64,000 nt of DNA from Candidatus Latescibacterota bacterium (lineage in GTDB: Bacteria; Latescibacterota; UBA2968; UBA8231): assembly GCA_022826515.1 (NCBI GenBank), contig JAJDUT010000112.1, positions 8,801 through 72,800 on the forward strand, read 5' to 3'. This document shows, piece after piece, positions 1 to 64,000 of the stretch; positions within the stretch are counted from its first letter, which is position 1, and the number at the start of each line of letters is the position of its first letter. Position numbers and translations under genes: made by a program. The notes below the pieces were generated by a model. It was not told the origin of the DNA and ran no database searches. It was given only the letters and a program-made list of their open reading frames with translations.

Positions 1-49
1 GCGGTCTCGTACCACCGATAGCCAATCGCTCTCCCGTCAACTCCGTCAT
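1..49 (-). CDS. Possible 5' end of a gene leaving the window (partial)
   Basis: An ATG at 49-47 opens a frame reading MTELTGERLAIGGTRP leftwards to the edge with no stop. An AGGAGG lies upstream, but about 13 bases from the ATG, which is long. It follows the DUF4143 ATPase gene on the same strand after a short gap, so it could be the next gene of that transcript. Sixteen residues are too few to name a family. Confidence 0.25.
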   Translation of the reverse strand, partial: MTELTGERLAIGGTRP

Positions 50-76
50 AAGGCGGAATTCGCCTCCTAGCCGGTG

Positions 77-1384
77 CTACAGGTCGCGCAAGTGCTGTGC
101 GTAATACAACGGCCAAGTTTCAATTAGACCTTCGCCCTCACCACCAGGACCGCCAATGAGTTTAATGGCGCGCCGCGGCCGATAGCGCTCCACGTAGGAC
201 CGCAAGCTGCGAGCACGGGTGCGGGTACCACTTTTTACCTCGACAGGGATGACCTCTCCATCGTGGCCGCGATGGAGAAACTCCACTTGGGCGTTGGCCT
301 GTTCCCAGCCGAACGTGGGGTATGCCACGCGCACACTCAGTTCGTTCTGAACAAAGTTTTCCGCAATGTAGCCCTTGAAGCTGAGGCTCTGTGCCTGCTG
401 GTCAGCATATCTCAGCCCAAGCATGTAGCCAAGCAACCCCACATCAAATAGGTAGAGCTTGAAAATATTCTGCCGCGCCTGCGCCCATAGCGGGACTTGG
501 GGTCTTCCCTTAATGGGATAGCACTTCCGCACCAGCTTGGCTGTCTCCAGCCAGTCAATAGGGCCGCGCAACTCTTGGTAGCGCCGCTTCCGCTCGACTA
601 CATCCCTGAACCTAAAACGCTGCACGGAGTCGTCCTGGCAGGCGGCCAATTGACGCGGTACGCTCGCAAACACTTCATCAATGTGTTGCGCGTGGAGCTT
701 GCCAGCATACTTGCCAAAGTCGCGTTGGTAGCCCACGATGAGATCGCGGTGAATTTGCCCGACCCGCTCAACTCGCTCGCGGATACTGCCCTCCACAGCA
801 AACCACTCAGCCACCGCTTCCGGCATACCACCGACGAAGTAGTACGCGAGTAGGAAGAGCCATAGATGTTGGTGAATGGTCTGTCCGCGCCGTTGCGCTC
901 GAAACGCCTGCAAAAGTCTCGGCTGCTCGGCGGCCATCAGGAATTCCTCAAAGCACAGCGGAAACAGCTCTAACTGCTGGACCTTGCCGACCGGAAACGA
1001 GTCGAGCAGACCGATGTTGGAGCCGGAGGCGCAGACAAACGCTTGGGGGAGATCTTCAGCAAAATACTTGAGCGAATCGACCGCGGCTTGACACTCTCCC
1101 ACCTCGTCGAAGAAAATGAGATCTTGCTCCACATCGATGTCCACATTAAAGCGCAGCTCGATGTTTGATAGCACGACCCGCGGGTCGAGGCTATCGGCGA
1201 ACAACTCCGCCAGCCCCGGCTCCAGCCGGAAATCGAGTCTATGCACTTGGCGGAACTCCTGCGGCCCGAAAAGCTGTTCGATCAGGTAGGTCTTGCCGAC
1301 TTGACGTGCGCCGTCGAGCAATACTGGCTTGCGCTCCGGTTGCCGTTTCCATTCTACCAGATCGTCGATCAATAAGCGTTGCAA
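77..1384 (-). CDS. AAA ATPase with C-terminal DUF4143 (AAA_14 family)
   Basis: This is a P-loop ATPase of the AAA_14/DUF4143 type, about 435 aa. These proteins are common in accessory DNA and their cellular role is poorly defined. The Walker A motif GARQVGKT sits about 25 residues in. A FFDEVGE Walker B follows near residue 93, and the C-terminal half ends in an IPVEVKSG motif typical of the DUF4143 nuclease-like fold. I place the start at the TTG at 1384 because AGGAGT (1396-1391) lies 6 bases upstream and the resulting N-terminus matches the usual family start. The frame stays open to 1438, but that stretch runs through the palindromes at 1415-1468. No partner gene is evident, apart from a possible one at the left edge. 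An antitoxin-like or defence role would be speculation. Confidence 0.85.
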   Translation of the reverse strand: MQRLLIDDLVEWKRQPERKPVLLDGARQVGKTYLIEQLFGPQEFRQVHRLDFRLEPGLAELFADSLDPRVVLSNIELRFNVDIDVEQDLIFFDEVGECQAAVDSLKYFAEDLPQAFVCASGSNIGLLDSFPVGKVQQLELFPLCFEEFLMAAEQPRLLQAFRAQRRGQTIHQHLWLFLLAYYFVGGMPEAVAEWFAVEGSIRERVERVGQIHRDLIVGYQRDFGKYAGKLHAQHIDEVFASVPRQLAACQDDSVQRFRFRDVVERKRRYQELRGPIDWLETAKLVRKCYPIKGRPQVPLWAQARQNIFKLYLFDVGLLGYMLGLRYADQQAQSLSFKGYIAENFVQNELSVRVAYPTFGWEQANAQVEFLHRGHDGEVIPVEVKSGTRTRARSLRSYVERYRPRRAIKLIGGPGGEGEGLIETWPLYYAQHLRDL

Positions 1385-1414
1385 AGAATCACTCCTATTC
1401 GATGGGGAAGCAGC

Positions 1415-1468
1415 ATTTTTATGAAGATAAAAATACAATAAATAGCACTTTTATGAAGATAAAAGTGC
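1415..1468. promoter_or_regulatory. Two tandem palindromes upstream of the ATPase gene
   Basis: ATTTTTAT-GAAG-ATAAAAAT (1415-1434) and GCACTTTTAT-GAAG-ATAAAAGTGC (1445-1468) are perfect inverted repeats with the same GAAG centre. Their 8-bp cores start 32 bp apart, about three helical turns, so bound proteins would sit on one DNA face. A third half-like AGCACTTTT follows at 1477-1485. The position just upstream of the TTG start at 1384 suggests an operator or autoregulatory site. mRNA hairpins are the alternative. Confidence 0.7.
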
Positions 1469-1539
1469 GAATTCCGAGCACTTTTTTTAGGAAAAGCAGG
1501 TACTTACCCACCAAACTCCACTAACCACTAAGCGTCCTT

Positions 1540-1568
1540 TTGGCGTCCATCCGCAGGGCTATTATACT
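1540..1568 (+). promoter_or_regulatory. Sigma70-like promoter for the Gfo/Idh gene pair
   Basis: TTGGCG (1540-1545) and TATACT (1563-1568) are separated by 17 bp. They lie 45 bases before the ATG at 1614. Both hexamers are near consensus and the spacing is ideal. Confidence 0.55.
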
Positions 1569-1613
1569 ATCTCGCGTTCAGTGCGTCTCTATATACCAAC
1601 GAGGAACCATCCC

Positions 1614-2750
1614 ATGCCCGCTGAAACCTACGGTATTCTGCTGGTCAGCTTCAGCAAACACAGCCACCAGCAGCACTTCATCTCCTTGTATCAGGCCCAT
1701 CCCCGCCTGCGCATCATCGGCGTCGCCGACTATCCCGACATCGACCCGGACTTGCGCGCCTACAATCAGCAATGGGCTGGCCAACTCGGCGTGCCTTACT
1801 CAGAGAACATAGACGAGTCCATCAACGACCCAGCCGTCGATATCGTCAGCGTCGGCTGCGAGATCGAACGGCGGTCCGCACTCATCATCCACGCCGCCGA
1901 AGCTGGCAAGCACCTGTGGATCGACAAGTTTCCCGGAGCCACCCTCGCCGAATCCGAAGCGTCCGCCGCCGCAGTCGAGCGCACCGGCGTCCGAGCGATC
2001 ATCCCCGGCTACGCCTACGGCACCCTCGCCCAGCACACCCGCCAAGTCCTCGCCAGCGGCGATTTGGGCACTCTGCTCGGCGTCCACGTCGATGTAATGT
2101 TCGGCAAGGGCTGGCCGCGCCCGATAACTCAACGCCGCGCCTTCGTCGCACCCAGTGGCCGGTGGAAATACCCCGATATCAAAAGAGAATTGCTAACTGT
2201 AGGAGCATACGCCGTCGGCCTCATCCAAGAATGCCTCGGCCCCATCCGCCACGTCGTTGGCCACGCCGGGGCCTTCTTCTTCCCCGAACACGGCACCCAC
2301 GGCTGCGACGATTTTGGCACCCTGACCATGACTGATGCCGACGGCCGCGTGGCAACCTTGTGCGGCGGTCGCATTGGCACGGCCTCCCATCCCCAAGGCG
2401 GACCATCGCGCGCGTACCTAATCGGCACCCGCCAGAGTGCCACCATCGACGCGAAAAGACCAGCGTTGGACGCTTATCTGCGCGACTACAGCACCGGCTA
2501 CGACTATCAGCCCGACCCTCAGGATCCCATGCAGTGGCACGGAGGCCCACCCGTCCCAACCGCCGCCCTATCCGAGGACACAGCGGGCCTAGCAGCCGGG
2601 CTCGACGATTTGGTCGCCGCTATCGACGACGACCGCCCGACCCGCTACGGCGTGCGCCAAGCGCGGGATTTGATGGAAATTATTCTCGCTGGCTACCGCG
2701 CCGTCGAGTGCAACGCGGCCGTTGACCTGCCGCTGGAGCAAGAGCTATGA
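1614..2750 (+). CDS. Gfo/Idh/MocA family oxidoreductase
   Basis: This is a probable NAD(P)-dependent sugar or cyclitol dehydrogenase of about 378 aa. The N-terminal Rossmann domain starts YGILLVSFSKHSHQQHF, so the usual GxGxxG loop is atypical. The family lysine motif that normally reads EKPxA is DKFPGA here, keeping the lysine. The C-terminal alpha/beta substrate domain follows. The start ATG at 1614 is preceded by GAGGAA at 1601-1606; an in-frame start at 1581 would overlap the promoter zone. The gene overlaps the next by 4 bases (ATGA), so the two are translationally coupled. Substrate is unknown. Confidence 0.8.
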   Translation: MPAETYGILLVSFSKHSHQQHFISLYQAHPRLRIIGVADYPDIDPDLRAYNQQWAGQLGVPYSENIDESINDPAVDIVSVGCEIERRSALIIHAAEAGKHLWIDKFPGATLAESEASAAAVERTGVRAIIPGYAYGTLAQHTRQVLASGDLGTLLGVHVDVMFGKGWPRPITQRRAFVAPSGRWKYPDIKRELLTVGAYAVGLIQECLGPIRHVVGHAGAFFFPEHGTHGCDDFGTLTMTDADGRVATLCGGRIGTASHPQGGPSRAYLIGTRQSATIDAKRPALDAYLRDYSTGYDYQPDPQDPMQWHGGPPVPTAALSEDTAGLAAGLDDLVAAIDDDRPTRYGVRQARDLMEIILAGYRAVECNAAVDLPLEQEL

Positions 2751-3583
2751 CTATCGCCCTCAGCGCCCATCCCGCCCTCAACCCACTCGTCGACCAACTC
2801 GCCGCTGCCTTGCCGATCAAAGGTTTGTACTATCCAGCGCGTCGGCACCCAGACACTGCCCTGCCCTTTTTCAGCGACTTGCTAGCCATGCTCCAAGCAA
2901 CCAGCCCCCGCGTCTGCGCCTTCCTCTCGCCGTATGCAGACCTTCACAATGACGTCCACACCTGCCTCCAAGCCGGCGTCGCCGTCCTTTGTGCCGGGCC
3001 AGTACCTAAGGCTGACCAGCCCATCGCCAGTGGCGGCGTCCATCGCGGGTCGCCCCTGTTTGCCAAGGCACTACAGAAGCGGCGCGATCCTTCTTTTGCC
3101 GAGCCGGTCTATCTGCGCCTCGTAGCCGGTGTCCAAGAGCCGGGATTGCTACCGGCGTGGTGGGCTGCCTGTGGCCAGCTAGCTCTTGCCAGCGACCTGC
3201 TGGGCGAAAGCCCTGCCCAGGTACATCTTTGCGCCAACCGCCACGGCCGAGCCTACCAAGTAGTGCTGACCGCCACGGCTCCCAGCGGTGCGTCGATTCA
3301 GCTAGTCGTCGCCCCTCAGTCAGCGCTCGCCGAGTTGACCTTGCTGGGCCGGGGCGGCGTAATCTCGTCCAGTGCCGTGCACAGTGGAATTGCCCTAGCC
3401 GGCACCAAGGGAACCCACGTCGTACCCGACGCAGCAACTCCACCTGCGGAACTAGCGTGGTTGCGTGATTTCTTGGAAAAAGAGAATTCGCCGAGCGAGC
3501 ATTCAGGTGATTCTAGCCAAGCCCTGCTCAGCGGCCTACGGCGAGCGCTGAGGACGAGCCAACCGGTTTTGGTCAATCTCTAG
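2747..3583 (+). CDS. Degenerate Gfo/Idh-like partner protein
   Basis: The 278-aa product has no family I can name with confidence. The stretch SPRVCAFLSPYADLHNDVHTCLQAG followed by VAVLCAGPVPK resembles the central Gfo/Idh segment in which H, AG and the EKP motif line up. Here the EKP lysine position reads AGP, and there is no N-terminal glycine-rich NAD loop. It may be a catalytically dead paralogue acting as a subunit of the preceding oxidoreductase. The 4-base ATGA overlap with that gene supports a joint role. Homology to Gfo/Idh is inference from a short stretch. Confidence 0.5.
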   Translation: MTIALSAHPALNPLVDQLAAALPIKGLYYPARRHPDTALPFFSDLLAMLQATSPRVCAFLSPYADLHNDVHTCLQAGVAVLCAGPVPKADQPIASGGVHRGSPLFAKALQKRRDPSFAEPVYLRLVAGVQEPGLLPAWWAACGQLALASDLLGESPAQVHLCANRHGRAYQVVLTATAPSGASIQLVVAPQSALAELTLLGRGGVISSSAVHSGIALAGTKGTHVVPDAATPPAELAWLRDFLEKENSPSEHSGDSSQALLSGLRRALRTSQPVLVNL

Positions 3584-3666
3584 TACAGATAGTAACCGAT
3601 CAGAAATGATCCAAACTAAGGGGTAATCAGCTAGCTAGGGAGACACCGCAACAAGGGAAATCAATT

Positions 3667-4402
3667 ATGAACAACAACTATGAGTATGTTAGAATGCCCC
3701 TCACACGGTTGATTGCCCGAGAGCTCATCATAGAGGAATTCTCGGGTAAAATTGCTGAGAGGCAGAAGATCATTGACACCATAGTCAAAATTCACCGCGA
3801 TCGAGGAGGCTCACCACCGCGAGGCCAAGCTGTTGGCGTTTTCAAGAAGACGCTAGCCGATATGAAGTTAGAAGGAAAAGCTGAAAATCCTTCCATAGGA
3901 ATATGGCGAATCAGCTCAAACTCCGACTCCCTTGAAACAAGGACTGTCGAAAGCGTCGAACCACCTCAGGTATCCGATGAGGAAGAAATTATCCAAAACG
4001 ACCAACCCGATTCTCCCGAAGAAAAGACCGTGGGATCTGGAAAAGGTTCGGTTTATCTCTACTACTATCCCGCTTATCGGCAGTTGGCAAAATTGAGAGG
4101 AGAATCTTCTTGGCCATGCAAAATTGGCAAAAGTGAGCACGACCCAGCCATCAGAGTTGAATCACAAGCGGCTACAGCGATGCCAGAGAAGCCCAAAATC
4201 GCGCTTCGTATCCAACAAGCCGCTTGAACTGGAGAAGGCAATACACAAACTTTTGGCCAAGGACGGCAAGCAAATGAAAGGGGCTCCAGGCGCAGAGTGG
4301 TTTGTCACTAGCCCAAGCGAAGTAGAAGAAATTCACGCCATTCTTCTACCCCTAACCTCCGGTGACCAACAGGATGATGCAGCAGACGATAATTCCACAT
4401 AA
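3667..4402 (+). pseudogene. Frameshifted T5orf172/GIY-YIG-like nuclease gene
   Basis: Two overlapping frames together make one domain. Frame one (3667-4227) carries an N-terminal helical, possibly winged-helix, region and then SVYLYYYPAYRQLAK and CKIGKSEHDPAIRV. Its last residues run out of homology at a TGA. The +1 frame continues with NKPLELEKAIHKLL and EWFVTSPSEVEEIH up to 4402. That order (VY, KIG, R, E..LH, EWF) is the T5orf172 layout, a GIY-YIG relative. The switch lies near 4200-4215, where one extra base (for example in the CC of ATCCAACAAG) would explain it. Base composition is visibly AT-richer than its neighbours, suggesting transfer. It may be a true pseudogene or an assembly error. 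Confidence 0.65.
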
Positions 4403-4458
4403 ATTGCGTCGTGCGGACGATAGAAAATAGTCCAGTCAATCGCACTTCGGCTCTTGAG

Positions 4459-4848
4459 CTACACCGCTGCCCTAATGCCTGTCTGCACGAAATCGTCGCC
4501 TTTGAACAGCAGAGGTAGCTGACGAGTCGTAGCCAACCCGTACGAAAAGGTATCGCCGAAGTTTAGACTGGCCGGGTGGCGGCGTTTGCCGAAACCCTGA
4601 TAAGCTCTAACGGCAGCCCATAGTTGCGTCTCGTCCAGCGGCGTCAGGCGGATAAAAGGCCGCTTTAGAAACTGAACGGCGGATTGGTAGAAGGCATCGC
4701 CTTTCCCCATTGCGACGATCATAAGTTCGACGGCGGTAGCCGTAGATACCAGCACCTCCCCGTCGTTTAGCATCGCATCGAGAAATTCCTGATGCTCCTG
4801 TTCCTTCAGCAGTATGGCCATTAGCGCAGAGGTATCGGCTACCATCAT
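4459..4848 (-). CDS. vapC: PIN-domain toxin, VapC-like
   Basis: This is a 129-aa PIN-domain protein, predicted to be the RNase toxin of a type II toxin-antitoxin pair. The first acidic residue is in MVADTSALMAIL; an internal ...TAVELMI supplies the second, and NFGDTFSYGLA and FKGDDF supply the C-terminal acidic residues. The start is the ATG at 4848. It overlaps the antitoxin stop (ATGA, 4848-4845), giving the usual coupled antitoxin-toxin order. Upstream in-frame codons to 4887 lie inside the antitoxin gene and are rejected. Confidence 0.85.
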   Translation of the reverse strand: MMVADTSALMAILLKEQEHQEFLDAMLNDGEVLVSTATAVELMIVAMGKGDAFYQSAVQFLKRPFIRLTPLDETQLWAAVRAYQGFGKRRHPASLNFGDTFSYGLATTRQLPLLFKGDDFVQTGIRAAV

Positions 4849-5138
4849 TTCGGCAGCCCTTGCTCGTCGTATAGCTCCTCTTGCCAAACTTTGGACGGCG
4901 GATGGTCGTCATCGTAAGGATATTTCTCACGCAACTGACGACCGACTTCCAGCCAATGCGCCTTCTCCTCGGTGATTTCTTCCGGCGTCATCTTACGCCT
5001 CAATGGAGGAACTTTTGCGTCCAAGTCATCCAAGGCCATTTTCAGCACCCGCTCGTGAGCATCGGGGTCAGTAAGAGCCAACCGTTCCGCCAAGGCCTCG
5101 ATTTGGGCCTCCATTTCTGGTTTCAGAGTCGTAGACAT
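4845..5138 (-). CDS. vapB: Antitoxin of the VapBC-like pair
   Basis: This is a 97-aa protein, acidic and charged. A short N-terminal helical segment (PEMEAQIEALAERLALT) resembles Rv0623/PSK-type antitoxins. The long C-terminal tail (MTPEEITEEKAHWLEVG, later PPSKVWQEELYDEQ) would wrap the toxin. AGAGG lies 7 bases before the ATG. The gene starts 16 bases after the indolepyruvate oxidoreductase stop on the same strand, leaving almost no room for a private promoter unless it lies inside that gene. The antitoxin call rests mainly on its overlap with the PIN gene. Confidence 0.7.
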   Translation of the reverse strand: MSTTLKPEMEAQIEALAERLALTDPDAHERVLKMALDDLDAKVPPLRRKMTPEEITEEKAHWLEVGRQLREKYPYDDDHPPSKVWQEELYDEQGLPK

Positions 5139-5153
5139 AGAGTACCTCTTCTC

Positions 5154-8100
5154 CTATTCTAATGAGCGAAACTCCGCTAACAAGCGCTCGGCTCGCTGCT
5201 TAGCTTGGGCAGCCGACGCCTCTTTTACGTGCTCGTATCCGCGAATGCCGTCCGGCAATTCGGCGATTTCCACGGCGAGCCCATAGTTTTCTTCGGCCAG
5301 CACCGGCAAGACCTCTTCGATCAACCCGCAGTACCAGCCAATCAGTTCGCGTTCCAAGCGCCGCGCCTCCGTGCGTCCGAAAATGTCGAAGGCGGTTCCG
5401 CGCAACCCCTTGAGCCGGCTCAGCAGCACCAGCGCCGGACGCAGGCCCTTGCCAAAGCCGATCTTGCCCTTGAGCAAGCGCCGCATCGTAGGCGGATGCA
5501 ATTGCCGGACGATTTTCACCTCCCCATCGAACAGGGCACGCATCCGCTCCTCGCTGCCGTTGCGCGTCGCCAACCGCGCGACCTCGTATTCGTCCTTGTA
5601 CGCCATCAGCTTGTACAGGCCCCGCATCACCGCCCGCGTAAACTTCAAGCCCTGCAACAAGCCCCGATCTACTTCCCACACTTGGCGCACAAACCCCAAG
5701 TAGCGCTGGGCATAGGCGACGTCCTGATACGCGCACAACTCGGCCAGCCGCACCCCCAACTCCTTCTGCCCCTCTGCATTCAAATCCGCTAACGCAGCCA
5801 AACCCTCGTCGAGCAGCGCCCGAGCAGCCGCGTCATGCGCCAGCCGCTCCTTTACCTCGGCCAGCATTTGGTCCGCGGACACCTGCTGAGTCCCCAACGC
5901 CCGCTCCACCCGTGCCGGATCAGCCACGGCCAAGCGCCCCCAGCGGAAAGCCTGGATATTGTTCTCCACGGCCTGCGCATTTAGGACAATAGCTTGTTCA
6001 ATAGAGGCCGCTTGTAGGGGCAGCACCCCGGCCTGATACGCAGCCCCCAACAGGAGCATGTTGGCGAAAATCGTATCCGAGAACAGCCGTTCGGCCAACC
6101 AGTAGGTATCGAGATAGATGTTGTCCTTGCTCGTGCAGCAGTCAATCAGGGCACGCAGTTGGGCCGCCTCGGGAAAGGGCTGCATGCGCGGGTTGCGATT
6201 CATCTCCGCATTGGCGATTTCAGCGGTGCTGACGAAGGCGCGGGTGCGCTCGGGCGCGGCGTATTTGAGGTTGTCCGGCTCGGACGCCCGCAGCAGATCA
6301 AACCCCAAGTACAGATCGACTTCCCCGGGGAAGAGACGGTTGAACACGGGCTGCTCAGCGGCGCTTATCACCATCGGCGCTTCAACCGGCCCGCCCTTTT
6401 GCGCCAAGCCGGTGTTGTTGGACAAATACACGTATTTGCCCTCCATCATAGCCGCGTACGCAATGAGATGAGAAATCGTCACCACGCCCGTCCCGCCTCG
6501 CCCCATGGCGAAGATCGAGTACGGCCTCTCCAGCGGGCACTCCGGCGGCTCTGGCAGTTCATCCAAAGGATCTGGGCGGCGGCGGCGCAAGCGCGTCCCC
6601 TTGGCCGGCTTGACCACGGCAAAGGATGGGCACTCACCGTCGATGCACAGCCCGTCTTGGGCGCACTGGGCCTGCCGCACCTGCGTCTTGTCGCCGAACT
6701 CGGTCGCCACGCTGTAGAGCGCGGCGCAGCCTTCGGACTGGGCATAACAGTCGCCGCAGCCCTCGCAAATATCCTCGTCAATGACCACGTACTCGTCGGG
6801 CGTCAAACCCTGACGGCGACGGCGACGGCCCTTCTCGGTGGCGCACTCCTTGTCGAGGATGATCACCGTGGTCCCGGCAATTTCCTTAAACTGCTCAAGC
6901 GCTTCGGCGTGGCGCTCCAAGCCGAACACCTCGATCCGCTCCCCATCCAAGTGGCGATAGCGCGCAGCATCCTCGCTGACGATCCCCACCTTCACTACCC
7001 CCAGCCCCAAAAGCTCCTGCACAACATCCGACACCGGCCGCTGTCCCCCGGGCGTCTGCCCGCCAGTGAGTGCGACCGCCCCGTTAAAAAGCAGCAGGAA
7101 GGTAATGTTCACTTCACCTTGGACGCAGCTTTGGATCGCGCCGCGGCCGCTGTGAAAATAGCTCCCGTCGCCCAAGTATTGGTAGATGTGCTGATTGCCG
7201 TTGAAGGGTGCCCAACCGCTGTAAATGGACCCACCAGCCCCCATGGTGGGAATGTAGAGGACGCCGGAATCGTAGGCTTCAATCGCCCGGATGGAGGAGC
7301 AGCCAATGGCCCCTCCCGGCTTTTCGCGCAAGTCGCGGAAGGTGTTGTACGGACAACCGCCGCAGGACATGGGCGTGACGCGGGGCACAGCCGGATAGGT
7401 GCGGTCGAGCACGCGCCGCAGCTCGGCAAGGCGCTCGGGGGCCGCCCCCAGACGTGGCCCGAGCTTGAGCGCCAATTCCTCGGGATCGACTTCGCCGTGC
7501 GCCGGGATCAGCGGCTGCCCGTCCTCGTCCCACTGGCCGTACACGGCCTCCACATCCATTCCCCACAGCGCGGCTTTGACGCCCTCTTCGACAAAAGGGC
7601 CCGGTTCCTCAACTACGTAGATGTGCCGCAGTCCACGGGCGAATGCGCGCACAATCTCGTAGTCGAGCGGATAGCTCATCTCGAGGTGCAACACCGGCAC
7701 GCGCAGCCCCAAGTAGGAGAGGGCCTGCCGCACGTCCGCGTAGCTTTTACCCACAGCCACGATGCCGACCCCGCCGCCCGCATCCGCATCCACTATGCGG
7801 TTGAGGTCGTTGGCGCGGACATACGCTTCCACCAGCGGCCACTTTTCCTCCACCAGTTGCTGCTGCATGGGCAACGCGCCCGTAGCCATGACGATCTGGT
7901 TAAATCGCTTGGCAAAGGGGCGCTCGGGCAAGGCGATGTCGGGCCGCACACCAGCCAAATCAACCGTGCTCGCGCCATCGCACACCGGCGTTGCCAGCTT
8001 GAGTGAGGTTACCACGCCAGCGTGGCGCGACAGAGCGACCGCGTGCAGCCCCAAGCGAATGACGTCTTCGATGCTGGCCGGATAGAAAATCGGCACCATG

Positions 8101-8618
8101 CTGCTGCGCAACACCCAATCGCTGGCCCCGGGCGAGACCGAGCTTTTGGAGCGATGATCTTCTCCCGACAGCAGGACCATCGCACCTCGTGCTCCCGTGC
8201 CGCTGAGGTTGGCCAACCACACCTCGTCGGGGATCCACATCGTGCCGTGCGCCTTGCCATACCAAAAGGCATCTATGTCCCCACTCGCCGCAAATTGGCT
8301 ACCCAAGATGGCGGAAGCCGCGGTTTTTTCGTTGATGCCGAACTGATGCACCGTGCGCCCCAGCTCGTTGAGCATTTCGAGTTGGGCGACGATCTTCAGG
8401 TCCAGCCCGCCCAGCGGCGACCCTTCATAGCCGGTGAAATAGGTCTGGTTGATGTGGCCGGAGGCTTGATCGCGCTCCTGTTTTTCGCGCACGAGGCGCA
8501 CAATCGCCTCCATGCCCGTGAGAAAAACCCGGCCGTCGCGCTGTAGAAATTTGTCCTGAATGTCCAGCTTCATAAGAAACTCTTGAGCTACGCCCTCCCG
8601 ATAGCTCTTGTCCGTCAT
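5154..8618 (-). CDS. Indolepyruvate:ferredoxin oxidoreductase, fused alpha-beta form
   Basis: This TPP and iron-sulfur enzyme oxidatively decarboxylates aryl or other 2-oxo acids to acyl-CoA, reducing ferredoxin. It is 1154 aa, the usual size for the single-chain IorA-IorB family. Order: pyrimidine-binding domain with YEGSPLGG (about 65); a CGGCPYNTF cluster motif (about 425); TPP-binding domain with GDGSYFHSGR (about 490); ferredoxin-like CEGCGDC...C cysteines (about 615); a gamma domain with GRGGTGVVT (about 690); and a C-terminal DUF6537-like region. ATG 8618 is the upstream start. ATG 8573 (MKLDIQDKFLQRDG) better matches family N-termini. The AT-rich block 8622-8642 is a likely promoter region. 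Confidence 0.92.
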   Translation of the reverse strand: MTDKSYREGVAQEFLMKLDIQDKFLQRDGRVFLTGMEAIVRLVREKQERDQASGHINQTYFTGYEGSPLGGLDLKIVAQLEMLNELGRTVHQFGINEKTAASAILGSQFAASGDIDAFWYGKAHGTMWIPDEVWLANLSGTGARGAMVLLSGEDHRSKSSVSPGASDWVLRSSMVPIFYPASIEDVIRLGLHAVALSRHAGVVTSLKLATPVCDGASTVDLAGVRPDIALPERPFAKRFNQIVMATGALPMQQQLVEEKWPLVEAYVRANDLNRIVDADAGGGVGIVAVGKSYADVRQALSYLGLRVPVLHLEMSYPLDYEIVRAFARGLRHIYVVEEPGPFVEEGVKAALWGMDVEAVYGQWDEDGQPLIPAHGEVDPEELALKLGPRLGAAPERLAELRRVLDRTYPAVPRVTPMSCGGCPYNTFRDLREKPGGAIGCSSIRAIEAYDSGVLYIPTMGAGGSIYSGWAPFNGNQHIYQYLGDGSYFHSGRGAIQSCVQGEVNITFLLLFNGAVALTGGQTPGGQRPVSDVVQELLGLGVVKVGIVSEDAARYRHLDGERIEVFGLERHAEALEQFKEIAGTTVIILDKECATEKGRRRRRQGLTPDEYVVIDEDICEGCGDCYAQSEGCAALYSVATEFGDKTQVRQAQCAQDGLCIDGECPSFAVVKPAKGTRLRRRRPDPLDELPEPPECPLERPYSIFAMGRGGTGVVTISHLIAYAAMMEGKYVYLSNNTGLAQKGGPVEAPMVISAAEQPVFNRLFPGEVDLYLGFDLLRASEPDNLKYAAPERTRAFVSTAEIANAEMNRNPRMQPFPEAAQLRALIDCCTSKDNIYLDTYWLAERLFSDTIFANMLLLGAAYQAGVLPLQAASIEQAIVLNAQAVENNIQAFRWGRLAVADPARVERALGTQQVSADQMLAEVKERLAHDAAARALLDEGLAALADLNAEGQKELGVRLAELCAYQDVAYAQRYLGFVRQVWEVDRGLLQGLKFTRAVMRGLYKLMAYKDEYEVARLATRNGSEERMRALFDGEVKIVRQLHPPTMRRLLKGKIGFGKGLRPALVLLSRLKGLRGTAFDIFGRTEARRLERELIGWYCGLIEEVLPVLAEENYGLAVEIAELPDGIRGYEHVKEASAAQAKQRAERLLAEFRSLE

Positions 8619-8689
8619 CCTATATTATATATAATAGATAACGCGCCGCAGACACACGCCACCCTTTAATCCACAACGTAGAGTTTAAA

Positions 8690-8977
8690 ATGGCCGAAAC
8701 GATTGACGAACTCACCATCCAGTACGAGGAAGACGGCAAGGTCTTGCGCAAAGAAGTGGCCAAGGAAGTGCTCAGCAAGGGGGCTTGGGCGACGATCATG
8801 TACCTCTACCAAGACCTCGACCGCAAAACCGGCGAGTACGGCCCGAGCAAAATATCCATTCGCCGCTACCAGAAGCGCGATGGCACCTTTTTGCAGCGCA
8901 GCAAGTTCGAGGTGTCAAGTGCTGCGCAGGCACGCGCGATCTGCGACAAGATACAGGACTGGTTCCCTACAGAATAA
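8690..8977 (+). CDS. Small conserved-looking protein of unknown function
   Basis: A 95-aa soluble protein, rich in charged residues, begins MAETIDELTIQYEEDGK and ends DKIQDWFPTE. No signal peptide or membrane segment is seen. The middle, GAWATIMYLYQDLDRKTGEYG then ISIRRYQKRDGTF, looks like a compact beta-rich domain. It is divergent from the oxidoreductase gene and convergent with the sulfite-oxidase-like gene. Codon use is like the neighbours and the opposite frames offer nothing better, so I take it as real. Function is not recognised. Confidence 0.65.
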   Translation: MAETIDELTIQYEEDGKVLRKEVAKEVLSKGAWATIMYLYQDLDRKTGEYGPSKISIRRYQKRDGTFLQRSKFEVSSAAQARAICDKIQDWFPTE

Positions 8978-8986
8978 ACGCGCTGC

Positions 8987-10153
8987 TTACCCTGCTCTGC
9001 TAGCAACCTTCACCTTCACGCGGTGCCAGCCCGTGCGGCCATCGTACAAATCGGCTCCAGCGTCGGTCCGCGGCTGGGAGTCCCCCTCGCTATCCGTTGC
9101 CCACGCGACGATTTCGTATTCGCCCGACGCGGGCAATGCCCATTCGTAGGCCCACGTGACCCAAATGTTGGGCAAGCGCTGGGTGGTAATCTGCGCCTCG
9201 TGCCAAGCTCGCCCGCCATTGGTGCTAACCCGCACCGATTCGACCGTGCGCTCGCCAGCCATGGCGATCCCGTGGATGATAAACGGGCTGCCTTCGACCC
9301 CGCGCAGGGTTTGCAACACCACTGAAACGCCGCCGTTGGCCGGGTCTTTTACATCGTCCCACACCGACAGGGGCGCGTCAATCCGCGAGTTCACGGTCGC
9401 CACGGCCTCGTCCGACCACTTGAAGGGCTTGTTCTCGGGCTTGCTTTCCCAGTAGCCGAGATACTCTTCGTCGATCAGCTCGATGCGGGTGATCCACTTG
9501 GGCATCTTCTGGCCGTAGTGCCCAGGATTTATCAAGCGCAGGGGAAACCCGTGCTTGGACGGCAGCGGCTCGCCATTCATTTCCCAGGCGAGGATCACCT
9601 CGTCGCGCAGCGCGCGCTCCAGTGGAATCGACGTGGTATAGCCATCGGAGCTGTCGCTGTAAAACTTGACCCGGATCGCCTCGCTCCTGATCCCGGCCAT
9701 GTCGAGCACGTTGGACAGCGGCGTACCACCCCACTCGGCATTGCCCACCAATGGCCCGCCAATCCAGTTGCCAATGCACTGCATGGTCAAGACCTGTCGC
9801 TGCATGGGCAGCGCAGTAATATCCTCGTACGTCAAGCCCGCCAGAGGCTGGTCCACCAACCCGTCCACCGCCAAGCGCCAACTATTGGCCGCGATCTTCG
9901 GGTCGTAGTTGGTCCCTTTGATCGACTGGAGATAGTGCCGCTCATTGGAAGTAATCGGCGGCAGCGGTAGCATGTCTGCCATCTCTTCCACGGACATCTC
10001 TTCCATGTCCATGTCCATCACGTCCATGTCCGGCCCGGTGGGCATGCTCTTGAAGCGCACCTCGTTGCCGTCGCAACCCCAAGTGGGGAGGATCGCGGTA
10101 GCGATAGCCGCCCCGCTCGACTTGAGAAACTGACGTCTAGTTGATCTGTTCAT
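8987..10153 (-). CDS. Sulfite-oxidase-like molybdopterin enzyme, Tat-exported
   Basis: This is a predicted periplasmic Moco enzyme of the sulfite oxidase family (SorA/SoxC/YedY relatives), 388 aa. The N-terminus RSTRRQFLKSSG is a twin-arginine signal. The Moco-binding cysteine is in TMQCIGNWIGG, with downstream LRLINPGHYGQK. A C-terminal dimerisation-like beta domain contains VRVSTNGGRAWHEA. Between signal and catalytic domain lies an unusual Met/Asp-rich linker, TGPDMDVMDMDMEEM. No heme domain is present, so electrons must leave through a separate carrier. It starts 10 bases after the barrel gene, making it the last gene of the glycan-like operon. The true substrate is unknown. Confidence 0.85.
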   Translation of the reverse strand: MNRSTRRQFLKSSGAAIATAILPTWGCDGNEVRFKSMPTGPDMDVMDMDMEEMSVEEMADMLPLPPITSNERHYLQSIKGTNYDPKIAANSWRLAVDGLVDQPLAGLTYEDITALPMQRQVLTMQCIGNWIGGPLVGNAEWGGTPLSNVLDMAGIRSEAIRVKFYSDSSDGYTTSIPLERALRDEVILAWEMNGEPLPSKHGFPLRLINPGHYGQKMPKWITRIELIDEEYLGYWESKPENKPFKWSDEAVATVNSRIDAPLSVWDDVKDPANGGVSVVLQTLRGVEGSPFIIHGIAMAGERTVESVRVSTNGGRAWHEAQITTQRLPNIWVTWAYEWALPASGEYEIVAWATDSEGDSQPRTDAGADLYDGRTGWHRVKVKVASRAG

Positions 10154-10163
10154 GACAACTCCT

Positions 10164-10976
10164 TTAGCGAATGAGGGCCAACCCTAAGCCCAACGACGAT
10201 CCGGCCCCGATGTTCTCGCCCTTAAAAACCGACTTCCACAACAAGTCAATCCACAGCGGGCCAGCCACTTGCACAGCCACATTGCCACCTACTTCGGTGA
10301 AATCCCCCTCTGAAACCTGCACTACTCCGACCACTCCCCCCTCCGAGTCCGCCGCGAGCGTGTACACACTGGCGACAAAGCCCTTGGCGAACAGCCACGG
10401 ACGCGGCGTAGCCCCTAGCTCGACAAAATAGGACACTTGGTTGGAAAACGGGCCACCGCGTAGCTTGTACCCTACCTCGCCACCCGCGTAGAGCGGTAGC
10501 GGATAGAGCGACAACCCCGCCAAGAGTCGCGCTCCCTGTTCGGAATAACCAGTCCCAAGAGCCGGGTCGTAATCTCGGTCGTACCCGCTGGGGAACGCGA
10601 CATCGACCTGCGGCGATAGCACCAATCTGCCCTCGGTAAGTTGGTACTTCGCGCCGAGATGCACGTCGCCCAGCCCCCAAGTGATGCGCTCGACGAGGCT
10701 ATCCTCAGACACCAGCCGCCCCGCGCCGACCTGCCCGGTCAGCGTCAATCGCTCGAGCAACCCGTACTCGCCGTAGGCGAGGACCTGGCGGGCGCGGAAT
10801 TGGTTGTCGTCCATGCCCATGCTGGCGCGTTGGCCCATGTCGTTAAATACCTCACTGGTCGAGTAGTGTATCCCCGAGAGCTTGGCGTAGTAGCCTCCCT
10901 TGGGCTGACTCCAAGCTCCGGCCCAGCCATCGCCGGCCCAACACAGGGCCAGCAAGCCCATTGCTAACCAACGCAT
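10164..10976 (-). CDS. Outer-membrane beta-barrel protein
   Basis: A 270-aa exported protein begins with MRWLAMGLLALCWAGDGWAGA (signal peptide, likely cleavage after GWA). It then has alternating amphipathic strands such as LVLSPQVDVAFPSGY and VSYFVELGATPRPW, ending in a strand LGLGLALIR. This resembles the MetA/transporter-like barrel group of uncharacterised outer-membrane proteins. The start ATG at 10976 overlaps the end of the glycosyltransferase gene by 13 bases, so it is co-translated with a glycan-building set. A role in export or anchoring is inference. Confidence 0.7.
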   Translation of the reverse strand: MRWLAMGLLALCWAGDGWAGAWSQPKGGYYAKLSGIHYSTSEVFNDMGQRASMGMDDNQFRARQVLAYGEYGLLERLTLTGQVGAGRLVSEDSLVERITWGLGDVHLGAKYQLTEGRLVLSPQVDVAFPSGYDRDYDPALGTGYSEQGARLLAGLSLYPLPLYAGGEVGYKLRGGPFSNQVSYFVELGATPRPWLFAKGFVASVYTLAADSEGGVVGVVQVSEGDFTEVGGNVAVQVAGPLWIDLLWKSVFKGENIGAGSSLGLGLALIR

Positions 10977-12124
10977 TTCTCGATCCCTTTCCGCGGTACA
11001 ATCCGCTCGTAGAGTGCTAGCAGCTTCTCGCCCTCGGCCTCCCAGTTAAAATGCTCTTCTGCGGCTCGCCGTGCCTGCGTCCCCTTGGCCTGGGCTGCCA
11101 CTGGGTCGTCGAGCAAGCCCCCGATGGCGCGCGCATGGGCGACCGGGTCGCTCGGGTCTGCGAGCAAACCCCAATCCGCGACCGCGAGAAATCTGCGAAT
11201 AGAAGGTAAATCACTGGCGACTACGGGCAAACCGCAGGCGAGGTACTCAAAGAGCTTGGTCGGCACGAAAGAGGCCAAATTCTTGGGCGAGATCTGTCCC
11301 GGCACCAAGCCGATCTGGCATGCGGCAATCGCCGCCCCCAATTCGTCGTATGGCACGCGCTTTTCACTGTAGTGGATCTGCTCTTCTAGCCCCCACTCGC
11401 GCCGGAGGGCCTCGAACCGCTCCCGCAACTCCTGCGAGTGAAACGCCCCGACGCTCAGGAGGCGGACCTGCGGATGGGTCTTGGCCAGTTCGCGCATGAT
11501 TTCGAGCAAGAACAGCCCGCCCCGGTCTTCGGATAGCGAGCCAATGTGGACCAAGGCGCAAGGCCCTAACTCGCTGCAGTCGGGGGAATACCACTCCAAG
11601 CGCGGGTAATTCTTCACCACCGCAAAGGGACGCTTGGCAAAGCGGTCGCCTTGCTCCTCGACCACTCCAACCACGGCGGTGACAAAATAGCGCGCGAGCA
11701 AGCGTTCCCCCCAATCGACCAACCGCGCAAGGGGCCGCCGCAGCCGCTCGGGCACCCACGGCCGCACCATGGCCACCAGTGGAAAGTGCTCGTGGACGTC
11801 GTAGATGACCCGGCGACCGCAGAGCTTTAGCACCGCGCCCACCGGCAACAGCTCGGGATCGTGGAAGTGAAAACAAGCGGCGTTCGCACCTAGCCCGACG
11901 CGCAGCAAGCGCCACAGATTCAAAATCCGCTGGCCGACCCCTCGCGCCACTGGCACGGTCTGCACGCGCACTCCTGCTCGCTCTCCACACCACTCCTCCG
12001 GCCCTGGCCCCACCACCGTCACAGCGTATCCGGCCCGCGCCAAGGTCTGCGCCTGCTTGTAGAAAATCCGCGCGTCAAACGGACTGTGGACATTCGTCAG
12101 GTGGTACACCTCAGGCGCAGCCAA
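10964..12124 (-). CDS. Glycosyltransferase family 4
   Basis: This retaining GT-B glycosyltransferase (about 386 aa) probably adds a sugar to a lipid or polysaccharide intermediate. The N-terminus VYHLTNVHSPFDARIFYKQA is typical of GT4. The C-terminal domain holds VHIGSLSEDRGG and the acceptor/donor segment LFEYLACGLPVVASD with the family E. I choose the TTG at 12124: GGGAGG (12136-12131) is 6 bases upstream and it removes an implausible arginine-rich leader that lies inside the WbqC gene. It overlaps WbqC by 14 bases and the barrel gene by 13. Confidence 0.88.
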   Translation of the reverse strand: MAAPEVYHLTNVHSPFDARIFYKQAQTLARAGYAVTVVGPGPEEWCGERAGVRVQTVPVARGVGQRILNLWRLLRVGLGANAACFHFHDPELLPVGAVLKLCGRRVIYDVHEHFPLVAMVRPWVPERLRRPLARLVDWGERLLARYFVTAVVGVVEEQGDRFAKRPFAVVKNYPRLEWYSPDCSELGPCALVHIGSLSEDRGGLFLLEIMRELAKTHPQVRLLSVGAFHSQELRERFEALRREWGLEEQIHYSEKRVPYDELGAAIAACQIGLVPGQISPKNLASFVPTKLFEYLACGLPVVASDLPSIRRFLAVADWGLLADPSDPVAHARAIGGLLDDPVAAQAKGTQARRAAEEHFNWEAEGEKLLALYERIVPRKGIEKCVG

Positions 12125-12806
12125 AGAGTACCTCCCGGCTTTGCGGGCCGCAATTGAAAAGCAAATCCAACACCGACATCTCAGCGACAAAACCCGCGTG
12201 ACACTGGGGGTACTCCGGGTGTTCAAACTCGGTAAAGCGACATTCAAGGCCGGCCGCGACAAATGCCTCAGCGTCCAAATACGTCTTCGAGGCCCCCTCC
12301 CCCGTCAGATACACCTGACAGCCGCACGCCTGGGTCATATCCACCAAGCGCAACGTCCGCTCGTCCCGTAGGTCCATCTGCGAGCTAAAGCGAACTTCGA
12401 CCTCCAAGTCCAAGAGCTGCAACAGGTGGCGCAACAGGGCCACGTTTAAGTCGAGTAACTGAGTCCACTCTCCGGCGTATAAGTCCTCTATCGCCGGGGC
12501 ATACGCATCGAAAAAGGGCGCGTGGCCGTAGTGCCAGCGCAGGGCTTGGCAGTGTTTGCGCCGCCAATCGCCGTCAGGCGGGATCTGCACATCGCATATC
12601 CGCTGCTGGCCTCGGCCCCGCGTCAGCACCGGCACGGTCAGCCATTGCCAGCCATCGGCCGTGCGAATGCGGTTGCGGTTGGTCAAGCTACCACGGCTGT
12701 ATTGCACATCGTCGGCCAAGACCCACACGTCGGCTTGCCCCACCTTGTGAAACAAGCCCAGCCAAGGCAGGAAGTTGGGCTGGTGCGCCGCCAGCACCCG
12801 GCTCAT
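12111..12806 (-). CDS. WbqC-family protein
   Basis: This 231-aa member of the WbqC family (PF08889) is found in many O-antigen and surface-glycan loci and proposed to modify amino sugars; the biochemistry is unsettled. The diagnostic start AAHQPNFLPWLGLFHKVGQ is present, with DDVQYSRGSLTNRNRI behind it and a C-terminal HPEYPQ...GFVAEMSVLDLLFN block. The ATG at 12806 shares one base with the PIG-L stop (TGATG), favouring it over the GTG at 12818. It sits between a deacetylase and a glycosyltransferase, as expected for glycan assembly. Confidence 0.9.
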   Translation of the reverse strand: MSRVLAAHQPNFLPWLGLFHKVGQADVWVLADDVQYSRGSLTNRNRIRTADGWQWLTVPVLTRGRGQQRICDVQIPPDGDWRRKHCQALRWHYGHAPFFDAYAPAIEDLYAGEWTQLLDLNVALLRHLLQLLDLEVEVRFSSQMDLRDERTLRLVDMTQACGCQVYLTGEGASKTYLDAEAFVAAGLECRFTEFEHPEYPQCHAGFVAEMSVLDLLFNCGPQSREVLFGCA

Positions 12807-13438
12807 CAGCGCACCCACCTGAGCACGTCAAATGCCTCGGCGTACTCCACCATAATCTGCCCACCCCTAGTCCGCGCCCAGCTCCATATAAACTCCTCTT
12901 GGGTGTACGGACGATGCTGTTGCGACTGATAGCAGCGCAGCGCGGCAATTTTGGTCTGAACGTGCTCGCGAGTGAGCACGCAAAAATGTCGATAGTCAAA
13001 ACTCAAGTTGTTCCACGGCAACTCATAGCCGAGCACGGTGACCGTCTTAAAGGCGCGCAGGCCCTCAATGTGAACAGTCTGGTGATCTTGGTGCAGGTCT
13101 TGAGCGCTGGGCAAGAACACGGTCGCTGGATCGATTTCTCTTTTCATCCTCACCAACTCTTCGAGGATTTCTTGGCGCATATGGGGCAGGTGACGCACTT
13201 TGTACTTATAGACCAGCAGGTTCGCCGCAGGGATCCCCAGCACCTTCGTGCCCTGTCGCACCTCCTTCTCCAAAATGTCGGGCGGAAAGGGCGGCGGCAC
13301 TGACTCGGCAGCCGTGGAAAAGGCCGCGTAGTACACCTCGCGCCCCTCCTCCACCATGCGGCTGATCGTCCCTCCGCAGCCGAGCTCGCCGTCGTCCGTG
13401 TGCGGTGCGAGCACCAAGACCCGGTTATTTGTCGCCAC
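12806..13438 (-). CDS. PIG-L family deacetylase
   Basis: This zinc-dependent N-deacetylase of the LmbE/PIG-L fold is about 210 aa. Metal-binding motif APHTDDGELGCGG is near the N-terminus and HQDHQTVH supplies the third ligand. It probably removes an acetyl group from an N-acetylated sugar or sugar-lipid made by its operon partners. The start is GTG 13438, with AAGGAG 6 bases upstream; it overlaps the aminotransferase end by 14 bases. The frame is open to 13480 but the extra residues come from the neighbouring gene. Confidence 0.9.
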   Translation of the reverse strand: MATNNRVLVLAPHTDDGELGCGGTISRMVEEGREVYYAAFSTAAESVPPPFPPDILEKEVRQGTKVLGIPAANLLVYKYKVRHLPHMRQEILEELVRMKREIDPATVFLPSAQDLHQDHQTVHIEGLRAFKTVTVLGYELPWNNLSFDYRHFCVLTREHVQTKIAALRCYQSQQHRPYTQEEFIWSWARTRGGQIMVEYAEAFDVLRWVR

Positions 13439-14591
13439 GACAATCTCCTTCTGCCTCTGCCAATATCTCCGCCAAGCCACAGCACACCATTTCCACGGCC
13501 TCGTCGCTCAAGCCCGGAAACATCGGCAGGCTCACCACCTGCCCTAGCACTTCCTCGGCAACGGGAAAATCCCCAAGGCCATAGCCTAACTCCCGCTGGT
13601 AAAACGGCGTCAGGTGGCACGGCGGCCAGTACACGCTGCCCGCTTCAATACCCCAGCGCTCGCGCAACTGGGCGACCACCCATTCGCGTCTTTTCCCGGC
13701 GGGTAAGCGCACGGGAAACTTGTAATACGCGTGTAATTGACCCGCGAATTCCGGTAAGAGCACATCACCGCACCCAAAGCGCGTGAGCGCGTCCCGGTAG
13801 TGGGTGGCAAGGCGGTTGCGCTCGGCCGTGTGCTCACCCAACCGCGCCAATTGACGCAGACCGAGGGCCGCGCTCAGTTCGGGCAAGCGGTAGTTGTTGC
13901 CCAAGCGCTCCAACGAGCGCCCCTTTGCACTGACCCCATGCGTGCGGAAACTCCGCGCAAAGTCGGCCAAATCGCAGTCGTTGGTACTCAACATGCCCCC
14001 CTCGCCCGTCGTCAGCGGCTTGGTCGGAAAAAAGGAAAAAGCCGCGGCATCGCCCAAACTCCCGGCTGGCTGGCCGTCGGCTTTAGCGCCGTGGGCGTGG
14101 GCTGCGTCTTCGAGCAGCAACAACCCACGCGCGCGGCAAAACGAGCGAATATCCTCGATGTCGGGCGCAATTAGACCGGCGATGTGGACCACAACTACGG
14201 CCCGCGTCTTTTCCCCGACCTGCGCCTCGATCTGCGGCAGGCCACTCGACAGGGTCTGCGGGTCAATGTCGCAGAGGACGGGCCGTCCTCCGGCCAACAG
14301 CGCGGCGTTGGACGAGGCAATGAACGTATTCGTCGGCACTACCACTTCCCGCCCTTCGACCCTCCAATAGCGCAAGGCCACCTCTAACGGCGCGGTCCCC
14401 GAGCTCATACCCACGGCGTATTCCACGCCCACACACGCGGCAAACTCCTGCTCAAACCGCTCCAAGTAAGGCCCCATCGTCAGACGTCCGCTGCGGAGGA
14501 TATGGGCAAAATCTTCGAGCAGCGCGGCTACGTCCTCCTCGGAGATACTGGGCCTTGTTTGGGGCACTTTAGACGGCATGGTCGCGCCCAT
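13425..14591 (-). CDS. DegT/DnrJ/EryC1 sugar aminotransferase
   Basis: This PLP enzyme (388 aa) transaminates a keto-sugar nucleotide to an amino sugar. The phosphate-binding SSGTAPLEVALR, the aspartate in LLEDAAHAHGA and the Schiff-base lysine in FFPTKPLTTGEGG are all present. It is first of a six-gene run (8987-14591) in which every gene overlaps or nearly touches the next. Its amino sugar could feed PIG-L, WbqC and GT4. ATG 14591 has AGGAAG too close, and ATG 14579 is an alternative start. Confidence 0.9.
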   Translation of the reverse strand: MGATMPSKVPQTRPSISEEDVAALLEDFAHILRSGRLTMGPYLERFEQEFAACVGVEYAVGMSSGTAPLEVALRYWRVEGREVVVPTNTFIASSNAALLAGGRPVLCDIDPQTLSSGLPQIEAQVGEKTRAVVVVHIAGLIAPDIEDIRSFCRARGLLLLEDAAHAHGAKADGQPAGSLGDAAAFSFFPTKPLTTGEGGMLSTNDCDLADFARSFRTHGVSAKGRSLERLGNNYRLPELSAALGLRQLARLGEHTAERNRLATHYRDALTRFGCGDVLLPEFAGQLHAYYKFPVRLPAGKRREWVVAQLRERWGIEAGSVYWPPCHLTPFYQRELGYGLGDFPVAEEVLGQVVSLPMFPGLSDEAVEMVCCGLAEILAEAEGDCRGDK

Positions 14592-14749
14592 CTTCCTGGC
14601 CTAGCGCACTTCCGACAAAACCGGCGGATCTCAGTACCAATACCTTCACTGCAAAAACTCCTTAATCAATTGAATGCACTGCAACATACACAAATACACA
14701 AAGAGGCGCGTTTCCAGCAAGAGAGCGCACCCCACGGCCCTTTCTTACT

Positions 14750-14777
14750 TTGACAAACAGGACCTCGCGTTTAACTT
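14750..14777 (+). promoter_or_regulatory. Putative ispG promoter close to the start codon
   Basis: TTGACA (14750-14755) and TAACTT (14772-14777) are spaced 16 bp. The ATG at 14785 begins only 7 bases later, which would place transcription start at or next to the initiation codon. No clear Shine-Dalgarno lies between. Confidence 0.4.
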
Positions 14778-14784
14778 TTGGAAC

Positions 14785-15921
14785 ATGAACCCAACGACTC
14801 GGAATCCCACCCGCTCAGTTCAAATCGGCCGCACGACCATTGGCGGTGATCACCCCATTGCCGTGCAAAGCATGGCCGCTACCCGCACCCAAGACACAGA
14901 GGCCACTATCCGCCAACTCCGGCTCTTAGCTGAGGCCGGAGCAGACGTCATCCGCGTAGCCGTAGATAGCAAAAAAGACGTGGAAGCCCTCGCCCAAATC
15001 GCGCCGACCGTTGACGTGCCGCTATCCGTGGATCTGCAAGAAAACTACCGCTTAGTGCGCAGCGTGGCCCCTCACGTGGAGAAAATACGCTACAACCCCG
15101 GGCACCTCTACCACCACGAAAAGAACAAGCCAGTCGCCGACAAGGTCGCCTTTATTGCCGACGAGGCCGCCAAGCACGATTGCGCCCTGCGCGTGGGCGT
15201 CAACTGCGGCTCGGTCGATCCGGCCCAAGCCGAGCGCTTTCCGGCTGACGACTCCATCTCGCCCATGATCGCCTCGGCCTTAGAGCACTGCGAATTGCTT
15301 GACGGCTTGGGCTTTACGCGCTACTGCGTCTCGCTCAAGGACTCCGATCCCGCCAAGGTCATTGCCGCCAACACCCGCTTTGCCCAACAGCGGCCCGATG
15401 TGCCGCTGCACCTCGGCGTCACCGAGGCCGGGATGCCCCCCGAAGGCGTGATCAAGACCCGCATTGCCTTTGAACAGCTCATCAGCGCCGGCATTGGCGA
15501 CACTATTCGCGTCTCCCTGACCTTGCCGTTTGACGACAAGGGCGAAGAGGTCAAAGTAGGGCGGCAGATCCTCGACGACATCTACTCGGGCCGCTTCCGC
15601 TCAGTCCCCAAGTTGCTCCCAGCCGGGCTGAACATCATCTCCTGCCCCTCCTGCTCGCGGGTGGAAAACGAAGCCTTCATCGACCTAGCGCACCAAGTGC
15701 GCGAACTGACCGAGTACGCCCGCGATCACCAGATCACCATCGCCGTCATGGGCTGCCGGGTCAACGGCCCAGGCGAGACCGACGACGCCGACTTAGGACT
15801 GTGGTGCGCCCCCAACTTCGTCAACCTCAAGCGCGGCCCTCAACTCATCGGCCAGTTCCCGTACGACGAGGTCCTCGACGTACTCAAAGAGCAAGTTGAT
15901 GAGCTAATTGACGCTGGCTAG
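14785..15921 (+). CDS. ispG: 4-hydroxy-3-methylbut-2-enyl diphosphate synthase
   Basis: This 4Fe-4S enzyme of the MEP isoprenoid pathway converts MEcPP to HMBPP in the cytosol (378 aa). N-terminal TIM-barrel hallmarks include PIAVQSM and [13 protein letters not shown]. The C-terminal cluster domain has SCPSCSR and GCRVNGPGE. The start is placed at ATG 14785; the open frame begins further upstream, but the leader there is basic and unlike the family. It stands alone, divergent from the aminotransferase operon. Its presence shows the cell makes isoprenoids by the MEP route. Confidence 0.96.
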
Positions 15922-15944
15922 GCCCTTAGTAGGAAATATCAAAA

Positions 15945-16214
15945 GTGCCGGAAGCTGAGCGCGTGGAAATTACCGACGATACCCTAATGGCGGATCTTTC
16001 CGACGGGCGGACCATCTCCGTTCCATTGGCTTGGTATCCTAGGCTAGTGCATGCAACGCCCGCAGAAAGACGCAACTGGCGGCTTATCGGTGTAGGCCAA
16101 GGAATCCACTGGCCCGACCTAGACGAGGATATCAGCGTGGAGGGCTTGCTAGCGGGTAGGCCTTCCGGTGAGAGCCAAGGGTCTTTGAAGCGGTGGTTAG
16201 AAGCTCGAAAATAA
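15945..16214 (+). CDS. DUF2442 domain protein
   Basis: An 89-aa protein matching the DUF2442 pattern: VEITDDTLMADLSDGRTISV, then PLAWYPRL and WRLIGVGQGIHWPDLDEDIS. These small proteins often pair with DUF4160 genes and behave like toxin-antitoxin parts, but no DUF4160 partner is visible here. The start is GTG 15945 with AGGAA about 9 bases upstream. It lies 23 bases after ispG. Confidence 0.85.
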   Translation: MPEAERVEITDDTLMADLSDGRTISVPLAWYPRLVHATPAERRNWRLIGVGQGIHWPDLDEDISVEGLLAGRPSGESQGSLKRWLEARK

Positions 16215-16273
16215 GATACTCGCTGCCGTCCCTTAGACCGTAAACCCAATTACACCCACAGATTAGGAACCCC

Positions 16274-17017
16274 ATGCAAAACCCTATCAAAGAACAACTT
16301 GCCGCCGGTCAATCCTCCATCGGCTCCTGGCTCAACCTAACCTCGCCACTGGCAGCCGAAGTCATGGCTGCGGCCGGCTTCAAATGGCTAGTGGTCGATG
16401 CCGAGCACTCGGCCTTTGACCTCGGCCACATCGCCCACACTTTCCGCGCCATCGAGGCGCGGGGTGCCTTGCCCTTGGCCCGTGCCTGGGACCACGACCC
16501 GACTACGGCTGCCCGCCTACTCGACGCCGGGGCCTGGGGTTTAGTCTTCCCCCACGTCAGCACCCCAGAGCAGGCCGAAAAGCTCGCCCAAGCCGTGCGC
16601 TATCCACCGCGCGGCAACCGGTCGGTCGGCACGGGCCGCTGCGTCACATTGGCCCCGGATTATCGCCAGAGCTTTGACGACGCCGTCCTCTGCATCCCGC
16701 AAATCGAGGACATGGAGGGCATTGAAAACGCCGAGGCCATCGCCCGCGTCGAAGGCGTCGATATCGGCTTCCTCGGACCGGGCGATTTGGCCATGTCCAT
16801 GGGCGTCGCCGCTGGCCACCCCGACCACGAGGCTGCCTTGCAGGCTTTTCGCGTCGGCTGCGCCAAAGCAGGCAAACCCAGCGGCATCCCAGTCAAGGAT
16901 TCCGCCGAAGTCAAACAGCGCATCGCCGAGGGCTTCCAGTTTATTGACTTCAGCAACGACATGCGGTTTTTGGAAGCCACGGCACAGGCCGCCTACCGCG
17001 AAGCAACGGCTGGATGA
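16274..17017 (+). CDS. HpcH/HpaI family aldolase
   Basis: This class II, metal-dependent aldolase (247 aa) cleaves 2-keto-3-deoxy sugar acids to pyruvate and an aldehyde, as GarL and YfaU do. Family signatures: GSWLNLTSPLAAEVMAAAGF, the catalytic arginine in LARAWDHD, AGAWGLVFPHV, YPPRGNRSVG, the metal glutamate in PQIEDMEG and GPGDLAMSMG. It overlaps the kinase gene by 4 bases (ATGA). With the downstream dehydratase it suggests a non-phosphorylative sugar-acid route. The exact substrate is not readable. Confidence 0.9.
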   Translation: MQNPIKEQLAAGQSSIGSWLNLTSPLAAEVMAAAGFKWLVVDAEHSAFDLGHIAHTFRAIEARGALPLARAWDHDPTTAARLLDAGAWGLVFPHVSTPEQAEKLAQAVRYPPRGNRSVGTGRCVTLAPDYRQSFDDAVLCIPQIEDMEGIENAEAIARVEGVDIGFLGPGDLAMSMGVAAGHPDHEAALQAFRVGCAKAGKPSGIPVKDSAEVKQRIAEGFQFIDFSNDMRFLEATAQAAYREATAG

Positions 17018-17886
17018 ACATCCTCAACTTCGGCTCGCTCAACATCGACCTCGTCTATCAAGTCGAACACATCGCCCGCCCGGGCGAGACCATTTCCAGT
17101 TTAGCGCACCAAGTCTTTGCCGGCGGCAAGGGTGCGAATCAATCGGCCGCCCTTGCCCGCGCTGGCGCAAGTGTCTTTCACGCCGGCCAAGTCGGGCCGG
17201 ACGGGCAATGGCTGGTCGATAAATTGGCTGGACTGGGCGTGGATGTGCAGCACATCCGCGTCGGCGATGTCCCTACTGGCCAAGCTATTATCCAAGTTGA
17301 CCACCACGGCCAAAACAGTATTGTCCTCTTTGCCGGGGCCAATGCCGAAATAGACAGAGAGGCCATCGATGCGACCCTGTCCCTCTTTGGCGCGGGCGAC
17401 ATCCTACTGCTGCAAAACGAGATAAACGACGTCCCCTATATCATGGCCGCAGCCGCTAAACGAGAGCTACGCATCTGCTTAAATCCCGCGCCCTGCGACC
17501 CAGAGATACGCGATTACCCGCTCGAACTCGTCCATTGGCTCGTAGTCAACCAGACCGAGGCCCAAAGCCTCGTCGCTGAGGAGACTCCCGAACAGGCACT
17601 CGCCGTGCTTGCCGCTGCCTATCCACATGCCGCAATCGTCCTCACTCTCGGCGCAGCCGGCGTCCACTATCGCACCGACCGCGAGGAATTCCACCTTCCA
17701 GCGCCGCATGTCGAAGCGGTCGATACGACAGGTGCGGGAGACACCTTCATCGGCTATTTTCTCCAGGGCCTGACCGCCAGCATGACGGCGCGAGACGCTA
17801 TAGCCCGCGCGGTACAGGCCGCAGCCCTCTGCGTCACCCGTCCGGGAGCGATGGACTCAATCCCAGCCGCAAATGAAGTAGATTAA
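17014..17886 (+). CDS. PfkB-family carbohydrate kinase (ribokinase-like)
   Basis: This ATP-dependent sugar kinase (290 aa) has the two PfkB signatures: GGKGANQSAALARAG near residue 37 and DTTGAGDTFIGYF near 240, with the catalytic aspartate in GAGD. The N-terminus ILNFGSLNIDLVYQV is ribokinase-like. It could phosphorylate ribose or a 2-keto-3-deoxy sugar acid made by the neighbouring dehydratase. It is translationally coupled to the aldolase. Confidence 0.88.
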   Translation: MNILNFGSLNIDLVYQVEHIARPGETISSLAHQVFAGGKGANQSAALARAGASVFHAGQVGPDGQWLVDKLAGLGVDVQHIRVGDVPTGQAIIQVDHHGQNSIVLFAGANAEIDREAIDATLSLFGAGDILLLQNEINDVPYIMAAAAKRELRICLNPAPCDPEIRDYPLELVHWLVVNQTEAQSLVAEETPEQALAVLAAAYPHAAIVLTLGAAGVHYRTDREEFHLPAPHVEAVDTTGAGDTFIGYFLQGLTASMTARDAIARAVQAAALCVTRPGAMDSIPAANEVD

Positions 17887-17911
17887 ACCATTGTAGTAGA
17901 AAGGAATACAC

Positions 17912-18898
17912 ATGCCGAACATCATGCTCACCGCCCAGTTCCAAAACGCCGAATTCGCCTCCAGCGAGCGCGAACAGGGCCTCGAAAAGCTCCGCTCCCT
18001 AGGCACCATCATCCCGGAGCCAGCCGTCCTCACCGCCGAACACGCCCCCGGCCTGATCGCCTCTATCGCCAGTTCATCGGTCTATACAGACGAATTTTAC
18101 GAAGCGGCCGAGGATTTGCGCATCGTCGCCCGCTGGGGCGTCGGTTTTGACAAGGTCAATATCCCAGGGGCCACGCGCTACGGTGTGATCATCACCGTGA
18201 CGCCGGTTCACATGGACGCGGTCGCCGAATACGCCATCGCCCAGTGGATGGCCACCCTCAAACGGGTCTATACTCTCAATCACCTCTCCCACCGAGGCGA
18301 CTTCTCCATCATCCGCACCTATGAGGCCCAATACACCACCCTCGGCCTGTACGGCTGCGGCCGCATCGGCCAAGAGGTAGCCCAGCGCGCCGTGCCTCTC
18401 TTGGGCGAGGGCGGTCGCCTACTCATCTATGACACCCGCCCCGATATCGCCGACATCGCCGCCCAATACGGGGCCGAAGTCACCGACTCGCCCGAAACGC
18501 TCTTTCGCGAGAGCGACACGGTTTCTCTCCACGTCTCGGGCGACGAGACCATCGTCCACTACGACCTGCTCAGCCTGATGCAGCCCCACGCCTCGCTGAT
18601 CAATCCCTCGCGGGGCAACCTCGTCAACGACGAAGACGTCCACCGCGCCATTGAGGAGGAAAAACTCTATTACTACGTGGTTGACGATCCAGTCAACGAC
18701 ACCCGCGCCATCCACAAGGACCACCCGCGCATCATCTGCACCAACCACAACGCCGGCATCACGGTCGAATCCACCATGCGCCTCGACGCCAAAGGCATCG
18801 AACAAATCTCAGCCGCCATCGCCGGCCGCCAGCCCGAACACATCCTCAATCCAGAGGTCCTCGACCACCCACGGGTCAAAGCGTGGCTCAAGGAGTAA
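17912..18898 (+). CDS. D-isomer-specific 2-hydroxyacid dehydrogenase-like protein
   Basis: This 328-aa NAD-dependent dehydrogenase belongs to the phosphoglycerate/lactate dehydrogenase superfamily. The Rossmann loop is GLYGCGRIGQEVA. The substrate-binding arginine is in NPSRGNLVN and the catalytic histidine in TNHNAG. The glutamate that normally sits in a DVxxxEP motif is not obvious, since the segment reads VVDDPVNDTRAIHKD. The enzyme may have altered activity or use an aspartate. It ends 4 bases before the dehydratase start. Confidence 0.85.
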   Translation: MPNIMLTAQFQNAEFASSEREQGLEKLRSLGTIIPEPAVLTAEHAPGLIASIASSSVYTDEFYEAAEDLRIVARWGVGFDKVNIPGATRYGVIITVTPVHMDAVAEYAIAQWMATLKRVYTLNHLSHRGDFSIIRTYEAQYTTLGLYGCGRIGQEVAQRAVPLLGEGGRLLIYDTRPDIADIAAQYGAEVTDSPETLFRESDTVSLHVSGDETIVHYDLLSLMQPHASLINPSRGNLVNDEDVHRAIEEEKLYYYVVDDPVNDTRAIHKDHPRIICTNHNAGITVESTMRLDAKGIEQISAAIAGRQPEHILNPEVLDHPRVKAWLKE

Positions 18899-18902
18899 GG
18901 CT

Positions 18903-20033
18903 GTGAAAATAACCCGCTTCGACGTCACGCCGCTCAACAATCGCGGCCTCCTACTCCAAGTCGAAACCGACGCTGGCCTCACCGGCTTGGGCGCGCCCAT
19001 GAACTACGAACACGGCCGCACGGTGGAGCGGGCAATCCTCGACATGGGCGATTACCTGATTGGCCGCGACCCCCTGCAAATCGAAGACCACTGGCAGACC
19101 CTCTACCGCTCCAGCTACTCCCGCCAGATGCCGATCTTGTTGGCGGCTCTCAGCGGCATAGAAATGGCCTGTCTGGATATCTTAGGTAAAACTGCTAACT
19201 TACCCGTGTGGAAGCTATTAGGAGGATCAGTGCGCGAGAAAATTCGGGTCTATGGAGCGGCCGGAGGTGCCACCCCAGAGCAAGCCGCCCAAGCCGCCCG
19301 CCAGCGCGTCGAAGCAGGCTTTACAGCACTCAAAACCACCCCCTTCCCCAATCCCGTGCGCCCCATCGAGACCCCGGCGGGAATCGAGCGAGTCGTGTCC
19401 CTCATTGCGGCCATGCGCGAAGCCGTCGGCCCGGCCATCGACATCGCCATCGACTTCCACCGCGCCACCAGCCCGGCGTTGGCCAAAGTGCTCTTGCGCG
19501 AACTCGAGCCACTCAAGCCGCTCTTCGTCGAGGAGCCGACCCGTTCCACCGACAACATCGGCCCCCTGCTAGAACTGACGCGCTCGACCTCCATCCCCAT
19601 CGCCACCGGCGAGCGCTGCGCCACCCGTTGGGGCTTCCGCGAATTGTGCGAGCGCAAGGCCGCGGCCATCGTCCAACCCGACATCCGCCACTGCGGCGGC
19701 ATCCTCGAAATGAAGAAGATCGCCGCCTTAGCCGAAGTCCACGAAATCACCGTCGCGCCCCACAACGCCGCCGACCCCCTCGGCATCGTCGCCTCTGTAC
19801 ACGCGATGGCCGGTACGCCCAACTTCCTCATCATGGAATACGGCGGAGGCAGCGGCGAAGGGTTTTTCACCAACCCGTTGCAAATGCAGGATGGATTTGT
19901 GGAATTGCCCCAAGGGCCGGGGCTAGGCGTGGAGATCGACCCAGACGGTCTAGAGGCGGCTACCCACCGCGGCCCCTGGCGGCAGCGGACGATGCGCCGC
20001 CACCCAGAGGACGGCTCCTTCGCGGATTTTTAG
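18903..20033 (+). CDS. Enolase-superfamily sugar-acid dehydratase (galactonate dehydratase-like)
   Basis: This mandelate racemase/muconate-lactonizing family enzyme (376 aa) probably dehydrates an aldonic acid to a 2-keto-3-deoxy acid. Metal ligands lie in DIAIDFH, LFVEEP and ATGERCATRW. QPDIRHCGG and APHNAADPLG give the Asp-His dyad region, as in DgoD-like proteins. The usual KxK of the second strand reads ALKTTPFP. The start is GTG 18903; the frame is open from 18651 but overlaps the dehydrogenase. It ends the aldolase-kinase-dehydrogenase-dehydratase cluster. Confidence 0.88.
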   Translation: MKITRFDVTPLNNRGLLLQVETDAGLTGLGAPMNYEHGRTVERAILDMGDYLIGRDPLQIEDHWQTLYRSSYSRQMPILLAALSGIEMACLDILGKTANLPVWKLLGGSVREKIRVYGAAGGATPEQAAQAARQRVEAGFTALKTTPFPNPVRPIETPAGIERVVSLIAAMREAVGPAIDIAIDFHRATSPALAKVLLRELEPLKPLFVEEPTRSTDNIGPLLELTRSTSIPIATGERCATRWGFRELCERKAAAIVQPDIRHCGGILEMKKIAALAEVHEITVAPHNAADPLGIVASVHAMAGTPNFLIMEYGGGSGEGFFTNPLQMQDGFVELPQGPGLGVEIDPDGLEAATHRGPWRQRTMRRHPEDGSFADF

Positions 20034-20043
20034 CTGGCCGCAC

Positions 20044-21138
20044 TCACAGCGGCATGTATTCCAGCCCCAAAACCCGCTCGACAAACCAGCCCAGCCCGAA
20101 AAGCCCGATAAAGGCCGACACCACCAACACGACCGTCCGCTGATAGGACTGCCGACTGAGCCAAGCAATCAAGGGAAAAACGAGCGCGACAATAGCTACC
20201 TGGCCGATTTCCACGCCAGCGTTAAAGGCAAATAGCGAGGCGACCAGCCCCTTGGTCGGCAACCCCAACTCGCGCAGCACATTGGCGAAACCAAACCCGT
20301 GTACCAGCCCAAAGGCAAAGGTGATTATCCAGCGGTAATCCATGCGCTTGAGCCAGAAGTTCTCCACTGCGACGTACACGATGCTCAAGGCGATGCCGGC
20401 CTCGATCCACTGGCTCGGCAAGCGGACGATTTCGAGCGCCGCCAAGCAGAGGGTAATGCTGTGGGCAACGGTGAAGGCCGTGACGACCTTGACTAAAGTG
20501 AGTAGCCGGCCGCCCACCACAATCAGCGCCAGCAAAAACATGACGTGGTCGTAGCCGAGGAAAATGTGCTCCACCCCGAGCACCGTGAACTCGTATAGGT
20601 GGTCCCACAGCGACTTCTCTCCAGCGAAGGTCTGCTGCGGCGATTCCGCCGAAAACACGGCTTGGACGAGCGGCTGCCCGGGCAACATGACTTTGGCCAA
20701 GTTTTTGTGCGCGTCCCCAAAGCGCTCCGGCCAACCGACCCACACCTCCAGCTCGCTGACGGGTTCCTCTAACTCGGCGCTGAAGTACACGTTGGCAAAC
20801 ATATTGCCCTGATTGTCCGGGGTGATGTCTCCCCTGTCGCGCACGAGAGCGAGCGGCTCGCCGTTGGCCCGCAGGCGCATCTGCTCTTCGACAAAGGCGA
20901 ATACGTCGTCGAGGCCGGCCTCTATCTCTTCGTAGAACAGCAGGCTGTCCCCGTCTTGATCGATGCCGATTTTCAGGAGATCGAAATCGTCCATGCGCAC
21001 GCGCACTTTGAGCGCGGCGTCTTCCGCGATCAAATTCGTGTAACTGGTGTTGAGCTTGTGGGCGTGAACTGAACTGGGGGAAGCAAAAAACAGCAGGACG
21101 AATGCGAATGTGAGTATCAAACTAAGGCGTGTCTTCAT
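20044..21138 (-). CDS. HupE/UreJ_2-family membrane protein
   Basis: A 364-aa protein with signal peptide (MKTRLSLILTFAFVLLF...VHA), a 160-residue periplasmic domain, then about six to seven membrane helices. The membrane part carries GVEHIFLGYDHVMFLLAL, FTVAHSITL and FGLVHGFGFAN, the histidine-bearing motifs of HupE/UreJ_2 proteins linked to nickel or cobalt handling. The first helical motif has several His/Asp that could coordinate metal. Its start overlaps the cytochrome gene by 17 bases. It closes the pst-pho operon, which is an unusual place. Confidence 0.8.
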   Translation of the reverse strand: MKTRLSLILTFAFVLLFFASPSSVHAHKLNTSYTNLIAEDAALKVRVRMDDFDLLKIGIDQDGDSLLFYEEIEAGLDDVFAFVEEQMRLRANGEPLALVRDRGDITPDNQGNMFANVYFSAELEEPVSELEVWVGWPERFGDAHKNLAKVMLPGQPLVQAVFSAESPQQTFAGEKSLWDHLYEFTVLGVEHIFLGYDHVMFLLALIVVGGRLLTLVKVVTAFTVAHSITLCLAALEIVRLPSQWIEAGIALSIVYVAVENFWLKRMDYRWIITFAFGLVHGFGFANVLRELGLPTKGLVASLFAFNAGVEIGQVAIVALVFPLIAWLSRQSYQRTVVLVVSAFIGLFGLGWFVERVLGLEYMPL

Positions 21139-21505
21139 TTTCTTTCTTTAGCAAAGAGCGGATATAAGCAGCAATCTGCTCGCGTTCCTCCGCCGAGAGA
21201 TGTGCATAGCCCGGCATGGAAGTACCGGGCATTCCCTTCTGAATCGTGCGGGCGATGGCGGCCTTGCTGTGGCCGTTTTTATAGGCTCCGGGATCGCGAA
21301 AATCGCGCGGGGGCGGCTTGAGGGTTGCCGCGATCTGACCATCGCCGCGACCGTCCGGGCCGTGGCACACCGCACACCCATTGCGCGTAAAGAGGGCCTT
21401 GCCCTGTGCCACCGCGCCGTCGTCGCTTTCCCCAGCGCAGCCAGCCACCAAAGCAGCCAACGCCCAGCGCAATATCGCGGTTTTAACCGCGGCTTTGCAA
21501 TTCAA
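21122..21505 (-). CDS. Class I cytochrome c lipoprotein
   Basis: A small monoheme cytochrome c (127 aa). GCAVCHG is the heme site and GTSMPGYAH supplies the axial methionine. A hydrophobic leader ends in LVAGC, a plausible lipobox, so it is probably membrane-anchored in the periplasm. The start is a TTG at 21505 inside the end of phoR; an internal TTG a few codons on is possible. It overlaps both phoR and the HupE-like gene, so its expression should follow phosphate starvation. Its redox partner is unknown. Confidence 0.8.
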   Translation of the reverse strand: MNCKAAVKTAILRWALAALVAGCAGESDDGAVAQGKALFTRNGCAVCHGPDGRGDGQIAATLKPPPRDFRDPGAYKNGHSKAAIARTIQKGMPGTSMPGYAHLSAEEREQIAAYIRSLLKKENEDTP

Positions 21506-22793
21506 AGCTGAAGGTCGTCCCCGCCCCTAACTTGCTCTGTACGGACACTTGCTCACCGTGAACCTCGGCAATGTGGCGCACGATAGACAAGCCCAAGCCC
21601 GTGCCGCCGAGATCGCGCGAGCGCCCTTTGTCAACCCGGTAGAAGCGCTCGAAAATCCGCCCCAAGTCCTCGGAGGGAATGCCAATGCCGGTATCTTCGA
21701 CGTAAATCGCTAGGCGACCACCACCCTCTACGGGCCGCGTGTCAATGCGGACTTTCCCACCAGCGGGCGTGTATTTGACGGCGTTGTCGAGCAAGTTGAT
21801 TAGGGCCTGTTCAATCAATTTGGGATCGCAGATCACTTGGACAGACGGCGGAATGTCGCAGTGAATGGCGATTTGTTTTTGCGCGGCCGCTTGGCTGAGC
21901 GAACCAACGGACGTATCGACCAAAGGCTTTAGCTCACAAGGAATCAGCTCGACTTCCAGTTGATCGGACTCCAGCCGCGACAGGTCGAGCAAGTCGCCGA
22001 GCAAGTGCGTCAAGCGGTCGGCGTGATTCTCAATGATGCCGGTAAAGCGGCGCGCCGTTGCCCGGTCGTCAACGGCACCATCGGATAAAATTTCGGCATA
22101 GCCCTTAATGGCTGTCAATGGCGTGCACAACTCGTGCGACACATTGGCCACAAAGTCGCGGCGCATCCGCTCTAGTTGGCGCAGGCGCGTAATATCGTAG
22201 AGCACCGCCACCGCGCCGATGCACTCGTTCCCTTCAAAGACCGGGGCGACCTGCATGTCCAAATGGCGCTCCGGCGCTCCGGTCAGCTCCACTTCCATTG
22301 CTCGCCGTCGGCCTTCGGCCAAACATCCGGCCAGCGCGTCTTGGATGGCTGCGTAGCGCACAACCTCGGCGGTCAACAACCCCTCTAGCGGCGGGTCTAA
22401 GCCAAACAGGTTGGCCAGCGCCTTGTTGGCCAGCACCACCCGACCATCGCGATCGACGACCAAGATGGCCTCGGTAATGCTTTCGAGGATGACCTCTAAG
22501 CGATTGTTTTCGCTCTCTAGCTGACCGACGCGCTGTTGAACGCGCTCGGCGAGTTCCTCTAGTGGACGCGCCAACTCGGGATGGAACGCCTCCAGCCAAG
22601 CCGAGTCGCCGGGGGCCGCTTTGTCGAGCTGGTACAACCGCTCTCCCTGCCGACGGGCCGTGCGGCCCCAGAACCAAATTTGGCCGCCAGTCCAAAGCGC
22701 GGCCAACACAAGTGCGAGTGCGATGTGACCACTCCACGAGACGAGCGAGACCAACAGCGCGTTGCCGAGGAGTAACATCCACCCGAAGTGCAC
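21483..22793 (-). CDS. phoR: Phosphate-regulon sensor histidine kinase
   Basis: This membrane-bound kinase (436 aa from GTG 22793) pairs with PhoB. Two membrane helices lie at the N-terminus (WMLLLGNALLVSLVS, then IALALVLAALW). A PAS domain (ILVVDRDGRVVLANKALAN) precedes the kinase core. H-box is HELCTPLTAIKG, where the common arginine is cysteine. N-box NLLDNAVKYT, G1 DTGIGIPSEDLG and G2 GGTGLGLSIV are intact. It lacks a large periplasmic sensor, as in E. coli PhoR, so it likely senses through PstSCAB-PhoU. GAGAGGGA lies just upstream of the GTG. Confidence 0.9.
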   Translation of the reverse strand: MHFGWMLLLGNALLVSLVSWSGHIALALVLAALWTGGQIWFWGRTARRQGERLYQLDKAAPGDSAWLEAFHPELARPLEELAERVQQRVGQLESENNRLEVILESITEAILVVDRDGRVVLANKALANLFGLDPPLEGLLTAEVVRYAAIQDALAGCLAEGRRRAMEVELTGAPERHLDMQVAPVFEGNECIGAVAVLYDITRLRQLERMRRDFVANVSHELCTPLTAIKGYAEILSDGAVDDRATARRFTGIIENHADRLTHLLGDLLDLSRLESDQLEVELIPCELKPLVDTSVGSLSQAAAQKQIAIHCDIPPSVQVICDPKLIEQALINLLDNAVKYTPAGGKVRIDTRPVEGGGRLAIYVEDTGIGIPSEDLGRIFERFYRVDKGRSRDLGGTGLGLSIVRHIAEVHGEQVSVQSKLGAGTTFSFELQSRG

Positions 22794-22794
22794 C

Positions 22795-23487
22795 CTATCG
22801 TCCCTCTCGGCGAAAGCGATAGCCCATGCCGCGCACGGTTTCGACCATCTCGGCGGCCGTCCCGAGCTTTTCCCGCAGGCGGCGGATGTGGGTGTCAACC
22901 GTGCGGCGATAGCCAACGTATTCGTAGCCCCACACCACCTTGAGCAACTCCTCGCGCGACTGCACCCGCCCGCGCCGCTGCGCGAGGGTCGTCAAGAGCT
23001 TGAACTCGGTCGCCGTCAGATCGATGGGATCGCTGTCGAGTTGCACCTGACATCCCACCGGATCAATGGCCAAGGGCCCGGCCACGATCTGCGCGTCTTC
23101 CGCTTCGCCGCGGCCTTGGACGCGACGCAAGATGGCGCGGATGCGCAAGACGAGCTCGCGCGGAGAAAAGGGCTTGACCAAGTAATCATCTGCGCCCAAT
23201 TCCAAGCCGACGATGCGGTCGATCTCTCCGGCTCGTGCCGTCAGCATCAAGACCGGTATGTCCTTAGTACGGGGATTTTGCTTGAGCAGGCGGCAAACCT
23301 CTAAGCCGCCAATGCCCGGCAGCATCAAATCCAAAACCACGAGGCAAACCGGCTCTTGCTCAACCGCGCTCAGGGCCTGCTCTTCGTCCTCGGCTGGCAC
23401 GACGGCAAAACCGGACTGTTCTAGATGGTACGAGACCAAGGCGAGAATATCGGGCTCGTCCTCGACGACTAGGATTTTGTCGTTCAT
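22795..23487 (-). CDS. phoB: Phosphate-regulon response regulator
   Basis: This OmpR-class regulator is 230 aa. The receiver domain has ILVVEDEP, phosphoacceptor LVVLDLMLPG and conserved lysine in DDYLVKPFSPRE. The C-terminal winged helix ends VDTHIRRLREKLG and GMGYRF. It should bind the 11-bp-spaced repeats found at 30935-31049. The ATG at 23487 overlaps the phoU stop (ATGA). An upstream start at 23508 would lie inside phoU and is not preferred. Confidence 0.94.
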   Translation of the reverse strand: MNDKILVVEDEPDILALVSYHLEQSGFAVVPAEDEEQALSAVEQEPVCLVVLDLMLPGIGGLEVCRLLKQNPRTKDIPVLMLTARAGEIDRIVGLELGADDYLVKPFSPRELVLRIRAILRRVQGRGEAEDAQIVAGPLAIDPVGCQVQLDSDPIDLTATEFKLLTTLAQRRGRVQSREELLKVVWGYEYVGYRRTVDTHIRRLREKLGTAAEMVETVRGMGYRFRREGR

Positions 23488-24173
23488 GCGTCCTTTTCCT
23501 CCCACCATTCTTCTTTTTGATGCCGCACGATGCGCCCCTCCACGAGGAACGCCACGTTCTCGGCGATGTTGGAGGCGTGATCGCCGATCCTTTCGAGGTG
23601 CCGCGACACCAAGATCAGGTAGATGCCGCGGTCGATGGTGTCCGGCCCAATCGACGGTGCGTGCATGTACGTGAGCAACTCGCGAAAAATCTGGTCGCGC
23701 AACAGGTCGAGCTCCTCGTCGCGCTGACCAACGGCGCGCGCCAAGTCCACATCGCGGCGCACGAACGCGTCGAGGGCATCCTTGACCATGCCTTGGGCCA
23801 ATTCGGACATCCGCGGTATGTCGATCAGCGGCTTGAGCAGCGGCATCTTGTTGAGTACCTCGGCGCGTTGGACGATGTTGACAGCTTCGTCGTTGATGCG
23901 TTCTAGGTCTTCGTTGATTTTTAGGATGCAGGCCAACAGCCGCAGGTCGCTGGCCATCGGCCCTTGGGTTGCAAACACCTTCAAACAGGACTCCTCAATG
24001 CCGATTTCCCAATCGTCGATCTTTTTCCCCCCCTCAAGCACTACTTGCACCAGTTCGTCGTCGCGATCCACGAGGGCGCGCACGGCCTGCTCAATGGACT
24101 CCTCGACGGCCCCGCTCATTTTTAACAAGTCCTGTTTGAGCTCGTCTAATTGCTGGTCGAATCTTCGTTCCAT
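23484..24173 (-). CDS. phoU: Phosphate transport regulator
   Basis: This 229-aa all-helical protein has two PhoU repeats; metal-binding-like motifs such as EDLERINDEAVNI and HLERIGDHASNIAENV are visible. PhoU links the PstSCAB transporter state to PhoR and represses the regulon when phosphate is plentiful. It sits between pstB (14 bases) and phoB (4-base overlap), the classical order. Confidence 0.95.
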   Translation of the reverse strand: MERRFDQQLDELKQDLLKMSGAVEESIEQAVRALVDRDDELVQVVLEGGKKIDDWEIGIEESCLKVFATQGPMASDLRLLACILKINEDLERINDEAVNIVQRAEVLNKMPLLKPLIDIPRMSELAQGMVKDALDAFVRRDVDLARAVGQRDEELDLLRDQIFRELLTYMHAPSIGPDTIDRGIYLILVSRHLERIGDHASNIAENVAFLVEGRIVRHQKEEWWEEKDA

Positions 24174-24187
24174 GGCACCTTCCTCCC

Positions 24188-24970
24188 TCAGCCAAAGCGG
24201 CCGGTTACGTAGTCTTCGGTCTGTTTGTTACGGGGGTTGGTAAACATGTCTTCGGTCTGGCTGAATTCGATCAAGGAGCCCAGATAGTAGAAGGCCGTAT
24301 AGGTCGAAATCCGCGCCGCCTGTTGCAGATTGTGCGTGACGACGATGATGGTGTAATCGGACTTCAGCTCGGTGATCGTCTCCTCGACCCGCGCAGTGGC
24401 AATCGGGTCCAGCGCCGAGCACGGCTCGTCCATCAGCACCACCTCCGGCTCGACGGCGAGGGTGCGCGCGATGCACAGCCGCTGCTGCTGGCCGCCGGAC
24501 AAGCTCAGCGCGTTGTCCTTGATCCGGTCCTTGACCTCGTCCCACAGCGCCGCGGCCTTCAGGCTTTTTTCCACGGCCTCGTCGAGCACCCAACGGCGGT
24601 TTTCCCCGGCGACGCGCAGGCCATAGGCCACGTTCTCGTAGATGGATTTGGGGAAGGGATTGGACTTTTGGAACACCATGCCCACCCGCCGCCGCAAGTC
24701 GATTACATCGCAATCGGGCGCGTAAATATCGCGACCGCTGACCCGCACCGAGCCTTCAATGCGCGCGGATTCGACCAAGTCGTTGAGGCGATTGAAGCAA
24801 CGCAAGAGCGTCGATTTACCGCAGCCCGAAGGCCCGATAAACGCAGTCACCTCGCGCTCGTGAATGCTCAGATCAATGTCGTGCAGGGCCTGAGTCTCGC
24901 CGTAGAACATATTCAGGTTTTCCACCTCGACGATGGAATTTGCCTGGTCCGAGGCTAAGGGTTTGCTCAT
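24188..24970 (-). CDS. pstB: Phosphate ABC transporter ATP-binding protein
   Basis: The cytoplasmic ATPase of the Pst phosphate importer is 260 aa. Walker [11 protein letters not shown]-loop VFQKSNPFP (phosphate-specific), signature LSGGQQQRL, Walker [14 protein letters not shown] and switch histidine VTHN are all intact. The start is ATG 24970, with AGGAG 5 bases upstream. An open frame continues upstream through pstA but is out of context. Confidence 0.96.
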
Positions 24971-24978
24971 GGCATCTC

Positions 24979-26574
24979 CTAAAAGGCCGCCGAGGCGTAT
25001 TTCTTGCGCAATTTGTTGCGGACGATAATCGCCGTCAAGTTCAGGAGCAGTACAATAGTCAACAACAGCAGGGCTGTGGTGTACACCATGGGGCGGGCCG
25101 CCTCCACGTTGGGCGACTGGAAGCCCACGTCGTAGATGTGGAAGCCCAAGTGCATAAACTTGCGCTCCAAGTGGAAAAATGGCGCGAACGCATCGAGCGG
25201 CAAGTCCGGCGCTAGTTTGACGACGCCAGTGATCATTAGCGGTGCGACCTCGCCGGCCCCGCGCGCCGTGGCCAAGATGACGCCCGTGAGAATGCCCGGC
25301 AGAGCACTGGGCAGCACCACGCTCCAAATCATCTGAAATTTGGTCGCCCCCAAAGCCAGCGCGCCTTCGCGCATCTCACGGGGCACGGCCGCCAAGCTCT
25401 CTTCCGTGGCAACGATGACGACCGGCACCGTTAGCAGGGCGAGCGTCAGCGAGGCCCAGAGAATGCCACCGGTGCCAAAGGTGGGCGTCGGCAGGGCATC
25501 CGCGTAAAAGAGCTGGTCAATGCTGCCGCCGATGCCGTATACAAAAAACCCCAAGCCAAACATGCCAAAGACAATCGAAGGCACGCCCGCCAAGTTGTTG
25601 ACCGCAATCCGCACGAGGCGCACCAAAAGGCCCTGCCGGGCGTACTCGCGCAGGTAGAGCGCCGCGAGGATCCCAAAGGGCACGGCCGCCAAGCTCATTA
25701 GCATCACCATCATCACCGTGCCAAACAGCGCGGGGAATATGCCGCCCTCAGTGTTGGATTCGCGCGGCTCGCCCGCCACGAACTCCCAGCCCTTGGACAG
25801 ATAGGTCTGCACCTTGGCCCAAAAGCTCATCAAATTGGGTCGATAGGCGCGAACGATAGCCGCCACTGCGACGCGGCGCGTCTCACCCCCGGCCAGCGCG
25901 ACTTCCACCTCCCAGCGTTCCTGCTGCTCCCGCAACTCGTCCAAGCGGCCAGACAGGGCCTCGTGCTCGTCCCATAGGGCCTGGCGACGCACCTCAATTG
26001 CAGTCAGTTGGGCGTCATTTTGCTCGCGCTGCAAGCGCCGCTCCTGCCGGCGCAAGTCATCTATAGCGCGGTTGAGCTTGTCCAGCTCGCCGCGCTCCAA
26101 GGTGTGAATGCGCTCGTCCAGCTCGCCGACCTGGTCCAGCAGTTCCTGTAAGACCTCCCAGACCCCCACCTCTTTTGCCAGCAGCCGCTCCTCCTCGTAC
26201 AAAGCTGCGATAAAGCCGTGCGTATCGCCCCACTCGACTCGCTCAAAGACCACGGCCTCGGCTGGCCTTTCGCGCTCGGCAATCGCGTCTTCATCCACCC
26301 AGCGAAAGTCTTGACCATACGCATCGCGGTTGCCGACCTTTAGCTGCACCCGATAGTGTCCTGCGGCCCCGGGAATGGGCTGGCGATCCATCAGTTTGCC
26401 CATGACCGGCGGACCGTCTTTGAGGCGCAACAGGGTCAAATCCTGCGGCCAGAACACGCCCGCGCCATTATAGACAATGATCCCCACCAAGCCGGCGATC
26501 ATCGCCAAGCACAGGGCCAACGCCCCGCCCGTAAGCCAGATAAAAGGGTCGCCCCGCTGCCAGAATTTCATCAC
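24979..26574 (-). CDS. pstA: Phosphate ABC transporter permease, long form
   Basis: At 531 aa this PstA is nearly twice the E. coli length. An N-terminal helix ([21 protein letters not shown]) is followed by a periplasmic insert of roughly 230 residues. That insert contains a coiled-coil-like stretch (about 135-220; [32 protein letters not shown]). The permease core then follows with the EAA-type loop around [16 protein letters not shown]. It overlaps pstC by 4 bases. Long PstA/PstC pairs occur in some proteobacteria; the insert's role is not known. Confidence 0.92.
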
Positions 26575-28823
26575 AGTCGATTGTACTTATCCCGCAAGCG
26601 TTGGCGCACGATCTCGGCCAGCGAGTTGATAAAAAAAGTGACCATAAACAGCAGCAAGCCACTGAGGAAGAGTACTCGATAGAGCGTGCCCTGGTGTGGC
26701 GCTTCGGGTAACTCCACCGCGATATTAGCCGAAATGGTGCGCATGCCGTTGAAGATGTTCCAATCCATGATCGGGGTATTGCCCGTGGCCATCAGCACGA
26801 TCATGGTCTCCCCGATGGCGCGGCCGAGGCCGATCATGGCCGCCGAGAAAATGCCCGGCAGGGCCATCGGCAACACCACCTTGATCGCCGTCTGCCACGG
26901 CGTGGCTCCCAAGGCCAGCGAGCCGGCGCGCAAGTGACTGGGCACGCTAGAAAGCGCGTCCTCGCAGATGGTGAAGATCAGCGGAACGACCGCAAAGCCC
27001 ATGGCAAATCCCACTACCAAGCAATTGCGCTGGTCGTAGCCAACGCCCGCGTCTTGCCGCAGCCAGCGCAGGAAGTGCCCGTCAAAAGCCAAGTCTTCAA
27101 AGACCGGCCCCAGCGCGTACGCCAAACAAGCGACCAGCAGAGTCACCGCGCCGAGCAAGTATATCTCCCCCACCCGCGCCACTTGGCGCACCCAAGCCTC
27201 TGGAGCGTATTGCCAGGCCCAAGCCGCAGCTATGACCACGGTTGGTACCGCCGGCAGCAGCAGCAAGGTCCCCAACAAGTGCGATTCGAGCAGTGGGGCC
27301 AGCCACAAGCCAGCTAAGAAGCCCAAGATGACGCTCGGCAACGAGGCCATGACTTCCACGGACGGCTTGACCAAGCCCTGCACGCGCGGCGAGGCAAATT
27401 CGGCCGTGTAAATCGCCGCTAAAACAGCCAATGGCAACGCAAAGAGCAGGGCGTAGAACGTGCCCTTGGCCGTGCCCAAAATCAGCGGCACCAAGCTAAG
27501 TTTCGGCTCAAACTCGTCCGTGCCGCCGGTCGATTGCCACACGTATTCGCGGCTCCCGTAGCCCTCGTACCAGATGGAGCCGAATAGTACGGCCGTGCTG
27601 ATTTCGGGATGGGGATGGTCGAGGGCAAAGCGCCGCAACCTCCCGTCTTGGCCGAGGGCCAAAAATCCGTCGGCCTTGGGCGCGAAAACCAACGCGGCGG
27701 CCGGAGAGTCGCCCGGCAGTTGGAAGACCGTCTGTTCGGAGGTTAGGTGATGTAGGGCTATGGCCCCCTCGGCGTCGGTCGTGAGAAACTGCTTGTCGCG
27801 CGCAGACGCGGCAATGTGGGTAACGGCTGACGCATGGGGAGCAAAGGCGTGGATTTTGCGATACGACCGCTGCCCATCTTCCTCGACCTTAAACCAAGTG
27901 CTGACGTGGCCAGCCGCGTCGCCTACTACCAGCGAAACCTCGCCTAGCGCGTACGCCAGCGCCGAAACCGCGACCTCTGATACGGCAATGTGCCCGACAA
28001 ACGCCGGCGCTTGTTCCACCCCTCCCAGCCGCCACTCGTACACCTGCCCCTGATCCGTTCCTACGAGCAACTGGCGAATGCGACCGTCGAGCAGTACCTG
28101 CGTGGCCTTGCCGACTTCGGCGAGCTCAGACTTCGGCGAGCTCAGTCGAGTCGTCGAGGCGTCGAAATCGGCCGTTAGATCGTACTGTCTTTCTCGGCGC
28201 TCGCCCGGCCCCAATAGGCCCTGCTGCTGCTCGGCTACCATCACCACCAAGCGACCGCTCGCCGTAATCGCCGCCGCGGCCGAGCGGCCATCGTCTCCTT
28301 GCCGAAAGGCCACTTGCACCAGCGACTCACCCGTCGGATCGACTGCGACGAGGCGCTCAACCGCAAACTGCGGCACCACCTGCCGCTGGCCGCTGCTGTA
28401 ATCGAGTTGGAAACGAATCCGCGTCGCTAGCAAATGACCGTCGTCCGTGCCCAGCGCCAAAACGTCGTTTGGCATCCGCTGTGCGGCCGTTACTTCGCGC
28501 CCCGTCAACTCGGCTGGTCGCTCGCGGCGGATGACTTGGCCATCGTCCAACCGCAACAAATCCACCCCTTGGGGGCCGACTGCATAAGCGGTCTGGTAGT
28601 AGGGATCGAGCCCAATGGCGAACGGGCCGACTACTTGGTGTGTTTTTTCTGCTGTTATCTCTGGGGAGCGAAACAGGGGCCAAGCCTCGGCGAGGACGAA
28701 GACGAATATCCCCAAGACAGCGGCGATAATACCGATGCCGCCAACGGAGATACAGCGCCCAGCCAGCCAGTCGAAGATTCGCGCTCGCGGCGTGATCCCG
28801 CGCTTATATGGCTTTTCGCTCAC
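26571..28823 (-). CDS. pstC: Phosphate ABC transporter permease, long form with propeller-like insert
   Basis: A 750-aa PstC. After one membrane helix (IGIIAAVLGIFVFVLAEAW) comes a periplasmic region of about 380 residues. It contains repeats such as VLALGTDDGHLLAT, LLVGTDQGQVYEW, LVVGDAAGHVSTW and FLALGQDGRLRRF that look like beta-propeller blades. The permease core (about 455-745) carries the cytoplasmic-loop sequence LRAGSLALGATPWQ. The start is a GTG at 28823. The insert may sense periplasmic conditions or dock PstS; that is inference. Confidence 0.9.
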   Translation of the reverse strand: MSEKPYKRGITPRARIFDWLAGRCISVGGIGIIAAVLGIFVFVLAEAWPLFRSPEITAEKTHQVVGPFAIGLDPYYQTAYAVGPQGVDLLRLDDGQVIRRERPAELTGREVTAAQRMPNDVLALGTDDGHLLATRIRFQLDYSSGQRQVVPQFAVERLVAVDPTGESLVQVAFRQGDDGRSAAAAITASGRLVVMVAEQQQGLLGPGERRERQYDLTADFDASTTRLSSPKSELAEVGKATQVLLDGRIRQLLVGTDQGQVYEWRLGGVEQAPAFVGHIAVSEVAVSALAYALGEVSLVVGDAAGHVSTWFKVEEDGQRSYRKIHAFAPHASAVTHIAASARDKQFLTTDAEGAIALHHLTSEQTVFQLPGDSPAAALVFAPKADGFLALGQDGRLRRFALDHPHPEISTAVLFGSIWYEGYGSREYVWQSTGGTDEFEPKLSLVPLILGTAKGTFYALLFALPLAVLAAIYTAEFASPRVQGLVKPSVEVMASLPSVILGFLAGLWLAPLLESHLLGTLLLLPAVPTVVIAAAWAWQYAPEAWVRQVARVGEIYLLGAVTLLVACLAYALGPVFEDLAFDGHFLRWLRQDAGVGYDQRNCLVVGFAMGFAVVPLIFTICEDALSSVPSHLRAGSLALGATPWQTAIKVVLPMALPGIFSAAMIGLGRAIGETMIVLMATGNTPIMDWNIFNGMRTISANIAVELPEAPHQGTLYRVLFLSGLLLFMVTFFINSLAEIVRQRLRDKYNRL

Positions 28824-28835
28824 GCACTCGCGTCC

Positions 28836-29807
28836 TTAGATATCCAACTTGGCCAATTCGGCTTGTGCTACTTCAAACGGCACGGGCATATAGCCATCCT
28901 TGACGACAATTTCTTGACCCTCTTTGGAAAAAATAAACTTGCAGAATTCTTTCACTAGCGGGTCCATGGCTTGGCCGGGGGCCTTGTTCATGTAAATGTA
29001 CAGGAAGCGCCCGAGAGGATATGAGCCATTTAGTACGTTTTCCATAGACCCTTGTTTAAACTCCTGTCCCTCGGTTTTGGCCAAGGGCACGACGCGCACC
29101 CCCGAGGTCTGATAGCCAATGCCGCTGTATCCTATGGCGAAGCGGTCCTCGGTGATGCCCTGGACTACGGATGCCGATCCGGGCTGCTCTTTCACCTCGT
29201 CCTTGTAGTCGCCTTTAAACAGGGCTTGCTTCTTAAAAAAGCCATAGGTGCCCGAGGCCGAGTTGCGGCCGTAGAGACTGATCCGGGCCTTGGCCCAATC
29301 CCCTTCCAGCCCCAACTGACCCCAAGTGGCGATGTCATTGGGAAACTCGCTGCGGCGGGTTTTGGAAAAAATCGCATCGACTTGCGGCAGGCTCAGCCCC
29401 TCGATGGGGTTGTCCTTGTTGACAAAGACTGCCAGTGCGTCCAGCGCCGCCCGCAAGGGCGTTGGCTTGTAGCCGAAAGCCTGCTCGAATTTGTCCTCCT
29501 CGCTCGACTTCATCGGCCGCGACATCGGCCCGAATTGCGCCGTGCCCTCAATTAGGGCCGGCGGCGCAGTACTCGACCCCTTGCCTTCGATTTGGATCTT
29601 GACGTTGGGATAGTACTTGCGGAAGGTCTCCAGCCACAGGGCCATCATGTTGTTCATCGTGTCCGAGCCAATGCTGCTGGCATTGCCAGACAGGCCGCGC
29701 ACCTTCTCGTAGGGCGCGATTCGCTCATCAACGGCTATGGTCTGCGCTTGGACGCCAGCGGCCAACACCCAACCCATCAGCACCACTCCGATCCATATTT
29801 TCTTCAT
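28836..29807 (-). CDS. pstS: Phosphate-binding periplasmic protein
   Basis: The solute-binding subunit of the Pst importer is 323 aa. The signal peptide is MKKIWIGVVLMGWVLAAGVQA. Phosphate-contact motifs include GSDTMNN, GSSTAPPALIEG and YGRNSASGTYGFF. The start is ATG 29807; an upstream in-frame ATG at 29822 adds five residues before the signal. It is 13 bases upstream of pstC and is probably the most abundant product. Confidence 0.94.
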   Translation of the reverse strand: MKKIWIGVVLMGWVLAAGVQAQTIAVDERIAPYEKVRGLSGNASSIGSDTMNNMMALWLETFRKYYPNVKIQIEGKGSSTAPPALIEGTAQFGPMSRPMKSSEEDKFEQAFGYKPTPLRAALDALAVFVNKDNPIEGLSLPQVDAIFSKTRRSEFPNDIATWGQLGLEGDWAKARISLYGRNSASGTYGFFKKQALFKGDYKDEVKEQPGSASVVQGITEDRFAIGYSGIGYQTSGVRVVPLAKTEGQEFKQGSMENVLNGSYPLGRFLYIYMNKAPGQAMDPLVKEFCKFIFSKEGQEIVVKDGYMPVPFEVAQAELAKLDI

Positions 29808-29847
29808 TCTTGCATTCTCCATGGTTTATAAATATTGAAGGATTTGT

Positions 29848-29887
29848 GTTACATCCGCGTGTCTCACAGATGAAGCCTGCGTTACAG
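29848..29887 (-). promoter_or_regulatory. Weak Pho-box-like array before pstS
   Basis: On the minus strand CTGTAAC (29887-29881) and ATGTAAC (29854-29848) lie exactly 33 bp, three 11-bp units, apart. The two intervening units (GCTTCAT, GAGACAC) match only 4 of 7. This could boost pstS separately from the porin, but the evidence is thin. Confidence 0.35.
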
Positions 29888-29892
29888 CAGTG

Positions 29893-30861
29893 CTAAAATT
29901 TGTAGAAAAAGGTCAGCCGCCCTTGGACATTGGCATCCTCGTCAGCGGGCGACTCAATGAGCACATTGGGCATCAGGTGGACGGCTGTAGCTGGGGAGTA
30001 GTCGAGGCCGGCGATGAAGAGCCAATCTCTGTCGTCCTCGGCGTCGCGTGCGACCGCATCGACCCGGCCAAAACCCTTGAGCGCGGCACTCAGCGGCAGC
30101 GAGCCAAAGGCCGAGACCCCGTCAATGACTTGGTCCTCGCCATTATCGCCGGCCAGTTCGTTGGTGCGCGAGAAGACCTCCAACCCCACCTTGCTTTTTG
30201 CTCCCTGCCAGCCGACGAAACCCTTGAAGGTTCGCTCGTTGCGACCGGCTGGCCGCGCATTAAAGTCCGCATAGCCTTCCAATACCAAGCGATCCGCAGC
30301 TTTGAAACTCAACGAACCATAGAATTTTTTACCGTGATCGTCCTCTGGCTTCTGTCCGGGACCATTGCCAACCATCAGGTGATAGCTCAGTTGGCCCGCC
30401 GTGCCCTTGAGGGCCGCGCCCAAGTCGGCCGAAGAGCCGATTTTATTCCAGTCGAGCACGGTCTTGGCTATCGAGCGGTAGCCCCAGACCTTTTCGGCGA
30501 CCGCCCAAGTCGGCGTCCCCGAAAGCCCTAGGTATATATCCGCATCTCCTAGCCCCTGCTTCCACTGCAAGTAGCCGTGTTTGAGGAAGGGTTCCATCTT
30601 CGCACCTTGGGCAAACCCCGCGTCCTTAGCCTCAAGGCGAAAGCGAACCGCAAAGTCGGTGGCGATATCCTTTTGATATGTGAAGTACACACGGCGAAAC
30701 CGGAACGCATTGCGCTTGTGGGGCTGCTTGGCGTCGGCTTCATCTGCGGCCAATACATAGTAGTAGTCGCCAAACATATACCCCTTGAGCTTGCCCTCGG
30801 CCGCTTGCGCTGCAAAGATCCAGCCCAAAATTAGCACGCCAAGCGTCATGATTTTTTGCAT
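29893..30861 (-). CDS. Porin-like outer-membrane protein, first gene of the pst operon
   Basis: A 322-aa protein with signal peptide MQKIMTLGVLILGWIFAAQAA. Beta-strand-rich sequence includes FRFRRVYFTYQKDIATDFAVRFRLEAK in two adjoining strands, and it ends in FFYKF, a typical outer-membrane C-terminal aromatic. It resembles OprO/P-like or other trimeric porins in outline. Its place directly ahead of pstS and beside the Pho boxes suggests phosphate or anion uptake across the outer membrane under starvation. Confidence 0.75.
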   Translation of the reverse strand: MQKIMTLGVLILGWIFAAQAAEGKLKGYMFGDYYYVLAADEADAKQPHKRNAFRFRRVYFTYQKDIATDFAVRFRLEAKDAGFAQGAKMEPFLKHGYLQWKQGLGDADIYLGLSGTPTWAVAEKVWGYRSIAKTVLDWNKIGSSADLGAALKGTAGQLSYHLMVGNGPGQKPEDDHGKKFYGSLSFKAADRLVLEGYADFNARPAGRNERTFKGFVGWQGAKSKVGLEVFSRTNELAGDNGEDQVIDGVSAFGSLPLSAALKGFGRVDAVARDAEDDRDWLFIAGLDYSPATAVHLMPNVLIESPADEDANVQGRLTFFYKF

Positions 30862-30934
30862 TTATGTTACAGTCCTCCCTCTTTTCGCGTTTTTCTCGTG
30901 CTATGTTACAAAATCGCCTCACTGTGCGACGCCT

Positions 30935-30952
30935 TTGTCACAGTATTGTTAC
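30935..30952. promoter_or_regulatory. Pho box between porin and TonB receptor
   Basis: TTGTCAC-AGTA-TTGTTAC on the plus strand is two 7-bp direct repeats with a 4-bp spacer, the classical PhoB-site geometry. Read on the minus strand the overlapping site is TTGTAAC-AATA-CTGTGAC (30954-30937), so it could serve the leftward porin-pst operon. A weaker unit, CGGTGAC, follows in phase at 30957. Confidence 0.6.
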
Positions 30953-31009
30953 AAAACGGTGACGTTTTCCTCCTGCATCCTGCGAGAGAGACACTGCCTC
31001 CAAGACCCC

Positions 31010-31065
31010 TTGTAACCGGATTGTAATTTCAGAGTAACCGCTTCTCAACACAGCCTCTCTATTAT
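31010..31065 (+). promoter_or_regulatory. Pho-box array and -10 of the TonB receptor gene
   Basis: TTGTAAC (31010), TTGTAAT (31021), GAGTAAC (31032) and a degenerate TCTCAAC (31043) repeat every 11 bp. A TATTAT -10 lies at 31060-31065, exactly 10 bp after the last unit, matching the known PhoB-promoter arrangement in which the box replaces the -35. This makes the TonB receptor a probable PhoB target. Confidence 0.65.
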
Positions 31066-31101
31066 TTCTGCTTAAATCTTTTCAAGGGAGGTTGTTCATC
31101 C

Positions 31102-34002
31102 ATGAAGCGCTGCTTGTCCATTGTCGTCCTCTCCTTTTTGGCCCTTGCCCGTCCCGCCTTCGCGCAGACCGGCACGGTATCCGGCGCGGTTCTCGATCGC
31201 CAGACCGGCGACCCGCTCGTGGGTGCGATCGTCTTTCTAGAAGGCACCCAGATCGGCATAACCTGCGATATTGAGGGGCGGTTTCAGCTTTTCGACGTCC
31301 CAGTCGGAACCTACGTGCTGGCCAGCTCCATGATCGGCTATCAGGATGCGTCGATTATCGGCGTCGAGGTACAAGACGGCGAGGTCGCCAAGCTGACCAT
31401 CACCCTCGCGCCCGAGGCCCTAGAACTCGACGACGAGGTCGTCGTCGAAGCCAAGGCTCTGCGCAATACCGGTGCGGCCCTGCTCAAGGAGCGCCAAAAG
31501 GCCCCAGCCGTCAGCGATGCGATCAGCGCCGAGGAAATCTCGCGCGCCGGCAGCGGCGACGCGGCCGAGGCTATGTCCCACGTAACGGGTGCTTCCGTAG
31601 TAGATGGCAAATACGTCTATATCCGCGGCCTAGGCGACCGCTACAGCTCGGTCCAACTCAACGGCTCTTCGCTCCCCAACGCCGACCCCGACAAGCGCTC
31701 CGTCCCCATGGACCTCTTCCCCACTGCGCTCTTGGACAACATCGTCACCACCAAGAGCTTTACCCCGGACAAGCCCGGCGACTTCACCGGCGGAGCCGTC
31801 AACATCGGCACCAAGGCGTTTCCCGATAACTTCACCCTTTCCGTTTCGGCCTCGACCAAATTCAATACCCAAAGCTCGTTCAACGACCAGTTTCTCACCT
31901 ACGAGGGCGGCGGACGCGATTGGCTCGGGATTGACGATGGGACGCGCGAAATCCCCGCGGCCTTGGTCAACGGCGACGTAAAAATCCCCGATGTGGGTGC
32001 CGCGTACAACGACGAGGAAAAGGCGCTCCAACTCGACGAGTATTCCAAGTCGTTTTCCTCGGTCATGGCCCCCACCACCACGGCCGCGCCGCTGAACCAG
32101 AGCTATTCGGTCGCCTTGGGCAACCAAGTCTCGCTCTTGGACAAACCCTTCGGCTTTCTCGGCACCCTGACCTACAGCAACAACTCCTCCTTTTACGACA
32201 ACGGCACCTCGGCCCGCTGGCAGCTCACCAGTAAGGAGGCCAGCACCCTGACTAATAATTTTAACCTCGCCGACTCCCGGGGGTCGCAAGAAATCGCCTG
32301 GGGCAGCCTCGTTACCTTGTCTCTCAAACCGGCCCCCACGCACGAGCTGTCAGTCACCAACATGTACAACCGCAACAGCGAAGACATCGCCCGTTACCTA
32401 GCCGGTGCATTCCCCCGCGACCTCGAAGAAGACGCCATGTACGAGACGCGCGTTTTGAAGTTTACCGAGCGCCAAATCCAATCGCTGCAACTGGCGGGCA
32501 AACACCACTTTGACAGCTTGCGCGACCTGCGGGCCGAATGGACGGCATCGACTTCTTCTTCGGCGCAAGAAGAGCCTGACCTGCGATTTTTTACCAATAA
32601 CTTTGTAACTCTCACCAATCGCCCGCTGCGCGATGAAAACGGCGAGGTCATGCGCGACGGGGAAGGCAACGTACTGCGGGGCGACATCGTTGATTACTCG
32701 ATCTCGCCTTCGATCTATCCGCTGCCGACCCGCTATTTCCGCGACCTCGACGAGAGCAACCGCGAATTCCAGCTCAACCTGACCTTGCCCTTCAAGCAAT
32801 GGCAGGGTATCAACAGCAACTTTAAAACCGGCTTCTTGGCACTGGACAAAGCGCGCATCTTCCGCGAGCGGCGCTATGAATTTGACCAAGACGACATCGA
32901 CTACGACGGCCAACCCGACTCCTTTTTTGCCACCGACAAGGTCGGGCTAATCAGCAGCAATGGTAGTCAGTACCGCTTCGGCTCCTACGTCCAAGATGCC
33001 ACCCAGCTTTCGAGCAATTTCGACGGCGACCAACAAATCTACGCCGGTTACGCCATGCTCGAATTGCCCATCAATACCCAGTTGCGCCTCGTAGGAGGTA
33101 CTCGGCTCGAATCCACGCGCATCGACGTAGCTAGCCAAGACTCGACCAAGGCCGCCGGCCAGCTCTCCGAAAATGACTTGCTGCCCTCGCTCAACGCCGT
33201 CTGGGAGATCCGCCCCGGCATGAATCTGCGCGCCTCCTACGGCCGCACTCTCGCCCGCCCCACCTTCCGCGAACTGGCCCCATTTGCCTCGTTTAGCTTC
33301 GTCGGCGGCTTCACCTTTATCGGCAACGCCGAGCTAAAGCGGACCCCGATCAACAACTACGACTTGCGCTGGGAACACTTCGGCAACCCCGGTGAGCTGT
33401 ACGCGGCCAGCGTGTTTTACAAGGACTTCAAAAACCCCATCGAGCGCGTCATTCTCACCGTCAATGGCGAGGTCCAGTTCCAAAACGTCGAAGCCGCCCA
33501 AGTGGCCGGAGTCGAGCTTGAGGCGCGGCACGGACTTGGGTTCCTCCTCCCGCAGTTAGAACACTTCCACGCTGGAGGCAACCTCTCACTGGTTCGCTCC
33601 GAGGTCAACATCGACTCCACCGAGCTAAAGCTGCGCCGGGCCCTCGACCCACAGGCCGCGGACACGCGCCAACTCCAAGGCCAGTCGCCCTTCCTGATCA
33701 ACCTCGATCTCAGCTACGACAACTTCGCCACCGGCACGGCGGCTGGCATCTACTACAACATCTTCGGCCGGCGCTTGGCGGAAGTCAGTCTCGGTGGGAC
33801 CCCGGACGTGTTTGAGGAAGTGCGCGGCACCCTCGACTGCACCTTCTCACAGCAGTGGCACGAGTACAAGATCAAGCTGAGTGCCAAAAACCTCCTCGAC
33901 TCCTCCTTTGAGAAGGCCTATCGCTACCAAGACATCGATTACATCTCCAGCCAGTACTACAAAGGCCGTTCGTTCTCGATTTCGGTCAGTTACAACCGCT
34001 GA
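31102..34002 (+). CDS. TonB-dependent outer-membrane receptor (Pho-controlled)
   Basis: A 966-aa receptor. The signal peptide MKRCLSIVVLSFLALARPAFA is followed by a carboxypeptidase-regulatory-like domain (GTVSGAVLDRQTGDPLVGA, about 25-110). A plug domain comes next (VSDAISAEEISRAGSGDAAEAM, YIRGLGDRYSSVQLNG) and then the 22-strand barrel with a C-terminal SFSISVSYNR. It imports a large or scarce ligand using TonB energy. The Pho boxes in front suggest a phosphorus-bearing ligand such as an organophosphate. The next gene encodes a secreted protein likely to work with it. Confidence 0.9.
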   Translation: MKRCLSIVVLSFLALARPAFAQTGTVSGAVLDRQTGDPLVGAIVFLEGTQIGITCDIEGRFQLFDVPVGTYVLASSMIGYQDASIIGVEVQDGEVAKLTITLAPEALELDDEVVVEAKALRNTGAALLKERQKAPAVSDAISAEEISRAGSGDAAEAMSHVTGASVVDGKYVYIRGLGDRYSSVQLNGSSLPNADPDKRSVPMDLFPTALLDNIVTTKSFTPDKPGDFTGGAVNIGTKAFPDNFTLSVSASTKFNTQSSFNDQFLTYEGGGRDWLGIDDGTREIPAALVNGDVKIPDVGAAYNDEEKALQLDEYSKSFSSVMAPTTTAAPLNQSYSVALGNQVSLLDKPFGFLGTLTYSNNSSFYDNGTSARWQLTSKEASTLTNNFNLADSRGSQEIAWGSLVTLSLKPAPTHELSVTNMYNRNSEDIARYLAGAFPRDLEEDAMYETRVLKFTERQIQSLQLAGKHHFDSLRDLRAEWTASTSSSAQEEPDLRFFTNNFVTLTNRPLRDENGEVMRDGEGNVLRGDIVDYSISPSIYPLPTRYFRDLDESNREFQLNLTLPFKQWQGINSNFKTGFLALDKARIFRERRYEFDQDDIDYDGQPDSFFATDKVGLISSNGSQYRFGSYVQDATQLSSNFDGDQQIYAGYAMLELPINTQLRLVGGTRLESTRIDVASQDSTKAAGQLSENDLLPSLNAVWEIRPGMNLRASYGRTLARPTFRELAPFASFSFVGGFTFIGNAELKRTPINNYDLRWEHFGNPGELYAASVFYKDFKNPIERVILTVNGEVQFQNVEAAQVAGVELEARHGLGFLLPQLEHFHAGGNLSLVRSEVNIDSTELKLRRALDPQAADTRQLQGQSPFLINLDLSYDNFATGTAAGIYYNIFGRRLAEVSLGGTPDVFEEVRGTLDCTFSQQWHEYKIKLSAKNLLDSSFEKAYRYQDIDYISSQYYKGRSFSISVSYNR

Positions 34003-34006
34003 GGCG

Positions 34007-34065
34007 TTGTAACAAACTGTTCACATTACTGCCATATCATTGGTACAAGCTTGTGCTTTTATAGT
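34007..34065 (+). promoter_or_regulatory. Second Pho-box-like array, before the secreted protein gene
   Basis: In 11-bp phase lie TTGTAAC (34007), TGTTCAC (34018), CTGCCAT (34029) and TTGGTAC (34040). A TATAGT follows at 34060-34065. Individual matches are weaker than at 31010. If real, it gives the downstream gene its own phosphate-controlled promoter. Confidence 0.4.
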
Positions 34066-34099
34066 GGACGTCAGCGATTCGAGTCGCTGGCGTCCACTA
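34062..34099 (+). terminator. Strong intercistronic hairpin (terminator, attenuator or 5' UTR stem)
   Basis: Arms 34062-34077 and 34084-34099 pair over 16 positions with one G-T wobble around the loop TTCGAG. Only a short T-run (CTTTT) follows, so full rho-independent termination is uncertain. It separates the receptor from the secreted protein gene and may tune their ratio. Confidence 0.6.
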
Positions 34100-34125
34100 C
34101 TTTTATCCAGTATCAGGAGGATACT

Positions 34126-35772
34126 ATGTTGCGCAAGATAATGCTCGCGGTCGGCACCGCCCTGTTGCCGACCATTGCCTTAGCGGCCACCATCGACGTC
34201 ACCACTGCCGATATTCCGGTCGGCGGCAGCGTGGAATGGACCGCAGACAACGAGTACGTGCTCAACGGATTAGTCTTTGTCAGTGAGGGAGCCTCGCTGA
34301 CGATTCAGGCGGGCACGGTCATCAAGGGCAAGCCGGGACAAGGCGAAAACGCCAGCGCCCTCGTCGTCGCCCGCGGCGGCAAAATTTTCGCCGAAGGTAC
34401 GGCGGATAAGCCAATCATCTTCACCGCCGAAGCCGACAATGCCAGCGACCCCAGTGACTTGCCGCTCGACGCGCGCGGCCTCTGGGGCGGCGTCATCATC
34501 CTCGGCTGGGCTAGCCTCAATTCCGAGCCGGGCGAAACCCCCATTGAGGGCATTCCCACCACCGAGCCACGCGGCCTCTACGGCGGCGACGACGACAGCG
34601 ATAACTCTGGCGTCTTCCGCTATGTCTCCATCCGCTACGGCGGCACCGACATTGGCGCGGGCAACGAAATCAACGGCCTGACCATGGGCGGCGTCGGCAG
34701 TGGCACAGTCATCGAATACGTCGAAGTGTACAACAACCAAGACGACGGCTTTGAGTGGTTCGGCGGCACAGTCAACACCAAGTACCTGGTCTCGGCGTTC
34801 AACGGCGACGACGCCTTTGACTACGACGAAGGCTTTCGCGGCAAAGGCCAGTTCTGGTTCGTGATTCAAGATGCCGAAACAGGCAATCGCGCCGGTGAGC
34901 ACGACGGCGGCACCACGCCCGAGGACGGCACGCCCTACGCCACGCCAGCCATCTACAATGCCACCTACATCGGCTCCGGTGCCTTTTCCACCAACGGCGA
35001 CAACGACGTAGTGCTCAAAATCCGCGACAATGCCGGTGGCAAATACCACAACAGTATTTTCACCGACTTCGCCGGTGAAGGCGTCGATATTGAGGATTTG
35101 GAGTCGGGCGAAGACAGCCGCGCTCGCTTAGAAGCTGGTGACCTCGTCTTGGCCAACAACATTTGGTGGGGCTTTGGCGTCGGTAACGAATTAGCTGCTA
35201 TCGCCCCGGATCAGTTTGCGGCCGACCACCTTGCCGCCCATAACAACCAAATCGTCAATCCACAGCTCACTGGTATTTCTCGGAGCCTAGACGGCGGCTT
35301 GGATCCTCGCCCGCAGACTGGCAGTCCGGCTTTGAGCGGCGGCGGAACCATTCCCGACGACGGCTTCTACACCCAAGTCACCTACGTCGGGGCCTTCGGC
35401 GACGAACTGTGGACTTCGGGTTGGACCTTCCTCGCTGAGGCCGGCATCATGCCCAACGAGATGGCAACCGTCATCGCCTCAGAATCGGAGGTTTCAGCAG
35501 CCATACCCAGTGCTTACACACTAAACCAAAACTATCCCAACCCCTTCAACCCCAGCACGACCATTGCCTTCGCCATTCCGGCGGATGGCCACGTCGAGCT
35601 GATTCTCTTCAATACCCTCGGCCAACAGGTAGCAACACTATCCGAAGGGTGGCGCATGGCTGGCTCCTACTCGGTCGCCGTCGATGCGTCAGACCTCAGC
35701 GCCGGCACGTACTTCTACCGCCTCCGTGCTGGTGACCAAGTCCTGCACCGCAAGATGACCTTGCTCAAATAG
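34126..35772 (+). CDS. Secreted beta-helix-like protein with C-terminal sorting domain
   Basis: A 548-aa exported protein (signal MLRKIMLAVGTALLPTIALAA). The middle has right-handed beta-helix character (LVFVSEGASLTIQAGTVIKG, LWGGVIILGWA, FRYVSIRYGG). About 75 C-terminal residues start YTLNQNYPNPFNPSTTI and end FYRLRAGDQVLHRKMTLLK; this is the Por/T9SS-type sorting domain. The start is ATG 34126 with AGGAGG 5 bases upstream. It follows the TonB receptor and shares the phosphate context. It may capture or process substrate at the cell surface; no catalytic motif is recognised. Confidence 0.82.
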   Translation: MLRKIMLAVGTALLPTIALAATIDVTTADIPVGGSVEWTADNEYVLNGLVFVSEGASLTIQAGTVIKGKPGQGENASALVVARGGKIFAEGTADKPIIFTAEADNASDPSDLPLDARGLWGGVIILGWASLNSEPGETPIEGIPTTEPRGLYGGDDDSDNSGVFRYVSIRYGGTDIGAGNEINGLTMGGVGSGTVIEYVEVYNNQDDGFEWFGGTVNTKYLVSAFNGDDAFDYDEGFRGKGQFWFVIQDAETGNRAGEHDGGTTPEDGTPYATPAIYNATYIGSGAFSTNGDNDVVLKIRDNAGGKYHNSIFTDFAGEGVDIEDLESGEDSRARLEAGDLVLANNIWWGFGVGNELAAIAPDQFAADHLAAHNNQIVNPQLTGISRSLDGGLDPRPQTGSPALSGGGTIPDDGFYTQVTYVGAFGDELWTSGWTFLAEAGIMPNEMATVIASESEVSAAIPSAYTLNQNYPNPFNPSTTIAFAIPADGHVELILFNTLGQQVATLSEGWRMAGSYSVAVDASDLSAGTYFYRLRAGDQVLHRKMTLLK

Positions 35773-35793
35773 GACTTTTTCGCGGGACAAAAG

Positions 35794-35830
35794 AAAAGCG
35801 GGATGGGTGTAAAACCCGTCCCGCTTTTTT
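35794..35830. terminator. Bidirectional rho-independent terminator
   Basis: GCGGGATGGGT (35798-35808) pairs with ACCCGTCCCGC (35814-35824). A run of T follows at 35825-35830 and a run of A precedes at 35794-35797. It separates the convergent secreted-protein and glgC genes and can stop both. Confidence 0.9.
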
Positions 35831-35848
35831 GCACGTCCGCTCTCTTCT

Positions 35849-37105
35849 TTACACCACCGTCCCCGACGGAATCACCGCGTCCTTAGGCACAACCACGATC
35901 CCATCGCGGATGTAGTAATTGGTCTCGTCGGCCTCGACGCCTCGATCCTTGTTGGTGATGCAAACCCGCTCGCCGATGCGCGCGTTTTTGTCGATGATCG
36001 CGCCGGTGATTTTGCTGTTGGCACCAATCCCCATATCTGGAATGCCTTGGGCGGCATTGCGCGCGCGATCGGCCGGCGACTCATCCGAATCAGCACCCAT
36101 GACAATGGTGTTGGAAATCTGGCAATTCTCGCCAATCACCGAGCGGATCCCGATCACCGAGCGCTCGATCCGGGCCGACCGAACGTACGAGCCTTCGCAG
36201 ATGATCCCTCGCTCAATATGGCAATTCTCCAGCCGCGTGCCAGAGAGGAAGCGAGCGTGCGTGTAAACTGGTGCGTCGGCCCGGTAAAAGTTAAAAGGCG
36301 GTGGCTGATCCGTCAGCGCCAAATTGGCCTCGTAAAAAGAGCGAATGGTGCCGATGTCTTCCCAATAGCCGTCAAAGGTGTGGGCAAAAACGCCGATCTT
36401 GTGGATCGCACCCGGAATGATATGCTTGCCGAAATCGTCTTGGTCGCTGCTCATCAGCAGGCTGACCAAGACTTGGGGTTCAAACACGTAAATACCCATA
36501 GAGGCCAAATAGCAATCCTCCGAATCGGCTGCTGGCAGCCGCAGAGCATCCAGTTCGGCCTCGTCCTGCGGCTTCTCGCGAAAATCCACAATCCGCCCCT
36601 GAGCATTCATCTGCACGATCCCCAGCCCGGGCGCAGCTTCTCTCGTCACTGGCTTAACCGCAATCGACACGTCCGCGCCGCGCGCTCGGTGCTCTTCGAC
36701 AAAGGCGCGGTAATCCATGCGATAAAGGTGGTCGCCCGACAGGATTAGCACTTGTTCGGCCCGGCGCGAGAGCAAATGCCTGAGTTGTTGGCGCACCGCA
36801 TCGGCCGTGCCTTGGTACCAAGCAGCGCTGTCTTGGGTCTGCTCGGCAGCCAAGATCTCGACAAAGCCATCGGAAAAGGAATCAAAGCGGTACGTCGTGC
36901 TGATGTGGCGGTGGAGCGAAGCAGAATTGAATTGAGTCAGGGCAAAAATGCGGTTGACCCCAGAATGCAAACAATTGCTGATGGGAATGTCGATTAAGCG
37001 GTACTTGCCGCCAATCGGCACGGCTGGCTTGGAGCGAAGCTGCGTCAGCGGGAAGAGCCGCGCACCCTGTCCACCCCCGAGGATGACTCCAATGACGTTC
37101 CTCAT
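35849..37105 (-). CDS. glgC: Glucose-1-phosphate adenylyltransferase
   Basis: Makes ADP-glucose from glucose-1-phosphate and ATP, the committed step of glycogen synthesis (418 aa). N-terminal GGGQGARLFPLT, the KPAVPIGGKYRLIDIPISN block, LSGDHLYRMDY and the C-terminal left-handed beta-helix are present. The sequence is close to the plant/cyanobacterial type. No other glycogen gene lies nearby. It is divergent from the WD40 gene. Confidence 0.94.
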   Translation of the reverse strand: MRNVIGVILGGGQGARLFPLTQLRSKPAVPIGGKYRLIDIPISNCLHSGVNRIFALTQFNSASLHRHISTTYRFDSFSDGFVEILAAEQTQDSAAWYQGTADAVRQQLRHLLSRRAEQVLILSGDHLYRMDYRAFVEEHRARGADVSIAVKPVTREAAPGLGIVQMNAQGRIVDFREKPQDEAELDALRLPAADSEDCYLASMGIYVFEPQVLVSLLMSSDQDDFGKHIIPGAIHKIGVFAHTFDGYWEDIGTIRSFYEANLALTDQPPPFNFYRADAPVYTHARFLSGTRLENCHIERGIICEGSYVRSARIERSVIGIRSVIGENCQISNTIVMGADSDESPADRARNAAQGIPDMGIGANSKITGAIIDKNARIGERVCITNKDRGVEADETNYYIRDGIVVVPKDAVIPSGTVV

Positions 37106-37199
37106 AACTGAAAACTCCCGATTCTAAAGTTAGGCTCAGTCCTCTAAGTAGCCTTATCTTATAGCTTTTTCCCACCTTAGCAAGCCCACCTCGGGCGAA

Positions 37200-37228
37200 T
37201 TGGGCCGCCGCGCAAAATAGCATATTTT
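37200..37228 (+). promoter_or_regulatory. Possible promoter of the WD40 gene
   Basis: TTGGGC (37200-37205) and TATTTT (37223-37228) are 17 bp apart, ahead of AGGAGA and the ATG at 37250. Both hexamers are moderate matches. Confidence 0.35.
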
Positions 37229-37249
37229 GTTTCACCTAGGAGAAGCCTT

Positions 37250-39166
37250 ATGAAAACATTATTCGCCTTTATAGTCGGGCTAGCAGTGGTGGCCCCTGCT
37301 AGCGCCGATTCTGATTCTCCCACCACGAGTCGGCTAGTTACCCTGGGGCATGTGGGCCTAGTCCGATCTTTGTCGTTTTCACCCGATGGAGCCACACTGG
37401 CGTCTTGGTCAGACGATAATACCGTAGTTCTCTGGGATGTCGCCAGCCAGAGACAGTTGGCTGTCCTCAAGGAGCATGTGGACCCCTCTGTCTTTTCCAG
37501 CGCATTTTCGGTCCGATCGGTGGCGTTTTCGCTCGACGGCACCACCCTGGCGTCTTGGGCAGGCGATAATACCGTAGTCCTGCGGGATGTCGCCAGCCAG
37601 AAGCGACTCGAGATCCTCGAAGGTCATGCCGGCCTAGTCCGATCTGTGGCGTTTTCACCCGACGGCACCACACTCGCATCCGGGGCGAGCGATAACATCG
37701 TAGTCCTCTGGGATGTCGCCAGCCGGAAACAGCGGGCTATCCTCAAAGGGCATGTAGATAGCGTCCACGCCGTGGCGTTTTCACCCGACGGCACCACACT
37801 CGCGTCCGGATCAAGTGATAATACTGTAGCCCTTTGGGATGTCGCTAGGCGGGGGCGGGTGGCCACACTTAAAGGGCATACGGGCACTGTCCAATCCGTG
37901 GCGTTTTCACCCGATGGTACCATCCTCGCGTCCGGGTCAAGTGATAACACCATAGTCCTGTGGAATGTCGCCAGCCGGAGGCGACTAGCCACTCTCAAAG
38001 GACATACGGGTACTGTTTTTTTCGTAGTGTTTTCACCCGACGGCACCACACTCGCGTCCGGGTCATACGATAGGGCATACAATAACACCGTAACCCTGTG
38101 GGACGTCGTTAGCCGGAGGCAGCGAGCCACCCTCAAAGAGCATAATGTCACTTTCGCGGCGTTTTCGCCCGACGGAACCATGCTCGCGTTTGGGGCCCGG
38201 GATGGTGGAGTCCTGCTCTGGCGACCTCCTCAGGTGGAGATCGATCAATCCGTTACAGACGACGTCGCCGATCCTTCCACGTGGAAGCAGCAAGCCACCC
38301 TACAAGGGAATGGGTCGGGGGTCCAATCTGTGGCGTTTTCGCCCGACGGGACCACCCTGGTATCCGGGGACAAGGGTAAAACCATAGTCCTGTGGGATGT
38401 TGCCAGTCGGAAACAGCGGGACATCTTAGGGCATACGGGGAATGTCACTTCCGTGGCGTTTTCGCCCGACGGAGCCATGCTGGCATCCGGGGACGAAAAT
38501 AAAACCGTAGTCCTGTGGGATATAGCGAGGCGGCGGCAGCGAGACACCTTGGAAGGGCATAAGGATAGGATCCAAACCGTGGCGTTTTCGCCCGATGGAA
38601 CCACGCTGGCGTCTGGGTCTGACGATAACAACGTAGTCTTTTGGGACGTCGCAAGGCAGAAGCGACTAACCACCCTAAAAGGGCATACCGATTGGGTCCA
38701 ATCCGTGGCGTTTTCGCCCGATGGAACCATGCTGGCATCCAGCTCAAGCGATGACACTGTAATCCTATGGGATGTCGAGAGCCGCAAGCGACTAACCACC
38801 CTAAAAGGACATACGGACTACGTTCTTGCAGGATCGTTTTCGCCCGACGGTTCCATGCTCGCCTCCGGCTCAAGCGATAACACCGTAATCCTGTGGGAGG
38901 TCGAAAGTCGCGAGCGGCTAACCACCCTAAAAGGACATACGGGGAATGTCACTTCCGTGGCGTTTTCACCCGATGGCGCCCTGTTGGCGTCCGGGGCGAG
39001 CGATAACACCATAATTCTTTGGGAGGTCGAGAGTCGCAAGCGACTAACCACCCTCAAAGGGCATACCGATTGGGTCCAATCCGTCTCGTTTTCACCCGAC
39101 GGGACCATGCTCGCCTCCGGGGCTGAGGACGGTACGGTCCTGCTCTGGCGATATTTTTCTCAGTAG
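37250..39166 (+). CDS. Secreted WD40-repeat protein with 14 repeats
   Basis: A 638-aa protein with signal peptide MKTLFAFIVGLAVVAPASA followed almost entirely by WD40 repeats of about 42 residues (consensus GHT..V.SVAFSPDGT.LASGS.DNTV.LWDV). I count 14. Repeats 1-7 are separated from 8-14 by a non-repeat linker around DQSVTDDVADPSTWKQQ. That fits two seven-bladed propellers exported to the periplasm or surface, probably a protein-binding scaffold. AGGAGA precedes the ATG. Individual repeats are nearly identical in DNA, showing recent duplication. Confidence 0.93.
   Translation: MKTLFAFIVGLAVVAPASADSDSPTTSRLVTLGHVGLVRSLSFSPDGATLASWSDDNTVVLWDVASQRQLAVLKEHVDPSVFSSAFSVRSVAFSLDGTTLASWAGDNTVVLRDVASQKRLEILEGHAGLVRSVAFSPDGTTLASGASDNIVVLWDVASRKQRAILKGHVDSVHAVAFSPDGTTLASGSSDNTVALWDVARRGRVATLKGHTGTVQSVAFSPDGTILASGSSDNTIVLWNVASRRRLATLKGHTGTVFFVVFSPDGTTLASGSYDRAYNNTVTLWDVVSRRQRATLKEHNVTFAAFSPDGTMLAFGARDGGVLLWRPPQVEIDQSVTDDVADPSTWKQQATLQGNGSGVQSVAFSPDGTTLVSGDKGKTIVLWDVASRKQRDILGHTGNVTSVAFSPDGAMLASGDENKTVVLWDIARRRQRDTLEGHKDRIQTVAFSPDGTTLASGSDDNNVVFWDVARQKRLTTLKGHTDWVQSVAFSPDGTMLASSSSDDTVILWDVESRKRLTTLKGHTDYVLAGSFSPDGSMLASGSSDNTVILWEVESRERLTTLKGHTGNVTSVAFSPDGALLASGASDNTIILWEVESRKRLTTLKGHTDWVQSVSFSPDGTMLASGAEDGTVLLWRYFSQ
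38432..39084 (+). repeat. Near-identical 126-bp units inside the WD40 gene
   Basis: A 32-base block at 38432-38463 recurs exactly at 38936-38967 (504 bp, four units). A 26-base block at 38681-38706 recurs at 39059-39084 (378 bp, three units). The unit of 126 bp equals 42 codons. Such identity at synonymous sites indicates recent internal duplication or gene conversion. Confidence 0.85.
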
Positions 39167-39175
39167 GAGCACTTC

Positions 39176-39904
39176 ATGACGGGAAAATTACAGCACAAGA
39201 CTGCGTTGATCACCGGAGCGGGCCGAGGCATTGGGCGGGCCATCGCCGAATGCTTTGTCCGCGAGGGAGCACGAGTGGCTGTCGCCGATATAGACGCAAG
39301 CACCGCCCGCGCCACAGCTACTGAGATCGACGCGTTGGGATTGGCAATGGACGTGTCGTCCAAAACCTCAGTCCTCGCCGGCACGAGTCGCGTGCTCGAC
39401 GAATTCGGCCAACTCGACATCCTCGTCAACAACGCCGGCTACCTCGTCTATACGACCTTTGAATCGTGCAGCGAAGAGAACTGGGACCGCATCGTCGATG
39501 TCAACATGAAGGGCCCTTTCCTCTGCGCCCAAGCAGTCATCCCCCATATGAAGGCGCGCCGCCAAGGCACCATCATCAACATGACTTCCCTAGCGGCCAA
39601 GACCGGCGGCCTAGCCGCTGGCCCTCCCTACGCAGCAGCCAAAGCCGGCGTCCTCACCTTGACCATTGGCCTAGCGCGCGCCCTCGCCCCGGACCAAATC
39701 CGCGTCAACGCCATAGCTCCCGGCGTCATCGACACCGCCATGACTTCCGCCCCCGAACACGACCAGCTCAAGGCCTCCATCCCCCTCGGCCGCTCTGGCC
39801 AGCCCGAAGACGTAGCCAACTGTGCGCTCTTTCTGGCTTCGGACGACGCGCGGCACATCACTGGCGAAACCATCGATGTCAACGGGGGATTGTACATGGA
39901 CTGA
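39176..39904 (+). CDS. SDR-family oxidoreductase
   Basis: A classical short-chain dehydrogenase (242 aa). Cofactor motif GAGRGIGRA, NNAGYLV, the active-site Ser in MTSLAAK and YAAAK are present, ending with the usual GETIDVNGGLYMD. The substrate is not readable. AGGAG lies 6 bases before the ATG, only 9 bases after the WD40 stop, so the two may be co-transcribed. Confidence 0.88.
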   Translation: MTGKLQHKTALITGAGRGIGRAIAECFVREGARVAVADIDASTARATATEIDALGLAMDVSSKTSVLAGTSRVLDEFGQLDILVNNAGYLVYTTFESCSEENWDRIVDVNMKGPFLCAQAVIPHMKARRQGTIINMTSLAAKTGGLAAGPPYAAAKAGVLTLTIGLARALAPDQIRVNAIAPGVIDTAMTSAPEHDQLKASIPLGRSGQPEDVANCALFLASDDARHITGETIDVNGGLYMD

Positions 39905-39971
39905 GTGCGGAGGTGCAAGCACCCTAGCACCGGCGTTGGTCAGACTAAGGATTATTGTTGTAAAGGATTCT

Positions 39972-40748
39972 TCACTCGCGACCAGCGGCCAAGTCGCGCA
40001 ATAAGGCGGCGTAGCCCGTCTCCCCTTCCCGCTCCCAGACCTCCAACAGCACCGATCCGACGATGCCGATTTCGGCCTGGCCCTGTAGCTGCCGCAAATC
40101 TTCCCCGCTACGCAGGCCAAAGCCGATTCCCAGCGGCAGGTCTGTTGCTTTGCGGCACCGCGCAATAAACCGGTAGAGTTCCTCGCCTAAGTCGGTCTGG
40201 CGGCCAGTTACGCCCTTGCGCGCCACCGCATAGACAAACTCTTTGGCTTGGGCACCAATCTGCTGTAGCCGCTGCTCGGTGTTGGTCGGGGTCATCAATA
40301 AAATCGGCGTTTGCTCACACTCCGCGCCTACTGCCAACAGATCGCCGTACTCTTCGACCGGCAAGTCCGGCAGGATAAAGCCACAGGCCCCGCTTGCTGC
40401 CAAGCGGCGGCAGAACGGGCCGTGCCCCAAGCGGAACGCCGTGTTGTAGTAGCCCATCATCAAATGCGGGAAGGGAAAAGCCGCAGTCGCGCGCTGCATA
40501 AGGTCGAAGTACTGGTCGAGAGTAAGGCCGCTTTCGAGGGCCTGCTGGTTGGCTAGCGCAAAGGTCGGCCCGTCGGCGATTGGCTCGCTAAAGGGCATCT
40601 GCAATTCGACCAAATCGACCTCGGCCTCGGCCATAATCTCCAGCATCCGCCAGTTGGCCTCCAGCGAAGGAAAACCAGCGATCAGATGCGTCATTAGCAG
40701 CACCTTGCGCTCGCTGAGCCGCTCTTCGATATAGGCTTGCAGATTCAC
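39972..40748 (-). CDS. trpA: Tryptophan synthase alpha subunit
   Basis: Cleaves indole-3-glycerol phosphate to indole, which is channelled to TrpB (258 aa). Catalytic glutamate is in LVELQMPFSEPIADGP and the aspartate in IADGP; the usual SDP reads SEP. Phosphate-binding GFGLRSGEDL and GSVLLE follow. It overlaps trpB by 4 bases. Confidence 0.92.
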   Translation of the reverse strand: MNLQAYIEERLSERKVLLMTHLIAGFPSLEANWRMLEIMAEAEVDLVELQMPFSEPIADGPTFALANQQALESGLTLDQYFDLMQRATAAFPFPHLMMGYYNTAFRLGHGPFCRRLAASGACGFILPDLPVEEYGDLLAVGAECEQTPILLMTPTNTEQRLQQIGAQAKEFVYAVARKGVTGRQTDLGEELYRFIARCRKATDLPLGIGFGLRSGEDLRQLQGQAEIGIVGSVLLEVWEREGETGYAALLRDLAAGRE

Positions 40749-41995
40749 GATCGGGCGGCTTTGTCGGCGAGGAAGCGCTGCCAGTTTTCGTCTTCGAGCG
40801 CGTCGGCGATGGTGAAAATGTCTTTGTCGCCGCGGCCGGACAGGCCAATCAGCACCACTTGGTCAGGCGTCATCTCGCCCACTTCGCGCAGGGCACCGGC
40901 CAAGGCATGGGTGCTTTCGAGCGCGCCGATAATACCCTCGCTGCGCATCATGCGCTTGAGCGCTGCGATCACTTCTTGGTCGGTCGCGGCCTCAATGCGC
41001 ACCCGGCCTATTTCGGCCAAGTGGGCGAGAATTGGACTGACGCCGATGTAGTCTAGCCCCGCCGCCACCGAGTGCGTGTGCCGCATTTGACCTTCGGCAT
41101 CTTGGAAGAAAAAGGTCTTATAGCCTTGGGCGACCCCGGGCGTACCGACGAGGCCGGCCAAGCGCGAGGCATGCTCCCCCGTCTCCAGCCCCCGGCCTCC
41201 AGCCTCGACCCCGACCAACTCAACGGACGCGTCGTCGAGGAATCCCAAGAATAGGCCCGTGGCATTGGACCCGCCGCCGACGCAGGCGTACACCCTATCG
41301 GGCAGACGCCCCACTGACTCCAATAGCTGCTGGCGGCTCTCCTCGCCGATGATTCGCTGGAAATAGGCGACGATTTGCGGGAAGGGATGTGGGCCGCACG
41401 CTGTGCCGAGCACATAGTGCGTGTCGGCCATGGAATAGGCCCAATCGCGGAGGCTCTCGTTGATGGCATCCTTGAGCGTGGCCGAGCCATCGGTTACGGG
41501 CACCACCTCGGCACCTAATTGCTCCATCCAGAACACATTGGGCCGCTGGCGCTCCACATCGACGGCCCCCATGTAGATGGTGCATTCCAGCCCCAAACGG
41601 GCGGCCATTGTCGCCGTGGCCACGCCGTGCTGACCGGCCCCGGTCTCGGCGATGACCCGGCTTTTGCCCATGCGGCGCACCAACAAGCCCTGGCCCATAA
41701 CGTTGTTGACCTTGTGGGCACCCGTATGGTTGAGATCTTCGCGCTTGAGCAAGATCCGCGCCCCGCCGACCTCGCGGGAGAGATTTTCGAGCAAGGTAAT
41801 CGGAGTCGGCCGGCAGGAATACGTCCGCATCACCTGCTCGAACTCCGCCCAAAAGGAAGGGTCGCGGCGCGCGTCCGCGAAAACCTGAGTCAATTCGTCG
41901 AGGGTCGTGCGGAGGATTTCGGGGACAAAGGCCCCACCGTATTCGCCGTAGTACCCAGCGCGCGGGTGGTTGAAAATGGCGTCCGTCAGCCCCAT
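40745..41995 (-). CDS. trpB: Tryptophan synthase beta subunit
   Basis: PLP enzyme joining indole and serine to tryptophan (416 aa). The Schiff-base lysine is in GAHKVNN. KREDLNHTG, GAGQHGVA and the phosphate-cup GGGSNATG are intact. It starts one base after the ribosomal-protein-S1-like gene and is followed by trpA; other trp genes are not in the window. Confidence 0.95.
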   Translation of the reverse strand: MGLTDAIFNHPRAGYYGEYGGAFVPEILRTTLDELTQVFADARRDPSFWAEFEQVMRTYSCRPTPITLLENLSREVGGARILLKREDLNHTGAHKVNNVMGQGLLVRRMGKSRVIAETGAGQHGVATATMAARLGLECTIYMGAVDVERQRPNVFWMEQLGAEVVPVTDGSATLKDAINESLRDWAYSMADTHYVLGTACGPHPFPQIVAYFQRIIGEESRQQLLESVGRLPDRVYACVGGGSNATGLFLGFLDDASVELVGVEAGGRGLETGEHASRLAGLVGTPGVAQGYKTFFFQDAEGQMRHTHSVAAGLDYIGVSPILAHLAEIGRVRIEAATDQEVIAALKRMMRSEGIIGALESTHALAGALREVGEMTPDQVVLIGLSGRGDKDIFTIADALEDENWQRFLADKAARS

Positions 41996-41996
41996 C

Positions 41997-43241
41997 TCAA
42001 TCGGTCAGATTGGCGCGCCGGAGCGCTTCGAGCATGGCACTGCTGCCCTGCTCGGCTTCCTGCTCCTGCTGCTGCCGCTGGCGGAACTCGGCGAGATGGG
42101 CTTCGGATTCGAGGGCATCGACTTGGTTGATCGACAGGCGCAAGCGCTGACGGCGGACATCTACTTCGAGCACCACCACCTTGACCTCTTCCTCGAGTGA
42201 GAGCACTTCGCGCGGGTGGCTGATGCGGCGGTCGGCGATTTCTGAGACATGCACCAGCCCGCGCACGCCTTCGGCCAACTCGACAAATGCGCCAAAATCC
42301 TCCAGCCCATCGACCTTGCCGGTGACGACTGTGCCGACTGCGAACTGCTCTTTGATCTCTTGCCAAGGGTCCTTTTCCAGCGCCTTGATCGACAGCGAGA
42401 TCCGCTCCTTGCGCCGTTTGCCCAAGTCCTTGGTACGCAAGACCGCGACTTGGACCTGCTGCCCTACCTCGAGGGCTTCTTGGGGATGGCCGACGCGCTT
42501 ATGGCTGATCTCCGAGACGTGGACCAAACCCTCTACTCCAGACCCTAAATCGACGAACGCACCAAACGACTCCAGCCGCGTTACTTTGCCCGCCAGTTGC
42601 GCGCCTTTCTTTAGCTGGCTGCGCACCGCGCCAGCGGCCTTGTCCTGCTCGGCTTCGAGCAAGGCCCGGCGCGACAGGACGATCACGCGGCCCTGATGGC
42701 GGAACTCGATAATTCTAAAGGTCAAGGTCTGGCCGCGGTATTCCTCGGCATTTTCCACGTACTGAGTATCAACGTGTGAGATCGGGCAAAAACCGCGCAC
42801 GTCGCCCTCGATGGTCACGCCCAATCCCCCCTTGTTGACCGCGTCAATTCGGCCTTCGACCGGTAGCCCGGCCTTGTACGCCTGGTAGAGCAAATCGGCC
42901 TGGACGTCTTGGCGGCTCAAGCCGCGGCTGAGCAGGACCTCGTCCCCAGTAGCCACGACAAAGGCCCGAATCGGGTCGCCGACCTTGTAGCGCAACTCCC
43001 CATCGGGGCCTTTAAGCTCGCTGGTGCGGATTATGGCCTCATCCCGACTGCCGTACTCGACAAAGCTGTTCTCATCCTCGATTTTGACGATCACGCCGCT
43101 GACCTCGTCGCCGACTGAGACCTCACTAGTAGTCGGAGCCGGTGGTGCTCCTTCGGCGTCGAGCATCTGAGCAAAATTTTCGCCTTGCTCAGCGCGGTCT
43201 GCGGCCGGGGTGAGTTCGTCCTTGGAATCTGCCTCTGTCAT
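41997..43241 (-). CDS. rpsA: Ribosomal protein S1-like, four S1 domains
   Basis: An RNA-binding protein of 414 aa from ATG 43241 (a GTG lies just before at 43244). An acidic N-terminal tail of about 40 residues is followed by four S1 domains starting near VGDEVSGVIVKI, AGLPVEGRIDAV, KGAQLAGKVTRL and VGTVVTGKVDGL. The tail is Gln/Glu-rich. E. coli S1 has six domains; four-domain forms occur widely. It is co-directional with qor and trpBA and nearly touches trpB. Confidence 0.85.
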   Translation of the reverse strand: MTEADSKDELTPAADRAEQGENFAQMLDAEGAPPAPTTSEVSVGDEVSGVIVKIEDENSFVEYGSRDEAIIRTSELKGPDGELRYKVGDPIRAFVVATGDEVLLSRGLSRQDVQADLLYQAYKAGLPVEGRIDAVNKGGLGVTIEGDVRGFCPISHVDTQYVENAEEYRGQTLTFRIIEFRHQGRVIVLSRRALLEAEQDKAAGAVRSQLKKGAQLAGKVTRLESFGAFVDLGSGVEGLVHVSEISHKRVGHPQEALEVGQQVQVAVLRTKDLGKRRKERISLSIKALEKDPWQEIKEQFAVGTVVTGKVDGLEDFGAFVELAEGVRGLVHVSEIADRRISHPREVLSLEEEVKVVVLEVDVRRQRLRLSINQVDALESEAHLAEFRQRQQQEQEAEQGSSAMLEALRRANLTD

Positions 43242-43261
43242 CACCTGTCTCCTTGGCTACT

Positions 43262-44233
43262 TCACTCTGGTATGAGAACGACCTTGCCGGTCGTCTTGCG
43301 CCCCTGTAAGGCGCGGTGCGCTTCGGCCGCGTCCGACAGGGCAAACTGCTCGCTGATACGCAGGGCCAATTCGCCGCTGGCGATCCATTCCAACACTGCG
43401 CCAGCGCGTTCCAATAGCGCCTCGCGGGTCTGGGTGTAGTGCATCATCGTTGGCCGCGTCAAAAAGAGCGACCCCTTGGTGCTGAGGATGCCGGGGTCAA
43501 AGGGTGGGACCGGGCCGCTCGACTGCCCGAACAACACCAAGTAGCCCAACGGCCTGAGCACGTTCAAGCTCTTGTCAAAGGTCGCCTGACCCACGGAGTC
43601 GTACACCACATCAACCCCGCGCCCGTCGGTGAGTGCCATGACGTCCTGTTCAAAGTCGCGCTCGGTATAGCGGATGACCTCATCGGCTCCGGCACCCCGC
43701 GCCAACGCTTCCTTTTCCTCGGTCGAGACCGTGGTCAACACCCGCGCCCCACACCGCTTGGCCATCTGAATTAGGAGCAGCCCCACGCCGCCAGCCCCGG
43801 CGTGGATCAGAGCCGTGTCTTCGCGGCCCAACCGGTAAGAGCCATGCGCGAGGTAATGCGCCGTCATGCCCTGTAGCAAAGCAGCGGCCCCCACCTGATA
43901 GGACGCTGAATCAGGCAGAGGGACCAAGCGGTCGGCCGGCACGGCTGCTTCTGCGGCGTACGACCCCATCACCCCGGCATAGGCCACGCGATCCCCCACT
44001 TGTACGCTCTCCACGCCCTCGCCGATGCCTGCAACGACTCCGGCGGCTTCCATGCCGGGAATGCAGGGCAAATCGACTGGGTATAGCCCTTCGCGGTGAT
44101 AGGTGTCGATGTAATTTAGACCGATGGCTTTGATTTCGACGACGGCTTCGCCCGGCCCAGGTGTGGGCGCGGGCACGTCCTCATAGGCGAGGACCTCAGG
44201 GCCACCGCACTGGTGGAAACGCACTGCTTTCAT
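43262..44233 (-). CDS. Quinone oxidoreductase, MDR family
   Basis: A zinc-independent medium-chain reductase (323 aa) of the Qor type, reducing quinones or enones with NADPH. N-terminus MKAVRFHQCGGPEVL, the IPGMEAAGVV loop and nucleotide-binding HAGAGGVGLLLIQMAK fit. The structural zinc cysteines are absent. The start is ATG 44233; an in-frame codon at 44248 adds five residues. It is first of the qor-rpsA-trpBA run. Confidence 0.9.
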   Translation of the reverse strand: MKAVRFHQCGGPEVLAYEDVPAPTPGPGEAVVEIKAIGLNYIDTYHREGLYPVDLPCIPGMEAAGVVAGIGEGVESVQVGDRVAYAGVMGSYAAEAAVPADRLVPLPDSASYQVGAAALLQGMTAHYLAHGSYRLGREDTALIHAGAGGVGLLLIQMAKRCGARVLTTVSTEEKEALARGAGADEVIRYTERDFEQDVMALTDGRGVDVVYDSVGQATFDKSLNVLRPLGYLVLFGQSSGPVPPFDPGILSTKGSLFLTRPTMMHYTQTREALLERAGAVLEWIASGELALRISEQFALSDAAEAHRALQGRKTTGKVVLIPE

Positions 44234-44395
44234 CGTGGACCTTTGCATGGGATCGAGGCCGCTGGCGCGGCAGAATATTTACCATTCAATAGCAAACTTT
44301 TTAAAATAACCATAAAATCTTCTTGAGACAAATTTGAAAAAACGGCGATCCGTGCATTTTTTTATCAGGTAAACCTGTATTCGCAAAGGAATCCG

Positions 44396-45748
44396 ATGAA
44401 AGTAGCTAAATTCGGCGGCACGTCCCTCGCGTCAGCCGAGCAAATAGAGAAAATTTGCGCCATTGTCACCGACGACCCAGAGCGCCGGCTCGTCGTAGTC
44501 TCGGCCCCAGGCAAGCGCGACCGAGAGGACACCAAAGTAACCGACCTCCTCATCGAGGTGGTCCGCGCCCAGCTAACCAACCAAGATGGTCGCACTGCGT
44601 TGGCGCGCGTCATCGACCGCTACGCCGCCATCATCTCCGACCTCGGCTTGCCGGACACCGCGCTCGCACCCATTGTCGCCGACTTTGAGCGGCGGCTGGC
44701 CATGAGCACCAGCGACGAAGCGCTCTACGCAGATGCCATGAAGGCCGGCGGCGAGGACAACTGCGCCCGCCTAGTCGCCGAGTACCTGCGCCACAACGGA
44801 GCCGAAGCCCATTATCTCGACCCCGGCGAGGGCGGCCTCATCCTCTCAGAAGAGCCGGGCAATGCCCGCGTCTTGCAAGCGTCCTACGGCAAGCTGCGCC
44901 AGCTCAAAGACCGGCCGGGCATCACCATTTTCCCCGGTTTTTTCGGCTATTCGCCCACCGGCCGCGTCGTCACCTTCTCGCGCGGCGGCTCGGACATAAC
45001 CGGCGCAATCCTCGCCGCGGCCGTCGATGCGACCGTGTACGAAAACTTCACGGATGTCGATTCGGTCTTTGTGGCCAATCCCGCGCTGGTCGAACACCCC
45101 GTCGCCGTCGCCGAGATTACCTACCGCGAGATGCGCGAGCTTTCCTACGCCGGGTTTTCCGTGTTTCACGACGAGGCCCTCGAACCCGTGTTTCACGCTG
45201 GCATCCCAGTCGTCGTCAAAAACACCAACAACCCCCAGGCACCCGGCACCCGCATCGTCCCCCAACGCGCGACCGGCGACCACCCCGTCGTCGGCATCGC
45301 CGCCACCGACGGGTTTTGCAGCATCTACATCAGCAAATATCTGATGAACCGCGAAGTGGGCTTTGGCCGCCGCTTGCTGGCCATTTTTGAAGACGAGGGC
45401 ATCTCCTTTGAGCACACGCCCTCGGGCATTGACAACATGTCGGTAATCGTGCGCGAGTCGTATTTCAACCACGCGGCCGAAGAGCGGGTCCTGCGCCGGA
45501 TCCGCACCGAGTTAGAAGTAGATGAACTGTCGGTCGCCCGCGGCCTCGCCTTGGTGATGGTCGTCGGCGAGGGCATGCACCACACCATTGGCTTAGCCTC
45601 CCGCTCCTGCCGTGCCTTTTCCCGCGCCCGCGTCAACATAGAAATGATCAATCAGGGGTCGAGCGAGGTCAGCATGATGTTCGGGATTGCGACAGCGGAC
45701 ATTCCCGCGGCCGTGCGCTCGCTCTACGGAGAGTTTTTTGGCGATTGA
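44396..45748 (+). CDS. Aspartate kinase
   Basis: Monofunctional aspartokinase (450 aa), first step of the lysine/threonine/methionine pathway. Nucleotide motif KFGGTSLAS is at the start, with SRGGSDITGAIL and YENFTDVDSVF in the kinase domain. Two C-terminal ACT domains for allosteric control follow (around GFCSIYISKY and LALVMVVGEG). AAAGGA precedes the ATG. The AT-rich 160-base region upstream holds a small CAGGTAAACCTG stem but no recognisable lysine riboswitch. Confidence 0.93.
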   Translation: MKVAKFGGTSLASAEQIEKICAIVTDDPERRLVVVSAPGKRDREDTKVTDLLIEVVRAQLTNQDGRTALARVIDRYAAIISDLGLPDTALAPIVADFERRLAMSTSDEALYADAMKAGGEDNCARLVAEYLRHNGAEAHYLDPGEGGLILSEEPGNARVLQASYGKLRQLKDRPGITIFPGFFGYSPTGRVVTFSRGGSDITGAILAAAVDATVYENFTDVDSVFVANPALVEHPVAVAEITYREMRELSYAGFSVFHDEALEPVFHAGIPVVVKNTNNPQAPGTRIVPQRATGDHPVVGIAATDGFCSIYISKYLMNREVGFGRRLLAIFEDEGISFEHTPSGIDNMSVIVRESYFNHAAEERVLRRIRTELEVDELSVARGLALVMVVGEGMHHTIGLASRSCRAFSRARVNIEMINQGSSEVSMMFGIATADIPAAVRSLYGEFFGD

Positions 45749-45753
45749 TCGGG

Positions 45754-46971
45754 CTACGCCGCCCAAATCACCAACCGCAACTCGCTGTCGTCAATCAGGC
45801 TGTACTCGGGGAGACGGCCCGCAAGCTGCTGGCACTCCTCTCGGATAATTGGCACCCCATCGCCGCGCCGGTCCATCAAGTGAGTTCGTCCAAGACCGGC
45901 TGGTGCGGGACAACGCGCCAACAGAGACACGATAAGTTCATTGCGATTGGATTGCCGCAGGTGCAAGCTATCTGGCGAGAGCGTATTCGCCAAGGCACCG
46001 GGGACATATAGCTCAAGGCGGTCTCCGAACATGTGCAGACGCACCCGCGAACCCCCCATCGAATAGTCCCGATGCGCCACGGCGTTGACGAGCGCCTCAA
46101 ATACAGCCCGCTCGCTGAACTGCGGCTGATCAACCCGGGCCGTTACTTTGGTCGCTCGCACCAGCATGTTCCGCCGCACGAAGTGCAACGCTTCCGCAAC
46201 CTGCTCGTCGAGTGGTCCTTCAATATCGCGGGCGTCGGTCTGATAGTTGACATCTGTCCGCTCCCCTGCATAGCTGACGGCTTGGATGTATGCGTGAGGC
46301 ATCCACTGTTGCGGCTCCCGCGTACATAGTAGAACGCCGGCGAGCGTGAGGCGTACGACGTCTTCCTCGTCGGCAGCGACGATGCGGAGCTTGTGCAAAG
46401 TGTCCTCGGTCAACTCGGCGTCTTCGCGGAGGAATCGGCGCATCAGTTCCCCGTCGAGGTACTCTGGCGAGGTGCGGGGAACAACCGATTCGTCGAAGCG
46501 GATCACACGACTCTGGCTACGCTCTTGAAAGAGCCGCGCCAAAAACTCGGCAGCCATTTCGCGCTTTGAGCTACCGATCCTACGGAAGTAGCCGCCCGGA
46601 CTCTTGTGGACGAATAGGCTGCGGGCAATATCGATGCAGATGACCGGAACGGGCGTTCCAGTGGCATCCGGCAATTCCAGTTTGCGTATGTCAACGCTGA
46701 GCGCGGGGTTCACCGAATCGTTGCAGATTTCGCGCACCCAACCCTCGACCGCATCCAAGCCCTCCAAAGGGATACCCAAGACCTCGCGGGTCGCGTCTTC
46801 TACTCCCAAGACAAGGGTTCCGCCCCGGCTGTTGGCAAAGGCGGCAAGTTCATCGGCGAACTCGTTTCGATGCGGACGGGTGACGCGGTCGCCGGACAGC
46901 ACGACGCGCTTGAGTTCCAACGTCGAGTCCTCGCCGAGGCGAATGCGGCGGGATAGGTCAGCAACAGTCAT
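45754..46971 (-). CDS. AlbA_2-domain ATP-binding regulator
   Basis: A 405-aa protein with an N-terminal AlbA_2 (Schlafen-like) domain: LGEDSTLELKRV, then FADELAAFANSRGGTLVLGVED. A GHKL-type ATPase region follows (FEALVNAVAHRDYS). Such proteins are called divergent-AAA or HTH transcriptional regulators; some sit in defence islands. No clear DNA-binding helix-turn-helix is seen at the C-terminus. It is convergent with aspartate kinase, 6 bases apart. Confidence 0.85.
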   Translation of the reverse strand: MTVADLSRRIRLGEDSTLELKRVVLSGDRVTRPHRNEFADELAAFANSRGGTLVLGVEDATREVLGIPLEGLDAVEGWVREICNDSVNPALSVDIRKLELPDATGTPVPVICIDIARSLFVHKSPGGYFRRIGSSKREMAAEFLARLFQERSQSRVIRFDESVVPRTSPEYLDGELMRRFLREDAELTEDTLHKLRIVAADEEDVVRLTLAGVLLCTREPQQWMPHAYIQAVSYAGERTDVNYQTDARDIEGPLDEQVAEALHFVRRNMLVRATKVTARVDQPQFSERAVFEALVNAVAHRDYSMGGSRVRLHMFGDRLELYVPGALANTLSPDSLHLRQSNRNELIVSLLARCPAPAGLGRTHLMDRRGDGVPIIREECQQLAGRLPEYSLIDDSELRLVIWAA

Positions 46972-47036
46972 CGGTTTTGTTTTCCTTTTTACCTTCTTAG
47001 CGGCCTAGGTGTCTCGTCTTCACCTCACTATTATAC

Positions 47037-48167
47037 CTATACCAATTTGGCGAGAACCGCTAGAAACCGCTCCACATCGTCACTATTATTATACAAATGC
47101 CCTGAGACCCGCACCCGCCCATATTCCCCCCACACCAACACCCCTCGGTCGGCGAGGTCCTCGCACAGTCCGTGCGCGTCGTCGTCTGCAAAACAGGTAT
47201 TGCCCGAGCGCTGCGACCGCTCGCTCGGCGAAATGACCTGCCGCCCGAGGCGCTCTAGCCCGGCGCTGATTTGTTCGGACAAGTCTCGGTTGTGCTCGGC
47301 TATCCGCTCAATCCCCACATCCAATAGCCGCCCCAAGGCGTGGTCGAGATACAGCACCGCTACCATGGCCGGATTGCCCGGCTCCATTTTATCGGGCATC
47401 GGCTTTTCGTCGGCGTCCGGTGCGCGCACAGCCCCTTGCGTCGGCCACACCGCCAAGTTGCGCCAACCAAAAGCCGTGGAGCGCACTTTCGCCTCGGCCC
47501 GCTGGCTCAGATAACACGGCGCGACCCCGTGGGTCGCCAACAGCCACTTGTAGCACGAACTGACGCACAAGTCGGTACACGCGGCCGGTACGGCGACTGC
47601 GCCCGCAGCGTGGGTCGCATCGACCGCCAAAAGCGCGTCCCGTCCAGCAAGCCCGTCCGCAAGCTGCTCAATATCGAGGTTTTGCCCCGTATAAAAGCTG
47701 ACCTGACTCACGGCCAAGACCCGCGTGCGCTCATCGACTGCGGCCAACAGATCTTCCTCCCGCACCAACCAATCGCGGTGCGGCACTAATCGCAACTCGA
47801 CCCCTTGCTCGCGCACGTTGCGCCAATTGTACGCCACCGAGGGAAATTCCAAGTTGGTGGTGACCACGTTGTCGCCCGGCTGCCAGTCCAAGCCCCGCGC
47901 CAGCCAAGCCATGCCTTCAGCCGCCGACGGCGTAAAGGCGATCCGCTCAGCCGGAACGCTCCACAACTGTCCCATGCGCTGGCGGCAGCGCTCGCCACGG
48001 GCGTATATGGTACGCCGTCCGCGGTCTCCGCCGCTTTTGTCCCTAGCAAACTCCACATAGATCGCATCCTGCCCTTTTAACCAAGGAGCTTCGCCCCCCG
48101 TGCAGAGATGAGTCACCGCGTCGAGCCCGACGAAATCCGCGGAAGGAATGAGGCTTTCGCTTTTCAT
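47037..48167 (-). CDS. Class V aminotransferase (cysteine desulfurase/epimerase-like)
   Basis: A fold-type I PLP enzyme (376 aa). Features include the cofactor aspartate in LLAVDATHAAGAV and the Schiff-base lysine in SSCYKWLLATHG. The similarity is to selenocysteine-lyase/isopenicillin-N-epimerase-like proteins; no clear catalytic-cysteine loop of true NifS/SufS is obvious. The substrate is unknown. It is followed downstream on the same strand by the AlbA_2 gene. Confidence 0.85.
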   Translation of the reverse strand: MKSESLIPSADFVGLDAVTHLCTGGEAPWLKGQDAIYVEFARDKSGGDRGRRTIYARGERCRQRMGQLWSVPAERIAFTPSAAEGMAWLARGLDWQPGDNVVTTNLEFPSVAYNWRNVREQGVELRLVPHRDWLVREEDLLAAVDERTRVLAVSQVSFYTGQNLDIEQLADGLAGRDALLAVDATHAAGAVAVPAACTDLCVSSCYKWLLATHGVAPCYLSQRAEAKVRSTAFGWRNLAVWPTQGAVRAPDADEKPMPDKMEPGNPAMVAVLYLDHALGRLLDVGIERIAEHNRDLSEQISAGLERLGRQVISPSERSQRSGNTCFADDDAHGLCEDLADRGVLVWGEYGRVRVSGHLYNNSDDVERFLAVLAKLV

Positions 48168-48261
48168 ATGGCCATCCTGAATGAGTTGAACGATTCCAGC
48201 CAGCTACAGCTTGTCTTGGCAATACCGTTCTGCGTCCATCTGCGGATTACTATAGCACGTC

Positions 48262-50265
48262 CTATTCGCTATCTACAATCCGCATGGCTTCTTCGCGTGC
48301 GCTTTGCAGCAAGGCCCCGTCGGCGACCAAATCCGCCGCCTTAAAAGTGGGCATCCCGGCCTGGCGCACGCCAAAAAACTCGCCGGGGCCGCGCAGTTGC
48401 AAATCCTTTTCCGCGATCTCAAAGCCATCTTGGGTGCGCTCCATGGTCTGGAGCCGCTCGCGCGAATCCGCCAACTCGGCCCCGGCGTGGGCATAGCTGA
48501 TGAGGATGCAAAACGACTGCTCACCGCCGCGCCCCACGCGGCCGCGCAACTGGTGCAATTGCGCCAAACCGAAGCGCTCGGCGTGTTCGATGATCATCAC
48601 CGTGGCATTGGGCACATCCACCCCGACCTCGACGACCGTGGTGCAGACCACGACTTGGACCCGGTTTTGCTTGAATTCTTCCATGACCGCGGCCTTTTCT
48701 TCGGCTGCCATGCGCCCGTGTAGCAAAGCCACGGCGAACTCGGCCAACGGACCGTGGCGCAGCTCGTCGTAGGCTTCGACCGCGGATTTGTAATCCGCCT
48801 TTTCCGACTCTTCGATCAGCGGATATACCACGTACACTTGCCGTCCTTGGCGCACCTGATCGCCAGCAAACTCAAAAATCGCCTCGCGGCGGTCGTTGCC
48901 GCGCAGGGCCGTGCGGATCGGCTTGCGCCCAGGCGGCAACTCGTCGATAACCGACACATCTAACTCGCCGTACAGGGTCAGAGCTAGGGTACGCGGGATG
49001 GGCGTGGCCGTCATCACCAGCAAATCGGGCTTTGCGCCTTTCTTGTAGAGCGCACCGCGCTGCACGACCCCAAAGCGGTGCTGCTCGTCGATAACCGCCA
49101 GCCCCAAGCGGGCAAATTGCACCCCCTCCTGAATCAGCGCGTGAGTGCCCACCACAATGTGAGCCGCGCCGCTTTCAATGGCCGTCAACAGCTCCTGCCG
49201 GAGCGCCTTGCGCTGGGCACCCTTGAGGAAAACCACCGTCAGACCAAGAGGCTCGACAAGTTCCTGGATATTGAAAAAGTGCTGCTCGGCGAGGATCTCG
49301 GTCGGGGCCATCATCGCCGCTTGGTAGCCGTTCTCCACAGCCGTCAGCATCGCACTTAGCCCCACCAAGGTCTTGCCCGAGCCGACATCGCCTTGGACGA
49401 GGCGATTCATAACTTGGGGGCGCTGCATCTGCGCGGCGATCTCGGCGACGACTCGGAGTTGGGCGCGCGTAGGGGCAAACGGCAGGGAATCCCACAGGGC
49501 GGGCACCAGCTTTTCGCTGGGCGCGAAGGCAATGCCGTCGGCCTGCTCGCGGCTTTTTTTGCGCCGCCGCGCCAAGCGCAGTTGAAAGGCAAAAAGCTCG
49601 CCAAAGGCCAAGCGCTGCCGCGCGCGCTCCGCTTCGGCGAGGCTGGCGGGAAAATGCACTTGGCGCAGACTAGCGCCCAACTCTGCAAGGCCCAAGCGCT
49701 GGCGCAAGGCTGTGGGCAAATCGTCTTCGATCCGCTCGGCAAAGGTATCCAGTGCCTCGCTTATCAAGCGGCGGAATCCCCGGCTGCGCAGGCCCCGCTC
49801 CTTCATATCGGCACTAGTCGTATAGAGCGGGACTACGACGCCCGTGTGAAGCCGCTCCTCCCCGAGTAGGAATTCGTACTCGGGATGGACCATCTGCCGC
49901 CGCCCTTGGAAGAGATCGACCTTGCCGCTTATGGCCAGCTCGTCGCCGACGGCAAAGTTTCGCTGCAAGTAGCGTCCCCCCTGAAAAAAGGTACAGGTGA
50001 TATCGTCGGTCTCGTCGGCGACCACCATCACGAAGCGGGGCCGTGGCCCGGGCATGAAGCGCGTCTGGCGCACTTGGCCGATGAGGGTCACCTCTTGGCC
50101 GATTGGTGCCCGAGCCATGGGCAAAATCTGCGAGCGGTCGAGGTAGCGACGCGGCAGGTAGTACAACAAATCGCCCAGCGTCAAGATCTCTACCTCTTTG
50201 AGCGCAGACGCTCGTTTGGCCCCTACGCCTTTTATTTTTTCAATGGGGATGGACAGAATTTCCAT
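48262..50265 (-). CDS. recG: ATP-dependent DNA helicase RecG
   Basis: Branch-migration helicase acting on stalled forks and Holliday junctions (667 aa). The N-terminal wedge/OB domain includes IKGVGAKRASAL and YYLPRRYLDRS. Helicase motifs: GDVGSGKT (I), VIDEQHRFG (II), TATPIPRT (III), TTVVEVGVDVPNA (V) and QLRGRVGRG (VI). No strong Shine-Dalgarno is visible before the ATG. Its 5' end faces the small membrane protein gene. Confidence 0.96.
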   Translation of the reverse strand: MEILSIPIEKIKGVGAKRASALKEVEILTLGDLLYYLPRRYLDRSQILPMARAPIGQEVTLIGQVRQTRFMPGPRPRFVMVVADETDDITCTFFQGGRYLQRNFAVGDELAISGKVDLFQGRRQMVHPEYEFLLGEERLHTGVVVPLYTTSADMKERGLRSRGFRRLISEALDTFAERIEDDLPTALRQRLGLAELGASLRQVHFPASLAEAERARQRLAFGELFAFQLRLARRRKKSREQADGIAFAPSEKLVPALWDSLPFAPTRAQLRVVAEIAAQMQRPQVMNRLVQGDVGSGKTLVGLSAMLTAVENGYQAAMMAPTEILAEQHFFNIQELVEPLGLTVVFLKGAQRKALRQELLTAIESGAAHIVVGTHALIQEGVQFARLGLAVIDEQHRFGVVQRGALYKKGAKPDLLVMTATPIPRTLALTLYGELDVSVIDELPPGRKPIRTALRGNDRREAIFEFAGDQVRQGRQVYVVYPLIEESEKADYKSAVEAYDELRHGPLAEFAVALLHGRMAAEEKAAVMEEFKQNRVQVVVCTTVVEVGVDVPNATVMIIEHAERFGLAQLHQLRGRVGRGGEQSFCILISYAHAGAELADSRERLQTMERTQDGFEIAEKDLQLRGPGEFFGVRQAGMPTFKAADLVADGALLQSAREEAMRIVDSE

Positions 50266-50321
50266 GCTTGGCCATGCGTTGACGCGACCGGGCCGCGGCC
50301 TATCTTTGGCCGCATATTGCC

Positions 50322-50795
50322 ATGCCCAGGTCCATTACCTTTGCTCATTATCTAATGGGGCACGCGCCGTTTAGACGCGCGTCCTTCTTCTACGCCTATG
50401 TCGGGATGTGGCTCCACCTGCTCATTAGCACGGGCCTCTTAGCGCTCTCTGGGGCACGCGACTGGTTGTCAATCTTCGCGGCGCTGGTCGTCGGCTCGTT
50501 TTGCGTGGGACTCGTACTTTACGGCCTGCTGACGGATACGCGCCGCCTGCTAATCAACATCGGTTCCTATGCTGCTGGTATCGCGCATGTGTTCTCGACC
50601 GATCCTGTAGTCATCACCTGCTTCATCGCCGGACTCATCGCCGCGCTCGTTTCCAGCTACAGCATCTTGGCGGCAGAATACGACCGCTATCAGCGCGAAG
50701 TCCACCGCCAGCCCCTGCCGCTTCCTGCCTCCGTGCCGCTCCTGCTAGGCGCAACCATCGTCCTCCTCTGCGCCTATGGCCTCTTAGCAAGCTAG
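50322..50795 (+). CDS. Small integral membrane protein, unknown
   Basis: A 157-aa protein with about four hydrophobic helices (GMWLHLLISTGLLAL, IFAALVVGSFCVGLVLYG, VITCFIAGLIAALVSSYS and VPLLLGATIVLLCAYGLL). No signal peptide. No family is recognised. It is divergent from recG; its stop overlaps the convergent mraY end by 4 bases. Confidence 0.7.
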   Translation: MPRSITFAHYLMGHAPFRRASFFYAYVGMWLHLLISTGLLALSGARDWLSIFAALVVGSFCVGLVLYGLLTDTRRLLINIGSYAAGIAHVFSTDPVVITCFIAGLIAALVSSYSILAAEYDRYQREVHRQPLPLPASVPLLLGATIVLLCAYGLLAS

Positions 50796-51898
50796 CGAAT
50801 TTTAAGCGTCGCCAAGCCGCATAGGGCCAAAATGCCAGCCACGATCCAGAAGCGAATGACGATCTTGGTGTCGGCCAAGCCGCGCTGTTGGAAGTGGTGG
50901 TGAATTGGCGAGCGGGTGAAAAAGCGCCGCCCCAACCACCGGATGCCGATCTTTTCCTGTATCACCACCGACAAGGTCTCGCCGACGAAGATTCCCCCGA
51001 CGATTAGGAAGAGGAACTCCTGTTTGACCAAGACGGCGACCGTGCCCAACAAGCCGCCTAGCGCCATGGATCCGGTATCGCCCATGATGACGTTGGCCGG
51101 ATAGGAATTGAACCACAAAAAGCCGAGGCAGGCCCCAAAGACGATGGAGCAGATTATGGCGACTTCCCCCACGCCCGGCATAAAGGGAAAGATCAGAAAC
51201 TCCGCGATCTCAGCGTGGCTGGACACGTAAGCGAACACCCCGAAGACGGCCACGACAAAAGCAGTCGGCACAATAGCCAAGCCGTCAATCCCGTCGGCCA
51301 GATTGACCGAGTTGGAGATGGCCGTCACCGTAAAGGCGATAAAAGGCACATAGCCCCACGAAAGATCGAGCACCGGATTTTTGAAAAAGGGCAGATAAAG
51401 CTGGGTCGCCAACCCCGCCGACTCCGCTGGGAGCGCTTGCGTGACGTACGCGGTGCCAAACGCCATCCCAAAGGCTACTTGCAGCGCCAACTTGGCCTTC
51501 TCGGACAGCCCGCGATCGCTAGAGCGATAGCGCACCTTGAGGAAGTCGTCAATCCAGCCGAGCGCAGCAAACCAGACAATCGCTCCCACGCAGAACAGCA
51601 CGAAGAGGCTGTGCAGCTTACACCACAAGCCGACGCTGATCAAGATCGCGGCGATGATTAGGCCACCACCGTAGGTTTTGGCTTGGTTGCTAGCCGCTTC
51701 AAAGTTGAGATAGTCGCGGGGCATGTCGCGGTGCCCGCGGCCGTAGAAGTAGAGGATGACTCGCCCACCACAGAGAATAGTGAGGATCAACGAGGTGATC
51801 GCGCCGCAGAGCGCGCGAAAGATGATCGAATCGACCAAGCGCAAAAACGACAAGGCCTCGACAGCATCTTGCAGGTAAATTCCGAGGTAATAGATCAT
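50792..51898 (-). CDS. mraY: Phospho-N-acetylmuramoyl-pentapeptide transferase
   Basis: Integral membrane enzyme (368 aa) that makes lipid I from UDP-MurNAc-pentapeptide and undecaprenyl phosphate. LGWIDDFLKVRYRSSDRGLS carries the Asp-Asp pair; NSVNLADGIDGL and FTRSPIHHHFQQRG are family motifs. About ten helices. The start overlaps the murG stop by 4 bases. Outside the usual dcw order, only murG is adjacent. Confidence 0.96.
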   Translation of the reverse strand: MIYYLGIYLQDAVEALSFLRLVDSIIFRALCGAITSLILTILCGGRVILYFYGRGHRDMPRDYLNFEAASNQAKTYGGGLIIAAILISVGLWCKLHSLFVLFCVGAIVWFAALGWIDDFLKVRYRSSDRGLSEKAKLALQVAFGMAFGTAYVTQALPAESAGLATQLYLPFFKNPVLDLSWGYVPFIAFTVTAISNSVNLADGIDGLAIVPTAFVVAVFGVFAYVSSHAEIAEFLIFPFMPGVGEVAIICSIVFGACLGFLWFNSYPANVIMGDTGSMALGGLLGTVAVLVKQEFLFLIVGGIFVGETLSVVIQEKIGIRWLGRRFFTRSPIHHHFQQRGLADTKIVIRFWIVAGILALCGLATLKIR

Positions 51899-53904
51899 CG
51901 CTGCGAAGCGGCTAGGGGCTGGTCGGCATGCACGAGATCGGCCAATTGGCGCAGGTGCGTACCGAGGGGAAACTCCGGCTTGAAATAAGGCATCGAAATC
52001 AAAACTTGGTCGAGATCGCGCTCCAATTGAGTTGGCTCCAAAACGCCGCGCTGCAAAAATTCGATCAACACCAGCACGACCTGTTCGCGAATCTGCCAGT
52101 TCGAGTGCAGATAAAAGCGACGCAGCCGCGCTAGCAGGTCGGGATTGCGACTTATTTTCCTGAGGGCACTCAGGGCTTGGACGATCACTTCTGGCGCGCT
52201 ATCGTCGAGGGCCGCAAAGAGCGTGCTTTCGATATCACCATCAACGGCAAACAACTCGCCGAGGGCCCGTGCCGCCCACGCCCGTACCTCAAAATAGGGA
52301 TCCGCCTCTAGCGCGTTAAGCAGCGCGGCCCGGGTTTGCGCGTCGGTCGCTCCCAAGCCGCGCAGGCCGTGTTCGACGACATTGCGGCGTATAATGCCTC
52401 CGTGGCGAAAGTCGCCGCCGCAAAGACGACGACGCCACCCGGTCGGGGTGCGATCGGTGAGGATGTGCAGCAGCAAGGGCAGCCGCTCTTGGTAGCGTAA
52501 GACCGCAACGAGCTTGATGCCCACATTGCGCTGCCCCAGCGGGATTTCGCACCACCCCTCAGACGTAAGCAGGCGGTCGGCTTGATAGCGTAGATAAGCC
52601 AGTTCGCCGCGCTCCATTGCCTCCACCCCTCCGACCTCTTTGACCCGCGCTTGCACCCAGCGCAGCAAGGCGTTAGGTGCAGTCGGCAAGCCGCTTTTTT
52701 TGACCGGTGGCGACTCCAATCGCAACGGTGGCGGCTCCTGCCCAGCGACGAGGCCGTCCAGCTCAGCCGTAATCAGTTCGAGGCTGTTGGTCTTGGGCAT
52801 GGTCTTGGCGGCCGCGCTCATGGCCTGCAACCGCTCCTCGTCGGCACACAACGCCAGCACCTGCTGCGCCAATTTCTCACCGTCCAGTCCGCTGTGGATG
52901 CAGGCGTTGTCCCAAAACGCCTCCTGATAGAGTACCTGCGCGGCTCCTATCCGCTCCATCTCCCGCGCGTTCAACGCCTGGTGGTCTTCGGCCGATGTCG
53001 GCAACGGCACAATCAGCGTGGGGGTCCCACTGACCGCCATCTCGGTGAGGGTTCCTGCGCCCGACCGGCAAATGACCAGATCTGCTACCGCGATCAGATC
53101 AGCGATCTCATCCGCGTAATCGAGGCGTCCATACCAGTCGCCTTCTATGCCCATCTCAGCTAAAGCGGTCTCAGTATCCGCCACGGCGTCATAATCCGGC
53201 CCCTTGTAGCGGCCTGTGACGTGGATGACTACCAGCCCGGCCTTACGCCACAGAGGTAAGGCCGTGAGCACGGCCTCATTAATGGCCTTGGCACCTCCTG
53301 ACCCACCAAAGGCGAGTACGACCTTGCGGCCTTGGTCAATGCCCAATTTTTCTCGCGCGGCCTGCCGATCAAGATTCAAAAAAGAGCGGCGCACCGGATA
53401 ACCGACCACGGCCACCTTCTTCGCGTCGAACCAGCGACCCGCCTGCTCAAACGCCACGCCGATGCGCTGCGCCAGTCGTCCGGTGACTTGGTTCAAAAGC
53501 CCGGGATAGGCATTCGGCTCGTAGATAAAGACGCGGGCGCGAGAAAGGCCGACCTTGGCCAGCACACCGTGCGCGAAGAGGACCGGCGCACTGACGAAGC
53601 CGCCCGTACTGATGATAATTTGCGGCCGGTAGCGCAAGAGGATGAGCGCCCCTTGGATGACCCCGATCGCGAGCGAGATGGCAAATCGCAGCAGGGGCAC
53701 AAGGGAACGAGTGCGCGGGAAGGAACGTGCTCGCACAAAGCGGATGCGGTACCCCTGCTCGGGCACGACCCAAGCATCCAGCCTGTCTCGATGGCCCACG
53801 TAGAGGAATTCGGCGTCTGCTCGCGTCTGCCGAATTTCGTTGGCAATGGCCAAGGCCGGATACACGTGGCCACCCGTGCCGCCGCCGGTAAGCAAGTACT
53901 TCAT
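51895..53904 (-). CDS. murG: MurG glycosyltransferase with C-terminal HEAT-like extension
   Basis: Lipid II-forming N-acetylglucosaminyltransferase, but 669 aa instead of about 360. Residues 1-385 are MurG: TGGGTGGHVYPALAIA, ISTGGFVSAPV, AFGGSGGAKAIN, CRSGAGTLTEMA, and the PLPTSAEDHQALNA loop. After a linker (about 390-410) comes a 260-residue tail with a basic alpha/beta part and then HEAT/armadillo-like helices (LNALEADPYFEVRAWAARAL, then APEVIVQALSALRKIS). There is no frameshift or stop between them. The tail ends at the ATGA overlap with mraY. It might be a docking platform for peptidoglycan enzymes; that is inference. Confidence 0.88.
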   Translation of the reverse strand: MKYLLTGGGTGGHVYPALAIANEIRQTRADAEFLYVGHRDRLDAWVVPEQGYRIRFVRARSFPRTRSLVPLLRFAISLAIGVIQGALILLRYRPQIIISTGGFVSAPVLFAHGVLAKVGLSRARVFIYEPNAYPGLLNQVTGRLAQRIGVAFEQAGRWFDAKKVAVVGYPVRRSFLNLDRQAAREKLGIDQGRKVVLAFGGSGGAKAINEAVLTALPLWRKAGLVVIHVTGRYKGPDYDAVADTETALAEMGIEGDWYGRLDYADEIADLIAVADLVICRSGAGTLTEMAVSGTPTLIVPLPTSAEDHQALNAREMERIGAAQVLYQEAFWDNACIHSGLDGEKLAQQVLALCADEERLQAMSAAAKTMPKTNSLELITAELDGLVAGQEPPPLRLESPPVKKSGLPTAPNALLRWVQARVKEVGGVEAMERGELAYLRYQADRLLTSEGWCEIPLGQRNVGIKLVAVLRYQERLPLLLHILTDRTPTGWRRRLCGGDFRHGGIIRRNVVEHGLRGLGATDAQTRAALLNALEADPYFEVRAWAARALGELFAVDGDIESTLFAALDDSAPEVIVQALSALRKISRNPDLLARLRRFYLHSNWQIREQVVLVLIEFLQRGVLEPTQLERDLDQVLISMPYFKPEFPLGTHLRQLADLVHADQPLAASQR

Positions 53905-54013
53905 TAATTTTTAATTAAAGTAAGGCCGTTTAGACCAGTAGAAGCGATTCCCGCCTGTATTCCAGAAGGGCCTATCTTCCTAATATATAGGCTGTTAGGC
54001 TGGGTGTCTAACC

Positions 54014-54772
54014 CTATTGGTAGGACTCGGTGCGGTCGCCGCCGTTGACGCTTATGTGCTGCCCCGTTACGTAGCTCGCCGCCGACGACACCAGAAAGAC
54101 CACGACCGCAGCTACCTCTTCGGGACCACCGGCCCGGCGCATGGGAATACTGCTGAGAAATTGCGCCCGCACCTCTGGCGTCCGCCGCGCCAGCGCCCCG
54201 CTCCCCATCCCCGCGTCAATGATCCCCGGCGACACCACATTGACGCGGATGCCGTGCTCGGCTTCCTCTTTCGACAGCACCTTCGTCAAGGCCACGACTC
54301 CCGCCTTGGTGGTCGCATACGCGGCCGCACCGCCCGGCAGCGTGTTGACCACATTCGAAGCAATGTTGACGACCGCGCCGCCTCGCGTCCGCATCAACGG
54401 CAGAGCAGCCTTGCACATATAGAGGACGCTATTGAGGTTGACATCGAGCACTCGGTGCCAGTCCGCCAGCGCCATATCGACCACGAACTGCCCGCCGATG
54501 GTGATGCCGGCGTTGTTGACCAAAATATCCAACCCGCCCAATTCCCCAGCCACGCGCTCAACCAGCGACTGCGCGGCGTCCGCCTCGGTTATATCGGCTT
54601 CAAAAGCAACTCCGCCCAGCTCGGTGGCGAGCGCATGGGCAGCGTCCTTCTGCGTGTGGTAATGCAGAGCGACCGTCGCGCCTTCGGCGGCCAAGGCGCG
54701 ACATATCGCTTGGCCAATGCCGCCAGCCGCGCCGGTCACTAGGGCGATGCGTCCGTGGAGAGGTGTGCTCAT
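54014..54772 (-). CDS. SDR-family oxidoreductase (FabG-like)
   Basis: Classical short-chain dehydrogenase (252 aa) from ATG 54772. Cofactor TGAAGGIG, NNAGITIGG, the catalytic serine in NIASNVVNT and YATTK are present. It ends VTGQHISVNGGDRTESYQ. The open frame upstream to 54838 is weak and GGAGATC lies before the preferred ATG. It is downstream of the aldo/keto reductase on the same strand after about 160 bases in which I see nothing else. Confidence 0.87.
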   Translation of the reverse strand: MSTPLHGRIALVTGAAGGIGQAICRALAAEGATVALHYHTQKDAAHALATELGGVAFEADITEADAAQSLVERVAGELGGLDILVNNAGITIGGQFVVDMALADWHRVLDVNLNSVLYMCKAALPLMRTRGGAVVNIASNVVNTLPGGAAAYATTKAGVVALTKVLSKEEAEHGIRVNVVSPGIIDAGMGSGALARRTPEVRAQFLSSIPMRRAGGPEEVAAVVVFLVSSAASYVTGQHISVNGGDRTESYQ

Positions 54773-54929
54773 GGGGGCTTGATCTCCAGATAAAAGGATT
54801 CCCAAGAAATTAGCGGCGCATACCGCTATCGTCCACACGCCGCCGGAGCAGACTCAGGCCCGTTCGGCGCGGTGCTGGACGACCAGTTCCCCGCCATGCT
54901 TTTGAAACGAAAGTCGGGCTCCACCGCTT

Positions 54930-55910
54930 TCACGCATATTTCTGCGGCCCCTTCACCTCAGACACTTCGTCCAACAAAGCCCGCTCTTCCGACCCCAAAG
55001 ACCAGTCCAAGCCGGCGCATATCTCATCCACATGCGCCGGTTCGTCAGCCCCCAAAATGGGAGCGCTGATCTCGTCGTGATCTAAAATCCAAGCAATGGC
55101 GACCTGCGCTGGAGTCTTGCCGTGCTGCGCTCCAATGTCGATCAGCGTCTGGACGATGGTATCGACCCGCTCGGTCATGGCCTCGGCAAAATTATATTTG
55201 CCCGGACTCATGCCGCGCAGCTCGTCCGTGCTCCATGGCGTCCCTGGCGGCGGCTCTTGCCCGCGGCGGAAGCGGCCAGAGAGCAGACCGATAGCCAACG
55301 GGCTGTAGGTCATAATGCCCAAGCCAAACTGACGGCAGATGGGCATCAATTCCGGCTCCATCTCCCAGCGGTTGAGCAGATTGTATTGATTCTGGATACA
55401 TACAAAAGAAGCCAAGCGCTCGCGCTGCGAAATCCACAGGGCTTCGACGATCTTCCACGGCGGAAAATTAGAGCACCCCACGTAGCGCGCCTTGCCCTGT
55501 CGCACAATGTCGTCGAGCGCACCCAAGGTCTCTTCCAGCGGCGTGCCCGGATCAAAGGAGTGCAGCAAGTACAGATCGACGTAATCAGTCTGCAATCGCT
55601 GCAACGAGGCCTCAATGCCCCGCAGCAGATTGACCCGCGACAACCCCACGTGATTGGGGCTATTGCCCAAGGTGCCGAAAATTTTGGTCGTCAGCACCAC
55701 TTCCTCGCGCCGTCCCTTGATGGCCTTACCCACCACTTGTTCGGAGCGTCCCCCACCATACAGCGCCGTATCGATAAAATTGCAGCCCAAGTCCAAGGCC
55801 CGCTGCACCACCTCAATGCAAACCTTCTCGTCTTCTTGGCCGCGAAACGCCGCGCCCAAACACACCTTGGACACCTTGACGCCGGCCTTGCCTAAATTGC
55901 GGTATTCCAT
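54930..55910 (-). CDS. Aldo/keto reductase
   Basis: NADPH-dependent TIM-barrel reductase (326 aa). The catalytic tetrad is visible: Asp and Tyr in FIDTALYGGG, Lys in VVLTTKIFG and His in LYLLHSFDPG. The AKR cofactor segment near the C-terminus (ISAPILGADEPAHVDE) is present. AGAGGAG precedes the ATG, 15 bases after the HisC-like stop, so the two are one transcript. Substrate unknown. Confidence 0.9.
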   Translation of the reverse strand: MEYRNLGKAGVKVSKVCLGAAFRGQEDEKVCIEVVQRALDLGCNFIDTALYGGGRSEQVVGKAIKGRREEVVLTTKIFGTLGNSPNHVGLSRVNLLRGIEASLQRLQTDYVDLYLLHSFDPGTPLEETLGALDDIVRQGKARYVGCSNFPPWKIVEALWISQRERLASFVCIQNQYNLLNRWEMEPELMPICRQFGLGIMTYSPLAIGLLSGRFRRGQEPPPGTPWSTDELRGMSPGKYNFAEAMTERVDTIVQTLIDIGAQHGKTPAQVAIAWILDHDEISAPILGADEPAHVDEICAGLDWSLGSEERALLDEVSEVKGPQKYA

Positions 55911-55925
55911 AACACTCCTCTTGTG

Positions 55926-56978
55926 TTAGTCTAATTGCCCGATCTCGTCGAGCGCGGCCAACAAATACTCGTTGTCTTGCGGACGTAGCGACGTCAGCCG
56001 CACAAAGCCGGGCGCGTCTTGCCGCCAGCGCACGCGGACCCGCCGCTCTTCCAACCCCGCCCGCAGCCGATCCGGCCCGATCCCTTCGCAGCGCACCCAA
56101 AAGAAATTCGCCGCGCTCGGATAAGCCCGCAACCACGGCCGCTCGTTCAGCCCCTCGTAGAGCGCCTGACAATCGCTGCGGATCTGCGCGACGACCTCCT
56201 GTAAATAACCTTGGTCAGCCAGCGCCGCCTGTGCCGCCACCAGCGACAGCGCATTGACCGCCCAAGGAACCTGCATCTGATCGAGGGCGGCGATAACGGG
56301 TTTAGGACCAATGGCATAGCCGACCCGCAAACCAGCCATGCCGTAGGCTTTGGAAAAAGTCCGCAGCACCACCAAGTTTTCCCGCTCTTGCACCCAAGGT
56401 ACGTAGCTGTGACCAGCATAGTCTGCATACGCTTCATCGACGATACACAAACAGTCGGGCAACTCGTCGAGCAGATGAGCCATTTCCGCGTCGCCGCAAA
56501 GGAGATTGCCCGTGGGATTGTTGGGACTGCTCAGCAGCAACACCCGCGCTCCCGACTGCCGCCCCACCTCAATGAAACACTCAGGCACCAGCGCAAAGTC
56601 CTCCTCGTGCAGCGGCACCGAGATCACTTCAGCCGCGCACCGTTGCCCCAATGCCACAAAGCGCTCGTACGACGGAGACGGAATGAGCAAGCGCTGCTGC
56701 TCTAGCAGCAATCGCGCCAAAAAAAGCCAGACCACGGCCTCCCCAGACCCGTTGTACACGATGAAGTGATCGGGCGAAAGCCCCCAATGTGCCGCTAAAT
56801 CCGCGCGCAACGACTCGGCGCGCTCCTCGTCGCTGTAGCGGCTAAAATCGCCGGTGTGGGCAAAGGCAGCCATCGCCTCCCGGACCTTGGGCGACGGCCC
56901 ATACGGATTGGTCGCCGCGTCAAAACGCAGCCATTCTGCGCCATCAAGTGTCGCAGGGTGGAACATTTCATCGTTCAT
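55926..56978 (-). CDS. HisC-like class I/II aminotransferase
   Basis: PLP enzyme (350 aa) of the histidinol-phosphate aminotransferase family, which also includes CobD-type decarboxylases. N-terminal NPYGPSPKVREAM, SSPNNPTGN, the cofactor aspartate in CIVDEAYADY and Schiff-base lysine in RTFSKAYGMAGLRVGY are typical. No other his or cob gene is near, so the substrate stays open. It is divergent from the transporter gene and leads an AKR-containing transcript. Confidence 0.85.
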   Translation of the reverse strand: MNDEMFHPATLDGAEWLRFDAATNPYGPSPKVREAMAAFAHTGDFSRYSDEERAESLRADLAAHWGLSPDHFIVYNGSGEAVVWLFLARLLLEQQRLLIPSPSYERFVALGQRCAAEVISVPLHEEDFALVPECFIEVGRQSGARVLLLSSPNNPTGNLLCGDAEMAHLLDELPDCLCIVDEAYADYAGHSYVPWVQERENLVVLRTFSKAYGMAGLRVGYAIGPKPVIAALDQMQVPWAVNALSLVAAQAALADQGYLQEVVAQIRSDCQALYEGLNERPWLRAYPSAANFFWVRCEGIGPDRLRAGLEERRVRVRWRQDAPGFVRLTSLRPQDNEYLLAALDEIGQLD

Positions 56979-57095
56979 GCAGAAATCGTCCTTTATAAAG
57001 ACCTCCCTACGCTAGCCATAAAGGATGTAAGCGGCAACCACGCCCTTTTTGCCTTATGTTATGCGCGAAGGGTATCCCCTACGTCAACTAATACC

Positions 57096-58376
57096 ATGCC
57101 GACCAACGCCAAAAAACCGATCATTGCTTGGGCCTTGTACGACTGGGCCAACTCGGCCTTTGCCACCACGGTCATCGCCGCTTTCTTCCCGGTATTTTTT
57201 AAGTCCTACTGGAGCGCCGGCAGCGACGTCACTGAGAGCACCTTCCAACTGGGGCTAGCCAACTCGCTCAGCAGCCTAATCGTCGTGCTGCTAGCCCCCT
57301 TCTTGGGAGCTATTGCCGACCAAGGCGGCATCCGGCGCAAGTTCCTGTTTGCCTTCGCCTTCTTGGGCGTCCTCGCCACGGGCTGCCTCTACATGGTTGC
57401 CCAAGGCGCGTGGGAGCTGGCCGTTGTGGTCTATGTCTTGGCCGCCATCGGCTTCTCCGGCGGCAATACTTTTTACGATGCGCTCATCGTGGAAGTGGTC
57501 GGGCGCGACAAGTCCGACTCGGTCTCGGCGCTCGGATATAGCCTCGGCTATCTGGGCGGCGGCTTGCTGTTTGCGCTCAATGTGGTAATGGTCCTCCACC
57601 CCACGACCTTCGGATTGGCCGACGCCAGCGAGGCCGTGCGCGTGTGCTTTTTGCTAGTCGCCATCTGGTGGGCTGGCTTTTCGCTGCCGCTCTTTTTGTG
57701 GGTCGAGGAATCGCCGCCCGTGCACGCCCGCCGTGGCTGGAGCGCCATCTCGGCCGGCTATCGGCAGCTCATCGCGACCGGCCGCGACATCCGGCAGCTA
57801 CGCACCACCTTTGTCTTTCTCATCGGCTATTGGCTGTACATCGACGGCGTCGATACCATCGTCCGCATGGCCATCGACTACGGCCTGTCCCTCGGCTTTG
57901 ACACCAACGACCTGCTCATCGCCTTGGGCATTACCCAGTTCGTGGGCTTCCCCGCGGCCATTGCCTTTGGCTGGCTCGGCGAGCGGATTGGCACCCGCAA
58001 GGGGATCTTCATCGGCCTAGCCGTCTATATCGCGGCGACGGTCTGGGGCTACTTTTTAGATACAGTCTGGGAATTTTACGCCTTGGCCGTGACCGTCGGC
58101 CTAGTCCAAGGCGGCGTACAAGCCCTGAGCCGCTCGCTCTACTCAAGGCTCATTCCCCGCGACCGCGCGGCCGAGTTTTTCGGCTTTTACAACATGCTGG
58201 GCAAGTTCGCCGCGGTCATCGGCCCAGTACTCGTGGGCTGGATTGGGGTGCTAACCGGCAGCCCGCGCACGGGGATTTTGTCGATCGTCATCCTCTTCGT
58301 CGCCGGCGGAATCTGCCTCTGCTTCGTCGATGAAGAGCGAGGCACGACTGCAGCGCGCGCCATTGAGGGCACTTAG
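57096..58376 (+). CDS. UMF1/Atg22-type MFS transporter
   Basis: A 12-helix permease (426 aa) of the UMF1 group related to vacuolar Atg22. Diagnostic starts are IIAWALYDWANSAFAT and FLGAIADQGGIRRKFLF; later VQALSRSLYSRLIP and EFFGFYNMLGKFA. The substrate in bacteria is unknown; amino-acid or peptide efflux is assumed from the family. The ATG at 57096 has no clear Shine-Dalgarno. Its stop overlaps the convergent peptidase by 4 bases. Confidence 0.9.
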   Translation: MPTNAKKPIIAWALYDWANSAFATTVIAAFFPVFFKSYWSAGSDVTESTFQLGLANSLSSLIVVLLAPFLGAIADQGGIRRKFLFAFAFLGVLATGCLYMVAQGAWELAVVVYVLAAIGFSGGNTFYDALIVEVVGRDKSDSVSALGYSLGYLGGGLLFALNVVMVLHPTTFGLADASEAVRVCFLLVAIWWAGFSLPLFLWVEESPPVHARRGWSAISAGYRQLIATGRDIRQLRTTFVFLIGYWLYIDGVDTIVRMAIDYGLSLGFDTNDLLIALGITQFVGFPAAIAFGWLGERIGTRKGIFIGLAVYIAATVWGYFLDTVWEFYALAVTVGLVQGGVQALSRSLYSRLIPRDRAAEFFGFYNMLGKFAAVIGPVLVGWIGVLTGSPRTGILSIVILFVAGGICLCFVDEERGTTAARAIEGT

Positions 58377-59527
58377 CAAAACGCCTGCGCCGTCAGCGCA
58401 TACACCTTCGCCACCCGCACCAACTCGGCCACTGGTACCTGCTCGTCGGTTGTATGCGCCCCTGTGGCGCAAGGACCGTGGGTTAGAGCCTCAATCCCGG
58501 CAGCCATAAAAACATTGCCATCGTCGATAAAGGGCTTGCCTCCCAAGGGCAGCACTGCCCCGGTCACCTGTTCGTGCGCGGCCTGAAACGCATCCACCAG
58601 CGGACTGCTTTGATCTACCGCAAAGGCGTCGCCGGGCATGTTCCAGTCGGCGAGCCGGATGCGGGTGCCGCTTGCCGCAGCTACGTCGGCGAGCAGGTCC
58701 TCAATTTCGCGCCGCGCCGTCGGCCCCACACCGGCCGTCACCCAGCGGCGAGTCCCCTCGACGCGGCACTGGACCGGCACCTGATTGTAGAGCTGGCCGC
58801 CTTCGAGCCGGCCGATAAACAGCGTGTCGCTGCCGACGTAGGGCGCGGTTCGCTCGCGCAGATGCTCGTTTAGCGCGTTCAGCCCCAACACCACCTCGGC
58901 CCCCGCGGCGATCACGTCCGGTAGGTCGGCTGGCCTTAGCACCTCGTGTACTGGCTCGCCATCGCGCTCGACCTCCACGCTAAACACGGCCATCCCGCGC
59001 CCGGCGACCGGCAGCACGTCGCCCAAGTACTCCGGCAATAGCACTCCGTCGCCGACAAAGCCTTCGCGGATCAAGGCCAAAAGCTGACGGCGGTCGCCCC
59101 AAGGCGCTTCGTGGTGGTCGTGGGCCGTGAGCAAGACCGCCCCCTTGGTCAATGCACCCGCATCCCTCAACGCCCTGAGCGCCTCGACGAAGGCGGCGAT
59201 TCCTCCCTTCATGTCGGACGACCCCGACCCATAGAGCAGGCCGTTCTCCACCTTGGGCGGCACAAAGGGCAAATGCACCGTGTCCAAATGTCCGTCGAAT
59301 TGCAACGCCCGCCCGGGCTGACCGCTGTCGAAGCGAGCGACCACGGCTGGTGCTTGCGGCCAATCGGCTTGGGGCCGCTCCACAGCAAATCCCTCGGCCG
59401 CCAATATGGACGCCAACGCATCAGCCACCGCGCCAGCATCCAGCGTCGGGCTGGGCACTGCAATCAACTTCTTAGCCGTATCCAGTAGGCGTTGCTCATC
59501 GACGGCCTGTAGTATGTTGTCTTCCAT
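58373..59527 (-). CDS. M20-family metallopeptidase/deacylase (ArgE/DapE-like)
   Basis: A 384-aa zinc hydrolase. Metal ligands appear in FDGHLDTVH and GSGSSDMKGG. The catalytic loop that usually ends in EE reads TAHDHHEAPWG, so the general-base glutamate may be replaced. C-terminal ALTHGPCATGAHTTDEQV supplies the last histidine. It could be an amidohydrolase of the acetylornithine-deacetylase type. A purine-rich AGGAGG lies just upstream of the ATG. Confidence 0.87.
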   Translation of the reverse strand: MEDNILQAVDEQRLLDTAKKLIAVPSPTLDAGAVADALASILAAEGFAVERPQADWPQAPAVVARFDSGQPGRALQFDGHLDTVHLPFVPPKVENGLLYGSGSSDMKGGIAAFVEALRALRDAGALTKGAVLLTAHDHHEAPWGDRRQLLALIREGFVGDGVLLPEYLGDVLPVAGRGMAVFSVEVERDGEPVHEVLRPADLPDVIAAGAEVVLGLNALNEHLRERTAPYVGSDTLFIGRLEGGQLYNQVPVQCRVEGTRRWVTAGVGPTARREIEDLLADVAAASGTRIRLADWNMPGDAFAVDQSSPLVDAFQAAHEQVTGAVLPLGGKPFIDDGNVFMAAGIEALTHGPCATGAHTTDEQVPVAELVRVAKVYALTAQAFC

Positions 59528-59560
59528 CCCAATAGACCTCCTAAATCGCGTAAAAAGTTA

Positions 59561-59617
59561 TCCGCAGATGGACGCAGAATAGTACGCACAAAAACTTGAA
59601 TCTGCGCTATCTGCGGA
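59561..59617. repeat. REP-like inverted repeat with CGCAGAT motifs
   Basis: Left arm 59561-59580 and right arm 59599-59617 are imperfect inverted copies, each holding two CGCAGA-type units, with an 18-base loop. From memory, CGCAGAT-type palindromes recur in intergenic regions of many environmental genomes. It lies between the lipoprotein stop and the M20 start, both on the minus strand. Confidence 0.6.
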
Positions 59618-59634
59618 CAATCGACATGTTAAGC

Positions 59635-59835
59635 TCACCCGGTCGTATCCGCATCGGCCGCGCCACGCGGACAGAGCCACCCGCGCTCCCAGGCCGGGCC
59701 ACTACAATTTTCCTCAAGCGCTTCCAGCCGCTCTTCTTCGGTTCGCTTCCACGGATCCTTGGGCAGATCGGCCGGCCCTTGGGGATCGCTTAGTCCGCAA
59801 CCGACCAATGCCATGCAGAGCATCCACTTTCTCGC
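59635..59835 (-). CDS. Small predicted lipoprotein
   Basis: A 66-aa protein with a short hydrophobic leader and lipobox-like MALVGC (cleavage before Cys 14). It continues GLSDPQGPADLPKDPWKRTEE with a further Cys pair. GGAGG lies 5 bases before the ATG at 59835, which fixes the start inside a longer open frame to 59901. Such small lipoproteins are often missed. Function unknown; it is divergent from the glycoside-hydrolase-like gene. Confidence 0.6.
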   Translation of the reverse strand, partial: ARKWMLCMALVGCGLSDPQGPADLPKDPWKRTEEERLEALEENCSGPAWERGWLCPRGAADADTTG

Positions 59836-59905
59836 CATCTTAACCTCCGTTGCCCGCCGCTGACAATCTCCGTACTTTGGCCTCAATTCGCAAAGGAGCA
59901 AACTT

Positions 59906-61456
59906 ATGTCCCGCCCCCCTGACTACGGCATCATCTACAACTGGGACGGTGCGCCGCACGGCTACTCGCCCGTTCCCCAGTCCATGGACGCCTTTCTCGA
60001 CAAGACGTACGCCCCGCTCGAACACACCCAAGTCGGTGCCTTATTTTGGTGCGTGGGCGAACACGCCACCCGCTGGCCAAGCGACTCGCTCGAACTCGTC
60101 GGCGATCTCCACCAGCGCCGCTACGAAAACGCCGCTAGCTATACGCACACCGAAAACATTCGCCGCATGTTGGAACGAGGCGAAGATCCCCAACAGGCCG
60201 TCATCGACCGCGGCCACCAACTCGACCTGCACGTGTATGCCTCGCTGCGCATGAACGACAATCACTTCAACGGCGCTCAGCCAAGCGACCTCCAGACCCT
60301 GCACCACGTCGAACTGACCAAACTGCGCAAAGACCACCCCGAATGGCTCCTCGGCGAGGATACCGAGGAGTGGTTTGCCCTGTCGTGGAATATGGCCATC
60401 CCCCAAGTGCGCGAAAATCGCTTCCAGCACTTGCGCGAAGTTTGCCAAAACTACCCCTGGGACGGCGTCGAACTCGACTGGCAACGCCACCCCTTCCACT
60501 TCCCCGCCGACTATGCCTATCGCCTGCGCTACATCTTCACCGACTTCATGCGGGCGGCGCGGCAACTGACCGACGAACTGGCCCAACAGCGTGGCCGACC
60601 CTTCTACCTAGCAGCCCGCGTCGCCGGCTCTATCGAGGGCTGTCACCGCATTGGCTACGATGTGGAAACCTGGGCAAAAGAAAACCTCGTCGATATCCTG
60701 ATCCCAGCCGGTGCCGCCGCTACCGATCCAGCCATTGAAGTCAGTGCCTTCCGCGCCCTCTGCGCCGACCGCGACATCGCCCTCTACCCAGGTTTCGACG
60801 GCGGCGTCCCCGGCCCGGCTGCCGGTCCCGAAGGCGAAACGGCCCGCCACAACATGCGCACCAAAGCCACGGCCATGCAGTATCACGGCCAAGGCGCGAC
60901 CGGTATATACGCGTTCAACTGGCACGCCGACCGCGATTCAAGGCGCGAGTTGCTAACCCAAGTCGGCGCGGTTCAGACCCTGTGCCGTCAAAACAAACTC
61001 TACAATGTGACCCACCGCTTTCGCCAGCACACCGGGGAGTGGCGCGGCGCGTACCAGCACGACCGGCTGCGCGGCACCCTACCCGTCCCCCTCTATCCAA
61101 CCATGCGGGAAACCGGCCCGCACTTCGACCTCGACCTCGCCGACGACTTGAGCGCAGACCCACCGACAAGCATTACTCTGCGTCTGCGTCTGCAAGATTG
61201 GGTCGCTGGCGACGAGGTTCGCTGCTGCTGGGATGGCGAAGTCTTGGCCGACCCGGATATCAGCTATTGCCACGGCGGCGACCCTCAACCTATCTCCGAT
61301 GTCAGCGCCGCCGCTTGGCACAGCTTCGCGCTCACAGCCGCCCAAGCCGCCCGCGGCCGCCATCGCATAGAACTCGTTCTCTTGCAACGCCATCCCCAAC
61401 TTGCTTGCGACTTGGTTCTAACCGACGTCGAGGTGGTCATCCTGTACAAGGATTGA
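59906..61456 (+). CDS. Glycoside-hydrolase-like TIM-barrel protein, unknown
   Basis: A 516-aa protein without signal peptide. The region HQLDLHVYASLRMNDNHFNG, then YPWDGVELDWQRHPFHFP, resembles strands of a (beta/alpha)8 hydrolase, with the D/E of GVELDWQRH as candidate catalytic or ligand residues. GATGIYAFNWHADRDSR is near the barrel end, and a beta-rich C-terminal domain of about 130 residues follows. The family is not identified; relatives of GH10-like or DUF4985 proteins are possible. AAAGGAG lies upstream of the ATG. Confidence 0.65.
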   Translation: MSRPPDYGIIYNWDGAPHGYSPVPQSMDAFLDKTYAPLEHTQVGALFWCVGEHATRWPSDSLELVGDLHQRRYENAASYTHTENIRRMLERGEDPQQAVIDRGHQLDLHVYASLRMNDNHFNGAQPSDLQTLHHVELTKLRKDHPEWLLGEDTEEWFALSWNMAIPQVRENRFQHLREVCQNYPWDGVELDWQRHPFHFPADYAYRLRYIFTDFMRAARQLTDELAQQRGRPFYLAARVAGSIEGCHRIGYDVETWAKENLVDILIPAGAAATDPAIEVSAFRALCADRDIALYPGFDGGVPGPAAGPEGETARHNMRTKATAMQYHGQGATGIYAFNWHADRDSRRELLTQVGAVQTLCRQNKLYNVTHRFRQHTGEWRGAYQHDRLRGTLPVPLYPTMRETGPHFDLDLADDLSADPPTSITLRLRLQDWVAGDEVRCCWDGEVLADPDISYCHGGDPQPISDVSAAAWHSFALTAAQAARGRHRIELVLLQRHPQLACDLVLTDVEVVILYKD

Positions 61457-61549
61457 CGACGCGAGCGGAAGTCGCTGTACCTTGTGAAAGTTCGGTCTAT
61501 CTATTGTATTACATAAAGAAGCGATTATAAGAGTAGAAAGAGGCATTTC

Positions 61550-62062
61550 ATGGCTAATCAAAAGCATATCGAATGGCTTCTCAAAGGCGTCAATGCTTGG
61601 AACGAGAGGCGCGGGCGAGAAGATTTTCAGCCGGACTTTGAAGGAGCAGATATTTCCGGCGAGTTCAAGAAAATGGGAGCGTTGGGCAATGATGGACGAG
61701 CTTATTTACGGGGAATCAATCTCAGTGGTGCCGACCTCAGCAGAGCCGACCTCAGCAGAGCCGATCTCAACGGAGCCGACTTCAGCGGAGCCGACCTTAC
61801 CGAGGCCGAGCTTGATTCCGCCAAACTGAACGGGGCCGATCTGTCCGGTGCCAAACTGTGCAAAGCCCATCTCACCGAAGCTCACCTCATTGAAGCCCGT
61901 CTCATTAAAGCCGACCTTACCGAGGCCGAACTCGACCGCGCCAACCTTTACAAAGCGAATCTCACTGGGGCAACTCTAATCAACGCTAGCTTTCGCAAGG
62001 CCAATCTCTCTTGGGCCAATCTATCGTATTCGCAGGTGTGGAAAGCGAAGCTGTATGGATGA
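61550..62062 (+). CDS. Pentapeptide-repeat protein
   Basis: A 170-aa protein whose residues from about 60 to the end are A(D/N)LxX pentapeptides (SGADLSRADL, NGADFSGADL, TEAELDSAKL and so on), about 20 in all, forming a right-handed quadrilateral beta-helix. The first 55 residues are non-repetitive. It overlaps the FRG-domain gene by 8 bases, so the two proteins probably work together. Pentapeptide proteins of this kind can mimic DNA or act as effectors; the role here is unknown. Confidence 0.92.
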   Translation: MANQKHIEWLLKGVNAWNERRGREDFQPDFEGADISGEFKKMGALGNDGRAYLRGINLSGADLSRADLSRADLNGADFSGADLTEAELDSAKLNGADLSGAKLCKAHLTEAHLIEARLIKADLTEAELDRANLYKANLTGATLINASFRKANLSWANLSYSQVWKAKLYG

Positions 62063-62975
62063 AGCACAGAATGTCGGAACAGATCAAAGTAACAGCGACG
62101 AAAAAATCAAAAGCATTGAGTGCTTGCTAAAAGAGTGCCGCGACCTCAAAAAACGCCACGCTGATAATGTCCAATTCTATTTCCGAGGAGAAAGCTGCGA
62201 TTCGTGGGAGCTACGTCCCTCCGTAATGCGGCGTTCCAGCCTTCGGGAAAAGGAAAGCGAGATGCTAAACGAACTCATGTCGCGTCAGCCAGAGGCGTTC
62301 AGTGGGCTTACATCTGCGTTCTCACAGTGGGTACTCGCGCAGCATTACGGGCTTAAAACGAGGCTTCTCGATATAACTCGTAACCCGTTAGTTGCCCTGT
62401 TCAATGCCTGCGAAGAGGACGGTGAAAAGGACGGTCGCCTGCATGTCTTCGCAGTGCCGAGCGACTTGATCAAATCGTTCAACAGCGATACGGTCAGTAT
62501 CATCGCCAATTTCGCTAAACTCCGTCATGCCGAGCAGAACTTGCTATTGCTATTGGGCAAAACGCCGGAAGACACCGATGAAGACGAAAACTTGGACCTT
62601 GCAGACGAACACCCCGAAGTCATGGGCCGCCTTTATCATTTTATCGGGCAAGAGAAACCGCATTTTGAGGAACAAATCAACCCCATAGACCTGTTCCGCG
62701 TCTTCGTCATCGAGCCGCAGCAGTCGTTTGAGCGCATTCGAGCACAGTCTGGGGCCTTTCTGATCTCGGTGTTTCACGAGCGGTTCGAGCGCAGCCAAAT
62801 CCTGCAATTGGATGCCGATATTCCAGTTTACGACCATTGTATGTTGACGGTGTCAGGCGCGAACAAGCAATATCTCATGAACGATCTGCGCCTGCTGAAC
62901 ATCACTCGCGAGAGCCTTTTTCCCGGTCTCGACGAAGCGGCCAAGGCGATTACGCAACGCTATTCCGCTGAGTGA
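62055..62975 (+). CDS. FRG-domain protein
   Basis: A 306-aa soluble protein with the FRG domain: VQFYFRGESCDSWELRPSVM near residue 38, and QHYGLKTRLLDITRNPLVALFNAC near 95, plus a C-terminal DIPVYDHCML segment. FRG proteins are of uncertain biochemistry and often lie in accessory or defence contexts. It shares an 8-base overlap with the pentapeptide gene. Base composition is near 50% GC, lower than the core genes, suggesting transfer. Confidence 0.88.
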   Translation: MDEAQNVGTDQSNSDEKIKSIECLLKECRDLKKRHADNVQFYFRGESCDSWELRPSVMRRSSLREKESEMLNELMSRQPEAFSGLTSAFSQWVLAQHYGLKTRLLDITRNPLVALFNACEEDGEKDGRLHVFAVPSDLIKSFNSDTVSIIANFAKLRHAEQNLLLLLGKTPEDTDEDENLDLADEHPEVMGRLYHFIGQEKPHFEEQINPIDLFRVFVIEPQQSFERIRAQSGAFLISVFHERFERSQILQLDADIPVYDHCMLTVSGANKQYLMNDLRLLNITRESLFPGLDEAAKAITQRYSAE

Positions 62976-63075
62976 ATTATGGTTGAATCGTAACAAGCCT
63001 TACGGAGAAACAATGTAAACGGATTCGATATCACTTTTCCGAAGGACGCTTCCGACCAATTGCAGAGGAGCCACC

Positions 63076-63267
63076 ATGCCAGTATCGCGCACGAAAGTAG
63101 CTATTCCCGGCAAGCGTCAGGTTCGTATAACCTTGCCAAATCCCCGCTCGGAAAAGGTGCGAAGGCGGGTAGCAAACTCGGTCGCCCGCTTAAACCAATC
63201 CCAGGAAGCCGACGCGCTCCGGTGGGTCGAATCCGTGTCTGAATTTGACGAGCGTGAGACGCGGTGA
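63076..63267 (+). CDS. Small basic protein, unknown
   Basis: A 63-aa reading frame starting MPVSRTKVAIPGKRQVRITL. GAGGAG (63065-63070) lies 5 bases before the ATG, a strong translation signal. It has no homology I recognise; the basic N-terminal beta-like start followed by a helical RVANSVARLNQSQEADALRW is reminiscent of small DNA-binding antitoxins, but that is a guess. It is between the FRG gene and the viperin remnant. Confidence 0.4.
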   Translation: MPVSRTKVAIPGKRQVRITLPNPRSEKVRRRVANSVARLNQSQEADALRWVESVSEFDERETR

Positions 63268-63401
63268 CATCGTAACGGTGGCAGGCGTAGGCGATTTTAG
63301 GAAACCGGCTATAACCACCCCTCCCGCGCGCTACTAATCCTTCGTGTTCCCTCGTTTTATTCGTAGTACAATGTTTAACTCCTTCGATGCCAATGAAGCG
63401 A

Positions 63402-63859
63402 CTACCAGTCATACTGTCCTCCTCTCTTAATAAACAGTTTAGTGCTGATCGATATATCTTTCAAGGCTTCTTCTACTCCAACTTTCAGAATGGGCCTACT
63501 GTAGGTATGGGTGCCAAGGTCGTTATCAAAAAAGCGTCCCGCTGGATCGACCATAATGTAACTCGGAGTCATCAATTCATTGCTCTCAGGCACTACGATA
63601 ATTTCATCATTTTCGACAATGCGATTGCGTTGGACATATGCTTCAAACTGATCTTTCGTTATCTCTAAATCAGCGATATACTCGTCGTTTTGTCCCTTGA
63701 CGGGGAGAACTTGCAGCATCTTCCATCGTTCCGGTTTTGCCAAACCTATAAAACTGGTAAAATCCTCTTTCCATGTTTCAGAAGTTACGACAGTGTTGAT
63801 CCTCAAGCGTATCCCTTGTTGCTTTATCGCATCAATTTTTTGTAGATATTCTTTTTCAG
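63402..63859 (-). pseudogene. C-terminal part of a prokaryotic viperin, truncated
   Basis: The reading frame ends with the viperin C-terminus: ERWKMLQVLPVKGQN, VPESNELMTPSYIMVDP, then ILKVGVEEALKDI and FIKRGGQYDW, matching the order LxPExW-like, VPESN, VGVEEA and KRGGxY of viperins. Viperins are radical-SAM enzymes that make chain-terminating ddh-nucleotides against phages and viruses. The CxxxCxxC cluster motif is missing: upstream, in the same frame, an ISAs1-like transposase ends (stop at 63875-63873) and the viperin sequence resumes at AEKEYLQKID. The 5' half must be on the far side of the element or lost. Confidence 0.85.
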
Positions 63860-64000
63860 CAGGGCAATCGCATTATAAGTGAGCTTTTGCCAACAGGTTA
63901 GCCAGATATTTGTTATCCCATCCGGCCTTGAGCCGCTTGGTTTGGATGCCGGCTTTGGTTGTTTTGTCTTGCTGGAGTAGATTAAGCGCGATGTGGCGTA
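63860..64000 (-). mobile_element. 3' end of an ISAs1-like insertion sequence
   Basis: Reading leftwards from the edge gives [17 protein letters not shown], then [18 protein letters not shown] and a TAA at 63875-63873. This is the C-terminal pattern of ISAs1-family transposases ([13 protein letters not shown]). The element's right end is probably near 63860, where CAGGGCAATCGCAT could be the terminal inverted repeat. It abuts the viperin remnant and the rest lies outside the window. Confidence 0.7.

Follow-up and report, generated by a model that had tools for sequence, protein, structure and literature searches.

The analyses presented here indicate that the right end of the window (the whole 64,000-nucleotide stretch of Candidatus Latescibacterota DNA analysed) very probably carries the dead remnant of a horizontally acquired prokaryotic viperin–kinase defence module. 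In an intact module of this family the kinase supplies nucleotides and viperin makes chain-terminating ddh-nucleotides, which stop phage RNA synthesis. Here the C-terminal half of the viperin gene abuts an ISAs1-family insertion sequence (IS) on one side, and on the other it is followed by what are probably the first codons of the partner kinase gene.

The viperin remnant lies on the minus strand at 63402–63859 and corresponds to residues 146–297 of an intact homologue of 297 residues, its stop codon being kept and its original start lost. Its translation reads AEKEYLQKIDAIKQQG...FIKRGGQYDW followed by the stop, and the first codon takes in base 63860. The viperin C-terminus named in the initial annotation was recognized by NF038283 of NCBIfam (E=2.9e-43, 148.1 bits), by TIGR04278 (9.6e-23) and by the PADLOC profiles, of which pVip-kinase scored best (2.1e-49) and pVip followed (3.7e-43 and 8.2e-40), while the best match among solved viperin-like enzymes was 7n7h (E=1.3e-21). 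This clear similarity extends over the C-terminal half only: the remnant aligns to positions 138–280 of the 281-position pVip profile NF038283 and differs from pVip in having neither the N-terminal radical-SAM half nor the CxxxCxxC motif, and in scoring below the curated whole-protein cut-off of 180 bits, as is expected for half a protein. A Pfam scan of the remnant returned no family, which fits the position of the Radical_SAM match in the intact viperin of genome G031 (locus L001; residues 24–177 of 297), mostly in the missing half. The radical-SAM cluster motif, which reads CNMRCKFC in L001 and in the intact viperin of G028 (L002), is absent up to the IS junction, and residues 1–145 of 297 are absent up to the end of the window, over which extent the claimed loss of the radical-SAM half holds.

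Constraint on the remnant was assessed with an alignment of 125 homologues of 265–340 residues (121 database proteins with L002, L003, L008 and L010), beside which the remnant and four truncated proteins were aligned, shorter and longer proteins being excluded from the 125. In this alignment the remnant begins at residue 146 of the 297-residue L001 viperin. At a threshold of at least 96 % of the 125 homologues, 109 columns are conserved; 54 of these, including the radical-SAM cysteines, precede the remnant and belong to the missing part, and 55 fall inside the remnant. The alignment to known viperins that the initial annotation had proposed thus finds the conserved residue kept at 54 of 55 columns, the one departure being R for K in LKINTVV; of the 125 homologues themselves, 78 show no departure, 37 show one and 10 show two or more. 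The remnant contains no internal stops, as had been claimed. By the Nei–Gojobori method dN/dS was 0.15 between the remnant and L002 and 0.18 between L001 and L002, with high dS, and 0.07 between the remnant and L001, but there dS was 2.5 and hence saturated. Relaxed constraint is therefore undetectable in the remnant, suggesting a break that is young compared with these divergences; the recency proposed earlier is consistent with both the stop-free frame and the single departure in 55 conserved columns, and the break may well be recent. The nearest relative fetched (P0122, 203 residues) is 91 % identical, and the nearest full-length relatives (P0109, P0089, P0086, P0097, P0074 and P0098, of 289 residues) are 81–87 % identical.

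The same observations would also be expected if the remnant were still expressed as a C-terminal protein of 105–134 residues, from an internal start or by read-through from the transposase frame, and kept a residual role such as nucleotide binding. The remnant is stop-free and in the transposase frame, nearly all its conserved columns are retained, its dN/dS is unraised, and there are open frames of 134 and 105 residues (P0127, called in the protein database). However, a recent break explains the open frame equally well, every radical-SAM cysteine is missing, the kinase is gone, and the sole conserved-column departure replaces the lysine of LKINTVV, so that we give an expressed, functional fragment very little credence. 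With the frame still open, some protein may nevertheless be made. Taking the locus as a dead module remnant, we expect that any product would be catalytically inactive.

The end of the insertion sequence occupies 63860–64000 (minus strand), and its terminal repeat, CAGGGCAATCGCATTATAAG, starts at 63860, directly after the last base of the remnant at 63859. The last 41 transposase codons lie at 63876–63998 on the same strand, with their stop at 63873–63875; transposase and viperin share one frame, with this single TAA between them. Searched alone, the 41-residue transposase piece matched no transposase family and gave one sub-cut-off Pfam match to an unrelated domain, and the assignment to the ISAs1 family rests on a full copy in genome G005 and on plasmid annotations. 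DNA matches to the IS end were found in two of 100 genomes (G005 and G014). The complete G005 copy (L004) is about 1,266 bp long, with a slightly imperfect left end, and encodes a DDE transposase of 384 residues with PF13808 and PF01609, which agrees with the window's 41 C-terminal residues at 38 (compared by eye). Within a plasmid database 16 records partially match the IS end, none over 80 % of the query, and all five of the matches listed are annotated as ISAs1. The ISAs1-like junction partner of the initial annotation is thereby substantiated. ISAs1-family elements make target duplications of 8–10 bp.

Two of the three G005 DNA matches start at 63860 and the third 3 bases later, and the weak G014 match starts 2 bases later. 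The 20-base IS end occurs once in the window, at 63860, even with four mismatches allowed; its first 11 bases, with one mismatch, also occur at 26859, far from the locus. Considering these match starts, the plasmid annotations, the transposase agreement and the unique 20-base end, we conclude that the junction marks a genuine end of the IS, not a random breakpoint. The window shares with ISAs1-family elements the terminal repeat, the transposase C-terminus and a G005 relative at 93 % identity over 138 bases, and differs in showing one end only, exactly 141 bp, with the opposite end past the window edge.

This length bears on whether an assembler may have joined the end of a viperin contig to an IS contig, in a cell that has an intact viperin. 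Such elements occur in repeat copies (two in G005), and MEGAHIT uses by default a largest word of 141, so that a contig carrying 141 bp of IS may simply end in the repeat. Yet where a contig extends by a full word into a repeat, reads support its junction, and with an intact allele present at similar depth the assembly should have branched at 63859, not 141 bases later. We therefore hold an artefact to be highly unlikely and treat the junction of the broken module as genuine.

The partner kinase gene is represented by a probable start of about 12 codons (MTGSRFIGIEGV) at 63377–63412 on the minus strand, overlapping the viperin stop, with the P-loop and everything after it missing. In G031 a complete thymidylate-kinase-like gene of 201 residues (PF02223, 1.8e-17; PADLOC PDC-M51B, 6.5e-27; VakA, 1.5e-13) begins in overlap with the viperin stop, and in G028 an intact viperin is followed by a kinase split into two shorter frames. 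The G028 split (L002:1003–1544) involves 4-base differences from L001 and may be due to decay or to sequencing error. The window keeps the viperin–kinase overlap, MTGSRFIGIEGV against MTGKFVVIEGLDATGKST, and diverges before the P-loop. A 41-base DNA match to L002 at the kinase start has E=0.005 but spans the viperin end too, and when the residues that follow MTG were scored in a control, 10 of 19,996 random 33-mers from both strands of the window reached as high a score. On this evidence we regard the kinase start as probable, and the remainder of the gene appears clearly absent from this place; an ORF of 103 residues at the kinase position had no Pfam match, and about 12 codons are all that the window holds of an adjacent CMPK2/thymidylate-kinase-like gene. 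Compared with known viperin–kinase pairs and fusions (pVip-kinase PDLC02905, VakA PDLC02911 and PDC-M51B), the locus is alike in that the fusion profile is the remnant's best PADLOC match and in that the end of viperin and the start of the kinase overlap, as they do in G031 and G028, and unlike the fusions in that the kinase is a separate, overlapping gene, cut short. According to one review, bacterial viperin blocks phage infection through modified nucleotides that are RNA chain terminators, and 15 % of bacterial viperin genes adjoin CMPK2-like kinase genes (PMC11249213); another paper gives ddhCTP, ddhUTP and ddhGTP as possible products of bacterial viperins (PMC10732462).

The surroundings of the module remnant were compared with sister sites. 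Host genes at 58373–61456 are 89–94 % identical to those of G001, G002, G005, G008 and G009. In G005, G003, G009 and G011, of the same genus as G001, the glycosidase-like gene (59906–61456 in the window) or its end is closely followed by DNA like that at 63034–63306 (88–91 % identity). In the window this DNA holds a small ORF without a family match, placed by position as the antitoxin of a toxin–antitoxin pair (63076–63267, plus strand), and the first 20 or so codons of a MazF/PemK-like toxin gene (63245–63306, plus strand), whose start codon was set by analogy with the G005 ORF (PF02452, 7.5e-24). The MazF-like gene extends past the window's breakpoint in all four of these genomes, and the G009 match to G005 ends near the end of that gene; in the window the gene stops after about 20 codons at 63306/63307, where the viperin block starts. 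Some 70 bp of filler (63307–63376) separate the cut gene from the kinase start; this filler has no Rfam match at gathering score (and one chance-level match elsewhere), and a query of 63300–63412 found nothing better than E=0.19 in 47 genomes. In G001, the nearest genome searched, 63300–64000 had no match at E≤0.001.

Between the host genes and the toxin–antitoxin pair the window carries a further insertion (approximately 61523–63033, plus strand), which is absent at the same place in G005, G003, G009 and G011. It comprises a pentapeptide-repeat gene (61550–62062, plus strand) and an FRG-domain gene (62055–62975, plus strand; PADLOC PDC-S15, 6.3e-79; PF08867, 1.1e-18), and the match of the latter to PDC-S15 models upholds the earlier reading of this neighbourhood as a defence island. 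DNA matches to the FRG gene occur in another genus (G030, G034, G032 and G040, with further shorter matches), and 61460–63420 has at least a partial match in 13 of 50 genomes. Aligned to G005, G001 and G002 prove to be without the toxin–antitoxin pair; some 1.7 kb of different DNA occupies the place in G008. The G+C content is 0.63 in the host genes (58373–61456), 0.51 in the pentapeptide and FRG genes and 0.41 in the viperin remnant, against 0.60 for the whole window; it is also low in the intact viperins (0.47 in L001, 0.49 in L002). Together, the sister-site comparison and G+C content speak for a hotspot at which defence-type genes have been acquired, and for a foreign origin of the viperin. 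A caspase-domain gene (Peptidase_C14, PF00656) follows in G005, bordering the variable spot (L033:900–2957), and G008 has a similar ORF of 693 residues at that spot.

We suggest that the viperin–kinase module was acquired horizontally, into a variable locus of defence type where the block begins within the MazF-like gene of the host, and that an ISAs1 element then landed in the viperin coding region, after codon 145 or thereabouts of 297, which would have separated the radical-SAM half with its CxxxCxxC motif from the C-terminal half. The kinase side may have been lost by a separate deletion, or may never have been inserted whole. The initial annotation had described a viperin acquired and then interrupted by an IS, of which the viperin and the IS junction stand; plain insertion of an IS is insufficient for the whole arrangement, since it accounts neither for the kinase cut after about 12 codons nor for the start of the block within the MazF-like gene. 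The same junction at the viperin break would also be expected from rearrangement between IS copies or from movement of a scrap of DNA.

The last of these deserves some weight. The IS may have brought a viperin scrap of about 550 bp with it into the MazF-like gene, as a composite or rearranged ISAs1 unit, in which case viperin was never whole here and the MazF-like gene resumes beyond the IS. The scrap is truncated at each end and lies within the MazF-like gene, and among the best 120 of 222 matches no N-terminal viperin half fell on the 72,800-base contig. The window's fragment of 105 residues is carried by two contigs, the longest being that of 72,800 bases. Further, G005 has two ISAs1-family copies (G005:C1:975439–979353; L004/L006), 80 % and 93 % identical to the window's IS end, that enclose 1,389 bp and are bordered on the outside by an exact direct repeat of 10 bp, ATAGGACTGC. 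They look like a composite transposon; such elements seem able to move intervening DNA. An ORF of 391 residues lies between the two copies (L004:238–1413). On the other hand, the left boundary of the viperin block at 63307 has no ISAs1 end, the 20-base end having no second copy in the window even at four mismatches, and the filler intervenes. We consider carriage of a scrap a possible but less probable origin, and retain in situ decay of an acquired module as the preferred reading.

The remnant as query found matches in three of 100 genomes, at 72 % in G031 and G028 and at 46 % in G092; an intact viperin as query found G031 and G028 among 47 genomes of the class, at E below 1e-160, and those two alone came up among 64 genomes of the phylum (E≤1e-40) when the query was a viperin from the subgroup to which the remnant belongs. 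A raw tally of 46 of 47 genomes was rejected, the others matching at E of 7e-13 or weaker with 23–34 % identity, and looking like other radical-SAM proteins. A scan of named genomes gave three loci, in Dehalococcoidia, SAR202 and Sphaerotilus MAGs. In the SAR202 record (L009:763–1437) the frame with the viperin C-terminal part has an unlike N-terminus, as after a frameshift. Some related viperins are labelled Candidatus Poribacteria and another Gemmatimonadetes. Scanning viral contigs with the remnant gave 48 pattern stretches, none confirmed as a relative at the sensitivity of the scan. In the literature, searches returned no paper joining Poribacteria and viperin, at most single mentions of sponge and symbionts for sponge symbionts with viperin and defence systems, only Clostridium CRISPR systems for defence islands with insertion sequences (a narrower search returning nothing), and no paper naming ISAs1 among the matches listed.

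Truncated proteins, at the N- or C-terminus, are present in the window's viperin subgroup (P0122, P0198, P0237 and P0150), and may reflect decay, contig ends or draft errors. Considering these together with the broken G028 kinase beside an intact viperin, we raise, as a doubtful proposal, that viperin undergoes recurrent gain and loss in this lineage. If the truncations are real, and not errors of assembly or gene calling, the module may carry a cost and may be silenced again and again by ISAs1 elements at a shared defence hotspot.

Finally, our knowledge of viperin itself is unchanged by this locus, which adds one more case of a kind of event already known. Its interest is as a snapshot of turnover at one defence-type hotspot, where a toxin–antitoxin pair, a pentapeptide and FRG pair and a since-broken viperin–kinase module are found together, and where sister sites without the insertions reveal which parts arrived.
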